The notes under the pieces: model-generated | Databases searched by the model: none | What the model saw: only the letters and a program-made list of their open reading frames with translations | What the model was told of the DNA's origin: nothing | In this document: positions 1 through 64,000 of the stretch, one piece after another | How the letters are laid out: every line of letters begins with the position of its first letter | How positions within the stretch are numbered: position 1 is the stretch's first letter | From: Parvibaculaceae bacterium Mf 1.05b.01 | Lineage (GTDB): Bacteria > Pseudomonadota > Alphaproteobacteria > Parvibaculales > Parvibaculaceae | Assembly: GCA_000509225.1 (NCBI GenBank) | Contig: BAOK01000001.1 | Coordinates: forward strand, 1 to 64,000 | Reading direction: 5' to 3' | DNA: 64,000 nt | Translations under genes and position numbers: made by a program

Positions 1-1
1 G

Positions 2-692
2 GTCCTGTCGTCGCTTGTTGCCATTATTCTCGGATTTGGGATGCTGGGATTGCGAGGGCATTATTTTGCGATTGGCACTCTGGGTCTTGGCATTGCAGCC
101 GGAGAAATTGCAGGCGGTTGGGATTATGTAGGCGCTGGGTCGGGAATGGTGCCGCCGCTCTATCCGACCGACTTGGCAGGCCGCGATCTTCTTCTATTTC
201 CTGATGTTTGCGTTGGCGCTGGCAACTTTCTTTGTGCTGCGCGCCCTTTACGCAACGAAGTTTGGCCTCGCCCTCAATGCTATTCGTGATGATGAAGACA
301 AAGCAGAAGCGATGGGTCTGCAGACAACGCAGATCAAATCTTTTGCCTGGGCGGTGTCGGCCCTGTTTCTGGGAATTGGGGGCGGGTTGGCGGGCAATCT
401 CTTGGGATTTATTGATCCCCGTGATGTTGCATTTGCGGGTGCCACGTTCGGTGTCTGGATGGTGTTGATGGCTATCCTCGGCGGTAAGGGCACGCTTTGG
501 GGTCCGGTCATCGGCGCGGTTGTCTTTCACATCACCCAGGAACTTTTCTGGACCTATTTGCTGGGTTGGCAGCGTGTGGCGCTTGGTCTCCTGATCGTTG
601 GGATTGTTGTCTTCTTTCCTAATGGCATTTTGGGCACGCTGCGCGAACGGCACCCGGAATGGTTTGGCGAGAAAGTCGAGGAGCGGGCATGA
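2..692 (+). pseudogene. livM: LivM-type branched-chain amino acid ABC permease, 5'-truncated by window edge, apparent frameshift
   Basis: Inner-membrane permease of a high-affinity branched-chain amino acid (or related amide) importer. The reading frame starting at base 2 encodes a LivM-like segment (LRGHYFAIGTLGLG, then GAGSGMVPPLYPTDLAGR). From about base 186 the homology moves to the next frame (FFYFLMFALALATFF, FGLALNAIRDDEDKAEAMG, and a C-terminus ending in EERA). Removing one base near 186-194 would give a smooth join, GRDFFYFLMF. Frame 2 stops at 289 and frame 3 has a stop near 141, so neither frame is open throughout. The stop overlaps the livG start (ATGA), and livG and livF are intact. 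It may be a real inactivating +1 insertion or a sequence error. Family assignment is firm; the inactivation is not. Confidence 0.7.
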
Positions 693-1435
693 GTGTGCTC
701 CTTAAAGTCGAGAATGCCACTAAGACTTTTGGGGGTGTGGTGGCAAACCGGAACGTATCCCTGGAAGTGAATGAGGGTGATATTGCCGGGCTTATCGGGC
801 CGAATGGATCGGGTAAGACGACGCTTTTCAATTCGATTGTGGGCGCGCATCCGATTGACTCGGGTTCGGTGCGGTTCGAGGGACAAGAAATCTCTAAGCT
901 GACAGTGCCTGTCATCGCACGGCGCGGGCTTGTCCGGACATTTCAGCAGACCCGCATATATGCAGAGATGAACTGCGTTGAGAATATGCGGATCAGCGCA
1001 CCAGATGCCCGAGGTTCTGTATTGTCATTGTTGTCTGGTTTCTCAAGTCAGGTCGATGTTCGTGCCGAAGAGTTGCTTGATTTCGTGGGGCTTGCATCGA
1101 AACGTTTCCTGCGCGCAGGGTCGCTGAGTTTTGGCCAGCAAAAGCTTTTGGAGTTTGCCATGGCGCTGATGAGCGAGCCGAAACTGCTGTTGCTGGATGA
1201 ACCGACGGCGGGCGTAAATCCCACCCTCATCAACGGGTTGATTGACCGTCTGGTCCGAGCAAACAAGGAACTTGGCGTGACGCTTCTGGTGATTGAGCAC
1301 AATATGCGAGTGATCATGAACCTCGCGGAACATATCACCTGCTTGGCTCATGGGGAGCTCCTGGCACAAGGAAGTCCTCAGGAGGTACGGGACAATCCGA
1401 TTGTTGTCGAAGCCTATTTGGGGGCAAGTGCGTGA
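689..1435 (+). CDS. livG: Branched-chain amino acid ABC transporter ATP-binding protein LivG
   Basis: Cytoplasmic ATPase of the Liv importer, 248 residues, the usual LivG length. It has Walker A GPNGSGKTT, a Q-loop in TFQQTRIY, an ABC signature read as LSFGQQ, Walker B LLLLDEPTAG, the H-loop in VIEHNM and the LivG-type ending NPIVVEAYLG. The ATG overlaps the livM stop as ATGA, so translation is probably coupled. An in-frame start further upstream (659) would run into livM and is less likely. The signature motif has F where many families have GG (LSFGQQ), which is common in LivG. Confidence 0.93.
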   Translation: MSVLLKVENATKTFGGVVANRNVSLEVNEGDIAGLIGPNGSGKTTLFNSIVGAHPIDSGSVRFEGQEISKLTVPVIARRGLVRTFQQTRIYAEMNCVENMRISAPDARGSVLSLLSGFSSQVDVRAEELLDFVGLASKRFLRAGSLSFGQQKLLEFAMALMSEPKLLLLDEPTAGVNPTLINGLIDRLVRANKELGVTLLVIEHNMRVIMNLAEHITCLAHGELLAQGSPQEVRDNPIVVEAYLGASA

Positions 1436-2292
1436 GTGATAGCGAAACACCATCTGTCAGCGGGTATGGTGAGGGCACAACCGACACGGTTCTTTCAGTT
1501 GATGCCGTGGCTGATGAGGCGCAAGCGCTCGGGCTCGAGGTTTCCGGCGACAAGGTCCTGCAGCTTGCGGGCGAGAGACCGCTTGTGCAAATCCAAGGGC
1601 TAACCGCTGGCTATGGGAGAATGGAAATCCTCCATGAGGTCGATCTCGCTGTGGGCAGTGGTCAAAGCCTCTGTCTTGTGGGTCCCAATGGAGCTGGCAA
1701 ATCAACGATCCTGCATTCAATCTTCGGGTTTACGGATATTTTTGGCGGAAGCATCAAGGTCGATGGGATTGAGGTGACCAAAAGCAGTCCAAGTGAGCGG
1801 CTGCGGGATGCAGGGATTGCTTACATTCTGCAGGACAATTCGGTCTTTCCGGACATGAGTGTCGAAGAAAACCTCCTGATGGGCGGTTATTTGCTTCCTA
1901 ACCCGAATTTGGCCAAAGAGGCTGCGGAGCGTGTGTTTGAGCGCTATGACCGGCTCGCACAGCGGCGCACTGACAAGGCTGGGGTGTTGTCAGGTGGTGA
2001 GCGTCGACTTCTCGAAATCAGCCGCGCACTTATTATGGACCCCAAGGTGCTGCTCGTAGACGAACCTTCCATCGGCCTAGAACCGCGGTACATTGATATG
2101 GTCTTTGAAATTCTGGGTGACCTTAAAGACCGGGATGGCAAGACCATCATCATGGTTGAACAGAACGCTAAGAAAGGGCTGGCCTGCGCAGATGTTGGCT
2201 ATGTGCTCGTCTCTGGACGGGTTGCGATGGCAGATCAAGGACCTGCGCTCCTGGAGAATCCTGATGTTGGGCGCCTTTTTCTCGGTGGATAG
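1432..2292 (+). CDS. livF: Branched-chain amino acid ABC transporter ATP-binding protein LivF with N-terminal extension
   Basis: Second ATPase of the Liv importer. It begins with GTG overlapping the livG stop by 4 bases. The core from about residue 50 shows GYGRMEILHEVDL, Walker A GPNGAGKST, signature LSGGERR, Walker B VLLVDEPSIGL and H-loop MVEQN, all typical of LivF. At 286 residues it is some 50 longer than the usual ~235. The extra acidic N-terminus (rich in S, D, E, T) has no recognisable domain. An internal start that removes the extension is possible, but the 4-base overlap favours the long form. Confidence 0.92.
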   Translation: MSDSETPSVSGYGEGTTDTVLSVDAVADEAQALGLEVSGDKVLQLAGERPLVQIQGLTAGYGRMEILHEVDLAVGSGQSLCLVGPNGAGKSTILHSIFGFTDIFGGSIKVDGIEVTKSSPSERLRDAGIAYILQDNSVFPDMSVEENLLMGGYLLPNPNLAKEAAERVFERYDRLAQRRTDKAGVLSGGERRLLEISRALIMDPKVLLVDEPSIGLEPRYIDMVFEILGDLKDRDGKTIIMVEQNAKKGLACADVGYVLVSGRVAMADQGPALLENPDVGRLFLGG

Positions 2293-2405
2293 GTGAGCGG
2301 CGCGATCTATATGAACGGTCGATGAATGGGCTGGTCAGCTTAAATTTAGCCGAAATAGCCTATTTTCAGCTTGATAGGGGTGATTGAAATCTAAGGATTG
2401 AGATC

Positions 2406-2747
2406 ATGAAAAAGCTTATGGCCCTGGGGGCTGTTGTACTTCCACTGCTGAGCATCGCACCGGCTGAAGCCCGGCTTGTGTCATCTTTACATGGTGCTGC
2501 GGCTGCTCAGGCAACCATTGTCTATGTTCATCGTCGCGGCCATGCACGGCACTATCATTCACCTGTACGTGAGTTCGCTCATTGGCGCCGGGCGTTGGTC
2601 CGGTCAAGTTACTCCCAATTTGGGAACCCGGTCCTGCGCAATGGGTTTTATGTGGTCCGAGCGCGACATGTATCAGGTTCTTTCTACTGGTTGCGGGTAA
2701 ACGCAATCACCGGAAAATTCGTCCGGTTTCATCATCGCCCGTACTGA
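2406..2747 (+). CDS. Small secreted protein with one PepSY-like repeat
   Basis: Protein of 113 residues with a Sec signal peptide (MKKLMALGAVVLPLLSIAPAEA). The mature part is rich in Arg, His and Tyr. Residues ~58-108 (HWRRALVRSSYSQFGNPV ... NAITGKFVRF) align by eye with the last repeat of the next gene (HWRSGLQQQRYSHFGNAT ... CARTGRVLHT), so the two genes are partial paralogues. The fold looks like a short PepSY unit (helix, then two strands ending in a TGKV-like turn). Function unknown; periplasmic or surface location inferred. It has its own terminator just downstream. Confidence 0.75.
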   Translation: MKKLMALGAVVLPLLSIAPAEARLVSSLHGAAAAQATIVYVHRRGHARHYHSPVREFAHWRRALVRSSYSQFGNPVLRNGFYVVRARHVSGSFYWLRVNAITGKFVRFHHRPY

Positions 2748-2777
2748 TGTTTTCGAAAACACACACAGAATGTTTCG

Positions 2778-2807
2778 AAAGGCCCCGATTTTTCGGGGTC
2801 TTTCTTT
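2778..2807 (+). terminator. Rho-independent terminator
   Basis: Inverted repeat AAAGGCCCCGA / TCGGGGTCTTT with a short T loop, followed by TTTCTTT. It lies 30 bases past the stop of the small secreted protein. Confidence 0.85.
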
Positions 2808-2929
2808 ATGAGCGCCAGGTGAACAGCACCTAAACCTCAGATGAATCTCCATCCCAGACTTGGTTCAGCGCTGATCTGCAGAATGGGCTTCACCGTTTGG
2901 TTCTGTTCTTTCTGTTCTGGAGAAGTCTC

Positions 2930-3718
2930 ATGAAAAAGTTTCTTGTTATTGCTGGCCTCACAGCCCCCCTCCTTCTTGCTGCGCCGGCTCAGGCCGGTGA
3001 GTCAGCCCGGCATCTTTCTTTTGAAGATGTCCTGCGTCAGCTGGTGCTCACACATACAGATGCGTCATACCAGTCTCGCGACCGTCATCATCGTCAGGAT
3101 CGCGGATGGCAGAATGAGCGCCGCATCATTCCGATTGCCCGCCTTGTTCGTCAGATCCAACGTGACACTGGAGGTCGGGTGACCTCTGTCCGGTTGAAGC
3201 GGAATGGCCGTGTATACGCCATTGAAGGTGTTGGCCGCGGCGGGCGCTATGTCACCGCGAAAGCCAATGCGCGTACCGGAGAGGTGTTCGATGTTCAACG
3301 GGTTCGTGGTGGTGGGCATGTCGCTACAAACGGGAAACCCATCCCTCGTTTGCTAAAGGGTCTTCGCGACCGCGGCTTCCGTGCTTTTGACAGGGTCATT
3401 CGTGATGGCCGAACCTACATCGTTCGAGGTCTGAACCGCCGTGGCAACCCCGTTCGGATCATTGCCAATGCGCGCAATGGCCGGGTTCTGTCCGTCAATC
3501 AGGCACGAAACTACAATGGATCTAACCACCTGCGTCACCAGGTCCGCGGCTTTGACCATTGGCGTTCAGGTCTGCAGCAGCAGCGTTACAGCCACTTTGG
3601 TAATGCTACTCGTCACGACGACTATTACCAAGTAGGTGCCCGTGACCGTCGCGGAAGAGACGTAACGCTCAATGTCTGTGCACGTACTGGCCGGGTTCTC
3701 CACACCGCTTATCGCTGA
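2930..3718 (+). CDS. Secreted basic protein with three PepSY-like repeats
   Basis: Protein of 262 residues, very rich in Arg. Start placed at ATG 2930 because GGAGA lies 7 bases upstream and the protein then begins with a clean signal peptide (MKKFLVIAGLTAPLLLAAPAQA); a longer frame from 2897 would bury it. Three related units at about residues 67-124, 138-193 and 206-260 each run 'RLVRQI.. / RLLKGL.. / HWRSGL..', then a GRVY- or RTYI-like strand, then NARTGEV / NARNGRV / CARTGRV. This resembles PepSY modules, which sit in periplasmic and membrane proteins. Exact role unknown. It ends in a strong terminator. Confidence 0.8.
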   Translation: MKKFLVIAGLTAPLLLAAPAQAGESARHLSFEDVLRQLVLTHTDASYQSRDRHHRQDRGWQNERRIIPIARLVRQIQRDTGGRVTSVRLKRNGRVYAIEGVGRGGRYVTAKANARTGEVFDVQRVRGGGHVATNGKPIPRLLKGLRDRGFRAFDRVIRDGRTYIVRGLNRRGNPVRIIANARNGRVLSVNQARNYNGSNHLRHQVRGFDHWRSGLQQQRYSHFGNATRHDDYYQVGARDRRGRDVTLNVCARTGRVLHTAYR

Positions 3719-3737
3719 TGCAATGCACCCAACAGAA

Positions 3738-3766
3738 AACCCCGCTCGAAGGAGCGGGGTTTTTTT
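3738..3766 (+). terminator. Rho-independent terminator
   Basis: Perfect 10-bp stem AACCCCGCTC / GAGCGGGGTT with loop GAAG, followed by a run of T. It marks the end of the secreted repeat protein and touches the 3' end of the convergent Rieske gene. Confidence 0.93.
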
Positions 3767-4616
3767 ATTGTCTGCTCACAATAACATGGTGCTGTTCGGT
3801 GAGTGTCACTTTGAAACCGGGTGTGAGGGACAGGTCCTTGTCGTTTGTTACCTCTCCGGTCCTGATATCAAACCGGTATCCATGCCACGGGCAGGTAATG
3901 CACCCCTCTTGATCAACAGGGACGTCTGACAAGGGGGCAAGCATATGCGGGCACTCAGCGGCATAAGCATGAAACCTGTCGTTGATTTTGACGATATTGA
4001 CCGGCCTTCCCTCCAGCTCAATGGTGAGGGGCAGTTTGTTGGCGAGCGCATCTGCCATGCCCAGGTCGATTTCTTGGGGCTGATCGGTGTTGCTGGATTT
4101 TGATTTGGCATCGAGGGCTTCCTGGCGCTCCACCATCATGCGTTCATCTTCGTCCCACAATGTTTCATAGAGGCCAAGCATGATCTCGCCCAGTTTCGCG
4201 GCACCATCTTCGTCAACATGTGGAATATGAAACTCGACCTTAATCTGGGTCGTGCGTTCATCGGCTTTTGCGAAATGCGTCCAGATTTCCATGCCGGGCA
4301 GGCCACCTGCCAGGGTCCGGGACACGTATCGGCTGTGTGGCCGATCGACGACAAGTTCGATAAGCGTTTCCGGGCTTGTTTCTTCCGGCACGCCTTTTGT
4401 GCGGGCGCGCCATCCCCATTGGCCTGCTTCTTCTAATTCAAGCGATGAAAAGCTTGAATCATGAAGATGGGGGAGGTGTTCCCAATCAAGAACATTTTCC
4501 CAGGCACGGGCCAGGCTTGCATCGATCACGCGTTCATAAACGGCAGCGACACGCATGGGCAGATTGTTTGGATTGTGGTCTTGCGCGTTTTCCTGAACCG
4601 GTCCGGTCTGGGTCAT
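3765..4616 (-). CDS. SRPBCC/START-like domain fused to a C-terminal Rieske [2Fe-2S] domain
   Basis: Protein of 283 residues. Residues ~20-165 look like an SRPBCC (START-like) ligand pocket (VYERVIDASLARAWENVLDWEHLPHLH). Residues ~185-283 are a Rieske ferredoxin domain with cluster ligands C222-x-H224 and C242-x2-H245 (ECPHM, TCPWHGYRFD). Ring-hydroxylating oxygenase alpha subunits have the opposite order (Rieske first) plus a mononuclear iron site, which I cannot find here, so this is probably an electron-transfer or ligand-binding protein. The start lies 1 base after the stop of the acyl-CoA carboxyltransferase, so the two form an operon. Confidence 0.82.
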   Translation of the reverse strand: MTQTGPVQENAQDHNPNNLPMRVAAVYERVIDASLARAWENVLDWEHLPHLHDSSFSSLELEEAGQWGWRARTKGVPEETSPETLIELVVDRPHSRYVSRTLAGGLPGMEIWTHFAKADERTTQIKVEFHIPHVDEDGAAKLGEIMLGLYETLWDEDERMMVERQEALDAKSKSSNTDQPQEIDLGMADALANKLPLTIELEGRPVNIVKINDRFHAYAAECPHMLAPLSDVPVDQEGCITCPWHGYRFDIRTGEVTNDKDLSLTPGFKVTLTEQHHVIVSRQ

Positions 4617-4617
4617 C

Positions 4618-6174
4618 TTAAGGCCTCATGGTGGTGAGGTAGGGTCCAAGGGTAAGTTCACGGCCATTTTGGGCCCATTCCAGCCATTCGATAAGTCGTG
4701 GCCGTGTTTCCCTGGGGTCGATAAGTTCGTGGACAGAGAAGCCCTCCGCACGCGGGAATGGGGATTGAGAGGCAGCAAGCTTTTCTTCCAGCTCTGCCCG
4801 TAGAGCGTCTGGATCTTCTGCTTCGGCAATCTGGCGTGCGAAAGCTACAGCGACGCCCCCTTCCACTGGAAGAGCCCCTGTCGCGGCAGATGGCCAGGAG
4901 AGGACAAAGCCGTCCGGCGCAAAATGAGCAGCACCTGCGACGCCGAAGACTTTGTGCACGATAACGGACGCCCAAGGGACCCGGCTTTGCATCACCGCAG
5001 CGATTGCTTCTGTGCCGTACCTTATGGTCCCGGCTTTTTCTGAGGCAGATCCAATCATGAAGCCGGGCTCATCGACAAATGAAAGCACAGGCAAGTTGAA
5101 TGTGTTGCACATGTCCACAAAGCGCCTGAGCTTCTGTGCTGCTTCTGCTGTCATGGCGCCGGCATAGTACATGCAGTCATTGCCGATCACGCCGACGGCA
5201 TGTCCGTTAAGTCGGGCGAGTCCGGTGATGAGGGACGGGCCATACTTCTTTGTCATTTCAAAGAAACTGCCATCATCGACCACGGCTTTGAGGATTTTGC
5301 GCATCTGGAATGGTTTGCGCCGGTCGCGTGGCACAATGTCGATCAGGCTCTCTTCCATACGTTCCGCAGCATCTTGCGGAGCGACGTAAGGCGGTAGCTG
5401 CCAGACATTATCGGGCATGTAGGACAGGAAATTGGCAATTTCATTGAGGGCTGCCTTCTCGTCTTTTGCTACGTTGTCCACGACGCCGCTCTTGGTGTGT
5501 ACGTCCGGGCCGCCAAGTTCTTCCTTGGTCAGGTCTTCATTAAGGGCCCGTTTCACCACCTGCGGCCCGGCGATCAGAACCTGCGCATTGCGCGTCATCA
5601 CCGTGAAGTGCGCGCCTACAAGCCTGGCGGCTGGCATGCCAGCGACTGGCCCCAGCGCTGCCGTGGCGACGGGAACCGTGCCTATGACTTGTGCGATAGA
5701 CTGAAATCTGGACCTGGAAAAAACCGGATCGCCGACTGGCCGGGACGGCTTGTTTCCCCCTGAGCCTGCAACGGAGCCGCCACCTCCCTCATGCAGCCGT
5801 ATCAGGGGCACTTTGTAGTCAATGGCAACGTCTTCCGCGTAGACGCTTTTGCGCAGACCCGCCGGATTTGGCGACCCGCCTTTGAGCGTGAAATCTTCTC
5901 CGCCGATGATGACGCGACGCCCATTTACTTTGGCGAAACCCAGAACATAGTTGGCAGGCTGCAGGTCTTTCAGGCTGCCATCGTTGTCGAACTCAGGAAC
6001 ACCGGCACCCTCACCCAGCTCCTTGAAGCTGGCGTCGTCCGCCAGATGGGAGATGCGCTCACGGATGGTCAAACGACCCTTGTCATGCTGACGCTTTACA
6101 CCCTCAGGGCCTCCCTGCTGTTTCGCGAAGTTGCGGCGGGCCTTGATTTCTTCGGCTTCTTTTTCCCAACTCAT
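4618..6174 (-). CDS. Acyl-CoA carboxylase carboxyltransferase (beta) subunit
   Basis: 518 residues, the normal size for PccB/MccB-type subunits that transfer carboxylate from biotin to an acyl-CoA. It has the two crotonase-like halves: RIGGEDFTLKGGS and LHEGGGGSVAGSGG in the first, and VIGNDCMYYAGAMTAEAAQKLRRFVDMCNTFNLPVLSF-type sequence in the second (shown by the VGVIGNDCMYYAG and LSFVDEPGFMIG motifs). No biotin-carboxylase alpha subunit lies in the window, so its partner must be encoded elsewhere. Substrate cannot be told from sequence; propionyl- or methylcrotonyl-type acyl-CoAs are the usual options. First gene of a two-gene operon with the SRPBCC-Rieske gene. Confidence 0.9.
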   Translation of the reverse strand: MSWEKEAEEIKARRNFAKQQGGPEGVKRQHDKGRLTIRERISHLADDASFKELGEGAGVPEFDNDGSLKDLQPANYVLGFAKVNGRRVIIGGEDFTLKGGSPNPAGLRKSVYAEDVAIDYKVPLIRLHEGGGGSVAGSGGNKPSRPVGDPVFSRSRFQSIAQVIGTVPVATAALGPVAGMPAARLVGAHFTVMTRNAQVLIAGPQVVKRALNEDLTKEELGGPDVHTKSGVVDNVAKDEKAALNEIANFLSYMPDNVWQLPPYVAPQDAAERMEESLIDIVPRDRRKPFQMRKILKAVVDDGSFFEMTKKYGPSLITGLARLNGHAVGVIGNDCMYYAGAMTAEAAQKLRRFVDMCNTFNLPVLSFVDEPGFMIGSASEKAGTIRYGTEAIAAVMQSRVPWASVIVHKVFGVAGAAHFAPDGFVLSWPSAATGALPVEGGVAVAFARQIAEAEDPDALRAELEEKLAASQSPFPRAEGFSVHELIDPRETRPRLIEWLEWAQNGRELTLGPYLTTMRP

Positions 6175-6305
6175 GGGCAGCTTCTTCCTTCCTGAGATTC
6201 CTTCAATCTTCTAGAGTGGCAAACCCTAACCGAAATCGGCCAAAAATCTACGGGGCAGGTGCCTCTGTGCTGGCCTTTCGGTCATCAATAAGAAATGATC
6301 GGCGT

Positions 6306-6662
6306 ATGACTTTTGAAGATTTATCCCCGCAACAGCTCCTGTCTGCTCTGGCGACCTACCTTGAAAAAGAGGTTTCTGGTGCGTCGCCAATTGGTGCCAT
6401 CCTGAAGTTTGAGTATCCAGATGGTGGGTGGCTGGTCATTGATGGGACTGGGAGTACCAACCGGATTTCTCAAAAAGACGAAGATGCTGACTGTGTCGTG
6501 TCTCTGCCACTTGAGACCCACGCTCAAATGCTTCGGTTTGAGCTCGATCAGACAACTGCTTTTCGGGAAGGCCGGATGCGAATAAAAGGGAATATTGCAG
6601 TTGCGCTGAGACTAGCACCCTTAATCTCCAAAGCGTTTCGTATTCCGGGGGAGGACGCTTAG
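6306..6662 (+). CDS. SCP2 sterol-carrier-domain protein
   Basis: 118 residues from the ATG at 6306. A longer frame reaches 6216, but its extra 30 residues look non-coding. The SCP2 pattern is visible: GAILKFEYPDGGWLVIDG, then DADCVVSLPLETHAQMLRFELDQTTAFREGRMRIKGNIAVALRL. SCP2 domains bind fatty acyl or sterol-like lipids in a hydrophobic tunnel. The TAG stop overlaps the GTG start of the downstream lysophospholipase-like gene, suggesting joint lipid handling. Confidence 0.8.
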   Translation: MTFEDLSPQQLLSALATYLEKEVSGASPIGAILKFEYPDGGWLVIDGTGSTNRISQKDEDADCVVSLPLETHAQMLRFELDQTTAFREGRMRIKGNIAVALRLAPLISKAFRIPGEDA

Positions 6663-7651
6663 TGGGGATTTTCGTAGAGACGCCTGATCTTCCCTGTCCG
6701 CCGGGCGGGGTTCCCGGCTGGCTCGTCTGTCCAGATGGATCTCGGATGCGGACGATGGTGTGGTCGCCTGATCACGCCTCGGCGCCGTGCCGAGGGACAA
6801 TTGTGCTTGCAAGCGGGCGGACGGAATTCATCGAAAAATATTTCGAAGTCATCGCGTCGTTTCTTGAGCGGGGTTTTGCCGTGGCAACCTTTGATTGGAG
6901 GGGCCAGGGATTATCAGAACGCATGCTGAATGACCGCCGCAAAGGGCATGTGGATGAGTTCTCGACCTTTGATGCTGACTTTATCGCCTTTATGAAAGAG
7001 GTCGTAGAGCCCCTCCTGCCTGAGCCCTATATCGGTGTCGGGCATTCCATGGGCGGCAATCTTATGCTTAGGGCAGGACATAACCTGCCCAACAGGTTTG
7101 CGGGAATTGTGCTGAGCGCTCCGATGTTGGGGCTCAATGTTGGCAGTCCGCTCCAAGAAAAGGCGACCCGGTGGCTTGTGTCTTTTCTGAACCTGCTCGG
7201 CAAACATGCCAGCTTCGCGCCTGGAGGTGGGCCAAAGGCGGTCGACGAAGAAGTGTTTGAGGAAAATATTGTTACCTCAGACCCGGACCGGCATGCTCGG
7301 CTAAAGGAGATGGTTGCCAAAGCTCCCAGTCTTGGACTGGGCAGTCCAACAATCGGATGGGTGCATCAGGCATTCAAATCCGTCGATGAAATTGCCGATC
7401 CTGCCTATCTCTCGGCGATCACCACGCCTGTGCTGCTGTTTGAAGCTGGAGCAGACAAGTTGGTCCGTGGTGGGTCTATTCGACAAGTCGCTGATGGCTT
7501 GCCGAACGGAGAGTATGTTCTGGTCGAAGGTGCGGAGCACGAAATCCTGATGGAGCAGGAACAATATCAGCAGGTTTTCTGGACAGCGTTTGACGCCTTC
7601 ACAAAGCAGGTGCTGTCGTCGTCTGAAGCAAAAGCGTCAGTCAACGCGTGA
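6662..7651 (+). CDS. Alpha/beta hydrolase, lysophospholipase/monoacylglycerol-lipase type
   Basis: 329 residues. Nucleophile elbow GHSMG in YIGVGHSMGGNLML, oxyanion-side motif ASGRTEFIEKYFEV, and the DWRGQGLS motif that is characteristic of PldB/monoacylglycerol lipase-like enzymes; the catalytic Asp and His are probably in FEAGADKLV and GAEHEIL. It starts with GTG overlapping the SCP2 stop. No signal peptide, so cytoplasmic. Its 3' end overlaps the convergent hisN by 15 bases. Confidence 0.88.
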   Translation: MGIFVETPDLPCPPGGVPGWLVCPDGSRMRTMVWSPDHASAPCRGTIVLASGRTEFIEKYFEVIASFLERGFAVATFDWRGQGLSERMLNDRRKGHVDEFSTFDADFIAFMKEVVEPLLPEPYIGVGHSMGGNLMLRAGHNLPNRFAGIVLSAPMLGLNVGSPLQEKATRWLVSFLNLLGKHASFAPGGGPKAVDEEVFEENIVTSDPDRHARLKEMVAKAPSLGLGSPTIGWVHQAFKSVDEIADPAYLSAITTPVLLFEAGADKLVRGGSIRQVADGLPNGEYVLVEGAEHEILMEQEQYQQVFWTAFDAFTKQVLSSSEAKASVNA

Positions 7652-8458
7652 GAGGATATCGAGTGCTTCAGCGTGCACGCGCTTGTCACCTGCTGCGATG
7701 ATACGTCCACCATTCTGGGCATCTTCTCCCTGCCAATTGGTGACGACGCCGCCGGCGCCTTCCACAATGGGGATGAGGGCCTGAATGTCATAGGGCTGCA
7801 TAGATGCTTCGATGACCAGGTCGGCATGCCCGGCGGCGATCAGGCAGTAGAAATAGCAATCTGTGCCATAGCGGGTGAGGCGCGCTTTTGAGCTCACGTC
7901 AGAGAATGCTTCCAGCTCACCCGCGTCTATGAACATTGCAGGGTCGGTGCAGCCAAGAATGGCTTCGGAGAGGGCCGGGCAGGCTCGTGTTGCCAATTTT
8001 TTCGGTCGTCCGCCGCGAAGAAACTCTGCATGTCCAGGTCGCCCCACGAACCTCTCGCCGGTATAGGGCTGGTCCATAACCCCAACCGCTGGATATTTGC
8101 CATCGTTGAAGGCGATCAGCGTTCCCCACAAGGGTACGCCTGAAATGAAACTTCGGGTGCCATCAATTGGGTCCAACACCCATTTAAATGCTGAGGTGCC
8201 GGGTTTTGTCCCGTGTTCTTCGCCGAGAATCCCATGATCTGGGTAGTGTTCTTCGATAAGTGTGCGGATTGCGGTTTCCGCATCACGGTCGGCGATGGTC
8301 ACCGGATCAAATGCGTTACCGTCAAGCTTGTTGTCCACGCCCAGGTCTGAGCGGAAATGCTTGAGCGTCACATCTGCGGCGGCGTCGGCCAAGGTGCAGG
8401 CGAATTTCGCGAATGTGATCGCTTCTTCTTCGGCCAAAGAACTAGGTGCGCTGGTCAT
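7637..8458 (-). CDS. hisN: Histidinol-phosphatase, inositol-monophosphatase family
   Basis: 273 residues. Dephosphorylates histidinol phosphate in histidine synthesis by the Mg-dependent IMPase-type mechanism. Metal-site motifs: GEEHG, VLDPIDGTRSFISGVPLWGTLIAF and the C-terminal QPYDIQALIPIVEGAGG. The PYDIQAL variant in place of the usual WDxAAG is characteristic of HisN-type members rather than SuhB. A GAGGA ribosome-binding site precedes the ATG. No other his genes are in the window. Confidence 0.85.
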   Translation of the reverse strand: MTSAPSSLAEEEAITFAKFACTLADAAADVTLKHFRSDLGVDNKLDGNAFDPVTIADRDAETAIRTLIEEHYPDHGILGEEHGTKPGTSAFKWVLDPIDGTRSFISGVPLWGTLIAFNDGKYPAVGVMDQPYTGERFVGRPGHAEFLRGGRPKKLATRACPALSEAILGCTDPAMFIDAGELEAFSDVSSKARLTRYGTDCYFYCLIAAGHADLVIEASMQPYDIQALIPIVEGAGGVVTNWQGEDAQNGGRIIAAGDKRVHAEALDILSRVD

Positions 8459-8524
8459 GGACGATCCTCTGCAAACAGGTGATCATGACTTACGCCAGCC
8501 TAGGGAGCAGGGCAAGAGCGCAGC

Positions 8525-10378
8525 TTAACCTGCGGCGCGCTCTGCCTTTTTCCGCTCATTGGGATCGAGGTGGCGCTTGCGAATGCGGATCGATTCCGGT
8601 GTGACTTCGACAAGCTCGTCTGTGTCGATATAGGCGATCGCCTGTTCGAGGGTCAGACGACGGGGTGTCGTGAGTTTTACCGACTCGTCTTTGCCCGATG
8701 CCCGCATGTTGGTGAGCTGTTTCGCCTTCAGTGGATTGACGATCAGATCGTCGGGTCGGGCATTTTCGCCGATTACCATGCCTTCATAGACCTTTTCGCC
8801 GGAGGTAATGAAGAGAAAGCCTCGGTCTTCCAGGTTCCAGAGTGCGAAGGGAACAGCATCGCCAGCTCCGTTGGAGACAAGCACACCGTTTCGACGGCCT
8901 TCGACTGGCCCACGATAGGCTCCATATTCTTTGAAGACGCGGTACATGATGCCTGTGCCGCGGGTATCGGTCAGAAACTCGCCATGATATCCGATGAGGC
9001 CACGGGAAGGCGCATCAAACAAGATACGTGTCTTGCCGCCACCCGTCGGGCGCATGTCGGTCATCTCACCTTTGCGTTCCGCGAGTTTTTCAATCACGAC
9101 GCCAGCGTAATCGTCGTCCACGTCGACGGTGACCTCCTCGATGGGTTCCTGGCGTTCACCGTTCGGGCCGTCACGAAAAATCACCTGTGGACGGCTGATG
9201 GAGAGCTCGTAGCCCTCGCGGCGCATGGTCTCGATCAGGACACCGAGCTGAAGCTCGCCGCGCCCTGCCACATCAAAGGAATCCTTGGATTCTGTGTCCC
9301 GAACCTCAATGGCGACATTGCCTTCTGCTTCTGACATCAGACGCTCGCGAATAACCCGCGACTGGACTTTTGATCCTTCGCGCCCTGCAAGCGGACTGTC
9401 ATTGATGCTAAAGAGGACGGACAGGGTTGGGGGGTCAATTGGCAGTGCATTGAGCGGTATTGTCACGGCGGGATCAGCAATCGTGTCCGCGACAGTCGCT
9501 TCTTCCATGCCAGAGATCGCGACGATGTCGCCCGCTCTTGCTTCTTCTACAGGCTCGCGGTTGAGGCCGCGCACGGCGAGGACCCGTGTGATACGGCCCT
9601 TCTCAACAATGCCGGAGCCATTGCGCAGCGCAAAAACGGGCATGTTTGGCCGGGCAACGCCCTTTTCAATTCGGCCTGTCAGAATACGGCCAAGATAGGG
9701 GTCTTTTTGAATAGTTGTGACCAGCATTGCGAAGGGTTCGTCGCTTGACCCGTCTGATAGGGCAATCGGCTGCTGCACATGGCTCAGAATTTTTCGGAAC
9801 AGAGGAAGCAAGCCCTGATCCTTCGCATCTGCGGCATCCAAATTTTCGGTCGCCCAGCCCTGTTTGGCAGAGGCGTAGATGATCGGGAAGTCGAGCTGCT
9901 CGTCTGAGGCATCAAGCGCTGCAAAGAGATCAAAAATTTCGTCATGAACCCAATCTGGGCGCGCATCAGGCTTGTCGGCCTTATTGATCACCACCAATGG
10001 TTTCAACCCAAGAGCGAGCGCCTTTGAAAGGACGAATTTTGTCTGAGGCATTGGGCCTTCTGCCGCATCCACCAGCAGAACAACACCGTCCACCATGGAA
10101 AGAATACGTTCGACCTCGCCGCCAAAATCGGCGTGACCGGGTGTGTCGACGATGTTGATGCGGGTTTCGTCGCCACCCTCTGGTGGGGTCCATGCAACGC
10201 TGGTTGTTTTCGCGAGGATTGTGATGCCACGCTCCCGCTCCAGATCGTTGGAGTCCATAACTCGTTCGGCAACGTCCTGGTTGGCCCGAAAAGCCCCGGA
10301 TTGCTTGAGAAGTTCGTCAACAAGGGTGGTTTTCCCATGGTCAACGTGGGCGATGATGGCGATATTACGAAGCGGCAT
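8525..10378 (-). CDS. typA: Ribosome-associated translational GTPase TypA/BipA
   Basis: 617 residues from the ATG at 10378, which gives the standard N-terminus [18 protein letters not shown]; an upstream in-frame ATG would add ten atypical residues. G1 [10 protein letters not shown]2 region RERGITI, G3 [13 protein letters not shown]4 NKAD, then EF-G-like domains III and V and the BipA-specific C-terminal domain ([20 protein letters not shown]). It acts on 50S assembly and in cold or stress adaptation. The leader contains a strong hairpin (10404-10446). Confidence 0.96.
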
Positions 10379-10403
10379 GTCGGTCCTGTCAGAGCACTCA
10401 GGG

Positions 10404-10446
10404 CTCAAAAGAAGCAGCCCGCGGGCCTTATGAGGCTCACGGGCTG
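10404..10446 (-). terminator. Terminator-like hairpin between the YceI gene and typA
   Basis: Arms CAGCCCG / CGGGCTG (10415-10421, 10440-10446) with an inner GGGCCT/AGGCTC pairing. Read on the minus strand it is followed by CTTCTTTTGAG. It can end transcription of the YceI gene; because it sits only 26 bases before the typA start it could equally act in the typA leader. Confidence 0.6.
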
Positions 10447-10535
10447 TCGATCACATTTGCCGCCTTATACGCTTCTGTCCGCCTGACCTCAAGAGAAAGA
10501 GGCGAGGGCTTAAGCGAAAGCGGATGGTTTGGTTA

Positions 10536-11111
10536 TCAGTCTTTGCGGGCTTCTACTTCGATCATGAGTTCGACGGTTTCGCCAATCGCAGGTGCGGCAT
10601 AGGCCATGCCGAAATCTGTACGGTTAATCTCCCCAGAAGCGGAGAATCCGGCCACGATCTTGCTCGGATCGAACGGATGAGGTCCTTCCTGATTGAATGT
10701 AACGTCCAGGGTTACCGGCTTCGTGACGCCCAATAGTGTCAGGTCTCCGGTCAGTTTTCCGGTATTTTCGCCCGTTACCTCCACTGTGGTTGAGGTAAAG
10801 GTCATGGTTGGGAATTCTTCCACATTGAAGAAGTCAGCTTTACGGAGATGTTCGTCCCGGGCTTCGTTGGCTGAGTCCACGCTTGCCGTGTTGATCGTCA
10901 CGGATACGCTGCTAGCAGTGGGGTTTGCCTCATCGAACTCAAGAGTGCCGGAAATTTCCTTAAATTGGCCCAGCGTGTGCGAAAAGCCCAGATGCGAGAC
11001 CCTAAAGGCTGCATGGGCATGGGTTTCGTCGATTGTGTAGCTTGCTGCAAATACGGCCGTTGGGGCCATAAGCGCTGCGCTCAAAGCGGCGGCGGCGAGT
11101 GTTGATCTCAT
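10536..11111 (-). CDS. YceI-family periplasmic lipid-binding-like protein
   Basis: 191 residues from the ATG at 11111, chosen because it opens a signal peptide (MRSTLAAAALSAALMAPTAVFAA). The YceI lipocalin-like barrel is clear: YTIDETHAHAAFRVSHLGFSHTLGQF, SVTINTASVDSANEARDEHLRKADFFNVEEFPTMTF and LTLLGVTKPVTLDV (each part of the family signature). Members bind polyisoprenoids or other amphiphiles in the periplasm. No cytochrome b561 partner, which often accompanies YceI, is nearby. Confidence 0.92.
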   Translation of the reverse strand: MRSTLAAAALSAALMAPTAVFAASYTIDETHAHAAFRVSHLGFSHTLGQFKEISGTLEFDEANPTASSVSVTINTASVDSANEARDEHLRKADFFNVEEFPTMTFTSTTVEVTGENTGKLTGDLTLLGVTKPVTLDVTFNQEGPHPFDPSKIVAGFSASGEINRTDFGMAYAAPAIGETVELMIEVEARKD

Positions 11112-11192
11112 TGTCCTGCTCTCCCTATGTGAACTCAAAGTGACTGTAACATTGTGGCTCAATATTGCGATCACAAGACTGCGAGAAATCTC

Positions 11193-12296
11193 TCAAGGGG
11201 CGGCGAGGGCCGGTGTTTGGTCATTGGAGGTCTTTTCCTCAATCGCCGCACTTTCTATGGAGAGATTTGACAGAAATTGCTGGCTACAGGCTTTCCAGGA
11301 GAAATTCATCGCATAGGTCCGGCAGGTTTCTGGATCCGCCTCCAGGGCTGCCAGGCAGGCTGATTTCAGGTTGTTGTCAAGGCGGCCAACAGGTGCGTCA
11401 CCGATGACGTCCAGCGGTCCCTGGACCGGGTAGGCTGCAACTGGGGTGCCGCTCGCGAGCGCTTCGATGAGCACAAGCCCAAATGTGTCTGTTTTGCTGG
11501 GGAACACAAAACAATCGGCTTCCGCATAGGCCTGTGCCAATTCCTCACCGAACAGAGAGCCAGGAAACTCCGCAGTTGGATACTTTCTCTTCAGAAGATC
11601 GAGGCGAGGACCGTCTCCCACGATCTTCTTGGTGCCTGGTAGATCGAGATCGAGGAAGGCATCGATGTTTTTTTCAACCGCGACGCGCCCGACATAAAGC
11701 CAGAGTGGCTCTTTTGTATCGGTTTCAGTTTTTGCCTGAAGCCGGGGTTTGAACTGACTGGTGTCTACCCCTCTCGACCAGAGCCGAAGGTTCTTAAAAC
11801 CGCGTTCCTCAAGCTCGCGAATGAGGAGCGGTGTTGCGGCCATGACGGCGGTTGCCGGAGCGTGGAACCGTCTCACGAGCGCATAGGTCCATCTTTCGGG
11901 CACGCGAAAACGGGCGTGCAGATATTCTGGAAAGCGCGTGTGAAACGACGTTGTGAAGGACCGTCCGTTCCGCAAACAGTACCGCCGTGCCGCGAGCCCA
12001 AGGGGGCCTTCTGTTGCGATGTGGATTGCATCAGGCCGGAAATCCTTGAGAAGCTCTGCTACTCGGCGTTTTGCGCCCAGCGCAATGCGAATTTCCTTGT
12101 AGGTAGGAAGTGGCACCGTCCGGAACATGTCCGGCGTGATGTACATGACTTTGTGTCCCAGCCCTTCTAGCTCTTTTCCCAACTGTTTGAGGGTACGAAC
12201 AACGCCGTTCACCTGAGGCGGTGCGGCGTCGGTGATGACGGCAATGCGAAGCTCCTCAGTCGCGCCTGACGCGTCCGCAGAAAGGTTCTGGGTCAT
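11193..12296 (-). CDS. GT4-family glycosyltransferase
   Basis: 367 residues from the ATG at 12296 (GGAA 7 bases upstream); another ATG at 12311 lacks a ribosome-binding site. GT4 features: PQVNGVVRTLKQLGKELEGLGH in the N-domain, YVGRVAVEKNIDAFLDLDL at the linker, and the C-domain DTFGLVLIEALASGTPVAAYP. Resembles MgtA/PimB-like mannosyl or glucosyl transferases acting on a lipid acceptor. It sits directly downstream of an LpxH-like phosphoesterase and near a lipid kinase, a neighbourhood that suggests glycolipid or phospholipid-head-group work. Acceptor unknown. Confidence 0.88.
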   Translation of the reverse strand: MTQNLSADASGATEELRIAVITDAAPPQVNGVVRTLKQLGKELEGLGHKVMYITPDMFRTVPLPTYKEIRIALGAKRRVAELLKDFRPDAIHIATEGPLGLAARRYCLRNGRSFTTSFHTRFPEYLHARFRVPERWTYALVRRFHAPATAVMAATPLLIRELEERGFKNLRLWSRGVDTSQFKPRLQAKTETDTKEPLWLYVGRVAVEKNIDAFLDLDLPGTKKIVGDGPRLDLLKRKYPTAEFPGSLFGEELAQAYAEADCFVFPSKTDTFGLVLIEALASGTPVAAYPVQGPLDVIGDAPVGRLDNNLKSACLAALEADPETCRTYAMNFSWKACSQQFLSNLSIESAAIEEKTSNDQTPALAAP

Positions 12297-12342
12297 GGGA
12301 ATTCCATTCATTGGGATTTGAAGCTGCTGGGCGGGGTGTGGT

Positions 12343-13350
12343 TCATGCGGCTTCTTGTGACGAATTTTCTGATTCCATCGATGCAGGAGTGAGTGCTGCG
12401 AGTGAAGCGTCTTCTTCCTCCCAGGAAAAATTGTGCCAACTGAGGATGGTGAGTTGGCCGGTCATATCTTCTGCAAGCGCGGTGCAGCTTTCGACCCAGT
12501 CGCCATCGTTGCAGTAGAGGATGTTGTCTATCTCGCGCATCTCGGCGTGGTGGATATGACCACAGACCACACCGTCGACGCCTCGCTCCCGCGCGGCCCG
12601 CGCAACAGCAGTCTCGAAGCTTGAGATATACTCGACAGCATTCTTCACCTTCTGCTTCAGGTAAGACGATAGGGACCAATAGGGCATTCCGAAAAGACGT
12701 CGCGCATTGTGCAGCCAATTGTTGAGTGCCAGGGCTATCCCGTAGGCGCGGTCTCCCAGATGAGCAAGCCAGCTTGCATAGCGGACGACGCTGTCAAACT
12801 GGTCACCGTGGAGCACAAGAAGATCGCGCCCGTCGGCGGTGCGGTGGATGATTTCATCGCAAATGTCGATGCCTGCAAAGTCGAGGCCTGTATAGTCTCT
12901 CAAGGCTTCATCGTGATTGCCGGGAACATAGATGACGTTGGTGCCATGTCGTACTTTGTGGAGGATTTCCTGAACCACTGCATTGTGGCTTTCGTGCCAG
13001 AACCAGGACCGCTTAATGCGCCAGCCATCGATAATGTCACCTACAAGATAGATGGTTTGGGCTTCATTGTTACGAAGGAAGTCCAATAGAAGATCTGCTT
13101 TGCACCCCGGCGTGCCCAGGTGGATGTCTGACAGAAAAAGAGTGCGGTGACGATCAGGTGCTGTGGGCCGTGGTGTTTCCATAATCCTGTTGAACGGGCT
13201 TTGTCGGCGACGAGATGATGACTGTTTGGTGAGGGTCGGGGTTGTTTGCGGTGGTGTTTTCCGATCTCTGAGGAACCCGAGCAGGGTGCGATTTGACCAG
13301 GGTCTCTTTTGTCGGGTGTCTTTTTGAAGGCCGGTTTCTAGATATGTCAT
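12343..13350 (-). CDS. Metallophosphoesterase, UDP-2,3-diacylglucosamine diphosphatase (LpxH)-like
   Basis: Calcineurin-type phosphoesterase. Metal and phosphate motifs in order: FLSDIHLGTPG, YLVGDIIDGW, VPGNHDE, LHGDQFD and VCGHIHH. The catalytic domain begins near residue 66. The first 56 residues are basic and low-complexity, and the ATG at 13182 with AGGA close by could be the true start, giving the usual ~280 residues. Operon with the GT4 gene 47 bases downstream; divergent from the diacylglycerol-kinase-like gene. A role in lipid A or phospholipid phosphate removal is inferred from the family. Confidence 0.85.
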   Translation of the reverse strand: MTYLETGLQKDTRQKRPWSNRTLLGFLRDRKTPPQTTPTLTKQSSSRRRQSPFNRIMETPRPTAPDRHRTLFLSDIHLGTPGCKADLLLDFLRNNEAQTIYLVGDIIDGWRIKRSWFWHESHNAVVQEILHKVRHGTNVIYVPGNHDEALRDYTGLDFAGIDICDEIIHRTADGRDLLVLHGDQFDSVVRYASWLAHLGDRAYGIALALNNWLHNARRLFGMPYWSLSSYLKQKVKNAVEYISSFETAVARAARERGVDGVVCGHIHHAEMREIDNILYCNDGDWVESCTALAEDMTGQLTILSWHNFSWEEEDASLAALTPASMESENSSQEAA

Positions 13351-13513
13351 GCCGCCGTCACACTTTCCAAATTATTAGAAACATGCGCCCGCTTCATTTG
13401 ATTTGTTACGAATCAGGAACGGGCTCTGTTCGACGGGCGGAGAATCCGTCTGTCCTATGACCGTTTGATGTCGAAACGATTAGACATTTGTGTAGGGTTA
13501 ACTCCGAGGACGG

Positions 13514-14401
13514 ATGATGAGCGGCAGAAAACGTATTGATATCATCGTGAACCCTGCAGCCGGGTCGCGAAACAGCGGCCTGTTCGATGCCGTAGTGCGA
13601 CGACTTCATGACAAAGGCGCTTTTGTCAGGTGTTTTGACACGGAGGGGCCAGGTCACGCGACCGAGCTCGCGGCAAAATGTGCGCGAGAAGCTTATGCGG
13701 ATGTCATCGTCGCTGCCGGCGGTGATGGCACCATCAATGAGGTGGCACGTGGGCTTCTTGGCCATCCAACCCCTCTCGGCGTGCTGCCTCTCGGGACGGC
13801 AAATGTGCTCGCAATTGAGTTGGGGCAGAAGCTTCGAGCGCGCTCGATCGCTGATACACTTCTCCATGGTGACGCAAAACTTATCGGTACCGGCCAGGTG
13901 AATGGTGACATGTTCCTGCTCATGGTGGGCGCAGGTTTTGATGGCGCCGTCGTTGCTGCGATTAAGCCGCAAATGAAACGCCGTTTTGGCAAGTTCGCTT
14001 TTGTCTGGGCAGGCCTGAAGATTTGGCTCACAGGACCAGGCCACTCAATTCTGACGGAAATTGATGGAGAGTTGCATGAGGCCGCGTGGGTCGTCGTAAC
14101 GAATGCCCGGCACTATGCAGGTCCCTTTGTGCTGGCACCCACTGCGGACATCGCAGATCCGCACCTGCAGGTATTTATTTTTAAGAAGCAATCCCGCCTT
14201 GCATTTGCGGGCTATTTCCTAGGGCTTGCTGTGAGGCAGGTTGCGCGGATGCCTGGTGTGCAGGTTTCTCGATTCCAAAAGCTTGAATTGTCGAGTGTTG
14301 AGCCGGTGCCGGTGGAAGTGGACGGAGATGCCTTTCGGAGCCTTCCATTGACCATCAGCCAGGGTACGCAATTCTTGCGTTTGGTTGTGCCTCAAGCCTA
14401 A
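13514..14401 (+). CDS. Diacylglycerol/sphingosine-kinase-family lipid kinase (YegS-like)
   Basis: 295 residues. The DAGK catalytic motif is present (IVAAGGDGTINEVARGLL, then GVLPLGTANVLAIEL), with the N-terminal nucleotide strand IDIIVNPAAGSR and C-terminal PVEVDGDAF. GAGGA precedes two adjacent ATG codons; either may start. Likely phosphorylates a membrane lipid. It is divergent from the phosphoesterase/GT4 pair, and the three together look like a phospholipid or glycolipid remodelling set. Overlaps the convergent HAD gene by 4 bases. Confidence 0.88.
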   Translation: MMSGRKRIDIIVNPAAGSRNSGLFDAVVRRLHDKGAFVRCFDTEGPGHATELAAKCAREAYADVIVAAGGDGTINEVARGLLGHPTPLGVLPLGTANVLAIELGQKLRARSIADTLLHGDAKLIGTGQVNGDMFLLMVGAGFDGAVVAAIKPQMKRRFGKFAFVWAGLKIWLTGPGHSILTEIDGELHEAAWVVVTNARHYAGPFVLAPTADIADPHLQVFIFKKQSRLAFAGYFLGLAVRQVARMPGVQVSRFQKLELSSVEPVPVEVDGDAFRSLPLTISQGTQFLRLVVPQA

Positions 14402-15150
14402 CCTTTGTTTGGAAGTAGTTCAGGAATGCCGTGAATGATCCAGTCAGGTTGGATGTCGGAATTGTCTGGAAGGCCATGCCTATATGCATCATGCCAAATG
14501 GCATAAATCCCCAGACGCTGAGGTGCCGCAATTTCCCATTCCAGGTTATCGCCAACCATCCAGGTCTCCTCAGGTGCAACGTCTAATACGCTCAGAGCAT
14601 GCTTGTAGGCTTCCTCTTCCGGTTTGCCGAAGCCATGTTCGCCTTCAATCTGGATGTGGTCAAAACGATGCTCAAGGGCAAAGCGGGTGACTTTGGGGCG
14701 CTGTGTTTCCGCGCCGCCGTTAGTGATAAGGGCGAGTTTCACACCGAGGTCTTTTAGGTGATCGATTGTCTCAAGGGCGCCGGGGAAGGGCTTGAGCTCT
14801 TCCTCGCGAAAGTCGGAAAACCGATCTGCAAGTTTATGAACGAAGTCGACGTCTGGACCATCAGCGCCGAATTTCCCTGTGCGCAGTAATGCTTCGCGGA
14901 CGATTTCCCGGCGGGCATCTTTCAGGCGTAAGCGCCATTTCTTGTGATGTGCCTGGGTGCCTGTCCAGAACTCCAATGCGAAGGCGCTGATGGCGTCCAC
15001 AGCCTCGGTTTGGCTAAGGGGGCTCAACGCATCGGCAAATTCTGCGACAACTGTTTCCCAAGCGCCGCGGGGTTGGCCATAGGCGGAGATAAGCGTGTCA
15101 TCCAAATCAAATAGGATGGCGGTTGGCAGCGGCGGAAGTGTTTTAGACAA
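14398..15150 (-). CDS. HAD-superfamily hydrolase (subfamily IA)
   Basis: 250 residues. Motif I LFDLDDTLIS (nucleophile and acid/base Asp both present), motif II LITNGGAE, Lys region HGFGKPEEEAYKHAL, motif IV WMVGDNLEWEI. It resembles YjjG/phosphoglycolate-phosphatase-like phosphatases. The substrate cannot be read from sequence. Gene ends within the stop of the lipid kinase on the other strand. Confidence 0.87.
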   Translation of the reverse strand: MSKTLPPLPTAILFDLDDTLISAYGQPRGAWETVVAEFADALSPLSQTEAVDAISAFALEFWTGTQAHHKKWRLRLKDARREIVREALLRTGKFGADGPDVDFVHKLADRFSDFREEELKPFPGALETIDHLKDLGVKLALITNGGAETQRPKVTRFALEHRFDHIQIEGEHGFGKPEEEAYKHALSVLDVAPEETWMVGDNLEWEIAAPQRLGIYAIWHDAYRHGLPDNSDIQPDWIIHGIPELLPNKG

Positions 15151-15189
15151 GTGGCGTTCCCTGAGTTAAGCCGCCCGATTGCCTTGTTT

Positions 15190-16746
15190 TTAGCCGACAG
15201 CGGCAACGCTTGGGCGGGCATCAATTGCTTGCAGTTCGCCATTCATGACACGTCGGTAGTATTCGTCAAGGTCTACTGAGAAGCCTGTGGGGGTGTTGAT
15301 CCGTGCGTGCTTGCGTTGAAGCAGGCGCGGTTCGTTTACGCCACATGATCTGGCGATCATACAGACTTCGCCTGTGATGCGTTCCTGGTAGCGTCGGACA
15401 CGCTCTGCTTTGTCTTTTGGGTCGAGTCCGCGCTGAAGCTTCTTCTGGTGTGTTGCGATGCCCGTTGGACAGGAGTTTTGATTGCATTGCAGTGCTTGAA
15501 TGCACCCAAGCGAGAACATGAAGCCTCGCGCACTGGTGACAAAGTCGGCGCCCACAGATAGGGCCCAAGCAACATCGCCTGGATTGATAAGTTTGCCTCC
15601 GGCGTTCACTCTGATGCGTGGGCGCAGGCCATACTGATCAAGCTTGTCGATCAGGATAGGCAGACTCTCCCAGATCGGCATGCCAACGAAATCGATCAAG
15701 GGTTGCGGAGAGGCGCCCGTTCCGCCATCCGCGCTGTCCAGTGTGATGAAGTCAGGTGCCAGTTCCGGGCTATGCTCCAGCATCGAGAAGAGGTCATCTA
15801 GAAATCCGTGCGCCCCTAGGACAAACTTAATGCCGACAGGCTTACCTGTCACAGAACGCACGCGCTCGATGTACTGGAGGAGCTGTTCGGGGCTGTTGAT
15901 TTCCGGATGACGATTTGGACTTATCGAGTCTTGACCCCGCTCGATACCTCTGATCTGAGCGATTTCTTTGCTCACCTTGGCGCCTGGCAAGATGCCGCCC
16001 TTGCCTGGTTTTGCACCCTGGCTCAGCTTGATCTCAAACATTCTGACCTGGTCGTGCGCCGCGATCTCACGCAATTTTTTGTCTGAAAGGCTGCCTGCCC
16101 GATCTCTGACACCATATTTTGCTGTGCCAATCTGAAAGACGATATCCGCGCCACCTTCAAGGTGATAGGGGGATAGAGCGCCCTCGCCAGTGTTCAACCA
16201 GCATCCGGCCATTGCGGCGCCTCTTGATAGGGCGCGTACAGCGGGTTTGGAAATCGCACCATAGCTCATGCCGGAAATATTGAAGATGGAGGACGTTTTG
16301 TAAGGCTTCTCGCAATAGGGGCCGATTTCAATCTGACTAGGAGACACTGAGTCTTCGTCCAGGGTCGGGAAGGGGCAATTGACGAAAAAGATGGTCCCAT
16401 TTGGCTTTAGGTCGCGGGTCGAACCGAAAGCAACGGTCGTATCCGCTCCTTTAGCGGCTCTGTATACCCAGGCGCGTTGAGCCCGGTTGAACGGCATTTC
16501 CTCGCGATCCATCGCAAAGAAATACTGGCGGAAATATTCGCCGAGACTTTCAAAGAAATAGCGAAAGCGTCCGATGATCGGATAGTTGCGGCGGATCGCG
16601 TGGGTCGTTTGTGTGCGATCGACGATGTAGGCGACGACCAGCCCAAGGACGATAAGACCAATGCCAAATAGAAAAAGAGCGGACATCGCATCAATGAAAG
16701 TGAGAACCATCGAAGGTGTGGCTCCTTGCGCAGCAGTCGTTTCCAT
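15190..16746 (-). CDS. FMN-binding glutamate-synthase-family protein, membrane-anchored
   Basis: 518 residues. One N-terminal membrane segment (~18-42, FLFGIGLIVLGLVVAYIV), then the GltS FMN barrel: SGMSYGAISKPAVRALSRGA, TGEGALSPYHLEGGAD, KPGKGGILPGAKV, DSADGGTGA and a cysteine set CIQALQCNQNSCPTG like the [3Fe-4S] site of glutamate synthase. It lacks the amidotransferase domain of true GltB, so it is not a complete glutamate synthase. Such stand-alone proteins are common in proteobacteria and their reaction is not established. Confidence 0.88.
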   Translation of the reverse strand: METTAAQGATPSMVLTFIDAMSALFLFGIGLIVLGLVVAYIVDRTQTTHAIRRNYPIIGRFRYFFESLGEYFRQYFFAMDREEMPFNRAQRAWVYRAAKGADTTVAFGSTRDLKPNGTIFFVNCPFPTLDEDSVSPSQIEIGPYCEKPYKTSSIFNISGMSYGAISKPAVRALSRGAAMAGCWLNTGEGALSPYHLEGGADIVFQIGTAKYGVRDRAGSLSDKKLREIAAHDQVRMFEIKLSQGAKPGKGGILPGAKVSKEIAQIRGIERGQDSISPNRHPEINSPEQLLQYIERVRSVTGKPVGIKFVLGAHGFLDDLFSMLEHSPELAPDFITLDSADGGTGASPQPLIDFVGMPIWESLPILIDKLDQYGLRPRIRVNAGGKLINPGDVAWALSVGADFVTSARGFMFSLGCIQALQCNQNSCPTGIATHQKKLQRGLDPKDKAERVRRYQERITGEVCMIARSCGVNEPRLLQRKHARINTPTGFSVDLDEYYRRVMNGELQAIDARPSVAAVG

Positions 16747-16814
16747 GTTGGTCTTTCACGGTCAAAGGGTTGAACGCATACGAACAAGTTTTACCGATTA
16801 TGCACACAAACAGT

Positions 16815-16840
16815 TAAGCCTTGATGCAACTTTAGGCTTA
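16815..16840. repeat. Inverted repeat upstream of the FMN glutamate-synthase-like gene
   Basis: Perfect 7-bp arms TAAGCCT / AGGCTTA separated by 12 bases, 69 bases upstream of the GltS-like start and 67 bases after the lytic transglycosylase stop. No T-run follows on either strand, so an operator is as likely as a weak terminator. Confidence 0.4.
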
Positions 16841-16906
16841 TCAATTCGTGTCACAGAAATGTGGGGATTTTTGTCTGCCACGGATGGCTGGACGTCTTTT
16901 TAGGTG

Positions 16907-17635
16907 CTAACGCGAAAGACTGGCGGTTTCGGTCAATGTGATTGGACCTGGAATAACGCTCGCTTCTGAAAAATCGGCTGAATAGCCCTGCAAATCATCG
17001 CTATAGGATGAGAGGCGCAAGCCTGCATGTTCAGCTGCATTCGTCCCGGCTGTTGAGGGATGCCGGTCCGGGTTTGCACGTGCTGTTTCCCGCTCTTTCC
17101 CCCATACAGCTTGAACACGGGCGGAATACCGTGCGTTTAAAGCTGGCGAGAATGAGTGGTAGCGTCCGATCGCCTGATCCCAGCTGTCACTGCGTGTTTC
17201 CAAATCTCTCAGGAAATAGGCGGCATAAGCGACGTTCGACATGGGATCGAATGCTTCTTCAACGCTTGTGAATGCTCTTGGGTGGAAGCGCAGATTTATC
17301 TGCATGCACCCGATGTCGATTGTGCGCATGCCCTCAGACATTAGCCGACGTACAGCGTCTACCGCATCATTGCGAGTGGCAAAATAGTAGGCGCGGCCCT
17401 CAGCATTGATTGTCCAAGGCCAAGATTTGACATCCCCTGAGGGGGAACGGCGTCCAGATTCAACCAGGGCGATTGATGTCATCATGCCCGTGGGCATGTT
17501 GTGTTGCTGCTCCATACGGGCAGCCGCATTTCGACACACGTCCCAATCGTCAGCACTCGCTGGCGCACCAGTCAAGGCGATGCCGAACAGGGCGACCGCC
17601 CAAATCAGTATCTGTGATGGTGTCCAAGCCTTCAT
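16907..17635 (-). CDS. Exported lytic transglycosylase (SLT domain)
   Basis: 242 residues with a signal peptide (cleavage near APASA). The SLT fold is seen in MPTGMMTSIALVESGRR (catalytic Glu in VESG), GCMQINLRFHPRAFTSVEEAFDPMSNV-type sequence (motif GCMQINLRFHPRAF) and AIGRYHS. It cleaves peptidoglycan glycan strands in the periplasm. The last ~60 residues have no domain. Monocistronic by position. Confidence 0.9.
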   Translation of the reverse strand: MKAWTPSQILIWAVALFGIALTGAPASADDWDVCRNAAARMEQQHNMPTGMMTSIALVESGRRSPSGDVKSWPWTINAEGRAYYFATRNDAVDAVRRLMSEGMRTIDIGCMQINLRFHPRAFTSVEEAFDPMSNVAYAAYFLRDLETRSDSWDQAIGRYHSFSPALNARYSARVQAVWGKERETARANPDRHPSTAGTNAAEHAGLRLSSYSDDLQGYSADFSEASVIPGPITLTETASLSR

Positions 17636-17873
17636 GTGCCCATTTCCCGTCCGCGAGACATTTGTCCTGCGCGTTCGGTCCCTTTGCGTCTTGCAACAGC
17701 CTTATGGTGCGCTGAAAGAGTTAATGAACGCTTACATTTAGGCGCTGAGGCTAGGTCCAAGGCCATGTTGATTTGCTGCAACGCAATCTGCGAAAAAACA
17801 GGAAAAAGTCGAAATATGCCCAAATAATAAGCGATTTTTCGAAGGTTTTCCAAAGTGTCGCAGGTGTTTGTCC
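17636..17873. other. Non-coding region 5' of the lytic transglycosylase and of the sRNA candidate
   Basis: Nothing here looks coding. It is AT-richer than its surroundings around 17790-17850 and must hold the minus-strand promoter of the transglycosylase; I could not place that promoter with confidence. Confidence 0.5.
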
Positions 17874-17902
17874 TTGATTTTTGTGCACTGCACGCGCATA
17901 TC
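17874..17902 (+). promoter_or_regulatory. Housekeeping-type promoter for the sRNA candidate
   Basis: -35 TTGATT at 17874-17879, a 17-base spacer, and -10 CATATC at 17897-17902. It matches the alphaproteobacterial CTTGAC-N17-CTATAT pattern and would start transcription at about 17907-17909, exactly where the folded element begins. Confidence 0.6.
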
Positions 17903-17904
17903 TC

Positions 17905-18006
17905 AAGGGCGATCAGGCGTGAGTTTAAGCTCCCTGATAGCAGCCCTTCTTGGGCGTTTCCTCCCTAGACTTGGGCCATGCTGGCAACAGTATGGCCCCT
18001 TTTTTT
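17905..18006 (+). ncRNA. Candidate trans-acting small RNA (~100 nt)
   Basis: No protein is plausible here, yet the + strand holds a promoter, a structured body and a strong terminator. Stem 1 pairs AAGGGC (17905-17910) with GCCCTT (17943-17948); inside it ATCAGG (17912-17917) pairs with CCTGAT (17933-17938) and GAG with CTC around a TTTAAG loop. A linker (17949-17972) carries an unpaired TTTCCTCCC, complementary to Shine-Dalgarno sequences. Then comes the terminator stem. Exposed CCUCC loops are known from several alphaproteobacterial trans-sRNA families; I cannot assign it to a named one. The RNA is divergent from the transglycosylase and convergent with the amidohydrolase gene. Confidence 0.6.
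17973..18006 (+). terminator. Strong Rho-independent terminator of the sRNA candidate
   Basis: An 11-bp stem (GGGCCATGCTG with CAGTATGGCCC, one G-U pair) capped by a GCAA tetraloop and followed by C and seven T. It works only in the + direction, although no + strand gene lies upstream, which is what points to an RNA gene. Confidence 0.85.
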
Positions 18007-18041
18007 GGTATAGGGCTCAGCGGATCTCAGGAAGATTGGTT

Positions 18042-19016
18042 TCAGGACGCTTTTCTTTGGGATGCAGTCCAGGGTGCCCGGCGCATTTCGCGACCCAGCT
18101 TGCGGACCAAACGGGTCATGTCTTTAGACAAGCGTGTAATGCCTGCGCGACGTTGTACCTTTTGCTCGTCCATGTAGAGCGTTCGGTTGATTTCAACCTG
18201 TATCGCGTGAAGGCCCTGAGAGGGTGCGCCATAGTGCTCAGTGTTGAAGCCGCCTGCATAAGGGTTGTTGCGGGTCACTCTGTACCCCATAGACTTCAGG
18301 ATACGCTCTGCGGATTCCACGAGTTCTTGTGCGCAAGACGTTCCGTATCGATCGCCGAGGACAATATCGGGGCGATTTGCATCTATTTCTTCGTCGAAGG
18401 GGCCGCCTGTTGAGGGCATGGAGTGACAATCGATCAGCACTGCCTGGCCGAACTGCCGATGTGTTGTCTCCAGCAAGCTCCTGAGTGTTTCGTGAAAGGG
18501 CATATAGATGTCGCGAATGCGTGTCTCGGCCTCTGAGTAGGGGAGTGGTGTTTTGTAGATCTCCGTTGCTTCCGCCACGATCCTCGCAATGGTGCCCAGG
18601 CCACCTGCTACTCTGATTGACCGAGTGTTTACGTGCGGCGGGAGAGGGTCCGCAAACATTGCCGGGTCGAGCTCATAGGGCTCGCGGTTTACATCCAGAT
18701 AGGCACGCGGAAAATGGGCCCGCAGCAACGGGGCGCCTAGCTCAACCGCGCCTGCAAAAATCTCATCGACGAAACTATCCTCCGAACGCCTCAGCGTCAG
18801 GGGGTCGAGATTTGACGATGCTAAAAACCTGGGTGGATACACCCGGCCTGAGTGTGGTGAGTTCAGGACAAATGGCAGCGTCTGTTTCCGGGGTTCCAGG
18901 ACTTCGAACGGTTCCTGAAAGTCCTCTTTCGCAGGCGAGCGATCGTCAACAGCCTCATTATTGCTGAAGCCCTCAATCTCCTGATCAGATAGCGAAGGGG
19001 TTTGGTTGAGATCCAT
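18042..19016 (-). CDS. N-formylglutamate amidohydrolase family protein
   Basis: 324 residues. Family signatures: LPFVLNSPHSGRVYP, RSEDSFVDEIF, RAYLDVNREPYELDP, LIDCHSMPS, and C-terminal QVEINRTLYMDE. Family members release formate from N-formyl-glutamate at the end of histidine degradation, but no hut genes are present here. The first ~45 residues are an extra acidic tail, absent from the second family member at 57655-58503. The real substrate is therefore uncertain. Confidence 0.87.
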   Translation of the reverse strand: MDLNQTPSLSDQEIEGFSNNEAVDDRSPAKEDFQEPFEVLEPRKQTLPFVLNSPHSGRVYPPRFLASSNLDPLTLRRSEDSFVDEIFAGAVELGAPLLRAHFPRAYLDVNREPYELDPAMFADPLPPHVNTRSIRVAGGLGTIARIVAEATEIYKTPLPYSEAETRIRDIYMPFHETLRSLLETTHRQFGQAVLIDCHSMPSTGGPFDEEIDANRPDIVLGDRYGTSCAQELVESAERILKSMGYRVTRNNPYAGGFNTEHYGAPSQGLHAIQVEINRTLYMDEQKVQRRAGITRLSKDMTRLVRKLGREMRRAPWTASQRKAS

Positions 19017-19139
19017 AAAAAAAGGCCGAACAGCTGAAACAGGGGCATTTCCGACTTCTATGGCCGGTTTGGAAGGCGCATCCTCAGCTTAGGCGATTCT
19101 GGCCGCTGGTGCCGCCTTTCCGGTGCAGTTCACGCTTTT

Positions 19140-19147
19140 TTAACCAT
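19140..19147 (+). promoter_or_regulatory. CtrA-like half-site TTAACCAT
   Basis: TTAACCAT, the short motif reported for CtrA targets in Caulobacter-type alphaproteobacteria, lies 143 bases before cpdR in the 273-base region between cpdR and the divergent amidohydrolase. A single octamer can occur by chance. Confidence 0.3.
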
Positions 19148-19289
19148 GAGGTGTGGCATTTTCTTTGAAATTTGACGCTGAGTTTGACCTCAAACGGCAG
19201 CCGTGCCAATCGCGCCTTTACATCTCGTTTACTCTTTGCCGCTTATAAATAGGGGACGGACAGAGGCCCAGACAGACGGGAATTGGCAC

Positions 19290-19649
19290 ATGGCACGGAT
19301 AATCCTCGCTGAAGACGACGAATCAATGCGGCGTTTCCTTGCAAAAGCGCTGGATTCAGCCGGTCATGAGGTGTTGTCCTTCGGGCAGGGAGATCTGGCC
19401 TTTGAAACGCTTCAGCACGATGTGTTTGACATTCTGCTGACAGATATCGTGATGCCAGAGATGGACGGTATTGAGTTGGCCCGTCGTGCGGCTGAACTCG
19501 ATCCAACGCTCAAGATTATGTTCATAACCGGCTTTGCTGCGGTTGCGCTCAATCCAGAGTCAGAAACGCCAAAGGACGCAAAAGTGCTTTCCAAGCCCTT
19601 CCATCTGCGGGATTTGGTGGATGAAGTTGATCGCCTGATGGCAGCCTAG
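19290..19649 (+). CDS. cpdR: Cell-cycle response regulator CpdR
   Basis: 119-residue stand-alone receiver domain. Acidic pocket E8/D9/D10, phospho-acceptor D52 (LLTDIVMPEMDGIELARRA), T in FITGFAAVAL and K in VLSKPFHLRDLV. The whole chain matches Caulobacter CpdR from memory, including the C-terminal AA. Unphosphorylated CpdR docks to ClpXP and primes degradation of cell-cycle proteins; the CckA-ChpT relay phosphorylates it. ATG 19290 starts directly at the conserved N-terminus; an upstream TTG/ATG frame (19203) is not conserved. Confidence 0.95.
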   Translation: MARIILAEDDESMRRFLAKALDSAGHEVLSFGQGDLAFETLQHDVFDILLTDIVMPEMDGIELARRAAELDPTLKIMFITGFAAVALNPESETPKDAKVLSKPFHLRDLVDEVDRLMAA

Positions 19650-19782
19650 GGCTATTGCAGATTTCTTCACGGAAATCACCTGGACGGCTTGCGTCTACAT
19701 CCTATTCCCGATATTACGTGCCGTCCGGTCAGCTTCGCTGAAGGTAGTTATTCCGCCAATTTTTGGCGCTGCGGACATGGAA

Positions 19783-19857
19783 GGGCGATTAGCTCAGCGG
19801 GAGAGCGCCTCGTTGACATCGAGGAGGTCACTGGTTCAATCCCAGTATCGCCCACCA
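19783..19857 (+). tRNA. tRNA-Val(GAC)
   Basis: 75 bases including an encoded CCA. Acceptor GGGCGAT pairs with ATCGCCC. D-arm AGCTC-AGCGGGA-GAGC. Anticodon stem CCTCG/CGAGG around TTGACAT gives anticodon GAC (valine). T-arm CTGG-TTCAATC-CCAG. A short hairpin CGCCAA-TTT-TTGGCG lies 15 bases upstream. Its 3' end is duplicated at 22725. Confidence 0.95.
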
Positions 19858-19862
19858 TTTTT
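19841..19862 (+). repeat. att-like direct repeat, copy 1 (3' end of tRNA-Val)
   Basis: The last 17 bases of the tRNA gene plus TTTTT, 22 bases in all, recur without mismatch at 22725-22746. The bases before the repeat differ (T here, A there), so this is a bounded duplication. Confidence 0.8.
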
Positions 19863-19882
19863 CCTAAGCCGCAGTGCCATTC

Positions 19883-20956
19883 TCATCTCAATGGACGGGC
19901 AAGTACTTTCTTGGCAACCAATGATGACCCCATGGCACGAACGAGGGCACTATAATTGAGCCCAAAGGTTATCTCGTCGCCGATTTTGGGACGCGTCTTG
20001 CCACACCCGACAATCACGTGATCGCTGCTCGCTCCAAGAATGTCGATCCCCGGCGGGGCGGTGAGGCCCTCTGGATCGGTGTCCATATGACCTATTGCGA
20101 GAATTGACTGAAAAATGGGCCCACGGTTTGCTGGTAGCGGAGCAACGCCAAATGCGGTTTCTGCGATCTCGCCCCAAGGCTGGGACGGTTTTACCTTCGC
20201 CTCGATCACTTCGGCGACGAGCGTTATCGCATCTGTAAAAAGCCCTTCGATGGGCTGGCGATGGAGCGGTTCGCACCCGAGCAAGATCGCTTCTCCTAAC
20301 CGAAGATTGTTGATCCGGCCGGTGTTGGTGCTTCCAAGCGCCCAACCCAGATTGCTTGAATTGCCTCCGGATACGATTGAGATGACGGGGCCGAACGTTT
20401 TGTCTATCGCATCGGCCAGTGACGAAAGTTCTCGCATGTTTGTTTCATCGGGTGCGACGCCACATCGGCAGGCAAGGTTGGAGCCAATGCCTTTGAGTTT
20501 GATGTTAGGGAGGCGGAGCGTTTGACGCACGTGTTCTTCAAGGTCGGCGGGCATGATCCCCTCACGCAGATCACCCAGTTCGACCATCAACAAAACGCTG
20601 TGGTTACGCCCAGCGGCATACGCTGCTTTCGAGAGTTCTGATATGACATCAAGCTCTGTGTTGAGGCTTGTGTCGGCGTTCGTGACCACGAGCTCAGTTT
20701 GGCTGAGCATTGGGGCGCGGATGAGTGCCATTGGGGCTGATATTGTGGCACGGCGCATGGTTTGGATGTTCTCTATCCGCGAGTCTGCAAGACCTTCTAC
20801 ACCTGCCGCGAGCAATGTCCTGGCAATCGCTGGCAGACCCAGCGCCGCTTTGGTCACTCCCCAAACGGAGATGCCACGCTTGTTGAGTCGTTCAACAAGC
20901 GTGTGAGCATTGTGGTGGATTTTTTCGAGGTCTATCTCTAGCCGAGGGGCGGTCAA
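19883..20956 (-). CDS. Alanine/ornithine-racemase-family PLP enzyme
   Basis: 357 residues. Alanine-racemase-like PLP barrel: LEIDLEKIHHNAHTLVERL at the N-terminus, probable PLP lysine K36 in WGVTKAALG, then VMVELGDLREG-like and ISIVSGGNSSNL phosphate-site motifs, and RLGEAILLG. It lacks the standard alanine-racemase C-terminal domain signatures, so ornithine-racemase-type or another amino acid racemase is more likely. Its ATG overlaps the stop of the DUF1611 gene by 4 bases; the two are one translational unit. Substrate unknown. Confidence 0.82.
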   Translation of the reverse strand: MTAPRLEIDLEKIHHNAHTLVERLNKRGISVWGVTKAALGLPAIARTLLAAGVEGLADSRIENIQTMRRATISAPMALIRAPMLSQTELVVTNADTSLNTELDVISELSKAAYAAGRNHSVLLMVELGDLREGIMPADLEEHVRQTLRLPNIKLKGIGSNLACRCGVAPDETNMRELSSLADAIDKTFGPVISIVSGGNSSNLGWALGSTNTGRINNLRLGEAILLGCEPLHRQPIEGLFTDAITLVAEVIEAKVKPSQPWGEIAETAFGVAPLPANRGPIFQSILAIGHMDTDPEGLTAPPGIDILGASSDHVIVGCGKTRPKIGDEITFGLNYSALVRAMGSSLVAKKVLARPLR

Positions 20957-22152
20957 TGAACGCTGGCTGTCAGCTTCGCCTTAAGTTGAGGGAAAGATGC
21001 CAAGATCATATCGACCAAAAGGTCAGGTGACCGGGTTAGAGCATCGGTGGCCGGAATGCCCAATTCGTTTTCATAGAGCTTCATTGCGTCGCTGACTTCG
21101 GCGTCGGTCATGTTCTCATGGTTGATGGTGAGACCGACGACCTTCGTGTCTGCAAATGTCTCAATGAGATTGATCTCGCTTGCAGGGGTTGGCATGAGCG
21201 TGTCTGGAAAATCGCCGAGATGGGAGCGACCAGGGGCATGCTGCAATACAATGCCATCGGGCTGGCTGCCGCGCAGAATAAAGGTTGAGGTAAGATAGGC
21301 TGGATGGCTCAACGCGCCTTGTCCTTCGACGATGATCACGTCTGGGTCTTCATTTTCGAATGCTTCGACGATTGTTGCTTCCATCTCGCCAGAGCAGAAT
21401 TGTGATGGAATGGCGTCGAGGGCGATGCCGTAGCGGGCCCCTTGGATCAGTCCTGTTTGGCCAGTGCCAATCATAATTGCGTTGATGCCACGGTCCTTGA
21501 GAGCTTGCGTCAGTATGGTCGCAGTTGTTCGTTTTCCGATAGCGCCGTCGGTTCCCAATATTGCAATGCGCGGGCATGTTACTTTGGCGATGTCTCCGCT
21601 GAACATTCGCAGATCCTTTTTGGTGCGTGGTTTGCGGACATCAAGGATCGTTACATTATTTGCGATACACGCGGCAGTGAAGACAGGATCTTCGTTCAGA
21701 AATTCATGCAAGCCATTCACGATGTTCATGCCGTGGCTCATGGCCTCGATTACCACGCCGCGTTCGTGCGTCGATAGCATGCCGCTCAAGGGTGCCATTC
21801 CGAAGATGAAATAGTCAGGTGTTTGTTCCAGCTGCGTCAGCGCTTCTGCTAGATCGCGGTTGATGGGTATGGCATTTGGTTTGTCGTCAAGGACAGAGCC
21901 ACTGTCCAATCCTGCTTTTTGACTGTCGATGACAGATAGTATTTTGTATTTTTCTGAATATCGAACTAAGCCGTTGGCTGTCTTTCCATCGAGGGAGCCG
22001 AAATTTCCTTCGCAATAAACGATTGCTGTGGGGGTCTTCTCCGCTTTGGTCTGGGCGGGAAAACCGATAACCGTATTGTCGTTTTTTTCCGCGGTAATGT
22101 GGCTCTCAGTGCTCGCTGAATAGGGCAGCTTGGGGCCGTTGGTCAAAGACAT
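20953..22152 (-). CDS. DUF1611 (DgcN-type) NTPase-fold protein
   Basis: 399 residues. Residues ~40-190 form the N-terminal DUF1611 domain (YCEGNFGSLDGKTANGLVRYS, FIFGMAPLSGMLS). From ~194 a P-loop-like domain follows: ILGTDGAIGKRTT, then IGTGQTGLIQGARYG and VIIVEGQGALSHPAY. DUF1611 includes DgcN, a D-glutamate N-acetyltransferase that works with an enolase-superfamily racemase. Here the partner is instead an alanine-racemase-fold PLP enzyme, overlapping by 4 bases. A role in D-amino-acid metabolism is inferred. The N-terminal ~38 residues look unstructured. Confidence 0.85.
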   Translation of the reverse strand: MSLTNGPKLPYSASTESHITAEKNDNTVIGFPAQTKAEKTPTAIVYCEGNFGSLDGKTANGLVRYSEKYKILSVIDSQKAGLDSGSVLDDKPNAIPINRDLAEALTQLEQTPDYFIFGMAPLSGMLSTHERGVVIEAMSHGMNIVNGLHEFLNEDPVFTAACIANNVTILDVRKPRTKKDLRMFSGDIAKVTCPRIAILGTDGAIGKRTTATILTQALKDRGINAIMIGTGQTGLIQGARYGIALDAIPSQFCSGEMEATIVEAFENEDPDVIIVEGQGALSHPAYLTSTFILRGSQPDGIVLQHAPGRSHLGDFPDTLMPTPASEINLIETFADTKVVGLTINHENMTDAEVSDAMKLYENELGIPATDALTRSPDLLVDMILASFPQLKAKLTASVH

Positions 22153-22641
22153 TTGGATTCCTTAAATAGGACGGTGCGCCAACAACGGGAGTGCGTTGGC
22201 GGATCTATGACGGTTTATGAATGTGGTGCTGAAGAATGCGATGGGAGGCTACACATTGTGGTCGTCGCCACAGGCCTTGCATTGGTCAGAATTTCAGGAA
22301 GAGCACGTGACGATTCTTCCTGAGAGAATACGATTGCCGCATCTCCGGTATTGATCAACGCAGCTAGTCGCGCTGCCTAATCGACGTTATCTTAATCAGT
22401 TCAAGATCTGACATATCTCAAATCATATCCAAATCCACAAATGCAGGTTTCATCTGCTTGATGGTCGGCATGATTTTGCCCGATCAGCGTCGGGACGGAT
22501 GCGCGGGTAACTGCGCAAGATATGATCTTGTACCACACAAATCCAAATAGCTGGCATGATATGTGAGTATCTTCAGTTTCGAAGCAGTCGCCTATCACCG
22601 CCTCCAGTGTGTCTACTTTGAGCCCATGCTCAGCTTCAAAT

Positions 22642-22663
22642 TGGTACACAGAGCTGGTACACA
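22642..22663 (+). repeat. Two TGGTACACA direct repeats, 13-base period
   Basis: TGGTACACA at 22642-22650 and 22655-22663, about 60 bases inside the second att-like copy. Short spaced repeats of this kind are typical arm-type integrase sites; that reading is inference. Confidence 0.4.
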
Positions 22664-22724
22664 AACGTTGCACACGCACAAGAAAAACTGCAGAAATCTT
22701 AGGTCTTCGCTGATGAGGCGGACA

Positions 22725-22746
22725 CCCAGTATCGCCCACCATTTTT
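22725..22746 (+). repeat. att-like direct repeat, copy 2
   Basis: Exact 22-base copy of 19841-19862 without the rest of a tRNA: the 5' part of the gene is absent. Confidence 0.8.
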
Positions 22747-22873
22747 TCCATTTGATGAGAGTAACTTGATGTGACGATGCGTCCTTAGCCTTTGCTGGCG
22801 TTGTGGGGTAATCTGATTGCATCATCAAATATGATTCTGGCCCCAAATCCATGCGCGGGGACAGCAGTGGACC

Positions 22874-23521
22874 ATGAATGGGCTTTTAATGGCTGAAGAG
22901 ACTGTTTCTAAACCACCCAATCGAAGTTCACGGCGCCGGGCGAAAAGCCGGGCGGCGCTCATCGAAGCCGCTCGGGAAACGATGAGTGTCAAAGGTGTTG
23001 ATGCGACCACAATAGCGGACATTACAGAGGCCGCTGATCTAGGTTTTGGCACCTTCTACAATCACTTCAAGTCTAAAGACGAGATTGTCGACGCCGCCAT
23101 GGCAGACATGGTGGAACGTTTGGGCGATGAGATTGATGAACTGATTGCCCCGATTGAGGATCCCTTTTTTGCACAGATCGTGGCCTGGCATCAGGTCGTG
23201 AGTCTGACGGTCGCCGAGCCGATTTGGGGGTGGTTTGTTCTTCGGTCGTCGAAGACGCTGAATATGCTGAACGAGGGATTGATGGTTCGTTTTCGTCGTG
23301 ATGTCGAAAAAGCCATAAAATCTGGCGATTTTGTCGTCAGTGATATTGATGTGGTTGCAAACCTGGTGGGTGGTGGCGTTTTATCGCTCGTGAATGCCCG
23401 TTTGTCGGGTGTGATTGATGATGCACAGGTGTCGGAAGGGCTCGCGCTCTTGGTGACCCATCTTGGCATCACGCCGGAGAAGGCGCGGAAACTTATCGCC
23501 AAGCCGATTCCCTCGCTTTAA
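22874..23521 (+). CDS. TetR/AcrR-family transcriptional regulator
   Basis: 215 residues. Basic N-tail (RSSRRRAKSRAALIEAARE), then TetR HTH DATTIADITEAADLGFGTFYNHFKSKDE. The C-terminal ligand domain is not assignable. Convergent with, and 3 bases from, the aromatic FAD-hydroxylase gene, so it may regulate that operon. ATG 22874 chosen; 22889 is an alternative without a ribosome-binding site. Confidence 0.9.
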   Translation: MNGLLMAEETVSKPPNRSSRRRAKSRAALIEAARETMSVKGVDATTIADITEAADLGFGTFYNHFKSKDEIVDAAMADMVERLGDEIDELIAPIEDPFFAQIVAWHQVVSLTVAEPIWGWFVLRSSKTLNMLNEGLMVRFRRDVEKAIKSGDFVVSDIDVVANLVGGGVLSLVNARLSGVIDDAQVSEGLALLVTHLGITPEKARKLIAKPIPSL

Positions 23522-23524
23522 CGG

Positions 23525-25108
23525 TCAGGACTTGTAGAGACCGATAAAGTTTTTCAGGGATGCTGCTGCATCTTCTGCATCAAACATGGCAGCGGTAAAT
23601 CTGTCGGGACGCAAGAGCACGAATGGCGGGCAGGCCCCCCTCCACTCTGTCAACGCGCCTGTCACGTCTTTCAGAGCTGATCCGCGCGCCCCTGCCTTTG
23701 GAGCGATGGACACGAACTCGGCTCCGAGTTCTGCACATAAAGACCTTGCCTCGCTGTTGAGGTCTGCTTCTGGGTCGGCACCAATTCCCATCAGGACGAA
23801 GCCAGATGGGAGGAATTCGTCCATGTAAGCGCATTTCCCATTTGCATCTTCGACTTTGGGCTGCACGATCATCTCGCCGCTATGGGGAGACGCACCGGGT
23901 CCCTCCCAGACGAATAAGCCATCTTCCAGCTTTGGGATCACGAAAAAAGAGCGTCTGAGGATGTTTCTCGTAAACTCCAATGTGTTCACAGTGGACAAAA
24001 ACAGGTCTCGGACCCAAGCTTTGACCTTTGACGTTGGCATAATGATCGAGCCGAGGCGATTGGCGACTTTGGTGAGTTTCACCACGTGATCGCGACGTTC
24101 GGTCTGGTAGGTGTCAAGGATGTGTGGGCTCGCATTGTCTTGCACAACGGCAGCCAATTTCCAGCTCAGATTTACGGCGTCGCGGATGCCTGAGTTCATT
24201 CCCTGTCCGGCAAAGGGTGGCATCATGTGGGCGGCATCGCCCGCCAGGAAAAGGCGTCCAATCTTGTATTGTTCGGCAACGATGGAGTTGAAGTTGTAGA
24301 CGCATTTTCGGAGCATCGTCACCTGGGAGGGATCTGTATGGGGGGCGAGCAGCTCATTGATCCGGTCTTGATCGAGAAACTCTTCTTCCGTCTCCCCCTC
24401 GTGCAGCATCCATTCCCACCGCCGATGCATGTGTTTCTTTTTCATGGTCATGGCCGGACGCACGGGGTCGCAGAAGAACCGGCATCCCACACCATCATCA
24501 AGACCAGGGTCAATTGTATCGATCACCAACCAGGCTTCCGGGTTTGAAAACCCTTCCATTGACACGTTTGAGGTGCGGCGCACGAGAGACTTGCCACCAC
24601 CACACCCAACCAGATATTGGGCCCGGGCTTCAAATTTCTCGCCGTCAGATGTTGTGCCGCTCGCCATCGCCTCGCCATTTGTTTGGGATATCTCGTCCAC
24701 CCTATGGTTGAACGCTACGGTGACGTGGTCAAAGCGTTCGGTGCCTTCCAGAAGCTGCTGTTCAAAGATCGGCTGAATGAAACTGGACATCTGCGCGGGG
24801 CCATAGGGCGATGCGCCGACTTCCGCGTTCATAATGACGCGACCTTTCGCGTTCAGATAGTCAATGGAGAAGCCCTGGATCATCTCAGCAGATGTTTTCT
24901 CTTCAAGACCCATTGTCTGCAGCGCGCGACCGCTTTCAACATCAAGGCCAATCGCGCGCGGCTCTTCCACCGTCGTGGCGTTCTGGTCAAGGACCAATGT
25001 GCGAACGCCATAGACACCCAGCAGGTTCGCCATGGAAAGCCCGACGGGCCCAGCGCCTTTGATGATGATCTCGGCTTCGAGTTGACGCACCATATTAGTC
25101 TCCTGCAT
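23525..25108 (-). CDS. FAD-dependent aromatic-ring monooxygenase (MhpA/PheA-like)
   Basis: 527 residues. FAD fingerprint GAGPVGLSMANLLGVYG near residue 18, and the C-terminal FAD/ribityl motif GRLFLAGDAAHMMPPFAGQGMN. The middle DG motif, usually GCDGxxSxVR, reads GCGGGKSLVRR, so the conserved Asp is Gly. Thioredoxin-like C-terminal domain after ~residue 400. Probably hydroxylates a phenolic compound for the dioxygenase encoded upstream. The start overlaps the FAH gene stop by one base; MVRQ at 25093 is another possible start. Confidence 0.88.
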   Translation of the reverse strand: MQETNMVRQLEAEIIIKGAGPVGLSMANLLGVYGVRTLVLDQNATTVEEPRAIGLDVESGRALQTMGLEEKTSAEMIQGFSIDYLNAKGRVIMNAEVGASPYGPAQMSSFIQPIFEQQLLEGTERFDHVTVAFNHRVDEISQTNGEAMASGTTSDGEKFEARAQYLVGCGGGKSLVRRTSNVSMEGFSNPEAWLVIDTIDPGLDDGVGCRFFCDPVRPAMTMKKKHMHRRWEWMLHEGETEEEFLDQDRINELLAPHTDPSQVTMLRKCVYNFNSIVAEQYKIGRLFLAGDAAHMMPPFAGQGMNSGIRDAVNLSWKLAAVVQDNASPHILDTYQTERRDHVVKLTKVANRLGSIIMPTSKVKAWVRDLFLSTVNTLEFTRNILRRSFFVIPKLEDGLFVWEGPGASPHSGEMIVQPKVEDANGKCAYMDEFLPSGFVLMGIGADPEADLNSEARSLCAELGAEFVSIAPKAGARGSALKDVTGALTEWRGACPPFVLLRPDRFTAAMFDAEDAAASLKNFIGLYKS

Positions 25109-26070
25109 TATCCCTGGACGATCTTGTTGGTCTGTGTGCCCAGATCCAATGCGCCATCTTCGGTAGCAATGCGGGACTGAATAACGTCACCAGGCTGCAG
25201 GAAGCTTGGATTGCTCTGGCTTCTCTTGATGAAGATTTCCCACTTCTTTGCTTCCGGGATCAGTTTGGAGATGAACATGAGCAGTTTGCTTTTCGGCGCT
25301 TGCATGGCAACGCCGCCGGGTGTGCCGGTCGCTAGCAGATCACCTTCAGAAAAATCCTGAACGCCGGATAGTTCCGTTAGCGTTTCAGGAGGCTGAAAGA
25401 AGAGATCGTCCGCCAGCGCGTCCTGGCGGCCCTTGTTGTTCACAAAGAGCTGCAGGCGCAGTTTAGCGATGTGTTTAACATCATCTTGGTCGATGAGTGT
25501 AAGCCACGGACCGGTTGGGCCAAATGTCCGATAGGATTTGCCTTTGTAAAACTGCCATTGGGGCAATTGAACGTCTCTGGCGGAAATATCATTGTTGACG
25601 ACGAGGGCACCTACATAGTCGGCCAGATTGTCCCATGTGACCTTGACCGGACCGTCAATCTTTTTGCCAAACACAAGACCAAGCTCGAGTTCATAATCGA
25701 GAAGGCTGACATGCGCGGGTCTCACGACATCAGTGTTCGGCGGCGCGATGCAGGACGACGCTTTGCGGAAGATCATGTTGAACGTCTGCTGTTCTGGATC
25801 AATGCCGCTTTCCACCAGATGGGAGACATAGTTCGTGCCCTGGCAGACATATTGCTGGTTCTGTGTGACCGGGGACAGGAGCGTCACATGATCAAGCGGG
25901 ATGTTGTTTTCGGTGCCTGCCGCAGCGACGGTTCGGGCTTCGCCGCGCCCGTCGCGCATGAAATCACCTGTTGTTTCGTATGACCCCACGAGGGGTGTGA
26001 GGCCGCCGTCGGCAACGACTCCCCATCCGATGTTTCCGTTTAATTCGTAGTGCGCAACATTGATTGCCAT
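25108..26070 (-). CDS. Fumarylacetoacetate-hydrolase-family protein
   Basis: 320 residues. FAH core: FRKASSCIAPPNTDVV, metal-binding LLDYELELGLVFGKKI, VVNNDISARDVQLPQWQFYKGKSY-type active-site block (NDISARD motif), ATGTPGGVAMQ and LQPGDVIQSRI. Cleaves C-C bonds in, or hydrates/decarboxylates, ring-cleavage products. Between the dioxygenase (22 bases upstream) and the hydroxylase (overlapping), it would act on the meta-cleavage product. Confidence 0.9.
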   Translation of the reverse strand: MAINVAHYELNGNIGWGVVADGGLTPLVGSYETTGDFMRDGRGEARTVAAAGTENNIPLDHVTLLSPVTQNQQYVCQGTNYVSHLVESGIDPEQQTFNMIFRKASSCIAPPNTDVVRPAHVSLLDYELELGLVFGKKIDGPVKVTWDNLADYVGALVVNNDISARDVQLPQWQFYKGKSYRTFGPTGPWLTLIDQDDVKHIAKLRLQLFVNNKGRQDALADDLFFQPPETLTELSGVQDFSEGDLLATGTPGGVAMQAPKSKLLMFISKLIPEAKKWEIFIKRSQSNPSFLQPGDVIQSRIATEDGALDLGTQTNKIVQG

Positions 26071-26092
26071 GGTGCTTGTCTTTCGCTGATTG

Positions 26093-27205
26093 TTAGAGCC
26101 AGGGGCGTGCTTTGCTGCTGGTGCTGGACAGCATCATTTGCAGTTTCTTGAAGGTGAAGTCGGGCACAGTCCTCAGATTTCGAACAAGTTCGAGGATGAA
26201 CCCGATGCTGAGCTTGGGTTTTGTGAAGGCAGGAGGGAAATCTGCCCCCCATTGATAGAGACCTTGCGAGCTCAGCGGGTGATAGCCTGTTTCATAGTCA
26301 GAGGTGAAAACGTCGCCATCTGCGAAATGCTCGAATTTGAAACCGTCCTGGTCTGACCAATAGTCAAAGAGCTGACTGCCAAGAATGTGGCGGCCAATTC
26401 CCCATTCGTGTTTGTGCCCTTTTTGCTTCATCATCTGTTGGCCCAGTCCAACGGCATCGATGTCATGCACCTCATACGCTGAATGGTCGTATCCCTTAAC
26501 CGGGTAGGTGGTGAGAACGATGGAATGGTGGTCTGCTGGCGTGTTCCCACGGTCAAATCTGTTGAAGGCGAGGGCGGGTGTGCCGTCTTTCAGGCAGAGA
26601 ACGTCTGTGGGGATCAGTCCGAACCTGCTTTTGTACCACTGCATTGAACCTGTGAAGTCGGGCGTCAGGAGCACGACATGGCCAAGGCGGACGACATCAG
26701 GCGGCGCTATCGGCCCACGCTGCCCCTGATTGATGCGCACCTTGTTCTCAGGCGTATTGTGTTCGGCAGCTTTTCTTACGGCCCGCTCTTGCTCCTGGGC
26801 GCGGTTGTAAACAGCGTCGATGGTGAACCCATTGGGATCTGTCAGCCGAGCTCTCTCTCCACCGCCTGGACCGTCGACGCTATCAATAGAAACTCGATCA
26901 TTGGTTGCCAGGGCTGCCAGTTCCTCTCGGCTTCGCACATCTACTCCCAGACCCAGAAACTCTGCCTTGGGTGCTTTCTCCACGACGATGAAATAGGGGC
27001 TGAGACCTGCGCCGCGCACATAGAGACGGTCAGATGTTTGGTCGGCGATCACGAAGCCAAAGTCTCGAAAAAAGTCAGCTTGTTTGTTCAGGTCGGGCTT
27101 GCCGAAACGCAGATACGCTAAGTCCCATCCCTTGACGATTGGAGAGTCGCATCTTTCTATCTTGCGGGGATCAACGGGAAGTGCTTCTTCCAGATAGAAA
27201 TCCAT
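26093..27205 (-). CDS. Type I extradiol ring-cleavage dioxygenase (VOC superfamily)
   Basis: 370 residues from the ATG at 27205, which has AGGAG 8 bases upstream; a longer frame from 27235 is not needed. Two VOC modules. The C-terminal one holds the Fe(II) facial triad: His in RLGHVVLLTPDF, His in PADHHSIVLTT and Glu in GFKFEHFADGD. This is the 2,3-dihydroxybiphenyl/catechol 2,3-dioxygenase type. First gene of the dioxygenase-FAH-hydroxylase operon. Confidence 0.88.
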   Translation of the reverse strand: MDFYLEEALPVDPRKIERCDSPIVKGWDLAYLRFGKPDLNKQADFFRDFGFVIADQTSDRLYVRGAGLSPYFIVVEKAPKAEFLGLGVDVRSREELAALATNDRVSIDSVDGPGGGERARLTDPNGFTIDAVYNRAQEQERAVRKAAEHNTPENKVRINQGQRGPIAPPDVVRLGHVVLLTPDFTGSMQWYKSRFGLIPTDVLCLKDGTPALAFNRFDRGNTPADHHSIVLTTYPVKGYDHSAYEVHDIDAVGLGQQMMKQKGHKHEWGIGRHILGSQLFDYWSDQDGFKFEHFADGDVFTSDYETGYHPLSSQGLYQWGADFPPAFTKPKLSIGFILELVRNLRTVPDFTFKKLQMMLSSTSSKARPWL

Positions 27206-27310
27206 GTCGTTGGCTCCTGAGCATGTGGGGACCACCTTTCTAGGAACGTAGTCATTATGAGTAGTAAGTCAATAGTGATGAATTTATCAGAAAATGAAAT
27301 ATTGCCTTAT

Positions 27311-27325
27311 TGATAATTATTCTCA
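27311..27325. promoter_or_regulatory. Fur-box-like 7-1-7 inverted repeat
   Basis: TGATAAT-T-ATTCTCA differs at one position from the 7-1-7 Fur consensus (TGATAATnATTATCA). It lies in the 202-base divergent region between the dioxygenase operon and the PPOX gene. The region is AT-rich, so chance is possible; which Fur-type protein (Fur, Mur, Irr) would bind is unknown. Confidence 0.35.
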
Positions 27326-27340
27326 TAAATGAAGGTTCTG

Positions 27341-27369
27341 CTGACAGGATGTTGTCAGGAGTCTGTCAG
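27341..27369. promoter_or_regulatory. CTGACAG/CTGTCAG inverted repeat, probable operator
   Basis: Perfect 7-bp arms (27341-27347 and 27363-27369) with a third TGTCAG in between, 38 bases before the PPOX gene start, overlapping the likely promoter. May be the site of the TetR protein encoded at 22874. Confidence 0.45.
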
Positions 27370-27407
27370 TAATATGCTAAAACTGCGCAATCCAAGGGAG
27401 AATTGAG

Positions 27408-28028
27408 ATGACGACTGTCCTGACATCGGAAGCGGATCTGAGAGAACACTACCTGATGCCGGGGGCCGGGCCGGTGGACAAACAGCTTGATCATATTGAG
27501 AAGCACTGTGCGTCGTTTATTGAGCTGTCGCCTTTTGTCTGCATTGGTACATCGCGCGATGGCGCTTTGCCGGATGTCTCGCCACGAGGTGGAGAACCCG
27601 GATTTATCACTGTGCAGGACCCGAAGACGCTTCTGATGCCCGACTGGCCGGGAAACAATCGGTTGGACACACTCACGAACATAGCGACCTCTGGTGCTGT
27701 CGGGCTGCTCTTCTTTATTCCCGGCATCAATGACATGTTGCGGGTCAATGGCCGGGCGGAAATCTCTGTGGACCCAGCACTAACAGGGCAGTTCGAAATG
27801 CGCGGCAGAAACCCGCGCAGCGTGCTTGTGGTTCATGTGGAGGAGGCCTACCTGCACTGCACCAAAGCGCTCGTGCGATCGGGGCTGTGGGATACAGAGA
27901 AGCAGGTGGCGCGGTCGGTGCTTCCGAGCACAGGCACAATGTACCGTGATCAGATGGCATTGGACCAAGTACCGCCGGAGGTTATCGACGGTGCCTTGAA
28001 GGAAAATGAAGAGCAAGAACTCTACTGA
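27408..28028 (+). CDS. Pyridoxamine-5'-phosphate-oxidase-like flavoprotein (MSMEG_1061-type)
   Basis: 206 residues. Split-barrel PPOX pattern: FIELSPFVCIGTSRDGALPDVSPRGGEPGFI, LLMPDWPGNNRLDTLTNI and VGLLFFIPGINDMLRVNGRAEI. Family members bind FMN or F420 and reduce or oxidise small substrates. GGGAG ribosome-binding site 8 bases before the ATG. Divergent from the extradiol dioxygenase operon, so probably connected with aromatic degradation. Confidence 0.85.
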   Translation: MTTVLTSEADLREHYLMPGAGPVDKQLDHIEKHCASFIELSPFVCIGTSRDGALPDVSPRGGEPGFITVQDPKTLLMPDWPGNNRLDTLTNIATSGAVGLLFFIPGINDMLRVNGRAEISVDPALTGQFEMRGRNPRSVLVVHVEEAYLHCTKALVRSGLWDTEKQVARSVLPSTGTMYRDQMALDQVPPEVIDGALKENEEQELY

Positions 28029-28031
28029 CAA

Positions 28032-28058
28032 AAAAGGCGGCTGTTAAAGCCGCCTTTT
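28032..28058. terminator. Bidirectional Rho-independent terminator
   Basis: AAAAGGCGGC / GCCGCCTTTT, 10-bp perfect stem with a 7-base loop and A/T runs on both sides; serves the PPOX gene (+) and the convergent outer-membrane barrel gene (-). Confidence 0.92.
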
Positions 28059-28078
28059 GATTGCCTAGCACAAACAGA

Positions 28079-29287
28079 TCAGAAGTAGCGAGCGACCCTG
28101 AGTTGGATGAAATCATCGTCAGCGAATGAAAAGAGTGGATCAGTTCTCTGCACGTTCTCAAAGACGCGTGCTTCCAGCGATACGAAATAGTCATCGCCAA
28201 AACGGCGTTCTGCTTCCAGAGAGAGGCTTACAGCCTGCGTGTCGATGTCGACTACCGAGGCCAGAAGAACAGCAGTGGACGCCTCGTCGTTTGGCGTCCA
28301 GCGTAAGCCTGCGACGGCGTCATTGGCGAATGCATTCGCGTTGGTGGCTCCTCTATCATCCCAGATGTACTCCGCGACAATGCCCAAATCGCTGGCGCTG
28401 TCGAAAATCTGGTAGAATGTGTATTCGATGCCGCCCGTTGCCTGAATATATTCTTCGCCTAGTTCGCGCCTCCAGAACCCTTCAAACTTATAGAGCCACG
28501 CATCCTTTGTGGCCTGTACATCGATCGAGGCTTGTTTGATTTGTGCATAGAGGGGAATGAGGACCAGGTTGCCGCCCGTGTCGAAGCCCGGCATCAGGAC
28601 AGGATCACGACCAGTCCCCTGAAAATAGGCAATACCCACATCCCAGTCTTCAAAGGTGTTTGAGTAGCGGGTTGCGAAATCCAGATGCTGCCGCTTGTCA
28701 TTGCTGCCATACATGGTCTGGGTTTCATCGACTGGGATATCAAAGGCGGGCCGACCACTCATGCTGGGGAATGTGCGTTCACGGAAATAAGGCAGCAGGT
28801 AGAAGTCAAAGACGCCAAAGTCCTGCACTGTGGAAACGGCGACCATGGGTTGCCCCAGCTTCTCCTCACCGTCCAGACTTTCAACTTGGTCCGTCTGGTT
28901 GATGATGTCGACCAGGTGCGCAACTTCGGTGACGCCCCAGAAGACTTTGTCGATGCCGACCCGGAACTCCCAATCGCCTGTCACATAGGCGTATTTCAGT
29001 TCACGTATGTCAGCATGTGTGCGATTTCCGTCATTCTGGTCCAGGCGCGCGAAAGGTGTGAACACAACAAACTGATCGCCATTATCCCAGAATGCCTCCG
29101 CTGTTACCTCTATTGCGACTGAGCTGTTGAACCGCTTTTGTCCGGCTACATTGCCGCGATTTGGAAAGACCTGAAATTCTGGTTCAACAAATCCGGTAAA
29201 CTCGAACTCTGTGGCCATGGACGGCGTCGTCATAGCTATGCCGCACGTAAACAGGCCGGCGATGCATGTTGCTTTCAACTTTTTCAT
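28079..29287 (-). CDS. Outer-membrane beta-barrel protein of the MMPL transporter operon
   Basis: 402 residues with a signal peptide (MKKLKATCIAGLFTCGIAMTTPSMA). The mature chain alternates polar and aromatic/hydrophobic residues in amphipathic strands (FEFTGFVEPEFQVF, YKFEGFWRRELG, FVSLEARVFENV) and ends in aromatic F, the usual outer-membrane barrel C-terminus. No named family recognised; DUF1302-like proteins occupy this place in comparable operons but are longer. Last gene downstream of the transporter and lipoprotein-sorting protein, separated from them by a terminator. Confidence 0.75.
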   Translation of the reverse strand: MKKLKATCIAGLFTCGIAMTTPSMATEFEFTGFVEPEFQVFPNRGNVAGQKRFNSSVAIEVTAEAFWDNGDQFVVFTPFARLDQNDGNRTHADIRELKYAYVTGDWEFRVGIDKVFWGVTEVAHLVDIINQTDQVESLDGEEKLGQPMVAVSTVQDFGVFDFYLLPYFRERTFPSMSGRPAFDIPVDETQTMYGSNDKRQHLDFATRYSNTFEDWDVGIAYFQGTGRDPVLMPGFDTGGNLVLIPLYAQIKQASIDVQATKDAWLYKFEGFWRRELGEEYIQATGGIEYTFYQIFDSASDLGIVAEYIWDDRGATNANAFANDAVAGLRWTPNDEASTAVLLASVVDIDTQAVSLSLEAERRFGDDYFVSLEARVFENVQRTDPLFSFADDDFIQLRVARYF

Positions 29288-29311
29288 TTACCCCTCCCAG
29301 CAGGGCGACCC

Positions 29312-29342
29312 AAAAAAGAGGCGGGCGTATTCGCGCCCGCCT
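29312..29342 (-). terminator. Intra-operon terminator
   Basis: 9-bp perfect stem AGGCGGGCG / CGCCCGCCT; on the minus strand it is followed by CTTTTTTGG. It lies between the lipoprotein-sorting gene and the barrel gene, so the barrel may receive less transcript or have its own promoter. Confidence 0.85.
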
Positions 29343-29360
29343 TCAATGCCTTTGGAATCT

Positions 29361-30224
29361 TTACCGTGCGCGCTTTAACGCATTGGTGGTGAAGTCGGAT
29401 TCCGTGAGACCAGCCTGGAAAACGAAATCACTCCAGACAAGGCGTGTGTTTTTGCCAGTCTGATGGTTTTCCATGAACAAATCGTGGGCACGCCAGTGCT
29501 TGTCTTCGTAGAGCCGATAGTCGGTCATGGTGAGGGTTTTTAGGAGTTGGTCCTTGCGGTCGTAGTACTCAATCGTCCGCGGCTGGTAGTCTGTCGTATC
29601 CGTCCAGGCAATTTGTCTTGTATAGCCTGAATGTTCATAGAGCGGTGTGCGCTCAGTTACATGACACATCCTGTCACCGCAGGCTTCGTCCCGCAGCCAA
29701 TTATACGAATACTTGCCTACTTCCTGTGACGAGAAATCTTCAAAGGCGAATTCGGAGCCCATGAACGGACCGGACTTGTTGACCGATGAAATGCGTTTCA
29801 CACGCTTTACGGCTGGCAGGTACATCCACTGATCATCAGGATCCAGAATGTGGGCGTAGGAGAGCAGTGCTGTGCCGTCTACGTCGCGTGGCTTGTCGAA
29901 GACGATTAAGCTCCAATCGCCCTCATTGTCCTCGGTGATTTCCAGAACCAGGTTGCGGAGTTCCCGCTCGCTGGTCTCTCCATACGCATTGGTCAGGATC
30001 ATCTGCATATTGGCAGACGTGTTGTTGAACCCAACATCTCGCCGCTCCGTTTCCTGAGCGATGGCAAGACCTCTTGCTGCAGGGTCGTCAGCGCCCGGCA
30101 GGGTATCAAGCCCCGCCAGCTCTTCTGCGATAGCAGTGGAGATGCCAACAGGAACAATGACCAGCATGGCGGCAATGATCCAAGCCAGTGCCATATTGTG
30201 TAGGTTCAGCGCGTTCATACGCAT
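29361..30224 (-). CDS. Outer-membrane lipoprotein-sorting (LolA-like) protein
   Basis: 287 residues from the ATG at 30224 (GAGAGGA upstream). N-terminal hydrophobic export segment (~10-34). Mature part matches the LolA-like family found next to RND permeases: RDVGFNNTSANMQMIL, LIVFDKPRDVDGTALLSY, WMYLPAVKRVKRIS and GSEFAFEDFSSQEVGKYSY. Predicted periplasmic carrier of a hydrophobic ligand between the inner-membrane transporter and the outer membrane. 89 bases after the transporter. Confidence 0.85.
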   Translation of the reverse strand: MRMNALNLHNMALAWIIAAMLVIVPVGISTAIAEELAGLDTLPGADDPAARGLAIAQETERRDVGFNNTSANMQMILTNAYGETSERELRNLVLEITEDNEGDWSLIVFDKPRDVDGTALLSYAHILDPDDQWMYLPAVKRVKRISSVNKSGPFMGSEFAFEDFSSQEVGKYSYNWLRDEACGDRMCHVTERTPLYEHSGYTRQIAWTDTTDYQPRTIEYYDRKDQLLKTLTMTDYRLYEDKHWRAHDLFMENHQTGKNTRLVWSDFVFQAGLTESDFTTNALKRAR

Positions 30225-30313
30225 GGGCTGATTTTCCTCTCTCAGGTTTACCGTGAGACGCACGATAGGGTTAGCGTCGGGAATTGAAAAGCGAGTCATG
30301 ATTAGATCTCCCT

Positions 30314-32677
30314 CTATGCAGGTGCTGAGGCAGCAGGGGGTGCATCTGCAGGGCCAGACTTTGCGTCTGCTTGGGCGGTTTTATCGGTTTTCCTTTTGCC
30401 GTCCAGCGCGATGAGGAGCGCCGGCAACAACAAGAAATCGATGATGAGCGCACACGCAACGGTCACGGCCACCATGGTGCCCAGCATCGCATTAACGCGG
30501 AACGGCGAGTAGGCAAGAAGCGCGAAACCAATGATCAGCACAAAGGTAGATACCCAAAGCGCGGTGCCAACGGTGGAGAAGGCGTAGCGTACGGCATCCT
30601 CCGCCGACTTGCCCTGCTCTGAGCGAGCCCGTTGGTATTTGGACAGGAAGTGGACAGTGGCATCCACGATCAGACCCAAGGCGGTGGCGATCACGAAGGT
30701 GGACCAGAAACCCACTTCGGTGCTGAACAGCGCTAGGACACCAAAAGCTGCGATAGGGGGTGTGAGGTTTGGCACAAGGGAAATGATCCCCAGTTTCAAA
30801 TCCCTCAATGCCAGCATCAAACAGCCGGAGATCAGCAGGAGCGCGATGCCGGTTCCCACAGTCATGGCTTCGAAGTTACTGATGCCGATGAAGGAGAACA
30901 TGACGGCCTGACCGGCGGGGTAGGCGTACATGCTGTCTGGCGCATTGGTCCGCAGCCAGTTTTCGGCCCGGTCAATAACGCTTTTCATTTGTTCGGTCGA
31001 AACATCTGTGAGCGTGATGGTTAGTTTCGTCGCTGACTTATCAACATTGATCTGGTCGTTCAGATCCAAACCATAAGGAAGTGACATTTCATAGAGCAAC
31101 AGGAACTGTGCTGCGCTTTGTCGGTCATCAGGCACGCGGTAATAGTCTTCGTCATCACCATGCATGCTTTTATTCACACGCTTGATGACATCGGTGAATG
31201 TCCCAACATGGACAACTTCAGGCTGCTCGCGGAACCAGTTGGCAAACGCTTCCAACCGTTCCAAATATTCCGGATCTGAGATGCCACCCGTATCGCCAGA
31301 ATAGAGCGAATAGCTGATCTGGTAGATGCCTATCAGGTTGTCAGATGCCCAGTCGCTAGCGACGCGGAACTCCATGCGGTCATCGAAATATTCGACAAAC
31401 CTGTCATTGAAGGTGAACTGGGGAAGGAGCGAGGCAAAGCCGATCAAAATCGCGGTCATGCCGACCAGGATTTTGCGCCGGTTACCGATGACCATCTCAC
31501 CGAACCTTTCCATGAAGGCTGACTGGCGGGTCAAGGAACCCTTTGCAGTGATTGGCAGGATCGACATCAGAGCCGGCAAGAAGGAGATGGAGAGGACCCA
31601 CGCGACCAGTGCGCCAACAGCCGATGTGTTGCCGAGGTCGCGGAAGGGAGGAGCGTCTGAAAAATTCAAACTTGCAAAGCCAATGGCTGTTGTCACCGAC
31701 GTCAGGAACACAGGCTGGAAATTGACCCGAAGGCTTTCGACGATGGCCTCGCGTTTGGCCATGCCTTTCTGCATCGACACAAGAGCGGTGACCAAAATGT
31801 GGATTGAGTCCGCGACGGCGACGGTCAGGATGATGGTGGGGGCGCCGGAGGAGGGAGGTGTCAGTTTGACACCCATCCAGCCCATCACAAGACCCATGGC
31901 CGCCGCCGCGGAGAGGCCAACCACGAATAGTGTCGCGATTGTGCCGCTGATTGAACGAATGAGGAACCAGACAGTTAGTGCGAGCACGACATACATGCCT
32001 GGCGTTAGCGTCTGAAGGTCACGCGTGGCCGCTTCTGAGAAGGACGTTGACAGCATGACAGAGCCCGTCAGCTCGATCCGCAAGTCCGGAAACCGTTCGC
32101 GAATGTCCGCAACAATTGCGCGCGCATGGGCGACCGGCGCCGCCGTTGCGGTGATGTCGTCGCGGGGGATTTTGAGGGTCGCGAAAATAGCCGTGGTGGT
32201 TCCATCATCAGAAATGATGCGCTTGGCAATGGCCGGTTCGGTTGTGCCAATCCGGAGGACTTCCGCAGGGTCTACCTCTGCAGGGTCAATAACCAGGTCG
32301 CGGACATACAGATCATCTTCCAACGCGGTCGTATGCTGATAGTTGGTGAGGCTGTCGACCCGAATGGAGTATGGGGTTTGCCACGCCCGTTCTGTGATTT
32401 CTTTCACAATTGCCAGGATTTCAGGATCGGTCGCCTTACCCTCATTGGGGCGGAGTACCCAAAGAAGCGTATCTGGACTTGTATAGGTGCGCTCCAACTG
32501 CTCGAAGGCTTTGAGGTTTGGATTCTCATCGGTAAAGAAATAGCGGTAGTCGTTTGAAAATTTGATGTACTGACCGCCAGCTGCCATCGTCAGGGCGCCC
32601 GCTACCGTCACCAACACAACGAGCCAGCGTAGTTTGATGATCCAATTGGCGTAGGTCGTGACCCATCCGTTATTCAT
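30314..32677 (-). CDS. MMPL/RND-family lipid or hydrophobe transporter
   Basis: 787 residues, inner membrane. Organisation as in MMPL/SSD transporters: TM1 near residues 14-36, a periplasmic loop to ~225, a cluster of five TMs (~228-385), TM7 near 405, a second loop (~430-620) and five more TMs (~625-770). Proton-relay-like acidic residues in AVADSIHI and GLIVDATVHF. Length and two-fold symmetry are typical. Start overlaps the TetR stop by 4 bases. Likely exports a lipid or hydrophobic compound with the LolA-like protein. Confidence 0.9.
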   Translation of the reverse strand: MNNGWVTTYANWIIKLRWLVVLVTVAGALTMAAGGQYIKFSNDYRYFFTDENPNLKAFEQLERTYTSPDTLLWVLRPNEGKATDPEILAIVKEITERAWQTPYSIRVDSLTNYQHTTALEDDLYVRDLVIDPAEVDPAEVLRIGTTEPAIAKRIISDDGTTTAIFATLKIPRDDITATAAPVAHARAIVADIRERFPDLRIELTGSVMLSTSFSEAATRDLQTLTPGMYVVLALTVWFLIRSISGTIATLFVVGLSAAAAMGLVMGWMGVKLTPPSSGAPTIILTVAVADSIHILVTALVSMQKGMAKREAIVESLRVNFQPVFLTSVTTAIGFASLNFSDAPPFRDLGNTSAVGALVAWVLSISFLPALMSILPITAKGSLTRQSAFMERFGEMVIGNRRKILVGMTAILIGFASLLPQFTFNDRFVEYFDDRMEFRVASDWASDNLIGIYQISYSLYSGDTGGISDPEYLERLEAFANWFREQPEVVHVGTFTDVIKRVNKSMHGDDEDYYRVPDDRQSAAQFLLLYEMSLPYGLDLNDQINVDKSATKLTITLTDVSTEQMKSVIDRAENWLRTNAPDSMYAYPAGQAVMFSFIGISNFEAMTVGTGIALLLISGCLMLALRDLKLGIISLVPNLTPPIAAFGVLALFSTEVGFWSTFVIATALGLIVDATVHFLSKYQRARSEQGKSAEDAVRYAFSTVGTALWVSTFVLIIGFALLAYSPFRVNAMLGTMVAVTVACALIIDFLLLPALLIALDGKRKTDKTAQADAKSGPADAPPAASAPA

Positions 32678-33360
32678 GATGTAAGTCCTTCTTTGGGGCC
32701 AGGCGTAGAATTGCCGGTGGTCCGCAGACTGTTGAGATATTGATAAAATGCTTCAAAGCTCGATGCGCCGATGTCGGTGCTCTGAGCTGTTTTGATAAGT
32801 CCGACCGTTCCCTGGTGGGTCGCAATGATCATCGTGGCGGCTGCTTCAGCTGAGATGTCTTTGCGCACCTGACCGGCGTCCTGGCCTTTTCTAAGCGCAT
32901 CGGCAATGGCAGTGCGCCATTGTTCGTGGATTCCGTTCAGATAGGTGCGGAAATCTTCGTCCAGCCCGGACATTTCCTGGCTAAGGTTCTGGAGTGGGCA
33001 GCCAAGGCGGACGTCGCAGAGCACTTCACCGTCGACGTGTCGCTGGAGAATGTCGAGAAGGGTGGAGATTGGATCAGTGGACTGGGCGAGTGGTCTCAGC
33101 CAGGTGGTGCCCATGAAACGGTCAACATTGTCGACGATGGCTGCGAGCCCAAGGGCATGCTTGTCCGGGAAATGATGATAGAGGGAGCCTTTGGTGCAAC
33201 CGGCTGCCTTCAAAATGTCGTTGAGGCTGGCTGAACGATATCCATGCTGATGAATTTCATCAAAAGCGGCTTCGAGCAGCGCCTGGCGGGTCCGCTCACC
33301 ACGAATTTGGCGGGCATCCTCACCTTTTTCTGCCTGGATTGGTTTCAAAGTCTCTGGCAT
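32674..33360 (-). CDS. TetR-family regulator of the MMPL transporter operon
   Basis: 228 residues. HTH YRSASLNDILKAAGCTKGSLYHHFPDK. C-terminal part with CDVRLGCPLQNLSQEMSGLDEDF, common in TetR proteins that sense acyl or aromatic ligands. First gene of the transporter operon and immediately downstream of a palindromic operator, so it probably represses its own operon. Confidence 0.92.
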   Translation of the reverse strand: MPETLKPIQAEKGEDARQIRGERTRQALLEAAFDEIHQHGYRSASLNDILKAAGCTKGSLYHHFPDKHALGLAAIVDNVDRFMGTTWLRPLAQSTDPISTLLDILQRHVDGEVLCDVRLGCPLQNLSQEMSGLDEDFRTYLNGIHEQWRTAIADALRKGQDAGQVRKDISAEAAATMIIATHQGTVGLIKTAQSTDIGASSFEAFYQYLNSLRTTGNSTPGPKEGLTS

Positions 33361-33378
33361 CGCCCCTCATTCCCACAA

Positions 33379-33392
33379 ACCGACCGGTTGGT
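33379..33392. promoter_or_regulatory. TetR-type operator
   Basis: ACCGACCGGTTGGT, palindromic at 6 of 7 pairs, 18 bases upstream of the TetR start. The ACCGACCGGT core is a usual TetR-family operator form. Confidence 0.6.
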
Positions 33393-33545
33393 CTAGTATT
33401 TAGGTGTCCCTCACGAATCCGTCAAGAGTGCGTGTTCAAAAATGACTGGCTAAATGTGCGGGCAATCTGTTTCAGAGGAATTTCCCGACAGTTTCGCTTT
33501 GTTTCAAAACGTAAACCCCTCAGTGCCGACGCAATACTTGAATAA

Positions 33546-33569
33546 ATTATAATATGCGCATATAATAAT
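33546..33569. promoter_or_regulatory. 24-bp palindrome upstream of the YeeE/YedE genes
   Basis: Centred on ATATGCGCATAT; 11 of 12 base pairs are symmetric. It ends 32 bases before the start codon, overlapping the expected promoter. AT-rich palindromes of this form are bound by ArsR-family sulfide sensors (BigR/SqrR type), which control YeeE/YedE genes in other proteobacteria. No such regulator lies in the window. Confidence 0.6.
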
Positions 33570-33601
33570 ATTTGTGGTCGGCGATGAAACGGAGGTGAAA
33601 A

Positions 33602-34120
33602 ATGATTTCCTTATCAGACAAGGTTTGGTCGCCCTATGTTGCAGGGGCGCTCATTGGCCTTTTGCAAATCCCTGCCTTCATGTTGATGGATACTGGCTTG
33701 GGTGCATCCTCATCTTTTGTCAAATTCGCAGGCCATGCCGCTCTGATTTTTGATCCCACGGTGGCTGATGGGTCTTATTTCAGCAAATACATCACTTCAT
33801 CGAAGTATGTTTGGCAAACTGCGCTGGTGATCGGAATTGCACTAGGCGCATTTCTTTCCATGCGGCTCTCGAATGCCCGTCGGGACCGCATTTCGCCAGT
33901 GTGGAAAGAAGCGATGGGTGTGTCCTCCCCCATTGCACGATATGTGCTCGCTTTCCTCGGTGGGTTCATTCTGCTTTTCGGCGCGCGTTTGGCTGGCGGA
34001 TGCACGAGCGGCCATGGTTTGACCGGGCTCGCCCAATTGGCGGTCTCATCTTCTATCGTCGTGCCAGCCATTTTCGCTGGCGGCATTGCAACGGCTCTCG
34101 TATTCACCCGTCGCTTCTAA
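33602..34120 (+). CDS. YeeE/YedE-family sulfur transporter, first half
   Basis: 172 residues, about four to five membrane segments. Carries the conserved cysteine motif GGCTSGHGLTGLAQLAVSS used by TsuA-type proteins to pass thiosulfate through the membrane. Half-length compared with fused YeeE (~350 residues). GGAGGTG ribosome-binding site 5 bases before the ATG. Followed after 10 bases by the second half. Confidence 0.9.
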   Translation: MISLSDKVWSPYVAGALIGLLQIPAFMLMDTGLGASSSFVKFAGHAALIFDPTVADGSYFSKYITSSKYVWQTALVIGIALGAFLSMRLSNARRDRISPVWKEAMGVSSPIARYVLAFLGGFILLFGARLAGGCTSGHGLTGLAQLAVSSSIVVPAIFAGGIATALVFTRRF

Positions 34121-34130
34121 GGAGGTTGTC

Positions 34131-34712
34131 ATGGATCTTTTGTTGATTGTTCTTCTCGGGTTGGCCATGGGTTTGTTGTTTGGGATTGCGCTTGAAAAGT
34201 CTCGGGTGTTCGAGCCCGGCATGATTTTAGGCCAGATGCGGCTCCAGAATTTCACGATGGTGAAGGTATTCGTCAGCGCCATTGTGACGGGTCTGATTGT
34301 CCTTGCCTGTCTCCATGGATTAGGGATTGTGACCCTGCACCCCAAGGCTCTTTCAGTCGGTGCTCAGGTTTTGGGCGGCGGGTTGATTGGCGTCGGTATG
34401 GTTGTCGCCGGTGCCTGCCCGGGCACAGTGTTTGCGCAAATCGGCGCAGGGTATAAAGACGCTTGGATGATCTTGTTAGGCGGTCTTGTCGGCGCGTTTG
34501 CTTATGGCTATGCGCTGCCGTTGTTTGCGCCCTATGTCGGAGGTGCAGAAAAGATGACTTATGCGGATATCACAGGATGGCCCTTTTGGCTGTTGGCCCT
34601 TGGTCTCGCCGCATTGTTGTTTGTTGGGTTGATATTGCTCGAGAAATGGCGCCCATCGGCAAGTGAGATTGGCGCGGAGTTTGACGGGCGGGGGTGTGGG
34701 CCACAGAGCTAA
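34131..34712 (+). CDS. YeeE/YedE-family sulfur transporter, second half
   Basis: 193 residues from the ATG at 34131 (AAGGAGG upstream). Membrane segments throughout. Cysteine motif VVAGACPGTVFAQIGAG pairs with the one in the preceding gene. Together they should form one thiosulfate or sulfide-related channel. A terminal GRGCGPQS tail adds another Cys. Confidence 0.9.
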   Translation: MDLLLIVLLGLAMGLLFGIALEKSRVFEPGMILGQMRLQNFTMVKVFVSAIVTGLIVLACLHGLGIVTLHPKALSVGAQVLGGGLIGVGMVVAGACPGTVFAQIGAGYKDAWMILLGGLVGAFAYGYALPLFAPYVGGAEKMTYADITGWPFWLLALGLAALLFVGLILLEKWRPSASEIGAEFDGRGCGPQS

Positions 34713-34748
34713 ATGGTTCTAAAAGCGCTGGGCTTGTTTGTCGCTGCC

Positions 34749-35810
34749 TTAAATGGGCTGTGAAGCCCGGGCCATCCGTCTCTTTTTGGTCAAATCACGG
34801 ATAACCGGTTCCATGACTTCTTCATGGAACTTGTCGCAGCCGATGCAGAGATTGGCGAACGGCGTGCCATTTGGCAGCTCTGTGTGGGAGGCCTGGTGGA
34901 ATTTCTCCTCCGACCATCCCTGACTGAGACCCATCCTGTCGGGGGCGCCTTCATTCAGTGCTTCAAACACAGGATGTCCTTTGAGGCTCTCAAGAATGTC
35001 TATCAGTGGTTCTTCCGCGACATTACCGATCGGGACCTTTGTTTTGAGGCAACAGGGAAACACCGACCCATCGGGCTCAATGGCAACTTCTGACCCGGCC
35101 ATACCATGATTGAGGAAATTGCGGCCCCCTGAATGACGGGCGCAGAAATTTGTGTTCATGTCAGCCTTGGTGAGGGAGTTTTCCCAGGCGCGTCCGCGTG
35201 GCCAAAGTTCACCGATCCATTGATCGGGCTGAGCACCGAAGAAAAAGTAGAAAGGCCCTTTTTCGGTGAGGTAGTCCCGGCCTGTGGAAGCTTCGGGCAC
35301 CGGTTGCATGCCTGCGGTGTCAAACATGTCCGTCAGCTTCTCCATTAGCGGCAAGCGCTTGTCACCCTCCATACCGACGTGAAAATCATCCATGCCTGCG
35401 ATGGCGATCATCCAGACATTGCGTTCCAGCATCTCATCCAGAATCTTCGGCGTGACAAGATCACCCGTAGTCTGGATGGATATGTTGACTCCCCCTTTTC
35501 CGTACTTGGCGTTCAGGGCGTCGAGGGCAGGGTAGAAGATGCGTTCGCGGACTGGATCAATCAAAACCTCGCCACCTGCCAGAATGATGCGGCCGATGCG
35601 TTCTTCGGGTTTTCCTTCTGGCGTGAGGTTTTTTGGGTCCTGGTAAATCATCGTACTTGGCAGATTGGCGATCACTCGCTCGAAATGGGTGTCGCTCTCC
35701 ACCAGCACGTCCTCAAGAGCATCTCGCACGTAGGGGCGGAAACGCGTGTCATAGCAATGCTTGCACCGGCGGTGACAGGCCCAGGTCAGGACGTAGTAAA
35801 TCGATTCCAT
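34749..35810 (-). CDS. Radical SAM/SPASM-domain protein of unknown function
   Basis: 353 residues. Radical SAM cluster motif C12-x3-C16-x2-C19 (TWACHRRCKHCYD) right at the N-terminus. GGE-type motif LAGGEVLIDP. The C-terminal half has cysteines in the pattern of a SPASM/twitch domain (NFCARHSGG, VFPCCLKTKVPIGNVAEE, NLCIGCDKFHEE), which bind extra Fe-S clusters. SPASM proteins modify peptides or enzymes or act on small substrates. No short precursor-peptide gene could be found on either side. Downstream of the TauD-like gene by 85 bases. Confidence 0.85.
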   Translation of the reverse strand: MESIYYVLTWACHRRCKHCYDTRFRPYVRDALEDVLVESDTHFERVIANLPSTMIYQDPKNLTPEGKPEERIGRIILAGGEVLIDPVRERIFYPALDALNAKYGKGGVNISIQTTGDLVTPKILDEMLERNVWMIAIAGMDDFHVGMEGDKRLPLMEKLTDMFDTAGMQPVPEASTGRDYLTEKGPFYFFFGAQPDQWIGELWPRGRAWENSLTKADMNTNFCARHSGGRNFLNHGMAGSEVAIEPDGSVFPCCLKTKVPIGNVAEEPLIDILESLKGHPVFEALNEGAPDRMGLSQGWSEEKFHQASHTELPNGTPFANLCIGCDKFHEEVMEPVIRDLTKKRRMARASQPI

Positions 35811-35895
35811 TGGCGCAGGCTCCTCAGATGGTCTCCAGGGGGGAGCCTAACCTTGCTGAGCGCCTTGTCTCTTCACAAATGCGAGAGAGGAGGGA

Positions 35896-36741
35896 TCAAT
35901 GCGGGCGGTCGCCGTTGATGGTGACGCGCCGCATATGCCGCCGCTGGCCATGATAGTCGTTGAGCGCAAAATGCTGAACAGCGCGGTTGTCCCAGAAAGC
36001 GACGGCGCCTGGTGTCCAGCGGAAGCGGCAAGTGAACTGTTCCTGCGTACAATGATCAAACAAGAAGTTCAAAAGCGGACGGCTTTCCCGCCGGGTCATA
36101 TTTTTGAAGTACATGGTGAAGGCCATGTTCACGTAAAGCGCTTTGCGTCCGGTTTCTGGGTGGGTGCGGACGACAGGGTGCTCGAATTTCGGTACATCGT
36201 CGCTGGCATTCTCAATGTCCATGGATGAGCGCTTTGCGGCAGAGACACCGGTCTGGCCATATTCGCGCTCGGCGGTATGGATGGCAACCATGCCGTCCAG
36301 CATCTCTTTCATGCCATCAGAGAGGGCCTCATAGGCCTTGTACTGGCTTGCAAAGAGGGTATCACCTCCATAGGCCGGAACTTCAATGGAGTGAAGGATG
36401 GAGCCCAGCGCCGGTTCTTCCAGAAATGACATGTCGGAATGCCAGCCACCGCCAAAGTTCACTTTGTCTTCCGGCTCTTTGATGATTTCCATCACTTCCG
36501 GATGGTCTTGCATGCCTTTCACATATGGATGGACGTTCAAAGACCCGAACCTGCGGCCGAAAGCTGTGTGCTTTTCTGGTGAGAGGTCTTGATCGCGGAA
36601 GAAGATGACCTGGTGGTCCAGAAACGCCTGATGAATGTCGTCGAAGGTTTCATTGTCGAGATCAGCGTTTAGATCGGCACCTGAGATCTCGGCGCCGAGT
36701 GCGCCGGAGACAGGTTGAACGTCGATGTTTTTGTAGCTCAT
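35896..36741 (-). CDS. TauD/TfdA-family Fe(II)/2-oxoglutarate dioxygenase
   Basis: 281 residues from the ATG at 36741, where an earlier frame (36810) begins inside the upstream gene. Metal ligands H101-x-D103 in GGGWHSDMSF and distal His in NRAVQHFALND. The 2-oxoglutarate-binding Arg is in RRHMRRVTI. N-terminal GALGAEISGADL is standard for the family. The ATG overlaps the stop of the small membrane protein (TAATG). Substrate unknown; TauD-like enzymes hydroxylate sulfonates, phenoxyacids or carnitine-like molecules. Confidence 0.92.
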   Translation of the reverse strand: MSYKNIDVQPVSGALGAEISGADLNADLDNETFDDIHQAFLDHQVIFFRDQDLSPEKHTAFGRRFGSLNVHPYVKGMQDHPEVMEIIKEPEDKVNFGGGWHSDMSFLEEPALGSILHSIEVPAYGGDTLFASQYKAYEALSDGMKEMLDGMVAIHTAEREYGQTGVSAAKRSSMDIENASDDVPKFEHPVVRTHPETGRKALYVNMAFTMYFKNMTRRESRPLLNFLFDHCTQEQFTCRFRWTPGAVAFWDNRAVQHFALNDYHGQRRHMRRVTINGDRPH

Positions 36742-37235
36742 TATTCGCTCCCAATAGCCGGAGTTGCGTTGTTGCGGTTCCTCAGCTCCTCGCCGAAAGA
36801 ATTCTCCCACATTTCTGGGGAGGTGGGATCAAGTCCCGCCGCATCCGCCAATGCTCCAATAAAGGTACTGGCCTCAACAAAAAAGACAATCACAAGAGCA
36901 AGCAGGCCAATGTTGAAAATGACCGCTCTTATCTGATTGATCCTGTAGTTTGGCCAGGATGTGAAAGCTCTCAAAAGCATGCCTACATAACCCGCAATGG
37001 GTGTGATCAGCATGGAGTAGATGAAGGCTAGACCAACTGAGGCCAGCGCTGGAAACAGATGTTCATAGGGCACATTGGGCTGGCCCCAGCTCTCGCCTAA
37101 AAAATGCATGCCTGTCACCAGGGAGAATCCTAAAACGATCTGGATTCCCCTTTCCATCTGGGTCCAAAGTGGATGGCTTGGACTGATATCGAACGGCCGA
37201 AGCGTTTCGTCTTGCTGCTTGCTTTCGTCGATCAT
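36741..37235 (-). CDS. Small integral membrane protein, unknown function
   Basis: 164 residues. Hydrophobic spans near 33-48, 60-86 and 104-123; polar acidic N- and C-terminal tails. No recognised domain. Sits between the MMPL transporter (51 bases upstream) and the TauD-like gene (overlapping by one base), so it is presumably a partner of one of them. Confidence 0.75.
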   Translation of the reverse strand: MIDESKQQDETLRPFDISPSHPLWTQMERGIQIVLGFSLVTGMHFLGESWGQPNVPYEHLFPALASVGLAFIYSMLITPIAGYVGMLLRAFTSWPNYRINQIRAVIFNIGLLALVIVFFVEASTFIGALADAAGLDPTSPEMWENSFGEELRNRNNATPAIGSE

Positions 37236-37286
37236 CAGAAATCCTTTGTCTCACTTGTCGCTCGCTGCAGACAGCATACCCCAAAC

Positions 37287-39629
37287 TTAGGAGTTGGCGA
37301 CTCCCCTGCGGGGCACGAAACGATCAAGAGTTACCGCGAAGGCTGGAAGGGCAAAGATCGCTGAGATCATGTTCGCCATAAACATAAAGGCCAGCAATAT
37401 CCCCATATCGGCCTGAAGCTTCAGGCTGGAGGATGCCCAGGTGGCGACCCCACCGGCCAGCGTGAGGGCCGTGAACACGACCGCAACACCAATCTGTTCA
37501 AGTGCCAGCGTATACGCTTCCTGTAGCGATTTTCCCTGATCCAGAAAAATGTTGAGGCGGCTGTAGATGTAGAACGCATAGTCAACACCGATGCCCGTCG
37601 CAAGAACAAGGACCGGCAAGGTGGAGACCTTCAAGCCAATGCCAAGCCAGGTCATGAACCAATAACCGAGGAAGGTGGCAAGGAGGAGAGGCATGCAGCA
37701 GCAAATCACCGCGCGCCAATCCCGGTAAGCGATCAGGACGAGAAAGATAATGGCGATGTAGACCCAAAGAAGCATGGGGAGCTCCGATGTCTCAATTACC
37801 TCATTGGTTGCTGCCATCACGCCGACACCACCCATGCCAAGCCGGATATTTATATCATTGCGCGCTCCAAGTTCTTGATCCGTGGCGGTAAATGTCTCCA
37901 CGGCGGCGATAACCTGATCAATTGTCGTTGCGATGTGATCGTCCATGTAAACGATGACTGGCAGAATGGTGCATGTCTCGTTGAGTAACCCTGAGCTTGG
38001 TTCGATGTGGGATGTTGTGCGAATGAGGTCCGATTGTGTTCGGGGGAGGTCCTGCCATTTCAGGTTTCCCTCCCGCCAGATAGCAGAGACCGATCGGGCT
38101 GAGACAGGCAGGGATTGGACCGAGGTGACGCCCGCGACGTTTTCCATGTGCGTTGAAAAGCGATCGACTAGCCGCATCGTGGCGTAGTCGACACAGCCAT
38201 CGAGTGGAGTTTCCACAACGATGATGAGGGCGTCGACGGAAATGGAAAAGTCGGTGACAACAGAGGCTGTGTCTATGTTGTATCGCGAGTTTGGCCAGAG
38301 CTCAGAAAAACCAGGGACAAGGTCACCAATGTGACGTTCCCGCGTCTGGTAGATGGCGGTTCCCAGGAGTACCGCAAATGCGACCAGAACCAGCGTAGCA
38401 TTCCGCGGTTTTGCAACACGGGCCAAAAACCTCATGGCGGCTTCGCGACGGACACGAATGCGCCGATAGGTGAAAGCATAAGTGGGGTTTGGGGGAAGGT
38501 AGCTCGCCAAAAGGGGCAGCATGATGAGATTGGTGACTATTTTGAGCGCGACACCCAGTGACGCCATGATCGCGAGTTCTCTGATCACATCAATTGGGAT
38601 GAGATAGAGCGTAAAGAAGCCGACAAGATCGGTTACCAGCGCCATGCTGCCGGGCACCAGCAACCGCGTGAATGTGAGCTTTGCGGCATCCATCGAAGAT
38701 GAGCCGTCACTGACTTCAGAGGCGATCAGATTGATCTGTTGCACGCCATGGCTTACGCCGATGGCATAGACCAGAAACGGCACCAGAACCGCAAGCGGGT
38801 CGAGCCCGAACCCCATAATGTTGAGAAGTCCAAACTGCCAGACGACGGAGATGAGTGAGCAGAAGATGGCCAAGAAGGCGAGCCATGCTGAGCGAACATA
38901 GGCATAGACGGCAAGACCAGTCAGAATGAACGCGTATCCGAAATAAAGGAACACATCTCCCGCTCCGTCCGCCAGATCTCCAACAAATTTCGCGAAGCCG
39001 ATGATTTCGACACGGACGTCATCGGACTGGAAGGGGGTGCGGACCTGGGCTTCAAGACGTGCTGCCAGATCAAGATAGTCAAGACGTTCGCGGGTAAGCG
39101 GATCTATCTCCTGGAGCTCGGCAATGACCAGTGCGCCAGAATTGTCGTTGGCGAAGAGCGTGCCCTGGTGGCCGCCGTTCATGGCGCGGTCCCGGATGCC
39201 TTCAATATCCTCTGGCGTCAGACCGTCTGGCGTGATGCGACTGGGAATAACCTGCTGTGACTCGATGCCATATTCAGTGTTTTCTGTGACCCGCGTCGTT
39301 GGCGCCCAGAGGGAACGCACTTTGGTTCGCCGCACGCCAGGCAAAAAGGTGATCTCTTCTGTCACAGTGTGCAGTGTTTTTAGGAAATCTGGTTGCCAAA
39401 TATCCCCACTCTCAGCGCGGATGGCCACGAGTACCAGATTGGCGCCTGGTACTTCGTCCTGATATTCAAAGAATGTCTGGATATAGGGATGTTCCGTAGG
39501 GACTTGCTTGAAAAAGCCGGCGTCCATGCGCAACTGAGTTGCGTAGACGCCCATCACAATTGTGAACGCCGCAAGGGCCAACAAGATTACCAATCGCAGC
39601 TTGAAGACTGCTAACTCAACAAATTTCAC
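37287..39629 (-). CDS. MMPL/RND-family transporter (second copy)
   Basis: 780 residues from the GTG at 39629, which has GGGGAGGGG 5 bases upstream; the longer frame from 39740 adds 37 atypical residues. TM1 ~9-28, periplasmic loop, TM2-6 (~205-380), TM7 ~412, second loop (~435-610), TM8-12 (~615-765). Relay-type acidic position in TGIGVDYAFYIYSRL. Only distantly similar to the transporter at 30314. Divergent from a DUF1329 gene; in many proteobacteria DUF1329, an MMPL permease and an outer-membrane barrel occur together. Confidence 0.9.
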   Translation of the reverse strand: MKFVELAVFKLRLVILLALAAFTIVMGVYATQLRMDAGFFKQVPTEHPYIQTFFEYQDEVPGANLVLVAIRAESGDIWQPDFLKTLHTVTEEITFLPGVRRTKVRSLWAPTTRVTENTEYGIESQQVIPSRITPDGLTPEDIEGIRDRAMNGGHQGTLFANDNSGALVIAELQEIDPLTRERLDYLDLAARLEAQVRTPFQSDDVRVEIIGFAKFVGDLADGAGDVFLYFGYAFILTGLAVYAYVRSAWLAFLAIFCSLISVVWQFGLLNIMGFGLDPLAVLVPFLVYAIGVSHGVQQINLIASEVSDGSSSMDAAKLTFTRLLVPGSMALVTDLVGFFTLYLIPIDVIRELAIMASLGVALKIVTNLIMLPLLASYLPPNPTYAFTYRRIRVRREAAMRFLARVAKPRNATLVLVAFAVLLGTAIYQTRERHIGDLVPGFSELWPNSRYNIDTASVVTDFSISVDALIIVVETPLDGCVDYATMRLVDRFSTHMENVAGVTSVQSLPVSARSVSAIWREGNLKWQDLPRTQSDLIRTTSHIEPSSGLLNETCTILPVIVYMDDHIATTIDQVIAAVETFTATDQELGARNDINIRLGMGGVGVMAATNEVIETSELPMLLWVYIAIIFLVLIAYRDWRAVICCCMPLLLATFLGYWFMTWLGIGLKVSTLPVLVLATGIGVDYAFYIYSRLNIFLDQGKSLQEAYTLALEQIGVAVVFTALTLAGGVATWASSSLKLQADMGILLAFMFMANMISAIFALPAFAVTLDRFVPRRGVANS

Positions 39630-39779
39630 TCGGTCCCCTCCCCAGCACCCCCGTTGTAGCCAAGAGGGTGCAGCACCGTCAAAACGCGCTTTGGTAAACC
39701 TGTCAATTTGAGACTGGCAAAGGTCGGCGCGCTGAGGCACTCTTAGTAAAACATATTTATCTGTTTGGGGGAGAGTGTT

Positions 39780-41153
39780 GTGAGGGTTTTAAGTGTTTCT
39801 TTGGCGTTAGGTCTTTGTTGGTCTGGCGCTGCTGTTGCGGGTGTGTCTGACTCTGAAGCTGCGCGGCTGGGCCAGGACCTGACGCCGATCGGTGCTGAAA
39901 TGTCCGGAAATGCGGATGGATCTATTCCGGCATGGGATGGCGGATTGACGGCGGTGCCGGAAGGGGTCGCCTTTGTCGGAGGACACTACCCAGATCCCTT
40001 CTCCGGTGATGCTCCTGTAATAACGATAACGAGCGCAAACGCTGAAGAGCATGCATCACTGCTGACAGACGGGCAACGCGCCATGTTGGACCGATATCCA
40101 TCCTATAAAATGGATGTGTATGAAACGCGCCGAACTTGTGCATTTCCGGAGGCCGTCTATGACGCGACCCGAGCCAATGCGGTGAATGGCACTATTTCAG
40201 ATGATGGGCGCCAATTGTCAGGGGTTGCACTCGGTGTGCCGTTCCCCATTCCGCAAAGTGGTGTCGAACTTGTTTGGAACCACAACCTTCGCTTCCGTGG
40301 ACATAAAGTACGGCGGACATTTGCTTCTGCAGCACCGTCGCGCGGCGGCGCCTTTACGCCAATCCGCGTTCAGGATGAATTGGTGTTTGCCTATGCGGAC
40401 CCGACACTTGCGTCGATTGATGATCTGGACAATATCTCTCTGAAATATATTCAGGAAACTCTGAGTCCGCCCCGGCGCGCAGGCCAGCTTCTGCTGGTTC
40501 ATGAAACCATTGACCCAAACATCGCGGAACGGATCTCCTGGCAATACACCGTTGGTCGGACGGAGTCAGCGCCTAACGTGCAGCGCACGACAGCGGTTTC
40601 CTACGACAATCCGCAGATCTATTCTGATGCGATGTCGACTGCCGACAATTTCGACATGTTCTCGGGCCCACCTGATCGCTATGACTGGACGCTGCTCGGC
40701 AAGGAAGAGAAATACATTGCGTACAACTCTTACCGGTTGAGTTCTCCGAGCCTTACTTATGAAGATATTGTGCAGGCAGGGCATCTCAATCAGGATCATG
40801 TGCGGTATGAGCGTCATCGCGTTTGGGCGGTGGAGGCCACCTTGAAGCCCACAACTCGGCATGTTTATTCAAGACGCACAAATTACTTTGATGAAGACAG
40901 CTGGAATCTTGCGTCAAGCAATCTCTACGATGCGCGTGGTGGTCTTTGGCGGGTACAGGAAGCCCATCTGATGCAGTATTATGATGTGCCAACCTGCTTC
41001 AATGCATCTGATGTCGTCTACGACCTGATCGAAGGGCGCTATGTGGTGCAGAATTTGAAGAATGAAGAAAAAGGCATCGATTTTGCGGCGAACGATCTGA
41101 TCGAATCGTCGTTCGTTCCGCAGGAGCTTCGTCGCCGGATTACCCGCAGATAG
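39780..41153 (+). CDS. DUF1329 exported protein
   Basis: 457 residues from the GTG at 39780 (GGGGGAG 6 bases upstream); TTG at 39765 is less likely. Signal peptide ends near VAGVSD. DUF1329 hallmarks: EAARLGQDLTPIGAEMSGNADGSIPAWDGGL, YPSYKMDVYETRRTCAFP, FPIPQSGVELVWNHNLRFRG and DWTLLGKEEKYIAYNSY motifs. Periplasmic, LolA/LolB-like fold is predicted for the family. Likely acts with the divergent MMPL transporter. Ends in a clear terminator. Confidence 0.92.
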   Translation: MRVLSVSLALGLCWSGAAVAGVSDSEAARLGQDLTPIGAEMSGNADGSIPAWDGGLTAVPEGVAFVGGHYPDPFSGDAPVITITSANAEEHASLLTDGQRAMLDRYPSYKMDVYETRRTCAFPEAVYDATRANAVNGTISDDGRQLSGVALGVPFPIPQSGVELVWNHNLRFRGHKVRRTFASAAPSRGGAFTPIRVQDELVFAYADPTLASIDDLDNISLKYIQETLSPPRRAGQLLLVHETIDPNIAERISWQYTVGRTESAPNVQRTTAVSYDNPQIYSDAMSTADNFDMFSGPPDRYDWTLLGKEEKYIAYNSYRLSSPSLTYEDIVQAGHLNQDHVRYERHRVWAVEATLKPTTRHVYSRRTNYFDEDSWNLASSNLYDARGGLWRVQEAHLMQYYDVPTCFNASDVVYDLIEGRYVVQNLKNEEKGIDFAANDLIESSFVPQELRRRITRR

Positions 41154-41174
41154 AATTGCTTCACTGAAAAATCT

Positions 41175-41212
41175 GAGAGGCCGCGTCAGACATTCTGAGC
41201 GGCCTCTTTTTT
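41175..41212 (+). terminator. Rho-independent terminator
   Basis: GAGAGGCCGC / GCGGCCTCTT arms, 14-base loop, then a run of T; 21 bases after the DUF1329 stop. Confidence 0.88.
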
Positions 41213-41222
41213 GTCTGAGAGG

Positions 41223-42365
41223 TCAGGGCGCTTCGTTTGAGAAGATGATGGTTCCGGAGGCGCCGAACATGCCGCCGACCCCGTGAGACACGGAGATTTT
41301 GGCACCGTCTACTTGCGCCGGCGCGCTCCCACGCATCTGGCGCACACTTTCCTGCAACGCATACATGCCATACATGCCTGAGTGCATGTAGGAAAGGCCA
41401 CCACCATTGGTGTTCAGCGGCAGTTTGCCGCCGGGTGCAGTGTTGCGCTCCCAGATGAAGTCTGCCGCCTCTCCAGGGTTGCAGAAGCCCAGATCCTCAA
41501 GTCCGTAAAGGGGAAGATGCGCGAAGGCGTCATAGATCATCAGATGATCAACATCATTGTGGGTAATGCCCGCTTCCGAAAAAGCCTGCGCGCCTGAAAC
41601 CCGGAATGCCTTGGACGACGTGAAGTCTTCCATCTGGCTGATCATTGGGGTTTCGACGCTTTCGCCTGTGCCCAAGATATAGACCGGTTTTTGCGGCATG
41701 TCCTTGGCGCGGTCCGCGCTGGTCAGAATAAGCGCGCCGCCTCCGTCAGTCACCAAACAGCACATGAGCAACCGGAACGGGTAGGCGATCATGCGGCTGT
41801 TCAAAACATCATCGACGGTAATTGGGTCTTTGAAGCTTGCCCGCGGGTTCATGGCCGCCCATTCGCGCTGAACAACCGCAACATTGGCGAGCTGCTCTTC
41901 CGTGACACCCCGTTCTTTCATGTAGCGCAGCACCGGGATGGTGAACATGGTGGGCGGGTTCGTGACGCCATAGGGAAGTTCAAACTGTCCCTGCAGGCTT
42001 TGAGGGGAGCGGGCAAAGCGCCTGGCGCCCACACGGCTTCTGCCCGATTCTGCGTGGGTGATGAGCACTGTTGAGCAGAGACCTTCATTGATGGCCGCTG
42101 CAGCGTGGCGCACATGGAGCATGAACGAACAGCCGCCGACACTCGTCCCGTCTACCCATTTTGGTGTGATGCCCAGATAGTGGGCGGTTTCGGTCGGGCT
42201 TTCCCCCGCGGTGGCAACGCCATCAATGTCCGACGGTTTCAAACCTGCGTCTGTCATGGCGTTGAGTGCTGCGTCAGCATGAAGCGCGATCTGGGACATG
42301 TCAGGGATCTTGCCGAGTTCAGTGGTTTCTGCCGCCCCGACGATGGCAATCGATTTCTGTTTCAT
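41223..42365 (-). CDS. SCP-x/lipid-transfer-type thiolase
   Basis: 380 residues from the ATG at 42365. Thiolase fold of the non-decarboxylating SCP-x class: SIAIVGAAETTELGK, VGGCSFMLHVRHAAAAINEGLC (active-site Cys in SVGGCSF), NTNGGGLSYMHSGMYGM and VSHGVGGMFGASG. Proteins of this type need a DUF35 partner, which here lies 4 bases upstream. Role in side-chain cleavage of steroid- or branched-acyl-CoA is inferred from the family. Confidence 0.9.
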   Translation of the reverse strand: MKQKSIAIVGAAETTELGKIPDMSQIALHADAALNAMTDAGLKPSDIDGVATAGESPTETAHYLGITPKWVDGTSVGGCSFMLHVRHAAAAINEGLCSTVLITHAESGRSRVGARRFARSPQSLQGQFELPYGVTNPPTMFTIPVLRYMKERGVTEEQLANVAVVQREWAAMNPRASFKDPITVDDVLNSRMIAYPFRLLMCCLVTDGGGALILTSADRAKDMPQKPVYILGTGESVETPMISQMEDFTSSKAFRVSGAQAFSEAGITHNDVDHLMIYDAFAHLPLYGLEDLGFCNPGEAADFIWERNTAPGGKLPLNTNGGGLSYMHSGMYGMYALQESVRQMRGSAPAQVDGAKISVSHGVGGMFGASGTIIFSNEAP

Positions 42366-42369
42366 ATGT

Positions 42370-42798
42370 TTACGCTCCCGTTTGCGCAGAACTGGCGGGC
42401 TTAAACTTCGGCAAGCTGATGGTGTCGCTCGCTTTTTCGAAGGTGACTTCCAGCGGCATGTCCAACAGAAGGGCTTCTGGTGTCTGCGGGCAGTCGACAA
42501 TATTGGTCATCATGCGTGGACCTTCTGCGAGCTCAACCACAGCGATGGAATGTGGTTCGTCGCCAAAGTCTGGTCGTGGTCGGTGGTTGATGATGTAGGA
42601 GTAGAGTTTTGCTTTACCGCTGGCTTTTTTCACGGTCACGTTGCGTGAGCCGCAGGCGGGGCAAAAGGGACGCGGCGGAAAGTAGCTCTTTGAGCAATCG
42701 TCACAAGATTGCAGGCGAAGTTCGCCTGATCGGCATCCTTCCCAAAAATGTTCTGTCTCCGGGGTTGGTTCTGGCAACGGGCGTTTAAATTCAGCCAT
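42370..42798 (-). CDS. DUF35 Zn-ribbon/OB-fold protein, thiolase partner
   Basis: 142 residues. N-terminal helix FWEGCRSGELRLQ, rubredoxin-like zinc ribbon CDDC...CPAC (SCDDCSKSYFPPRPFCPACG), then an OB-fold. DUF35 proteins bind acyl-CoA and pair with SCP-x thiolases or aldolases. Gene order DUF35 then thiolase, 4-base gap, confirms the pairing. Confidence 0.93.
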   Translation of the reverse strand: MAEFKRPLPEPTPETEHFWEGCRSGELRLQSCDDCSKSYFPPRPFCPACGSRNVTVKKASGKAKLYSYIINHRPRPDFGDEPHSIAVVELAEGPRMMTNIVDCPQTPEALLLDMPLEVTFEKASDTISLPKFKPASSAQTGA

Positions 42799-42918
42799 GT
42801 CACTGCTCTCTCATGTTCAGGTTTTTGTTGGCGGGAGCATAGCGGGCAGGGTGTGTTTGGCAAACTGGCAAGCGAAACGATGTGTTGCACCGCCTCTTCG
42901 ACCTAGGGTGTCGCAGCG

Positions 42919-43581
42919 TTACCTGAAGAAAGCGAAGGAGGACAGCGGCTCGCGTTCGGCGACCAACGTGTTTACGGCTGCGGTTTCGTCGGCGTAACCG
43001 AGTGACATGCCACAGACGACATATTCGTCATCTGGAATGTCGAGTACGTCCTTCGTTACTCTCCAGAACTGGTTCCAGGCACCTTGCGCGCACGTATCAA
43101 GGCCACACGCGGTCGCTGAAAGCATGAGAGTCTGCATGAACATGCCAATGTCCAGCCAGCTTGTGCGATCGAGATCTTTGTCGATGGTGAAAATGAGGCC
43201 GACGGGCGCATCAAAAAATTTGTAGTTGCGACCCCATTGATCCCAGTTGGCCTGTTTATCGCCTTTTGGGATTTCGAGCAGCGTGTACATGTCTTTGCCC
43301 AATTTCCGCATGCGGGAAATGTAAGGCTCTATGCGCTTGCTGTTGGACGGCCACTCCTTGCCACCGTCGTCCGGGTGTGTCTCGCGGTAGGCCAGCAATT
43401 CTTCTGATAAGCGATCCCGGGTCGCGCCCATGGCGACATAGACCTTCCAGGGTTGAACATTGGTGCCCGAGGGTGACCTGGAGGCTCGGAGCAGCAGCTC
43501 TTCGACCAGTTCTTTTGGCACGGGTGTATCTTTGAACGCGCGCGCAGAGCGCCGCGTGTCGAGCGCAATATCAAGATCCAT
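42919..43581 (-). CDS. Nitroreductase-family FMN oxidoreductase
   Basis: 220 residues from the ATG at 43581. FMN-site motifs: DTRRSARAFKDTPVPKELVEELLLRASRSPSGTNVQPWKVYV at the N-terminus (motif SPSGTNVQPW), LDIGMFMQTLMLSATACGLDTCAQGAW (motif ACGLDTCAQ) and VVCGMSLGYAD. Reduces nitro groups, quinones or enones using NAD(P)H. Divergent from the membrane protein at 43723. Confidence 0.92.
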   Translation of the reverse strand: MDLDIALDTRRSARAFKDTPVPKELVEELLLRASRSPSGTNVQPWKVYVAMGATRDRLSEELLAYRETHPDDGGKEWPSNSKRIEPYISRMRKLGKDMYTLLEIPKGDKQANWDQWGRNYKFFDAPVGLIFTIDKDLDRTSWLDIGMFMQTLMLSATACGLDTCAQGAWNQFWRVTKDVLDIPDDEYVVCGMSLGYADETAAVNTLVAEREPLSSFAFFR

Positions 43582-43722
43582 GGAACCACCCCAAAATATC
43601 GTTTGGGTGGAGATAGCATGCTCACTCGTCTGGGTGAACAGCGGAGATATCGCCTCCACGAATTTCAAGACAGATTGTCGCCGGCCCCTTACCATATGAT
43701 GCAAACTGTTATGGGGGAGTGT

Positions 43723-44835
43723 ATGGCTTCATCGTCAATTTCAGATTTGCCGGAGAAGTTTCTGTTCTATTGGGACCAGAAGCTTGTACGCCTGCTTGGC
43801 GGACGGCCCTGGCGGTCAGGCTTGATTGTTGCGGCGGTTTCGTTTCTGTCTTTTCTTGGGCTTGCTCAAGGGTTTGGCATTTACGAGCTCGTCTATAGCG
43901 GTGCCATTCCAGACCTAGATCGAACTTTGGGGATGGACCCCTATACGTGGGCTGCGTTTGTCACCGCTCTTTTGACGGGATTTGGCATCAGCGCGTCATC
44001 ACTGGCGCTTGTACATGATGTGAGGGACTTGCGGGAAATTGCCCTGGTGATTGGTCGGGACCCGGACGACCTCATGGATGATTGGGTGGAGGCTTTGCGG
44101 GGGAAGATGGTCCGAGGGCGCATATTTGCCATCGTCTTTTTTGCAATTGGTCTTGGGATTGTCGTGAACAACATACCCGGGGCAACTGATCTGCTGGGTC
44201 TTAATGAGACCGAACAATATCCCTGGTTCCAACAAGTTCCAGCAGGCTGGTTCTTGGTATTCGTGCCCCTTAATTTCGCACTGATGGGCAAGGGCGTCTA
44301 TTACACAATTGTGGAGGATCGGTTTAGCCGTGAAACGCGTAACGCCTCCCTCCAGATTGATCTTCTTCACCCTGAACGATTGGCACCCTTCACCCGCATG
44401 GCGCTGCGCCGATCTCTTTTGTGGATAGTGGGCACGTCCCTCTGTCTGCTTCTGTTTTTGAACGATGCAGTCAGTCCAGCGGGCATTCTCCCATTTGTCG
44501 TCGCCATCATGGTTGTTGCGTGCCTCGCTTTAATCGCTCCTCTCACGGGCATCCACCGGAAGATTTCAGCAGCCAAGAAGGATGAGCTCCGTGCTGTCCG
44601 ACAATCCATCGCCAAATTCCGTGATGAGGTGTTGCATGGCACGAACCCGACGACGTCCAACAATGCGGCGCATCGGTTGACAGGTCTGGTTGCCTATGAG
44701 GCGCGTTTGGAAAAAACATCCGAATGGCCGATTGACCTGCCGACGCTCGGGACCTTCTCGTTCTACCTTGCGATCCCGGTCATTTCCTGGGTCGGAGGTG
44801 CGCTCATGGAGCGGGTGATCGACGTTCTGATCTGA
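43723..44835 (+). CDS. Polytopic membrane protein, unknown function
   Basis: 370 residues from the ATG at 43723, preceded by GGGGGAG; the 120-base longer frame has no ribosome-binding site. About seven hydrophobic spans (for example near residues 28-50, 75-100, 130-147, 175-195, 235-252, 257-280, 335-358) with an amphipathic, charged stretch at ~285-330. No family recognised. Abuts the convergent acyl-CoA dehydrogenase gene with a 14-base gap. Confidence 0.75.
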   Translation: MASSSISDLPEKFLFYWDQKLVRLLGGRPWRSGLIVAAVSFLSFLGLAQGFGIYELVYSGAIPDLDRTLGMDPYTWAAFVTALLTGFGISASSLALVHDVRDLREIALVIGRDPDDLMDDWVEALRGKMVRGRIFAIVFFAIGLGIVVNNIPGATDLLGLNETEQYPWFQQVPAGWFLVFVPLNFALMGKGVYYTIVEDRFSRETRNASLQIDLLHPERLAPFTRMALRRSLLWIVGTSLCLLLFLNDAVSPAGILPFVVAIMVVACLALIAPLTGIHRKISAAKKDELRAVRQSIAKFRDEVLHGTNPTTSNNAAHRLTGLVAYEARLEKTSEWPIDLPTLGTFSFYLAIPVISWVGGALMERVIDVLI

Positions 44836-44849
44836 TCGCCGATTGCCGT

Positions 44850-46082
44850 TTATAATCCCAGAACTGCCTTAGCCATGATGTTGCGCTGAATCTCATTGGA
44901 TCCGGCATAGATGGGACCGGCACGGTCATTCAAATATTTTGGCATGACCGTCGTGCCATAGTCTGGCCCAATCGCCGTTTCGTTGGCACTCACAGCCGGT
45001 GCTGCCAGCACAGGGCCGCCGGGGCTCGTCATGTGCGGTTGAAAGGGCGCGATATAGTGGTGCATGGCTTCAACGGCGAGTTCGGTGATCCTATTGCTCA
45101 TCTCTGTGCCGCGGGTCTTGAGCATGGAGCTTGCGGCTCCTGGTGCTCCCCCTTGCGACAGTTCTGAGAGGATACGGTGTTCCGTGAATTCAATGGCCGT
45201 GATGTCGATTTCCGCCTGATCCAGTTTCGCCCGGAACTCTGGGTTGGAGATGAGTGTGGTCCCGTCACGCCCGCTTTCGGTTTCGGCCATGGTTCTTACC
45301 TTGTTGAGGTGACCATGCAGTTTGGGTGCATAGGCATTGCCGCGCTCGAACTGCAGGAGATATTTTGCAACCGTCCAGCCATCGCCCACTTTGCCAACGG
45401 CATTCTTCTTTGGAACGCGGACATCCTCAAAGAAGATCTGGTTTTGAATATGTTCGCCGGTGAGCATCACAATGGGGTCGACGGTGATGCCTGGCGTGTT
45501 CATGTCGATCAGCAGGAACGTGATGCCGCGCTGAGGGATGTCTGAATTGTCGGTGCGGACGAGACAAAAAATCCAGTTCGCGTGCTGGGCATGGGTCGTC
45601 CAGATTTTGGTGCCGTTGCAGATGAAATCATCGCCGTCTTCTATGGCCGTCATTTGCAGGCTGGCAAGGTCCGATCCTGAACCCGGCTCTGAGTAGCCCT
45701 GGCACCACCAATCATCGCCGGAAAGGATACGGGGCAGGAAATAGTCTTTCTGTTCCTGATTGCCGTGTCCGATGAGAACCGGTCCGCACATCCCAACTCC
45801 CATAGGAGAAAGGCTCGGTGTTTCTGCAGCCGCGCATTCGCTTTGCCAGATATAGCGTTCAACAATGTCCCAGCCGGTGCCGCCATGCTCGACAGGCCAG
45901 CCAGGAGCGACCCAGCCTTGTGCGTGGAGCTTCTTGTGCCATTTGAGGGTGGTTTCATAATCTGAATAGACGCTGGTCATGCCAGCGCCTGCCTGTTTCA
46001 GATCGTCCGTCATTGCGTCTGCGAGGAAGCTTCTGACTTCCTGCCTGAACGCCTCGTGTTTCGCACCTAATCCCAGTTCCAT
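44850..46082 (-). CDS. Acyl-CoA dehydrogenase
   Basis: 410 residues from the ATG at 46082 (GGGGAGAG upstream). Family signatures: GWVAPGWPVEHGGTGWD, MCGPVLIGHGNQEQKDYFLPRIL, WCQGYSEPGSGSDLASLQ, CNGTKIWTTHAQHANW and the C-terminal RAGPIYAGSNEIQRNIMAKAVLGL. FAD-dependent alpha,beta-oxidation of acyl-CoA esters; closest by eye to the steroid or long-chain FadE types. The catalytic Glu is presumably the one in the GSNEIQRN region. Confidence 0.93.
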   Translation of the reverse strand: MELGLGAKHEAFRQEVRSFLADAMTDDLKQAGAGMTSVYSDYETTLKWHKKLHAQGWVAPGWPVEHGGTGWDIVERYIWQSECAAAETPSLSPMGVGMCGPVLIGHGNQEQKDYFLPRILSGDDWWCQGYSEPGSGSDLASLQMTAIEDGDDFICNGTKIWTTHAQHANWIFCLVRTDNSDIPQRGITFLLIDMNTPGITVDPIVMLTGEHIQNQIFFEDVRVPKKNAVGKVGDGWTVAKYLLQFERGNAYAPKLHGHLNKVRTMAETESGRDGTTLISNPEFRAKLDQAEIDITAIEFTEHRILSELSQGGAPGAASSMLKTRGTEMSNRITELAVEAMHHYIAPFQPHMTSPGGPVLAAPAVSANETAIGPDYGTTVMPKYLNDRAGPIYAGSNEIQRNIMAKAVLGL

Positions 46083-46169
46083 GGGTCTCTCCCCGCAATT
46101 TCTGATTGAGAAGGAGAGTAGGGGTGGGGGCACCCAAGTCAATCTTGGGAACAGACACTTTTGGTATGT

Positions 46170-46763
46170 TTACTTGATTAGCTCCAGAGTCTTGTCGCGC
46201 GCTGCGTCAAGCAGGGCCTTTGAAAGATCATCATCATTCATGGCGCGGGCGATGGAGAAGCCGCCAATGCTCAGGACCACAGCCGCTAATGCTTCCTGAC
46301 TCGGCAGAGAGCCCGGTTTTGGTGTGTTGCCGGTTCGTGTTCGGTCATATTCTTGGGCCAGTTCGAGGATTTTGTCTGTGTATGCGTCTTTGGCTGATTT
46401 CACGTTTGAGCGGGTAACATCGCTTGGCAACGAAGCGAGGGTGCACTCTTTCGCAATAACGTTCGCGTTCTTGGGGTCGAGGTAGCCGGTCAGTGTCTCT
46501 GTGGCTTCGCTGTGCAACGCGGCAGGTGTCGCGCCCTCACGCCGCCGCATCATCCGACCAAGGCCTGCTTCATCACGGACAATCTCCGTAAAGAGCTCGG
46601 CTTTGGACTTGAAATATCCATAGAACCCGCCGCGGGTGAGTTTCGCGGCGCCCATAATTTCATCAATTCCGACACTGTTGAAGCCTTTGCGGCGGAAGAG
46701 CAGGCCTGCCTGTTCCAGAATTCGGGCGCGGGTCTTGGTCTTATGGTCTGAGCTGTATCGCAT
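46170..46763 (-). CDS. TetR-family regulator
   Basis: 197 residues. HTH FNSVGIDEIMGAAKLTRGGFYGYFKSKAEL. C-terminus resembles the TetR group that responds to small electrophiles or fatty acids. Divergent from the glutathione-transferase gene, with a palindromic site in between, so autoregulation and control of the GST are likely. Confidence 0.9.
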   Translation of the reverse strand: MRYSSDHKTKTRARILEQAGLLFRRKGFNSVGIDEIMGAAKLTRGGFYGYFKSKAELFTEIVRDEAGLGRMMRRREGATPAALHSEATETLTGYLDPKNANVIAKECTLASLPSDVTRSNVKSAKDAYTDKILELAQEYDRTRTGNTPKPGSLPSQEALAAVVLSIGGFSIARAMNDDDLSKALLDAARDKTLELIK

Positions 46764-46801
46764 GCTTCTTTATGTATTGCATGTTGGTTATCCTGCAAGT
46801 A

Positions 46802-46819
46802 GCATGTTGATCGACATGC
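46802..46819. promoter_or_regulatory. TetR operator in the TetR/GST divergent region
   Basis: GCATGT and ACATGC arms around TGATCG; an extra GCATGTTG half-site lies at 46779-46786, so TATTGCATGTTG (46775) and its near mirror (46813-46824) give a wider repeat. It covers the region between the two divergent start codons. Confidence 0.55.
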
Positions 46820-46836
46820 AATAGGTGGATGCAAGG

Positions 46837-47586
46837 ATGAGTGAAGCAACGCGCTGTCTTCATCAGTTTCGATTTTCGAACTTCAACGAAAAGGCCAGAT
46901 GGGCGCTTGCCTTCAAAGGGCTCGATCTGCCGCGAAAGGACTATCTGCCCGGGCCGCATGGCGGTCAGATCAAAAAACTCTGCCCCGAGAGTTTCACACC
47001 GGTTCTTGAGTGGGATGGGGACCACATACAAGGGTCTGCGGAGGTCATCGACCACCTGGAAAAGATGCAGCCAGACCCCCCGCTCTATCCCGCTGATCCA
47101 GCAGAGAAAGAAGAAGCCTTACGTCTTCAGGCCCATTTTGACGAGAATGTGGGGCCGGAAGTCCGCCGAGCTTTGTTCCTCGACACAATGAGCGATGCTG
47201 CGTACATGGCGAAGCTTTTTGCTGGTGGGAAGCCCTGGTTCGTTCGAAAGAGCTATGGGGCGATGTTGCCATTGGTTCGACCGCTTATGCGCTCTGCCAT
47301 GGATCTCACTATGGACAAGCAAGCTGCGGCTTTGAAAGCCACAGAGGAGGGGCTGGATTTCATCGCTGAGCAATCTCGGGCGACTGGCTATCTTGTGGGG
47401 GGCCGGTTTTCAGTCGCGGACCTGTCGGCAGCAGCGCTTCTCTCCATCACCGCCAATCCTGATCATCCGGATATGAAACGGCCTGAACCCATGTCCAAAA
47501 CGACCCGGGCCTGGATGGATCGATGGAAAGATCATCCGGGAACTCAGTGGATTAAAGAGATGTACGCAAGGCACCGTCCTGCATGA
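46837..47586 (+). CDS. Glutathione S-transferase-family protein
   Basis: 249 residues from the ATG at 46837 (AGGTGG upstream). Thioredoxin-like N-domain: CLHQFRFSNFNEKARWALAFKGLDLPRKDYLPGPH, with the cis-Pro/Ser pair in FTPVLEWDGDHIQGSAEVIDHL, and helical C-domain with GGRFSVADLSAAALL (N-capping Asp). Conjugates or isomerises electrophiles. Probably induced through the divergent TetR. Confidence 0.9.
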   Translation: MSEATRCLHQFRFSNFNEKARWALAFKGLDLPRKDYLPGPHGGQIKKLCPESFTPVLEWDGDHIQGSAEVIDHLEKMQPDPPLYPADPAEKEEALRLQAHFDENVGPEVRRALFLDTMSDAAYMAKLFAGGKPWFVRKSYGAMLPLVRPLMRSAMDLTMDKQAAALKATEEGLDFIAEQSRATGYLVGGRFSVADLSAAALLSITANPDHPDMKRPEPMSKTTRAWMDRWKDHPGTQWIKEMYARHRPA

Positions 47587-47646
47587 GCCAAAGAGTTTTT
47601 TTGTCTTCCCCATTGGCGTTTGCGCCAAACTCCCTTACATGAAGGG

Positions 47647-47686
47647 CGCGCCCCGGCATTTCTGCACGGTGGGCGCGTTTTCTTTT
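47647..47686 (+). terminator. Probable Rho-independent terminator
   Basis: CGCGCCC / GGGCGCG, 7 bp, 17-base loop, followed by TTTTCTTTT; lies between the GST and MFS genes. Confidence 0.65.
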
Positions 47687-47696
47687 GGGCTGGGGT

Positions 47697-49010
47697 ATGG
47701 CCGGAAACTCACAGAGCGAGATGCAGGAAGAAGATGATCTTCCGGCGCTGAAGGCAACGACGCCGGAAGAACGCAAGCGTGCCTTTGGGGTCCTCTTTGT
47801 GTGCCTTTTGTCGCTTGGCATGGGGCAGTCGCTCTTTTTCGCTGTGCTGCCACCGATTGCGCGCGAACTTGGTATGAGCGAGTTCGAGACGACCATGATC
47901 TTCTCGCTCTCGGCCCTGCTTTGGACACTGACCAGCGCTTTCTGGGGAACACGATCTGACCTTGTTGGTCGCAAGCCCATCATCCTGATGGGACTTATCG
48001 GCTTTGGGGTGTCGACGCTCGGCTTTGCCATTGTGGTGATGGTTGGCCTTTGGGGCTGGGTCTCCCTGGCGCTCATGTTCCCGCTTCTTATATCCGTTCG
48101 CGCTATTTTCGGGACCTTCGGGTCCGGGACAATGCCTGCTTCACAGGCCTATGTGGCAGACCGGACCAGCCGGGCGGAGCGGGCTTCTGGTGTTGCCTCA
48201 ATTGGTGCAGCCTTTGGCATGGGGACGGTTGTGGGGCCTGGTTTTGCGGCCGCACTTGCGACTTTCCATATCCTGGCGCCCTTTTTCGCTGTCTCTGCGC
48301 TTGCTTTTGGCGGCGCCTTTTTCATCTGGCTTTTATTGCCTGAGCGCACAACGCCGCGCAAAAAGCTGGCGGAAAAGCAGAAGCAACGCCGCCGGCTGAA
48401 GCTCACGGATCCGCGTGTGCTGCCCTGGCTGGTCCTGGGTGTGGTTCTGTCGCTTGGACAGTCCATCACCATGCAGCTGGTGGCTTTCTACTATATGGAC
48501 ACGTTTAACGTGGAAGGGGATGAGGCGACCCAGCTTGTCAGTGTCGGTCTGATGGCGATGGCCATGGCAACCATTTTTGCGCAGATGGTCCTGATCCAGC
48601 GGTTCGACCTGTCGGTTCAGTTCCTATTGCGGGTGGGGGCCGCTGTGATGATCGGCTCGTTCGGTCTTCTCATCATTGCCAATTCATACGGGATGTTTGT
48701 TTCGGCGCTGGCTCTGGCCGGTGTTGGCTTTGGTCTGTTGCGTCCAGGCCTGATGGCAGGTGCCTCGCTTTCGGTGTCACCGCGCGATCAGGGAGCGATA
48801 GCTGGCCTTATCGGATCAACAGCAGCGACGGGCCACATTCTCAACCCATTCATTGGGGTGCCGCTCCTGGAAGTGATGCCACAGGCACCGTTCATGCTCG
48901 CCATGGGTCTTATGGTCATCATATTGCTGATGGCGATGTTTCATCCTGTCGTGCGGCGCATTCAGGCAAATGTGGAAGAGGATGAAGACGCAGAGCTTCA
49001 TCCTCATTGA
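47697..49010 (+). CDS. MFS transporter (drug/metabolite antiporter type)
   Basis: 437 residues from the ATG at 47697; a TTG at 47685 is less likely. Twelve membrane spans. MFS motif A FWGTRSDLVGRKPIIL between TM2 and TM3, motif C-like GMGTVVGPGFAAAL in TM5. Acidic N- and C-tails. Substrate unknown; typical of proton-driven efflux. Convergent with the alpha/beta hydrolase. Confidence 0.92.
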   Translation: MAGNSQSEMQEEDDLPALKATTPEERKRAFGVLFVCLLSLGMGQSLFFAVLPPIARELGMSEFETTMIFSLSALLWTLTSAFWGTRSDLVGRKPIILMGLIGFGVSTLGFAIVVMVGLWGWVSLALMFPLLISVRAIFGTFGSGTMPASQAYVADRTSRAERASGVASIGAAFGMGTVVGPGFAAALATFHILAPFFAVSALAFGGAFFIWLLLPERTTPRKKLAEKQKQRRRLKLTDPRVLPWLVLGVVLSLGQSITMQLVAFYYMDTFNVEGDEATQLVSVGLMAMAMATIFAQMVLIQRFDLSVQFLLRVGAAVMIGSFGLLIIANSYGMFVSALALAGVGFGLLRPGLMAGASLSVSPRDQGAIAGLIGSTAATGHILNPFIGVPLLEVMPQAPFMLAMGLMVIILLMAMFHPVVRRIQANVEEDEDAELHPH

Positions 49011-49022
49011 TTTTCAGGCGAG

Positions 49023-50042
49023 CTAGGCCGCGGCGGTAGCGCTGTTCTTGCCGGCGGACAAAGCGCCCTTGGCTCCCCAATCCGCCATCAATGTTCCCAC
49101 TGCGGATGCAAAGGCAACAGGCTGATCCAGCATGATGTGGTGTTGGGCGAAGGGAACTGTGAAGATTGGTGCTTCAGGGCGTAGTCCCCTCATAAAAGCC
49201 ATGGTCTCAGGGTCATGGTCTTTTGAGATGTCGCCATACATCACCCCGACATTGCAGGCGAGGTTCTTGAACATGTCTTCATGCTCCTCCCCACCCATGC
49301 GCAGCCCGTTGAAGGCGAAGGGGTCGAATTTCCAACTCCAGCCGGCTTCTTCTGCTGCTCTGCGTCCTTCGTTCTCACCGACGGTAACCTCTCTGAGCGA
49401 ATGCTTGCCGATATAGTCTGTAATGAACTTGTTGGCGCATTCCTGAAGGGGCGCCAGACGGAAACGGCCAAGTGCCGTCTCGAGGTCTGGGTAGATTCGG
49501 GTCGGACGTCGCGGTGCGTCGCCGAGGAACCATTCAACCGCGTCGTGTTTTGGACGGACTTTAAAATCCGCGAGAATCACGCCGCCGAGCTCAGCGCCAT
49601 AAAGGGCGCCGGTAATGAGTGTCACAAATCCGCCGAAGCTGTGACCAACAATGACGGGGCGAGGGCCTAGGTCTGCGTCAAAGGCGACGGCCTTGATGGC
49701 ATGGGCATAGGTCTCGCGGGTGTATTCGTCGCGCCAATGACTGTCGCCCATGCCGGGCAGATCGATGGAGGCAACCTCATAGCGATCGGTGAGGAGTGGT
49801 GCGATGAAATCAAACCAACGGGCGTGAGCCCCATTGCCGTGGACGAGCAACAAGCCTGGGCGATTCTCCGCCTTGGAGGCCCATTTCCGGTAGTGGATTT
49901 TCGTACCTTCTGACTCTACCCAGCGCGTTTCCGGTGTTTGCGCCAATACATCCTGAAACCAACGGGGTTCATGGGTAATGAAGTCTTCGGCGGGGAGGGG
50001 GGCGATATCTGGACCCTGATTCTCGTATTCTTCTTCGCTCAT
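49023..50042 (-). CDS. Alpha/beta hydrolase
   Basis: 339 residues. HGNGAHARWFDFI oxyanion region, nucleophile elbow IVGHSFGGFVTLI, active-site His likely in FAQHHIMLDQP. The dehalogenase/epoxide-hydrolase-like core runs from ~50 to 320, with a 30-residue acidic N-tail. Cytoplasmic. Substrate unknown. Confidence 0.87.
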   Translation of the reverse strand: MSEEEYENQGPDIAPLPAEDFITHEPRWFQDVLAQTPETRWVESEGTKIHYRKWASKAENRPGLLLVHGNGAHARWFDFIAPLLTDRYEVASIDLPGMGDSHWRDEYTRETYAHAIKAVAFDADLGPRPVIVGHSFGGFVTLITGALYGAELGGVILADFKVRPKHDAVEWFLGDAPRRPTRIYPDLETALGRFRLAPLQECANKFITDYIGKHSLREVTVGENEGRRAAEEAGWSWKFDPFAFNGLRMGGEEHEDMFKNLACNVGVMYGDISKDHDPETMAFMRGLRPEAPIFTVPFAQHHIMLDQPVAFASAVGTLMADWGAKGALSAGKNSATAAA

Positions 50043-50206
50043 GGGTGATCTCTTCGGTTGGGCTGGGTATATGGGCTCGACTTTTAAGGGGTAAAAGTGG
50101 CGCCAGCGTCATTTTCAATTGCGCTCAGTCCTATGACCTGGATGGATCCTTGTAAAGTGATCCAAAGGTTCATGGTTGATTGGGGCAGAGCTCTTGCAAT
50201 GTGCGG

Positions 50207-50235
50207 TTGACAGGGGAGCTTCCGCGGCTTAGTTT
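50207..50235 (+). promoter_or_regulatory. Promoter of rpmJ
   Basis: TTGACA at 50207-50212, 17-base spacer, TAGTTT at 50230-50235, about 86 bases upstream of rpmJ. The -35 box is consensus. Confidence 0.6.
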
Positions 50236-50320
50236 CCGGCCAAATTTCAGACATTTACCGGCGATATGTCCGGGGCTGCAAGGCACCCGCTTATCCCGTC
50301 CGAGCCCAAGGTAGAGCATC

Positions 50321-50446
50321 ATGAAAGTCCGTAACTCTTTGAAATCACTTCGGGATCGTCACCGGGATAACCGTTTGGTCCGTCGCAAAGGTCGTCTTTA
50401 CGTGATCAACAAGACCAATCGCCGTTTCAAGGCGCGCCAGGGCTGA
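50321..50446 (+). CDS. rpmJ: 50S ribosomal protein L36 (41-residue, zinc-free type)
   Basis: 41 residues starting [17 protein letters not shown] and ending RRFKARQG. It is the C-minus form of L36, which lacks the four zinc ligands, and the usual one in alphaproteobacteria. Binds 23S rRNA. The gene is too short for ordinary ORF lists but is unmistakable. Followed by a terminator at 50525. Confidence 0.96.
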
Positions 50447-50524
50447 GTAGGGCCTCGGCGTGGTATCCCGCCGGATATGAGGTTTTGCGCCTTAATTTGA
50501 TCCAACACAGTCACTAGTCTTAAG

Positions 50525-50556
50525 AGGCCGCTCCTTTTGGAGGCGGCCTTTTCTTT
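50525..50556 (+). terminator. Rho-independent terminator of rpmJ
   Basis: AGGCCGCTCC / GGAGGCGGCCT around TTTT, one bulged base, followed by TTTTCTTTT. Confidence 0.88.
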
Positions 50557-50588
50557 TGTCTTTTTTCCATGAGTGGGGGTGCGGCTTC

Positions 50589-51206
50589 ATGGCGATGATT
50601 GATGCCATTCTTTTTGATGTTGGAAGAGTATTGATTGAGTGGGATCCGCGGCACCTCTACCGCAAGCTTTTGCCGGATGAGGGGGCAGTTGAAAAGTTCT
50701 TGTCTGAGGTGTGCACCCTTGAGTGGCACCTGGCTCATGATGCCGGCGTGTCGTTTGCAGAAAATGCGGTGCCTTTGAAAGAAGAATTTCCTGAGCATGC
50801 CGAGCTCATTGACCTCTGGGAAGAGCGATATCTGGAAATGTCGCCTAGAGAAGTTGAAGGAATAAGTGATTTGATGGACCGTGCTGAAGAAGCTGGTCTT
50901 GAGTTTCACGGCCTCAGCAATATGCCTTCCTCCATCTATCCTAGGCTCAAAACTGCGTTTCGGCCCATTCGGCGCCTTCGTACGATTGTGGTGTCGGGGG
51001 ATGAGAAAATCTGCAAACCCGAGCCAGAGATTTTTCATGTAGCTATTGGTCGAATGGGAACAGATCCAGGGCGAACATTGTTTGTCGATGACTCCGAGGC
51101 CAACGTAGAGGCCGGTGCGACGGTTGGTCTGCTCACTCATCACTTTAAGAGTGCGACGGGTTTGGAAACACACCTCGAAGAGCTTGGCGTGTTGGGAGCG
51201 GGCTGA
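50589..51206 (+). CDS. HAD-family hydrolase (YihX-like), first of a tandem pair
   Basis: 205 residues from the ATG at 50589. Motif I ILFDVGRVLIEWDP (nucleophile Asp; Gly at the second Asp place, as in YihX/epoxide-hydrolase N-domain types), FHGLSNMP for motif II, ISKPEPEIFHVAI-like ICKPEPEIF for motif III, and LFVDDSEANVEAG for motif IV. Overlaps the next, homologous gene by one base. Confidence 0.86.
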   Translation: MAMIDAILFDVGRVLIEWDPRHLYRKLLPDEGAVEKFLSEVCTLEWHLAHDAGVSFAENAVPLKEEFPEHAELIDLWEERYLEMSPREVEGISDLMDRAEEAGLEFHGLSNMPSSIYPRLKTAFRPIRRLRTIVVSGDEKICKPEPEIFHVAIGRMGTDPGRTLFVDDSEANVEAGATVGLLTHHFKSATGLETHLEELGVLGAG

Positions 51207-51832
51207 TGCGCGATGCTGTGATTTTTGATATGGGCAATGTGCTGATCGATTGGAACCCGCAAGAGGTTTATCAGCATCATTTTGCGAATAATCAGGAGCA
51301 GGTGATGTTCTTTGCGGGGCTGTTTCCGCGCATGCATCATGCCGCTCATGATGCGCGAGGGTCTTTCACGGATGCACTCGCGCCGCTGAAGCACCAGGAG
51401 CCTGATATGGTTCATTTGATCGAAGTGTTTGAGCATCGCTGGCATGAGTTTGTGCGTGGCCCTCTGACCGAGACAGTCGAGGTGCTGCATGACCTGGTCG
51501 ACGCAGGCGTCCCGCTCTACGGCCTGACCAATTGGCCTCACCAAACCTGGCCACCGCGCCCTCCAGCAGATGCGCCGCAGGCCTATGATTTTCTGGGCCA
51601 TTTTGCAGATATTGTCGTGTCGGGGCAGGTGCAGATGCATAAACCCAATGACGATATTTACGACCATGCGCTTAAGCAGTTTGGATTGCAGCCGGAGCAG
51701 GCAGTGTTTGTCGATGATTTGAGTGAAAACATTGCGACTGCGGATCGTCTGGGGCTGCATGGCATTCGGTTTACTAATGCGAAAGCACTTAGGGACGAAC
51801 TGGAAGGCCTTGGCTTGCTTCAGAGCCGTTGA
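51206..51832 (+). CDS. HAD-family hydrolase (YihX-like), second of a tandem pair
   Basis: 208 residues. Motif I VIFDMGNVLIDWNPQEVY, motif II YGLTNWP, motif III QMHKPNDDIYDHAL, motif IV VFVDDLSENIATAD. Same architecture as the preceding gene but only moderately similar (shared HDAxxSF and WDP/WNP positions), so an old duplication. ATG overlaps the previous stop (TGATG). Confidence 0.86.
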   Translation: MRDAVIFDMGNVLIDWNPQEVYQHHFANNQEQVMFFAGLFPRMHHAAHDARGSFTDALAPLKHQEPDMVHLIEVFEHRWHEFVRGPLTETVEVLHDLVDAGVPLYGLTNWPHQTWPPRPPADAPQAYDFLGHFADIVVSGQVQMHKPNDDIYDHALKQFGLQPEQAVFVDDLSENIATADRLGLHGIRFTNAKALRDELEGLGLLQSR

Positions 51833-51880
51833 TGGTCAAGAGTATGCGTCCAGACCATGATAGCAGAGAGAACAGGTGCG

Positions 51881-52948
51881 ATGACTGGGGAGAATGCTGG
51901 CCGGTTCATGATCTACGGGGCAACGGGGTATACCGGCAGACTGCTGGCGCGCTTGGCCCGCGACAAGGGCTTGTCTCCGATTATCGCAGGTCGAAGTGAG
52001 GCAAAGCTCAAAAGTCTCGCAAACCAATATGAGGCAGAGTTTCGCGCTTTTGACCTTTCAGACCGCAAAGCGCTTGATGAGGCACTGGATGATGTCGATG
52101 TGGTTCTGCACGCGGCGGGACCTTTTTCCGCCACGTCAAAACCCATGGTCGATGCCTGTCTCAGGACGGGAACTCATTATCTAGACATTACGGGCGAGAT
52201 CAGCGTCTTCGAAGCTTGCGCGCGTCGGGACGAGGCTGCCAAAGAAGCTGGCATCATGATCATGCCTGGTGTCGGCTTCGACGTGGTGCCGAGCGACTGT
52301 CTGGCCGCGCATATGAAAAGGCGTTTGCCAGACGCTACAGATCTCGTTCTGGGGATTTCTGGAATCGGAACGGCATCGCGGGGCACATCCAAGACGATGA
52401 TTGAGAGCATCGGTGCTGGCACTCGCGTGCGCCGAGACGGCCGGATCGTGTCGCTTGGCGCAGCGCCCCAACGAGAGATGAATTTTGGGGATGGCAACAA
52501 GCCGTCGGTTGGTGTGGGCTGGGGCGATGTCTCCACGGCCTACCACTCGACCGGTATTCCAAATATCACGGTCTATTTTGAAGCAAGCCCGCAGCTGCAG
52601 CAGATGGCAAGTATTGGTGGTTTTATGCGCTTCATCCTGAGCCGGGGGTTCATGCAGCGGCGGCTTAAGGCAAAAGTTGATGCGGAACCTGATGGGCCGA
52701 CAGAGCAGGAGCGTGCGTCTGGCTCCAGTGTTCTTATCGGTGAGGCAAGCAATGATACTGGAGAGAAGGTGGTTTCCCGCCTTCGTACGCCGGAAGGCTA
52801 TTCGCTCACCATTCAGACGGGTCTCGATATTGTTGAGCGGGTTCTGGCGGGTGAAGCAAAGCCCGGTTTTCAAACACCATCTACGCTTCTTGGGCCCGAT
52901 TTTATCACGACATTTGATGGGTGCGTGCGTGAGGATTTGAACGCATAG
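51881..52948 (+). CDS. Saccharopine-dehydrogenase-like NAD(P)-binding oxidoreductase
   Basis: 355 residues from the ATG at 51881 (AGGTG upstream); ATG 51857 is an alternative. Rossmann fingerprint FMIYGATGYTGRLLARLARDKG, ADP-ribose site IIAGRSEAKL, then HAAGPFSATSKPMVDACLRTGTHYLDITGE, a signature of the trans-acting enoyl-reductase / saccharopine-dehydrogenase-like family. Such enzymes reduce C=C bonds in lipids or polyketides. Substrate unknown. Confidence 0.85.
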   Translation: MTGENAGRFMIYGATGYTGRLLARLARDKGLSPIIAGRSEAKLKSLANQYEAEFRAFDLSDRKALDEALDDVDVVLHAAGPFSATSKPMVDACLRTGTHYLDITGEISVFEACARRDEAAKEAGIMIMPGVGFDVVPSDCLAAHMKRRLPDATDLVLGISGIGTASRGTSKTMIESIGAGTRVRRDGRIVSLGAAPQREMNFGDGNKPSVGVGWGDVSTAYHSTGIPNITVYFEASPQLQQMASIGGFMRFILSRGFMQRRLKAKVDAEPDGPTEQERASGSSVLIGEASNDTGEKVVSRLRTPEGYSLTIQTGLDIVERVLAGEAKPGFQTPSTLLGPDFITTFDGCVREDLNA

Positions 52949-52989
52949 GCCTCGCGAAAGTGTGATTTTGAGCGCTTGCGGAATTTGTC

Positions 52990-53616
52990 TTGAACTCTAT
53001 CTTCAATGACATGGAATTAGGACGCGCCGCTCTTTGCTTGTTTATCGGATTGACCAGTTCGGTTTTTGCGCCGATTGCGCAGGCCACCGAAGCTCCCACT
53101 GCTGCCGAAACGGAATTGACACCAGCCACTGCTGCGTCTGTGCGATTGGATCGCCTTTTTAGTGAGCTCGCACAATCGGAGACGCCGGAAGATGCGAAGG
53201 TTGTCGAAGATCTTATCTGGGGTGTCTGGAACCAATCCGGGAGCGTCAGCGTCGATCTATTGATGGACCGGGCGCTTGAGGCTTTGGCGGCCGGGAACTA
53301 CGAAAATTCTCTGACTTTCCTGGATGAGATTGTCGATCTTGCGCCGGGATATTCAGAAGGATGGAACAAGCGGGCGACCGTTCATTTTTTGCGAGACGAT
53401 TACGCGAGCGCACTCAATGATCTGGAAGCGACGCTGGCTCTGGAACCCCGTCATTTCGGTGCGATTGCCGGCCTTGCATTGGTGTTGGAAGATTTGGGGG
53501 ACAAGGAAGGTGCGCTCGATGCCTATCGCCGAGTGCTGGTGATCTATCCTTACCTTGAAGGTGCGGGGGAATCTGAGAGCCGTCTCACCGTGGAAATAGA
53601 AGGCCGGGGAATCTAA
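52990..53616 (+). CDS. Exported TPR-repeat protein
   Basis: About 208 residues from TTG 52990 (GGAA upstream), or 201 from ATG 53011. Signal-peptide-like stretch AALCLFIGLTSSVFAPIAQA. TPR units around residues 105-175 (ALAAGNYENSLTFLDEIVDLAPGYSEGWNKRATVHFL, DDYASALNDLEATLALEPRH by parts). A periplasmic protein-protein adaptor is likely; partner unknown. The hydrolase gene starts 3 bases after its stop. Confidence 0.82.
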   Translation: MNSIFNDMELGRAALCLFIGLTSSVFAPIAQATEAPTAAETELTPATAASVRLDRLFSELAQSETPEDAKVVEDLIWGVWNQSGSVSVDLLMDRALEALAAGNYENSLTFLDEIVDLAPGYSEGWNKRATVHFLRDDYASALNDLEATLALEPRHFGAIAGLALVLEDLGDKEGALDAYRRVLVIYPYLEGAGESESRLTVEIEGRGI

Positions 53617-53619
53617 AAT

Positions 53620-54624
53620 TTGTCTTGGGTGTTGGTTGCGGTTCTTGCCGTCATTGCTTTTGCGTGGATCAATGTTTGGCGTGCGGAGCGCCGCTATGGC
53701 CGACACGGGCATCTTGTCTCTGTTGATGGTGTGGATTTGCACTATGTCGATGCAGGGCCAGATGATCCGACAGCCGACATTAAAGCGCCGATCGTCCTCA
53801 TCCATGGGGCTAGCGGAAACCTTCGTGATTTTGAAGCGAGTATTCTGCCAGAGCTTGCCAAGTCCCATCGTGTGCTGGCGTTTGACAGACCGGGACATGG
53901 ATGGAGCGCGCGTCCGGATGTTGCCGATGCGCATGACCCTGCGCGCCAGGCGACGTTGATCCATGCCGCGCTGAAGAAATTAGGCGTTAAGCGCCCTGTA
54001 CTCCTTGGACATTCCTGGGGTGGCGCTGTGGCAACAGCCTTCGCAACGCGGTTTGGCACAGATCTGTCGGGGCTCCTGGTTTTGGCCGGTGCAACTCATC
54101 CCTGGAAGGGACCTGTGGCCTGGTATCATCGGGTCCTTGCGAAACCGATCCTTGGGTCGATCTTCCTGTGGCTGGTTGTGTTGCCCTTCGGGCGATTGAT
54201 GGCATCTGCTGGTGTGCAATCGACCTTCACGCCTGACAGTGCCCCTGACGGCTATGAGGAGGCGCTTGGTCTTTCCTTGCTTTTCCGACCAAACCACTTC
54301 CGAAACAATAGTGTGGACACGTCAAACTTGCGCACGCATCTCGCGCGCCAATCGACGCGGTACCGCGAAATCAAAGTTCCGACGATCATCGTGACCGGTA
54401 ACCGGGATCAGACGGTGATGGCGAAACTTCACTCCTATGCGCTGCATGAGCAGATTTCAGGCTCTGAACTCATCAAACTTCAGGGCGTAGGGCACATGCC
54501 CCATCATGTGCGGCCTGACATTGTCATTGATGCGCTTGAGCGCCTTGCAAGCGGGAAGGCACCTGCAGCGGGCACTCATGTGCATCCGCCGCAGAGCGCC
54601 GCACAAAAAGCTGCTGTTGCTTGA
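53620..54624 (+). CDS. Membrane-anchored alpha/beta hydrolase
   Basis: 334 residues, TTG start. N-terminal anchor VLVAVLAVIAFAWINVW, so the catalytic domain probably faces the periplasm. HGASGNLRDF, DRPGHGWS, nucleophile LGHSWGGAVATAF, and His in GVGHMPHHV. Haloalkane-dehalogenase/esterase-like. Follows the TPR gene in the same operon. Confidence 0.85.
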   Translation: MSWVLVAVLAVIAFAWINVWRAERRYGRHGHLVSVDGVDLHYVDAGPDDPTADIKAPIVLIHGASGNLRDFEASILPELAKSHRVLAFDRPGHGWSARPDVADAHDPARQATLIHAALKKLGVKRPVLLGHSWGGAVATAFATRFGTDLSGLLVLAGATHPWKGPVAWYHRVLAKPILGSIFLWLVVLPFGRLMASAGVQSTFTPDSAPDGYEEALGLSLLFRPNHFRNNSVDTSNLRTHLARQSTRYREIKVPTIIVTGNRDQTVMAKLHSYALHEQISGSELIKLQGVGHMPHHVRPDIVIDALERLASGKAPAAGTHVHPPQSAAQKAAVA

Positions 54625-54631
54625 AAGATGC

Positions 54632-56068
54632 CTATTCAGGAATGGCCGCCGCGGGTGAGCCGACATAAGCAACACGGAGCATGTTGGTGGCGCCGGGTGT
54701 TCCCAGCGGCACACCGGCCATGACAACAATGCGTTGGCCCGGCTGCGCAAAGCCTTCCTTGAAGGCGATGTTGCAGGCGCGGTCGACCATATCGTCCAGA
54801 TCCTTGGCGTCTTCGGTGAGAACGCAATGGACGCCCCAGACGAGCGCTAGCTGCCTGGCTGTCTCCACAATCGGCGTCAGTACCACGATCGGGAGCTGAG
54901 GGCGTTCCCGTGCTGCGCGTAAGCCCGTTGAGCCGGAATTTGTCCAGCAGACAATGGCGGCTGCATTCAGTGTGTCAGCAACAGAATGGGCCGCTGCGCT
55001 GATGGCGTCGGCACCGGTTGCTTCTGGCTGTGTCTCGCGGGCGTACATAATGCTTGGATAGGTGGGATCGGATTCTACCTGAGCGCCAATCCTGTTCATC
55101 ATCTCCACAGCCTCCGCTGGGAAGTCGCCTGCGGCGGATTCAGCAGATAGCATCACAGCGTCCGCGCCTTCAAATACGGCGGTGGCCACATCGGACACTT
55201 CAGCCCGGGTTGGCAAAGGTGATGTGATCATGGACTCGAGCATTTGAGTGGCAACCACAACTGGCTTGCCGTTTCTGCGGCAAAGGCGGGTGATCTGTTT
55301 CTGCCATCCCGGCACCTGCTCAATGGGAAGTTCAACACCCAGGTCGCCACGTGCGACCATCATGCCGTCGGCAATATCTGCAATCTCTTGCAGATGGGTG
55401 AGAGCGAGTGGTTTTTCGATCTTGGCCATAATAGCAGCGCGGCCACGGGCAATCTTTCGGGCCTCTGCGACGTCTTCCGGGCGCTGGATGAAGGAGAGTG
55501 CGAGCCAGTCCACACCCAACTCAAGCGCGAGTTCTGCATCTCTCCGGTCTTTATCGGTGAGAGCTGTGAGCGGCAGCAATGTGTCTGGCAGGTTGACACC
55601 CTTGCGATTGGACAGTTTCCCACCAATGGTGACTTCGGTAATGGCGTGATCCTTTTGGACCTCTTTCACCCGCAACCGGATCCGTCCATCGTCGAGGAGC
55701 AGTTGGCTGCCTTCTTCGATGGCTGCGAAAATTTCCGGGTGTGGAACGCAGACGCGGGTCACATCGCCGGGTGTTTCATCCAGGTCGATCCGAAAGTCGT
55801 TTCCTGATTTGAGGTCCACGCTGTCATTTGCGAAGGCGCCGACGCGAAGCTTGGGACCCTGAAGGTCTGCAAGAATGCCTATTGGGCGGCCGAGCTCCTC
55901 TTCTACACTGCGCACGGTGCTGTGAACCTGGCGGAGGCCGTCGGCATCCAGGTGGCTCATGTTGAGCCTGAACACATCTGCACCTGTGGCGAAAAGTGTC
56001 CGGATCATTTCCGCAGAGCTTGAGGCGGGTCCAAGTGTTGCGATGATTTTGACGTTGCGGCGCCGCAT
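54632..56068 (-). CDS. pyk: Pyruvate kinase
   Basis: 478 residues from the ATG at 56068 (GGAG upstream; a longer frame from 56110 is unlikely). ATLGPASSSAEMIRTLF, RLNMSHLDADG, ILADLQGPKLRVG, active-site block AIMAKIEKP and MVARGDLGVELP, MLESMITSPLPTRAEVSDVA. C-terminal allosteric domain present. Converts PEP and ADP to pyruvate and ATP. Downstream of glycerate kinase, the usual end of glycerate use. Confidence 0.96.
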   Translation of the reverse strand: MRRRNVKIIATLGPASSSAEMIRTLFATGADVFRLNMSHLDADGLRQVHSTVRSVEEELGRPIGILADLQGPKLRVGAFANDSVDLKSGNDFRIDLDETPGDVTRVCVPHPEIFAAIEEGSQLLLDDGRIRLRVKEVQKDHAITEVTIGGKLSNRKGVNLPDTLLPLTALTDKDRRDAELALELGVDWLALSFIQRPEDVAEARKIARGRAAIMAKIEKPLALTHLQEIADIADGMMVARGDLGVELPIEQVPGWQKQITRLCRRNGKPVVVATQMLESMITSPLPTRAEVSDVATAVFEGADAVMLSAESAAGDFPAEAVEMMNRIGAQVESDPTYPSIMYARETQPEATGADAISAAAHSVADTLNAAAIVCWTNSGSTGLRAARERPQLPIVVLTPIVETARQLALVWGVHCVLTEDAKDLDDMVDRACNIAFKEGFAQPGQRIVVMAGVPLGTPGATNMLRVAYVGSPAAAIPE

Positions 56069-56181
56069 GTTTGCTTTCGCTCCTTCTTCGACCGCCGGGA
56101 TTGGCCTCACCGGTGGCCTCTAGGGAATAATCCCATCTTCTTGCGCCTCTTGACCCTGAAGGTCAAATGTCACGGGATCAA

Positions 56182-56219
56182 GACAGGTCACTTTAGCCTA
56201 AGCCTAGCTGTGACCTGTC
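56182..56219. repeat. Perfect 10-bp inverted repeat between glycerate kinase and pyk
   Basis: GACAGGTCAC / GTGACCTGTC with an 18-base loop. A second, 6-bp repeat TTGACC-CTGAA-GGTCAA lies at 56150-56166. On the minus strand the larger one is followed only by TTGATCCC, so it is either a weak terminator for glycerate kinase or an operator of pyk. Confidence 0.55.
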
Positions 56220-56258
56220 AATGTCTTGTTAAATTGGCGTGTGGATAAAGTTGCGTGC

Positions 56259-57545
56259 TTAAGCAGAGACGAGGATGGCCCGAAAATCATTCACATTTGT
56301 GAGTGTGGGACCCGTGGTTATCAGATCCCCCAATGTCTGGAAGAAGGTTCCTGCATCGTGGCCAGCAAGGGCCATTTCCGCATCAAGTCCCAATCTTTTT
56401 GCCCGTGACAGGGTTCTTGATGAAATGACGGCGCCTGCCGGGTCGCTGGCAGCGCCTGACCCCCCATCGATGCCGTCTGTATCACAGGCAAGCGCATGGA
56501 CATTGCGTTCACCCTGAAGCTCCAAAGCCAGCGCGAGGGCGAACTCCTGATTGGGGCCGCCTGCGCCGTGGTTTTTTCCCAGAGCGACGGTTGCCTCCCC
56601 GCCTGAGAGGATGATCCGCGGAACGCCTGGGTTGGTATGGGATCTGGCCATGCGCGCATGGGAGGTCGCGAGTTCCAGGGCGCTGGCCTCAAGTTCGTCG
56701 CCGACGATCGACACTTCGCAGCCGGCTTCTCGGGCGAGGGCCGCAGCTGCGCTCAGTGCGTGGGACCCTGTCGCGATGATCCGGAAATCGGTGCGGTCAA
56801 AACAGGGCGCATCGGGTGCTGGCAAGGCCAAGTTCTGTTTGAAGCACTCAATAATGGGGTCTGCGATGGGCACACGGAAACGTTCAATGATGCTTAAGGC
56901 ATCAAGTGCCGTGGTGTGGGCGGGCACTGTTGGACCGGAGGCTATGACGCTTGGGTCGTTACCCGCTACGTCGGAAATGGCGAGGGTGATCGAGCGGGCC
57001 GGGTCGATCGCTTCGGCCAGCCTTCCTCCCTTGATGCAGGAGAGATGGCGTCGCACGCAGTTTATGTCCGCGATAGGGGCACCGGTTGCTAGGAGTGCCC
57101 GGGTGAGCTTCTGCTTTTCCTCAATTTTTACTCCCGCAGGTGGCAGGGAGAGGAGGGCGGAGGCGCCGCCTGATAGAAGGACGACCGCAAGGTCTTCCTC
57201 TCTCAGAGAATTTGCGAGGGAAAGCATGCCTCTGCTGGCATTTTCTCCTGCGCCGTCCGGAAAAGGATGGCCTGCTTCATGAACCGCGACGTGGTTTGTT
57301 GGCACCGTGTGGCCGTACCGCGTGATGGCAATGCCTTCGATCTCCGTGCCGGGCCAGCGTTCTTCGTAGAAGGCCTCGGCCTCTGCCGCCATCGCAGCCG
57401 CGGCCTTGCCCGCTGCGAGAATGACCAGGCGTCCTTCAGGCGGAGCGGGCAAATGTTTGCGCAGGCATGCGGCCGGTTGCACAGCCCGGACAGCAGCCTC
57501 GAACAGGTTCAGCAGAAATCTTCTTGGGTCTTCATGAAGCGTCAT
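56259..57545 (-). CDS. Glycerate 2-kinase (MOFRL family)
   Basis: 428 residues. N-terminal DUF4147 domain: RLVILAAGKAAAAMA, LLSGGASALLSLPPAG, INCVRRHLSCIKGGRLAEA, DVAGNDPSVIASGPT. C-terminal MOFRL domain: IILSGGEATVALGKNHGAGGPNQEFALALAL (motif GAGGPNQEF) and CDTDGIDGGSGAASDPAGA. Phosphorylates D-glycerate to 2-phosphoglycerate; older annotations call it hydroxypyruvate reductase (TtuD). It precedes pyk on the same strand. Confidence 0.92.
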   Translation of the reverse strand: MTLHEDPRRFLLNLFEAAVRAVQPAACLRKHLPAPPEGRLVILAAGKAAAAMAAEAEAFYEERWPGTEIEGIAITRYGHTVPTNHVAVHEAGHPFPDGAGENASRGMLSLANSLREEDLAVVLLSGGASALLSLPPAGVKIEEKQKLTRALLATGAPIADINCVRRHLSCIKGGRLAEAIDPARSITLAISDVAGNDPSVIASGPTVPAHTTALDALSIIERFRVPIADPIIECFKQNLALPAPDAPCFDRTDFRIIATGSHALSAAAALAREAGCEVSIVGDELEASALELATSHARMARSHTNPGVPRIILSGGEATVALGKNHGAGGPNQEFALALALELQGERNVHALACDTDGIDGGSGAASDPAGAVISSRTLSRAKRLGLDAEMALAGHDAGTFFQTLGDLITTGPTLTNVNDFRAILVSA

Positions 57546-57654
57546 TCTGAACGGTGCTCTTTCCTGGCTATCGAGGTTCGGGCAAGCAAGGTTTGGGCTA
57601 TCGAGATTGAAGCCTGGTGTCGCATTCCCGGTCTTGTCCGATTATAGTCCGGCC

Positions 57655-58503
57655 ATGCCCGATATGAGTTCGCCCAAGTCTACCAGCAAAGTGTCCATTG
57701 ATTCAGCCGTAGATGGATCACCTTTTGAACTGGTTAACGCACAGGGTAATCCTGATATTTTGATCCTCTGTGATCATGCATCTGCGGCTCTGCCGCCGAC
57801 CTATGGCACGCTGGGCCTGCCTGCGACCGAATTTCATCGGCATATCGCCTATGACATAGGGTGTGCGGAGGTGGTGCGCGCGTTGGCCTCTCACCTGAAT
57901 TGCCCTGCGATCCTTGGTCGGTATTCACGTCTTTTGGTGGATTTGAATCGCGGGCCGGATGATCCGACCATTGTGATGAAGCTTTCTGACGGGTCAGTCA
58001 TTCCTGCCAATGCAGATGTGGATCGCTTTCGGGATGGGGAAGAGTTCCAATCCCGGATCGCGCATTATCATGAGCCCTATCATGACGCTGTTGATGCTCA
58101 GATCAAATCCGCGCTCGCGCAAGACCATGTGCCTGTGATTATCTCGATCCATAGTTTCACGCCCTTTTGGCGGGGCCAGGCGCGGCAATGGCATGCGGGT
58201 GTTCTATGGGATAAAGACCCTCGCCTGGCGATGCCTTTGTTGGGTGCTTTGGCAGGTCAGGAGGGGCTCGCTGTTGGGGACAATGAGCCTTATGGCGGTT
58301 TCCTCAAAGGTGACACGCTCTATCGGCATTGCACGAAGAGAGGATTGCCGCATGCGCTTCTGGAAATCAGGCAGGACCTGATCGATACGGAGAGGGGCCA
58401 GGCTGAGTGGGCGGACCGGCTTGCTCGGGTTTTACCGGACCTGATTGCTGCAGACGGTGTACGCGAAATCACTCATTATGGCTCCAGAACAGACCCGACC
58501 TAA
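57655..58503 (+). CDS. N-formylglutamate amidohydrolase family protein (second copy)
   Basis: 282 residues from the ATG at 57655; 57664 is possible and a longer TTG frame is unlikely. Family motifs: ILILCDHASAALPP, HIAYDIGCAEVVRALA, RYSRLLVDLNRGPDDPTIV, ISIHSFTPFW, GDNEPYGG and LLEIRQDLI. Shorter and only distantly related to the protein at 18042. As before, no histidine-degradation genes accompany it. Followed after 25 bases by a YbdK-type ligase. Confidence 0.9.
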   Translation: MPDMSSPKSTSKVSIDSAVDGSPFELVNAQGNPDILILCDHASAALPPTYGTLGLPATEFHRHIAYDIGCAEVVRALASHLNCPAILGRYSRLLVDLNRGPDDPTIVMKLSDGSVIPANADVDRFRDGEEFQSRIAHYHEPYHDAVDAQIKSALAQDHVPVIISIHSFTPFWRGQARQWHAGVLWDKDPRLAMPLLGALAGQEGLAVGDNEPYGGFLKGDTLYRHCTKRGLPHALLEIRQDLIDTERGQAEWADRLARVLPDLIAADGVREITHYGSRTDPT

Positions 58504-58528
58504 CGGACCAGCCTAGGAACGAGATGCG

Positions 58529-59659
58529 ATGGATGCACCCACACTCACTCTTGGAATTGAAGAAGAATATCTTCTTGTGGATCGCGAAACCCGTGACCTG
58601 GTGCGCAACCCGCCCGATGCGTTGATGGGGCAGCTTCACAAAGCGATCGGTGAGCAGGTCACATCAGAGTTTCTTCGCTGTCAGGTGGAGGTGGGTACCA
58701 AGGTCTGCACCGAAATTGGGGAAGCGCGTGCCGAACTTGCACGCCTAAGGCGTTTGGTCGTGGAAGTGGCCGATGGGTTTGGATATGCGCCTATCGCGGC
58801 CAGCACTCATCCCTTCAGTCACTGGGATGAGCAGGAACACACAAAAAAAGAGCGCTATGACACGCTTGCCCGTGATTTAGCCGGTGCTGCCCGGCGCATG
58901 GTGATTTCGGGCATGCATGTGCATGTGGGGATTGAGGATGATGATCTGCGGATCGATCTCATGAACCAGGTGCGCTATTTCCTACCGCATCTCCTCGCGC
59001 TTTCCACATCTTCCCCCTTCTGGCAGGGGGAAGATATGGGGCTCCAGTCTTACCGGCTGACCATCTGGGACGCGCTGCCGCGGACGGGCTTGCCGGATAG
59101 TTTTGACGGCTATTCTGAATATCAGCGCCTTGTTCAGCAATTGGTGGAAACAGGTATTATTCCGGATTCTACGATGCTTTGGTGGGACATTCGTCCCTCG
59201 GGGCGGTTTCCGACGCTGGAAAGCCGGATTACCGATATTTGTACCCAATTGGATGATGGCATAGCGATAGCCGCAACCTATCAAGCGCTTCTGTCCATGC
59301 TTTATCGCTTGCGCCAACAGAACCAGCGCTGGCGGCTCTACCCGGCGACGCTCATGGGTGAAAACCGCTGGCGCGCACAGCGCTATGGTGTGAGCGGCGA
59401 GCTGATTGATTTCGGCAAGGGCACGCTTACATCTTTTGATGCCTTGTGTGATGAGATTATTGAAATGACGGCAGAAGATGCTGCCAGGCTTGGATCGCGT
59501 GGTGAGATTTCCCATATTAAGAGGATTGCGCGGCGTGGCACGAGTGCGGACCAGCAGCGGCGCGTTTATTCTGATGCGATGAAGGGCGGGGCTGAACCAC
59601 GTGACGCCCTTGTGGCCGTCGTTGATCACCTGATTGAGGAAACTGCAGCGGGGCTTTGA
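58529..59659 (+). CDS. YbdK-type carboxylate-amine ligase (glutamate-cysteine ligase family 2)
   Basis: 376 residues. Family-2 GCL pattern: LTLGIEEEYLLVDRETRDLV, FLRCQVEVGTKVCTE, GMHVHVGIEDDDLRIDLMNQVRYFLPHLLALSTSSPFWQG (motif MHVHVG) and RPSGRFPTLESRITD. ATP-dependent peptide-like bond formation, weak gamma-glutamylcysteine synthesis in E. coli YbdK; the natural substrate is unclear. Sits in an operon with the amidohydrolase and the DUF1244 gene. Confidence 0.92.
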   Translation: MDAPTLTLGIEEEYLLVDRETRDLVRNPPDALMGQLHKAIGEQVTSEFLRCQVEVGTKVCTEIGEARAELARLRRLVVEVADGFGYAPIAASTHPFSHWDEQEHTKKERYDTLARDLAGAARRMVISGMHVHVGIEDDDLRIDLMNQVRYFLPHLLALSTSSPFWQGEDMGLQSYRLTIWDALPRTGLPDSFDGYSEYQRLVQQLVETGIIPDSTMLWWDIRPSGRFPTLESRITDICTQLDDGIAIAATYQALLSMLYRLRQQNQRWRLYPATLMGENRWRAQRYGVSGELIDFGKGTLTSFDALCDEIIEMTAEDAARLGSRGEISHIKRIARRGTSADQQRRVYSDAMKGGAEPRDALVAVVDHLIEETAAGL

Positions 59660-59687
59660 TCTCACTGCGATGGAAGGATGAGCTGAC

Positions 59688-59987
59688 ATGGATAAATCAA
59701 CACAGACTGAGCTCGAAGCCGCGGCTTTTCGGCGGCTTGTGTCTCATCTCATGGAGCGCACAGACGTTCAGAACATTGATCTCATGATCCAGTCGGGGTT
59801 CTGCCGGAACTGTCTGGCGGACTGGTACAAAGATGCTGCGGAAGATAAAGGCATTGAGATGAGTAAGGATGCGGCCCGCGAACATATTTATGGCGAACCT
59901 TTTTCAGACTGGAAGAAAAAGCACCAGGCAGAGGCAACGCCAGAGCAAATGGCTGCTTTCAAGGCAGCGCAGGAAAATCACTCCTGA
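59688..59987 (+). CDS. DUF1244 protein
   Basis: 99 residues. Conserved DUF1244 sequence: AAAFRRLVSHLMERTDVQNIDLMIQSGFCRNCLADWY (motif GFCRNCL with its two Cys) and ARE HIYGEPFSDWKKKHQ-type C-terminus. Helical, widespread in alpha- and gammaproteobacteria, function unknown. 28 bases after the YbdK gene. Confidence 0.92.
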   Translation: MDKSTQTELEAAAFRRLVSHLMERTDVQNIDLMIQSGFCRNCLADWYKDAAEDKGIEMSKDAAREHIYGEPFSDWKKKHQAEATPEQMAAFKAAQENHS

Positions 59988-59995
59988 GGGAAGTG

Positions 59996-60442
59996 TCAGT
60001 CGCCGAGATAGGCCTCGCACTCGACTTCCAGCGCGCCACCAAGTGCCAGGCCGTTGGCCCCAAAGGCTGAACGGGCGGGGAAATGCCCGGGCTCAAAATA
60101 TGTGACATAGACTTTGTTGAAGTCTGCCCATTGGCTCATGTCAGCGAGCATCACCAGGCATTTTGTAACATTCGCGAAAGAAGCCCCGTTCGCTTCAAGG
60201 ACCGCCTCAATATTGTCCATTGTCTGGCGAGCCTGGCCTTCCATGCCGCCAGGTGCCAGATCCAGGGTTCCAGGAATGTTCCCGATCTGACCGGAGAGGT
60301 AGAGCATATCTCCGACGCGGACGGCCTGAGAAAAGGGCAGATTGGCGTCCGCCATAGTGGGGTCTATGTAGCGTTCAACGTTGGCGGCGCGGGCCGATGT
60401 CGTGAAAAAAACCAATAGTAGACTGACCAAAATCGCGCGCAT
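59996..60442 (-). CDS. Exported RidA/YjgF-family protein
   Basis: 148 residues. A cleavable-looking signal peptide (MRAILVSLLLVFFTTSARA) precedes the RidA fold: PFSQAVRVGDMLYLSGQIGNIPGTLDLAPGGMEGQARQTMDNIEAVLEANGAS by motifs, and VYVTYFEPGHFPARSAFGANGLALGGALEVECEAYLG. The Arg that binds carboxylates in RidA is in PARSAF. Cytoplasmic RidA hydrolyses enamines/imines; a periplasmic form must do something else. Convergent with the DUF1244 gene. Confidence 0.88.
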   Translation of the reverse strand: MRAILVSLLLVFFTTSARAANVERYIDPTMADANLPFSQAVRVGDMLYLSGQIGNIPGTLDLAPGGMEGQARQTMDNIEAVLEANGASFANVTKCLVMLADMSQWADFNKVYVTYFEPGHFPARSAFGANGLALGGALEVECEAYLGD

Positions 60443-60621
60443 TTGCTGCCCTCCCAGAGACCCCAGTTTTATGCTTTGAGGTTAGCACGTCTTGCGCGTC
60501 AAATAATCCACAGCTTTGTTGTCTCTATCTCTTGCTGGCGCACTGGGAGGCCGATATGGTGCGCGGCTCGTGAGCAGATGCTCGCCCCATTTTTCGTTAC
60601 CAGTTCAAGGATCTCAGACAC

Positions 60622-60888
60622 ATGGCGGATGGCACTGCGCCCGAAGGATCAACAACGATTGCGCAAGGACAGTTGCGCTCTTTTGTTGAGCGGATCGAAC
60701 GGTTAGAAGAAGAAAAGGCCGCACTCGCGGCCGATATCAAGGAAGTCTATGCGGAAGCCAAGGGCAATGGTTTTGATACCAAGGTCTTGCGCAAGGTGAT
60801 TTCGCTTCGGAAGAAAGATACAGCTGAGCGCCAGGAAGAAGAAGCGATGCTCGAGCTTTATCTCCATGCGCTCGGCATGCTCGGCTAA
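60622..60888 (+). CDS. gapR: Nucleoid-associated protein GapR (DUF2312)
   Basis: 88 residues. Nearly the whole DUF2312 consensus: [74 protein letters not shown] (motif [12 protein letters not shown]). In Caulobacter GapR tetramers clamp overtwisted, AT-rich DNA ahead of replication and transcription. Standing alone with its own terminator. Confidence 0.94.
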
Positions 60889-60913
60889 GGTCGCTCCTGA
60901 AATCGTCACAAAG

Positions 60914-60948
60914 AAGCCCGGCAGAGGAAATATCCCGCCGGGCTTTTT
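60914..60948 (+). terminator. Rho-independent terminator of gapR
   Basis: AAGCCCGGC / GCCGGGCTT, 9 bp, 14-base loop, then TTTTTG. Confidence 0.9.
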
Positions 60949-60966
60949 GTTGTCTGAGGACCGTTC

Positions 60967-62295
60967 CTAGAAGCGGAACGTGGCGCGAATGGTTCCAAGC
61001 ACACCATCTGCGCTTTCAAAGCCCAGGGATGAGGGGTTTGTTCCATCCCGTGTGATAACTGGGATGTTGTCGACATAGACATAGGACGCATCGAGCGAAA
61101 GCTTGAAGGGCGATTGCGGGGCGCCGAAGGTGATGCCTGCCCAGGCCCGTCCGCCGAGACTTGTATCGTCGCCGCTGAGGGATGCCTGGCTGTTGGCGAC
61201 ACCGGTGAAGGACAAGCGGTCCCATCCATCGGCATCATTAAAATCTGCCGAAAGAAGGCCACCCCCGTGGACACTGACGCCGTTGAAATGGCGAACAGCG
61301 TCGAAGCCAATGAAGGGGCTAATGGTTTCAACATCGACCTGGGTGTTGTAGGCGAAGTTTCGTCCGAAGCCTGGAATGTTGCCGGAGAAGCTCGAGGTTT
61401 GTTCCTGATCGGTATAAGCCGCCCCGAAGAAAGGCATGAAGAGCCATTCTTCGCAAACAAACGGCAGACCTATCTTTGCGTAAAAGCTGTCCCATTCGTA
61501 ATGGGCTTCATAGTCAGCCTGGGTCACCACATTCAGGCCACCGGCACTTGCGAGAGAGAAACCTGATGCCCCACCGAGAGGGCCTGGGATCAGAAGACGA
61601 TCGCCGTTGGGGTCAATGTTGACCACGCTGGCGGATGCATTGGCTGTTGTGCGGACATACCCAATGGCTGTCCACAAGCCGTTGGAGCCAAAGATGTCAG
61701 CATCTGCAAAATGGGCGCTGCCATCGAAGGACCCAGCCGTCGCTCGTGCCTCTTCTTCGATGTTCACAATGCCGAAGGATTGTATCAGGGTGCCAATTGC
61801 TTCAAATGCGAGGAACTGCTGTTGGGGAAGGCTCAACTGACCCACGGATAAGCTACCGCCTGCGGTGAAGCTTGTGCCGGAGTTCGTCGTTTCTCTTTTG
61901 GCGCATTTGGCTTTCCACTCGGCGCGTCGTTTAGCGGAGTACGCGTCGATTGCGTCTTCATCCTCTTCGTCCGCGTCGACAACAATCTTTCCCGCCGGAC
62001 CACTGATAGCACGCTCGGCTAAAATGCTCGCTGAATCGAGCCGACCCATCGCTGCCATCCATTTTGATTTGTCACACGTGGCGAGTGCTGCGTCGGCGTC
62101 CTGGACGGCTTGAGTCAGGTTTTCTGCACGCACGCTGTTGTGAAGCATGAGACCGGAATTCCCAACCTCGAACTGTGGGAGCGCCGGATTGTGACTGTTA
62201 TCGACAGCGTTAGCCGCTGGCACGGAAAGCGATAGTGCGAAAGCGACAACGGTTGCGATGGGCGCAACTCTGCGGATTAGTTTGAGACGGACCAT
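60967..62295 (-). CDS. Exported outer-membrane barrel protein with coiled acidic linker
   Basis: 442 residues. Signal peptide ends near PAANAVD. Residues ~55-140 are helical and acidic (LTQAVQDADAALATCDKS, VVDADEEDEDAIDAYSAKRRAEW), then ~150-442 alternating strands with Gly/aromatic turns (LWTAIGYVRTT, FYAKIGLPFVCEEWLFMPFFGAAY, VLGTIRATFRF) ending in F, the barrel signature. No named family. The start codon lies directly behind a large hairpin that pairs the ribosome-binding site. Confidence 0.78.
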   Translation of the reverse strand: MVRLKLIRRVAPIATVVAFALSLSVPAANAVDNSHNPALPQFEVGNSGLMLHNSVRAENLTQAVQDADAALATCDKSKWMAAMGRLDSASILAERAISGPAGKIVVDADEEDEDAIDAYSAKRRAEWKAKCAKRETTNSGTSFTAGGSLSVGQLSLPQQQFLAFEAIGTLIQSFGIVNIEEEARATAGSFDGSAHFADADIFGSNGLWTAIGYVRTTANASASVVNIDPNGDRLLIPGPLGGASGFSLASAGGLNVVTQADYEAHYEWDSFYAKIGLPFVCEEWLFMPFFGAAYTDQEQTSSFSGNIPGFGRNFAYNTQVDVETISPFIGFDAVRHFNGVSVHGGGLLSADFNDADGWDRLSFTGVANSQASLSGDDTSLGGRAWAGITFGAPQSPFKLSLDASYVYVDNIPVITRDGTNPSSLGFESADGVLGTIRATFRF

Positions 62296-62300
62296 GTGAA

Positions 62301-62345
62301 ACCCCTGTTGTGACGCCCTTGAGGGCGCTGACCTGAGACAGGGGT
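62301..62345 (-). promoter_or_regulatory. 5'-leader hairpin sequestering the ribosome-binding site
   Basis: ACCCCTGT (62301-62308) pairs with ACAGGGGT (62338-62345), and inside it CGCCCT-TG-AGGGCG forms a second stem (62314-62327). On the minus strand the AGGGG that should bind the ribosome, 6 bases before the ATG at 62295, lies wholly in the outer stem. This is the form of a translational switch. Confidence 0.6.
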
Positions 62346-62387
62346 CAAACCTACGGAGCGAAAATCAGTGGTTCGTCATACATTTGT

Positions 62388-63461
62388 ATGAGGCGGTGGC
62401 ATGTTTTAGCCTTTACTCCCAATAGCGTCGGGGATGAGGAGGGTGTTCTGGATCAGACCGTGTATGAAGAAGCGCCGAGCTGGCGACCCCAGGTGAACGC
62501 TGCGAGCCTGCGTGCGCGGTTTTGGATTGGTCTCGTTCAAACGATCAATAAGCTCTTGCGAAAATCCGTTGGTGCTGAAGGTGCAGAAAAGAAGCCCTTC
62601 GACGTGATCACCGCGCGTAAGCGGGTGAAATTTCTTGAGAATATTATTGCCATGGTTCCGTCGAACGCGACCTTTGAAGATGCCATGGGCGCGCCGGTTG
62701 CGGGACCTTGGGTGCGTATTGAGAGGACAGCCCAGCCTCGCACACTACTCTACGTCCATGGGGGCTCGTTTATGCTGGAGCGTTCCGGTGTTCATGACGC
62801 CCTGATTGCCAATATCTGCAAAGAGGCCGATGCAGCAGCGTTTGTGCTGGATTATCGACTGGCGCCGGAAAACCCCTTTCCGGCTGGAATTGACGATGTA
62901 AAAGCAGCCTATCGATGGCTGCTTGGTGAAGGCACGCCGCCTGAGACTCTGGGTGTGGTGGCGGATTCTGCCGGCGGCGGGTTGGCACTGGCTGCTCTTA
63001 TTGCACTCCGTGACGAAGGAGTGGCGATGCCTGGGGCTATGGTGCTGCTCGGCCCCTGGGTAGACATGACGCTTTCGGGAAATTCGATTTTGAGCAATCT
63101 GGAGAACGATCCCATGGTGAGTTCTCTGGAAGGGCTTAACATGTGCTCCAGGCTCTATCTGCAGGGGCACTCCCCGACTGATCCATTGGCATCGCCTTTG
63201 TTTGCAGATCTTGCGGGTTTGCCGCCAACTCTTATTCATGTCGGCGCGCCGGAAATCCTGCGTGATGATTCCACTCGGCTTGCGACACGCCTTCGCGCGG
63301 CTGGAGTGGAGGCGTGGTGCGATGTCTATCCGCGTATGCCACATGTCTGGCATCGATTGGGCCCGTTGCTGCCAGAGACAAAGCGCTCCATCAAAGAGAT
63401 TGGTGATTTTCTCCGCGAGATGCTTCCGGGACGGAGCGAAGACAGAAGGCGGGTCGGCTAG
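62388..63461 (+). CDS. Hormone-sensitive-lipase-type esterase
   Basis: 357 residues. HGG oxyanion motif LLYVHGGSFMLERSG, nucleophile elbow VVADSAGGGLALAAL (family usually GDSAGG), DYRLAPENPFPAGIDDVKAAYRWL, His in PRMPHVWH. Acts on short- to medium-chain acyl esters or acetylated sugars. ATG 62388 taken as start; the first ~60 residues are not typical of the family. Followed after 4 bases by the HTH gene. Confidence 0.88.
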   Translation: MRRWHVLAFTPNSVGDEEGVLDQTVYEEAPSWRPQVNAASLRARFWIGLVQTINKLLRKSVGAEGAEKKPFDVITARKRVKFLENIIAMVPSNATFEDAMGAPVAGPWVRIERTAQPRTLLYVHGGSFMLERSGVHDALIANICKEADAAAFVLDYRLAPENPFPAGIDDVKAAYRWLLGEGTPPETLGVVADSAGGGLALAALIALRDEGVAMPGAMVLLGPWVDMTLSGNSILSNLENDPMVSSLEGLNMCSRLYLQGHSPTDPLASPLFADLAGLPPTLIHVGAPEILRDDSTRLATRLRAAGVEAWCDVYPRMPHVWHRLGPLLPETKRSIKEIGDFLREMLPGRSEDRRRVG

Positions 63462-63465
63462 CGCC

Positions 63466-63912
63466 ATGGCAGACAAAAGCACCAAAGACCGGCGCCACAG
63501 GGACCGACTAAGTGCGCGGGTTTGGCCGGGTATTCATGAAGGGTTGGTGCCTGAAACTGATCGCCGCCTCTCCGAAATCATGGATTGGGCTGCTAACAAT
63601 GGTGAAGACTGGATCTTCGAATTTCTGAATGCCCGGTCAAAGGCCATTCAGGAGAATGACCCGGATGCTCTTGTTGGAAAAATTCCACCGGAGGACTTTC
63701 TGGCCGTGCGATTTGATCTCACTTCGGCGCAGGCGCGCGTGCTCTGTGCGTTTCTCAGTGGGCAAACATTGCAGGAAATTGCGGATAGCCAGGGTGTCAC
63801 CATCAATACGGTGCGTACCCATTTCGTTCAGGTGCGTGGAAAGCTCGGTGCGCGCGATCAGGCAGATGTCGTGCGCATTGCACTGCTCGGAAATGACGAA
63901 GGCCGCGCCTGA
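63466..63912 (+). CDS. LuxR-type HTH protein without recognised sensor domain
   Basis: 148 residues from the ATG at 63466; the longer frame from 63202 overlaps the esterase. C-terminal LuxR/GerE HTH: LTSAQARVLCAFLSGQTLQEIADSQGVTINTVRTHFVQVRGKLGARDQADVVRIAL (motif SQGVTINTVRTHF). The first ~90 residues have no receiver or autoinducer domain. Likely regulator of the esterase or of nearby genes. Confidence 0.82.
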   Translation: MADKSTKDRRHRDRLSARVWPGIHEGLVPETDRRLSEIMDWAANNGEDWIFEFLNARSKAIQENDPDALVGKIPPEDFLAVRFDLTSAQARVLCAFLSGQTLQEIADSQGVTINTVRTHFVQVRGKLGARDQADVVRIALLGNDEGRA

Positions 63913-64000
63913 GAGGCGCGACCTTCTTGCCCGTGCGAGGTTCAGGCTAAGTGTTGCCCACCTGAGTTGGCAATCTCATGCCACTTCAGAGTTTTGCGCG

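Follow-up and report, generated by a model that had tools for sequence, protein, structure and literature searches.

A member of the alpha-r8 (MmgR/SisA) small RNA family with a putative PhaR operator in its promoter in a Parvibaculaceae bacterium

What is encoded by the short segment between positions 17874 and 18006 of the window, the 64,000-nucleotide stretch of DNA analysed here? The host is an alphaproteobacterium of the Parvibaculaceae, near 'Rhodobiaceae' and Ca. Phaeomarinobacter MAGs, and the initial annotation, made from the raw sequence, had proposed for this segment an unannotated small RNA that is structured and transcribed from a promoter of its own. The sRNA gene itself was correctly spotted. 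As judged from sequence comparison, the element is a real sRNA gene and a member of alpha-r8 (MmgR/SisA, suhB of Rfam), a family already known across alphaproteobacteria, in which target mRNAs have their ribosome-binding sites blocked by the exposed CCUCC sequence.

The Rfam search that had been suggested was run as a covariance-model scan of the entire window and gave two matches, one tRNA and RF00519 (suhB/MmgR, alpha-r8). The latter was located at 17936-18013 on the plus strand with a score of 65.2 bits (E 3.6e-11), about 24 bits higher than the gathering cut-off of 41, and was aligned end to end, over model positions 1-77 of 77, including the family-specific GCCCUUCUUGGGCGUUUCCUCCCUAGACUUGG core. 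The RNA thus belongs to a catalogued family and is not new. The alpha-r8 RNAs are characterized by a weak hairpin followed by the 10-mer UUUCCUCCCU, by a Rho-independent terminator and by linkage to the gene for N-formylglutamate amidohydrolase (FGase) (PMC12559287). In the window, the exact 10-mer was found at 17957-17966, with the weak hairpin GCCCUUCUUGGGC (17942-17954) immediately 5' of it and a Rho-independent terminator at 17973-18006, and the FGase gene adjoins the sRNA. RF00519 was detected above the cut-off in 44 of 61 sampled genomes, with one such copy in the host genome. A further host match at G000:C1:208515-208593 (L002; 38.7 bits, below the cut-off), similar in sister species, was rejected as a second copy; it is without the 10-mer and seems to represent the tail of a coding gene followed by that gene's terminator. 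In one sister species, a divergent alpha-r8 RNA with the exact 10-mer is present as a second copy at another locus (L038:1521, minus strand; G002:C1:1842788-1842871; 50.8 bits), and its 5' part and terminator are different.

The promoter was read directly from the plus strand as TTGATT (-35, 17874-17879) and CATATC (-10, 17897-17902) separated by a 17-nt spacer, in agreement with the initial annotation, and a CTTGA...CATAT-type block keeps its position among the alpha-r8 relatives. The proposed terminator was likewise present, with an 11-pair stem and a GCAA loop (17973-17998) followed by CTTTTTTT. A consensus promoter scan did not list the sRNA promoter, which alone is unremarkable, and terminator-like sites were no commoner than in shuffled sequences, leaving the terminator scan uninformative by itself. 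The element is convincing because it is conserved in relatives, rather than on the strength of such scans.

The transcript is predicted to extend over 17909-18006 (plus strand), with a start estimated at about 17908-17912 and a length of about 95-99 nt. This estimate was based on the spacing after the -10 element and on the operator-to-start spacing of Sinorhizobium meliloti mmgR, which points to a start near 17911. With starts at 17908-17912, folding favoured the family structure with an open 10-mer, and the fold z-scores were -3.6 to -3.9 against dinucleotide shuffles. The predicted structure consists of a 5' hairpin (AUCAGG...CCUGAU with inner GAG/CUC, 17912-17937), the family hairpin GCCC-UUCUU-GGGC (17942-17954), the single-stranded anti-Shine-Dalgarno 10-mer and the terminator with its U tract. 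The CCUCC-bearing stretch described as exposed, TTTCCTCCC(T) at 17957-17966, was 0.85-0.90 unpaired for these starts. Together with the RF00519 match and the conservation in relatives, the folding bears out the proposed small RNA as structured and served by a promoter of its own.

The covariation test proposed by the initial annotation was carried out on relatives of the sRNA, and compensatory changes were found in both the terminator stem and the 5' hairpin; the sequences under all conservation counts given here are related, and the counts overstate their independence. In the alignment of 21 relatives, no variation was seen in the 10-mer or in the GCCC/GGGC hairpin. Double compensatory changes affected 3 of 12 consensus pairs, each of them in the terminator stem. 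The leader, from the -10 element to the family hairpin, folded better than shuffled sequences at the majority of 70 loci (median z -2.0, as compared with +0.37 for a same-length upstream control; Wilcoxon p about 1e-11 for sequences that are not independent). MAFFT misaligned the 5' hairpin in the mixed alignment A1, and a more uniform subset of 18 family sequences was used for its analysis. Within this subset 91.7% of the cells could pair, both partners had changed in 4 of 12 pairs, and the covariation score of 0.190 was reached by none of the 500 shuffles and by no slid version. The 5' hairpin, which the Rfam model does not cover, is conserved and covaries in these alignments.

The 5' stem had been described as two-layered, and only its inner hairpin stood up to this comparison. 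The outer layer would be formed by an upstream GGGC (17907-17910) that competes with the GGGC of the family hairpin for GCCC (17942-17945), and such competition could constitute an RNA switch that opens or masks the 10-mer. For a transcript starting at 17907, the outer layer indeed formed with a probability of 0.70, and the openness of the 10-mer decreased to 0.65 from about 0.9. However, the layer requires transcription to begin no later than 17907 and was abolished by starts at 17908 or later. The four upstream bases GGGC are present only in the species of the window, being replaced by AGGC, GTGA and others in relatives of the genus. The outer layer was therefore rejected as a conserved switch, being absent even in the sister species, and we regard a switch of this kind as very improbable.

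Slightly less probable still is that the RNA represents a different or new anti-Shine-Dalgarno sRNA, such as CcsR/'cuckoo' of Rhodobacter, NmsR of Neisseria or SorY, and resembles alpha-r8 only by CCUCC and a terminator. NmsRb, SorY and CcsR/'cuckoo' do share with the present RNA the general architecture of a CCUCC-bearing single strand beside a terminator hairpin, and weak sub-threshold matches were obtained for NmsRb (RF02877, 28.1 bits) and SorY (RF02651, 17 bits). These scores are far below the respective cut-offs of 52 and 111, and both RNAs differ in conserved core and neighbours; for CcsR/'cuckoo', compared by its general description, core and neighbours are also different. This alternative is refuted by the end-to-end RF00519 match with the GCCCUUCUUGGGCGUUUCCUCCCUAGACUUGG core and by the synteny with the FGase gene typical of alpha-r8. 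Of the characterized RNAs, MmgR of S. meliloti shares the whole-model Rfam match, the weak hairpin, the anti-Shine-Dalgarno 10-mer and the U-rich terminator, but is shorter, 77 nt against the 95-99 nt predicted here. SisA, the FGase-linked alpha-R8 sibling of Caulobacter crescentus, shares the 10-mer UUUCCUCCCU, the location downstream of the FGase gene and a host encoding Hfq; Caulobacter carries four copies, as against the one above the cut-off here.

The neighbouring FGase gene (18042-19016, minus strand; PF05013, 259.9 bits) is convergent to the sRNA and represents the conserved alpha-r8 neighbour, a diagnostic feature missed by the initial annotation. Amidohydrolase loci with 1400 nt or more of sequence beyond the gene were examined for the 10-mer in that interval, one mismatch being allowed. 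The 10-mer was convergent to the FGase gene in all 31 Parvibaculaceae-type loci, those closest to the window, and in 55 of 74 alphaproteobacterial loci, with none on the same strand. Although an open frame of 181 aa with a TTG start (17868-18413, plus strand) spans the sRNA region, the possibility that the segment is merely the leader or body of this ORF, or belongs to the terminator region of an adjacent gene, is practically negligible, as conservation is at the level of nucleotides and stems, relatives differ in length by single bases, the ORF runs antisense to the FGase gene and contains the sRNA terminator, and no likely gene lies directly upstream of the sRNA on the plus strand. No intrinsic terminator after the convergent amidohydrolase gene was found at 17957-18041 on the minus strand. 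Transcripts reading through from this gene would be perfectly complementary to the sRNA (CTAGGGAGGAAAC) and might act as a built-in sponge.

The promoter spacer carries a second feature that the initial annotation had missed. The mmgR gene of S. meliloti is repressed by PhaR (AniA), whose binding site is a palindrome with the core YGCRNYGCR; the mmgR operator was efficiently bound by PhaR, and gel shifts were abolished by mutation of the palindrome (PMC12542648). Using this published motif (PMC12542648), we identified the putative operator TTTTTGTGCACTGCACGCGCA at 17878-17898 (plus strand). Its core TGCACTGCA (17884-17892) fits YGCRNYGCR and is located between the -35 and -10 elements; against the longer published consensus, the left arm fits and the right arm has two misfits. 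All 38 Parvibaculaceae loci carry the core 5' of alpha-r8, where shuffling would give 4.8, as do 15 of 32 other loci, where it would give 2.4, and many family members carry a second PhaR-type site near the start. A PhaR operator in the promoter just 5' of the start is also a feature of MmgR, its counterpart here being putative. By analogy with that system, transcription of the sRNA is probably repressed by PhaR via the TGCACTGCA palindrome.

Nearly the same promoter layout (CTTGAAACTTTTGTGCAGTGCACATATC, with the PhaR core in the spacer) was observed at L075:1490-1821 (G000:C2, about 1851324), preceding a 59-aa ORF (MKTDTDQPFG...) that has no Pfam match and may encode a small protein under PhaR control. 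Two PhaR-like palindromes were also located at the 5' end of phaR (G000:C1:610509-610655; L056/L057), one just upstream of and one overlapping the longest predicted start, a layout consistent with autoregulation.

The family identity, the synteny, the conservation of stems and operator, and the presence of phaR and hfq genes in the host are directly established. From the behaviour of relatives, we infer transcription, Hfq dependence, target repression and PhaR binding. The full model, comprising alpha-r8 identity, an RNA of about 95-99 nt, Hfq-aided repression by the 10-mer and a PhaR-repressed promoter, is given a probability of roughly 0.87. According to this model, a housekeeping-type promoter would direct synthesis of an RNA starting at about 17908-17912, which would fold into the 5' hairpin, the GCCC/GGGC hairpin, the unpaired UUUCCUCCCU and the terminator, the U tract of the latter being the usual site for Hfq. 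With Hfq, the 10-mer would pair with ribosome-binding sites of the (U)AGGGAGGA type and repress translation of several uptake, catabolic and lipid genes, and PhaR, bound to the palindrome between -35 and -10, would repress the sRNA. Repression of uptake and catabolic targets through pairing of the 10-mer was proven for SisA of Caulobacter by compensatory mutations. Likened to such an anti-Shine-Dalgarno sRNA, the RNA is probably the multi-target translational regulator that the initial annotation envisaged.

A total of 19 AGGGAGGA-N(3-12)-ATG sites were detected in the host genome, preceding the genes for a WS/DGAT acyltransferase (C1:563837), two AMP-binding ligases, an FMN oxidoreductase (AGGGAGGAACATC), a molybdopterin oxidoreductase, an MFS transporter and others. 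All 7 genus genomes retain the WS/DGAT leader UAGGGAGG, whereas the sequences farther upstream diverge, and other candidate leaders recurred in several of these genomes. Since strong ribosome-binding sites are conserved anyway, these leaders, including that of the wax-ester/DGAT acyltransferase, are candidate targets only, and the AGGGAGGA sites could be no more than strong ribosome-binding sites. Of seven AGGGAGGA sites whose paired ATG opens no long ORF, none stood out as a CrfA-like sponge, and Rfam detected only tmRNA at these sites.

Limiting the accumulation of PHB granules is the function of MmgR, and the family was named for this granule phenotype. The host genome encodes PhaR, with both the DNA-binding and the PHB-accumulation Pfam domains, and Hfq, but differs from that of S. 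meliloti in that no match was detected for PhaC_N (PHB synthase) or Phasin_2. PhaC_N was missing from 6 of the 7 genus genomes (G000-G006), the host included, and PhaR was present in all 7; in the other genera of Parvibaculaceae, all sampled members at least 90% complete carried PhaC_N, and PhaR too. The polymer thus seems, from gene content, to have been mostly lost in the host genus. Because PhaC_N and Phasin_2 gave no match in the host, the granule role of MmgR is unlikely here, unless another synthase exists, and the role of SisA in repressing uptake and catabolic genes by pairing of the 10-mer would be the better guide. As PhaR and Hfq are present and six of the seven genus genomes are without the PHB synthase, the link from PhaR to the sRNA likely exists without PHB. 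It is a rather doubtful further step that, after the loss of PHB, the PhaR circuit was kept and redirected to another signal and to other carbon stores, with the WS/DGAT message among the targets of the sRNA.

To the known family the present analysis adds a family-wide putative PhaR operator, a covarying 5' hairpin, and a PhaR/alpha-r8 pair that survives without a detectable PHB synthase. Such a pair represents a natural case in which the general role of the family in carbon metabolism could be told apart from its granule phenotype.
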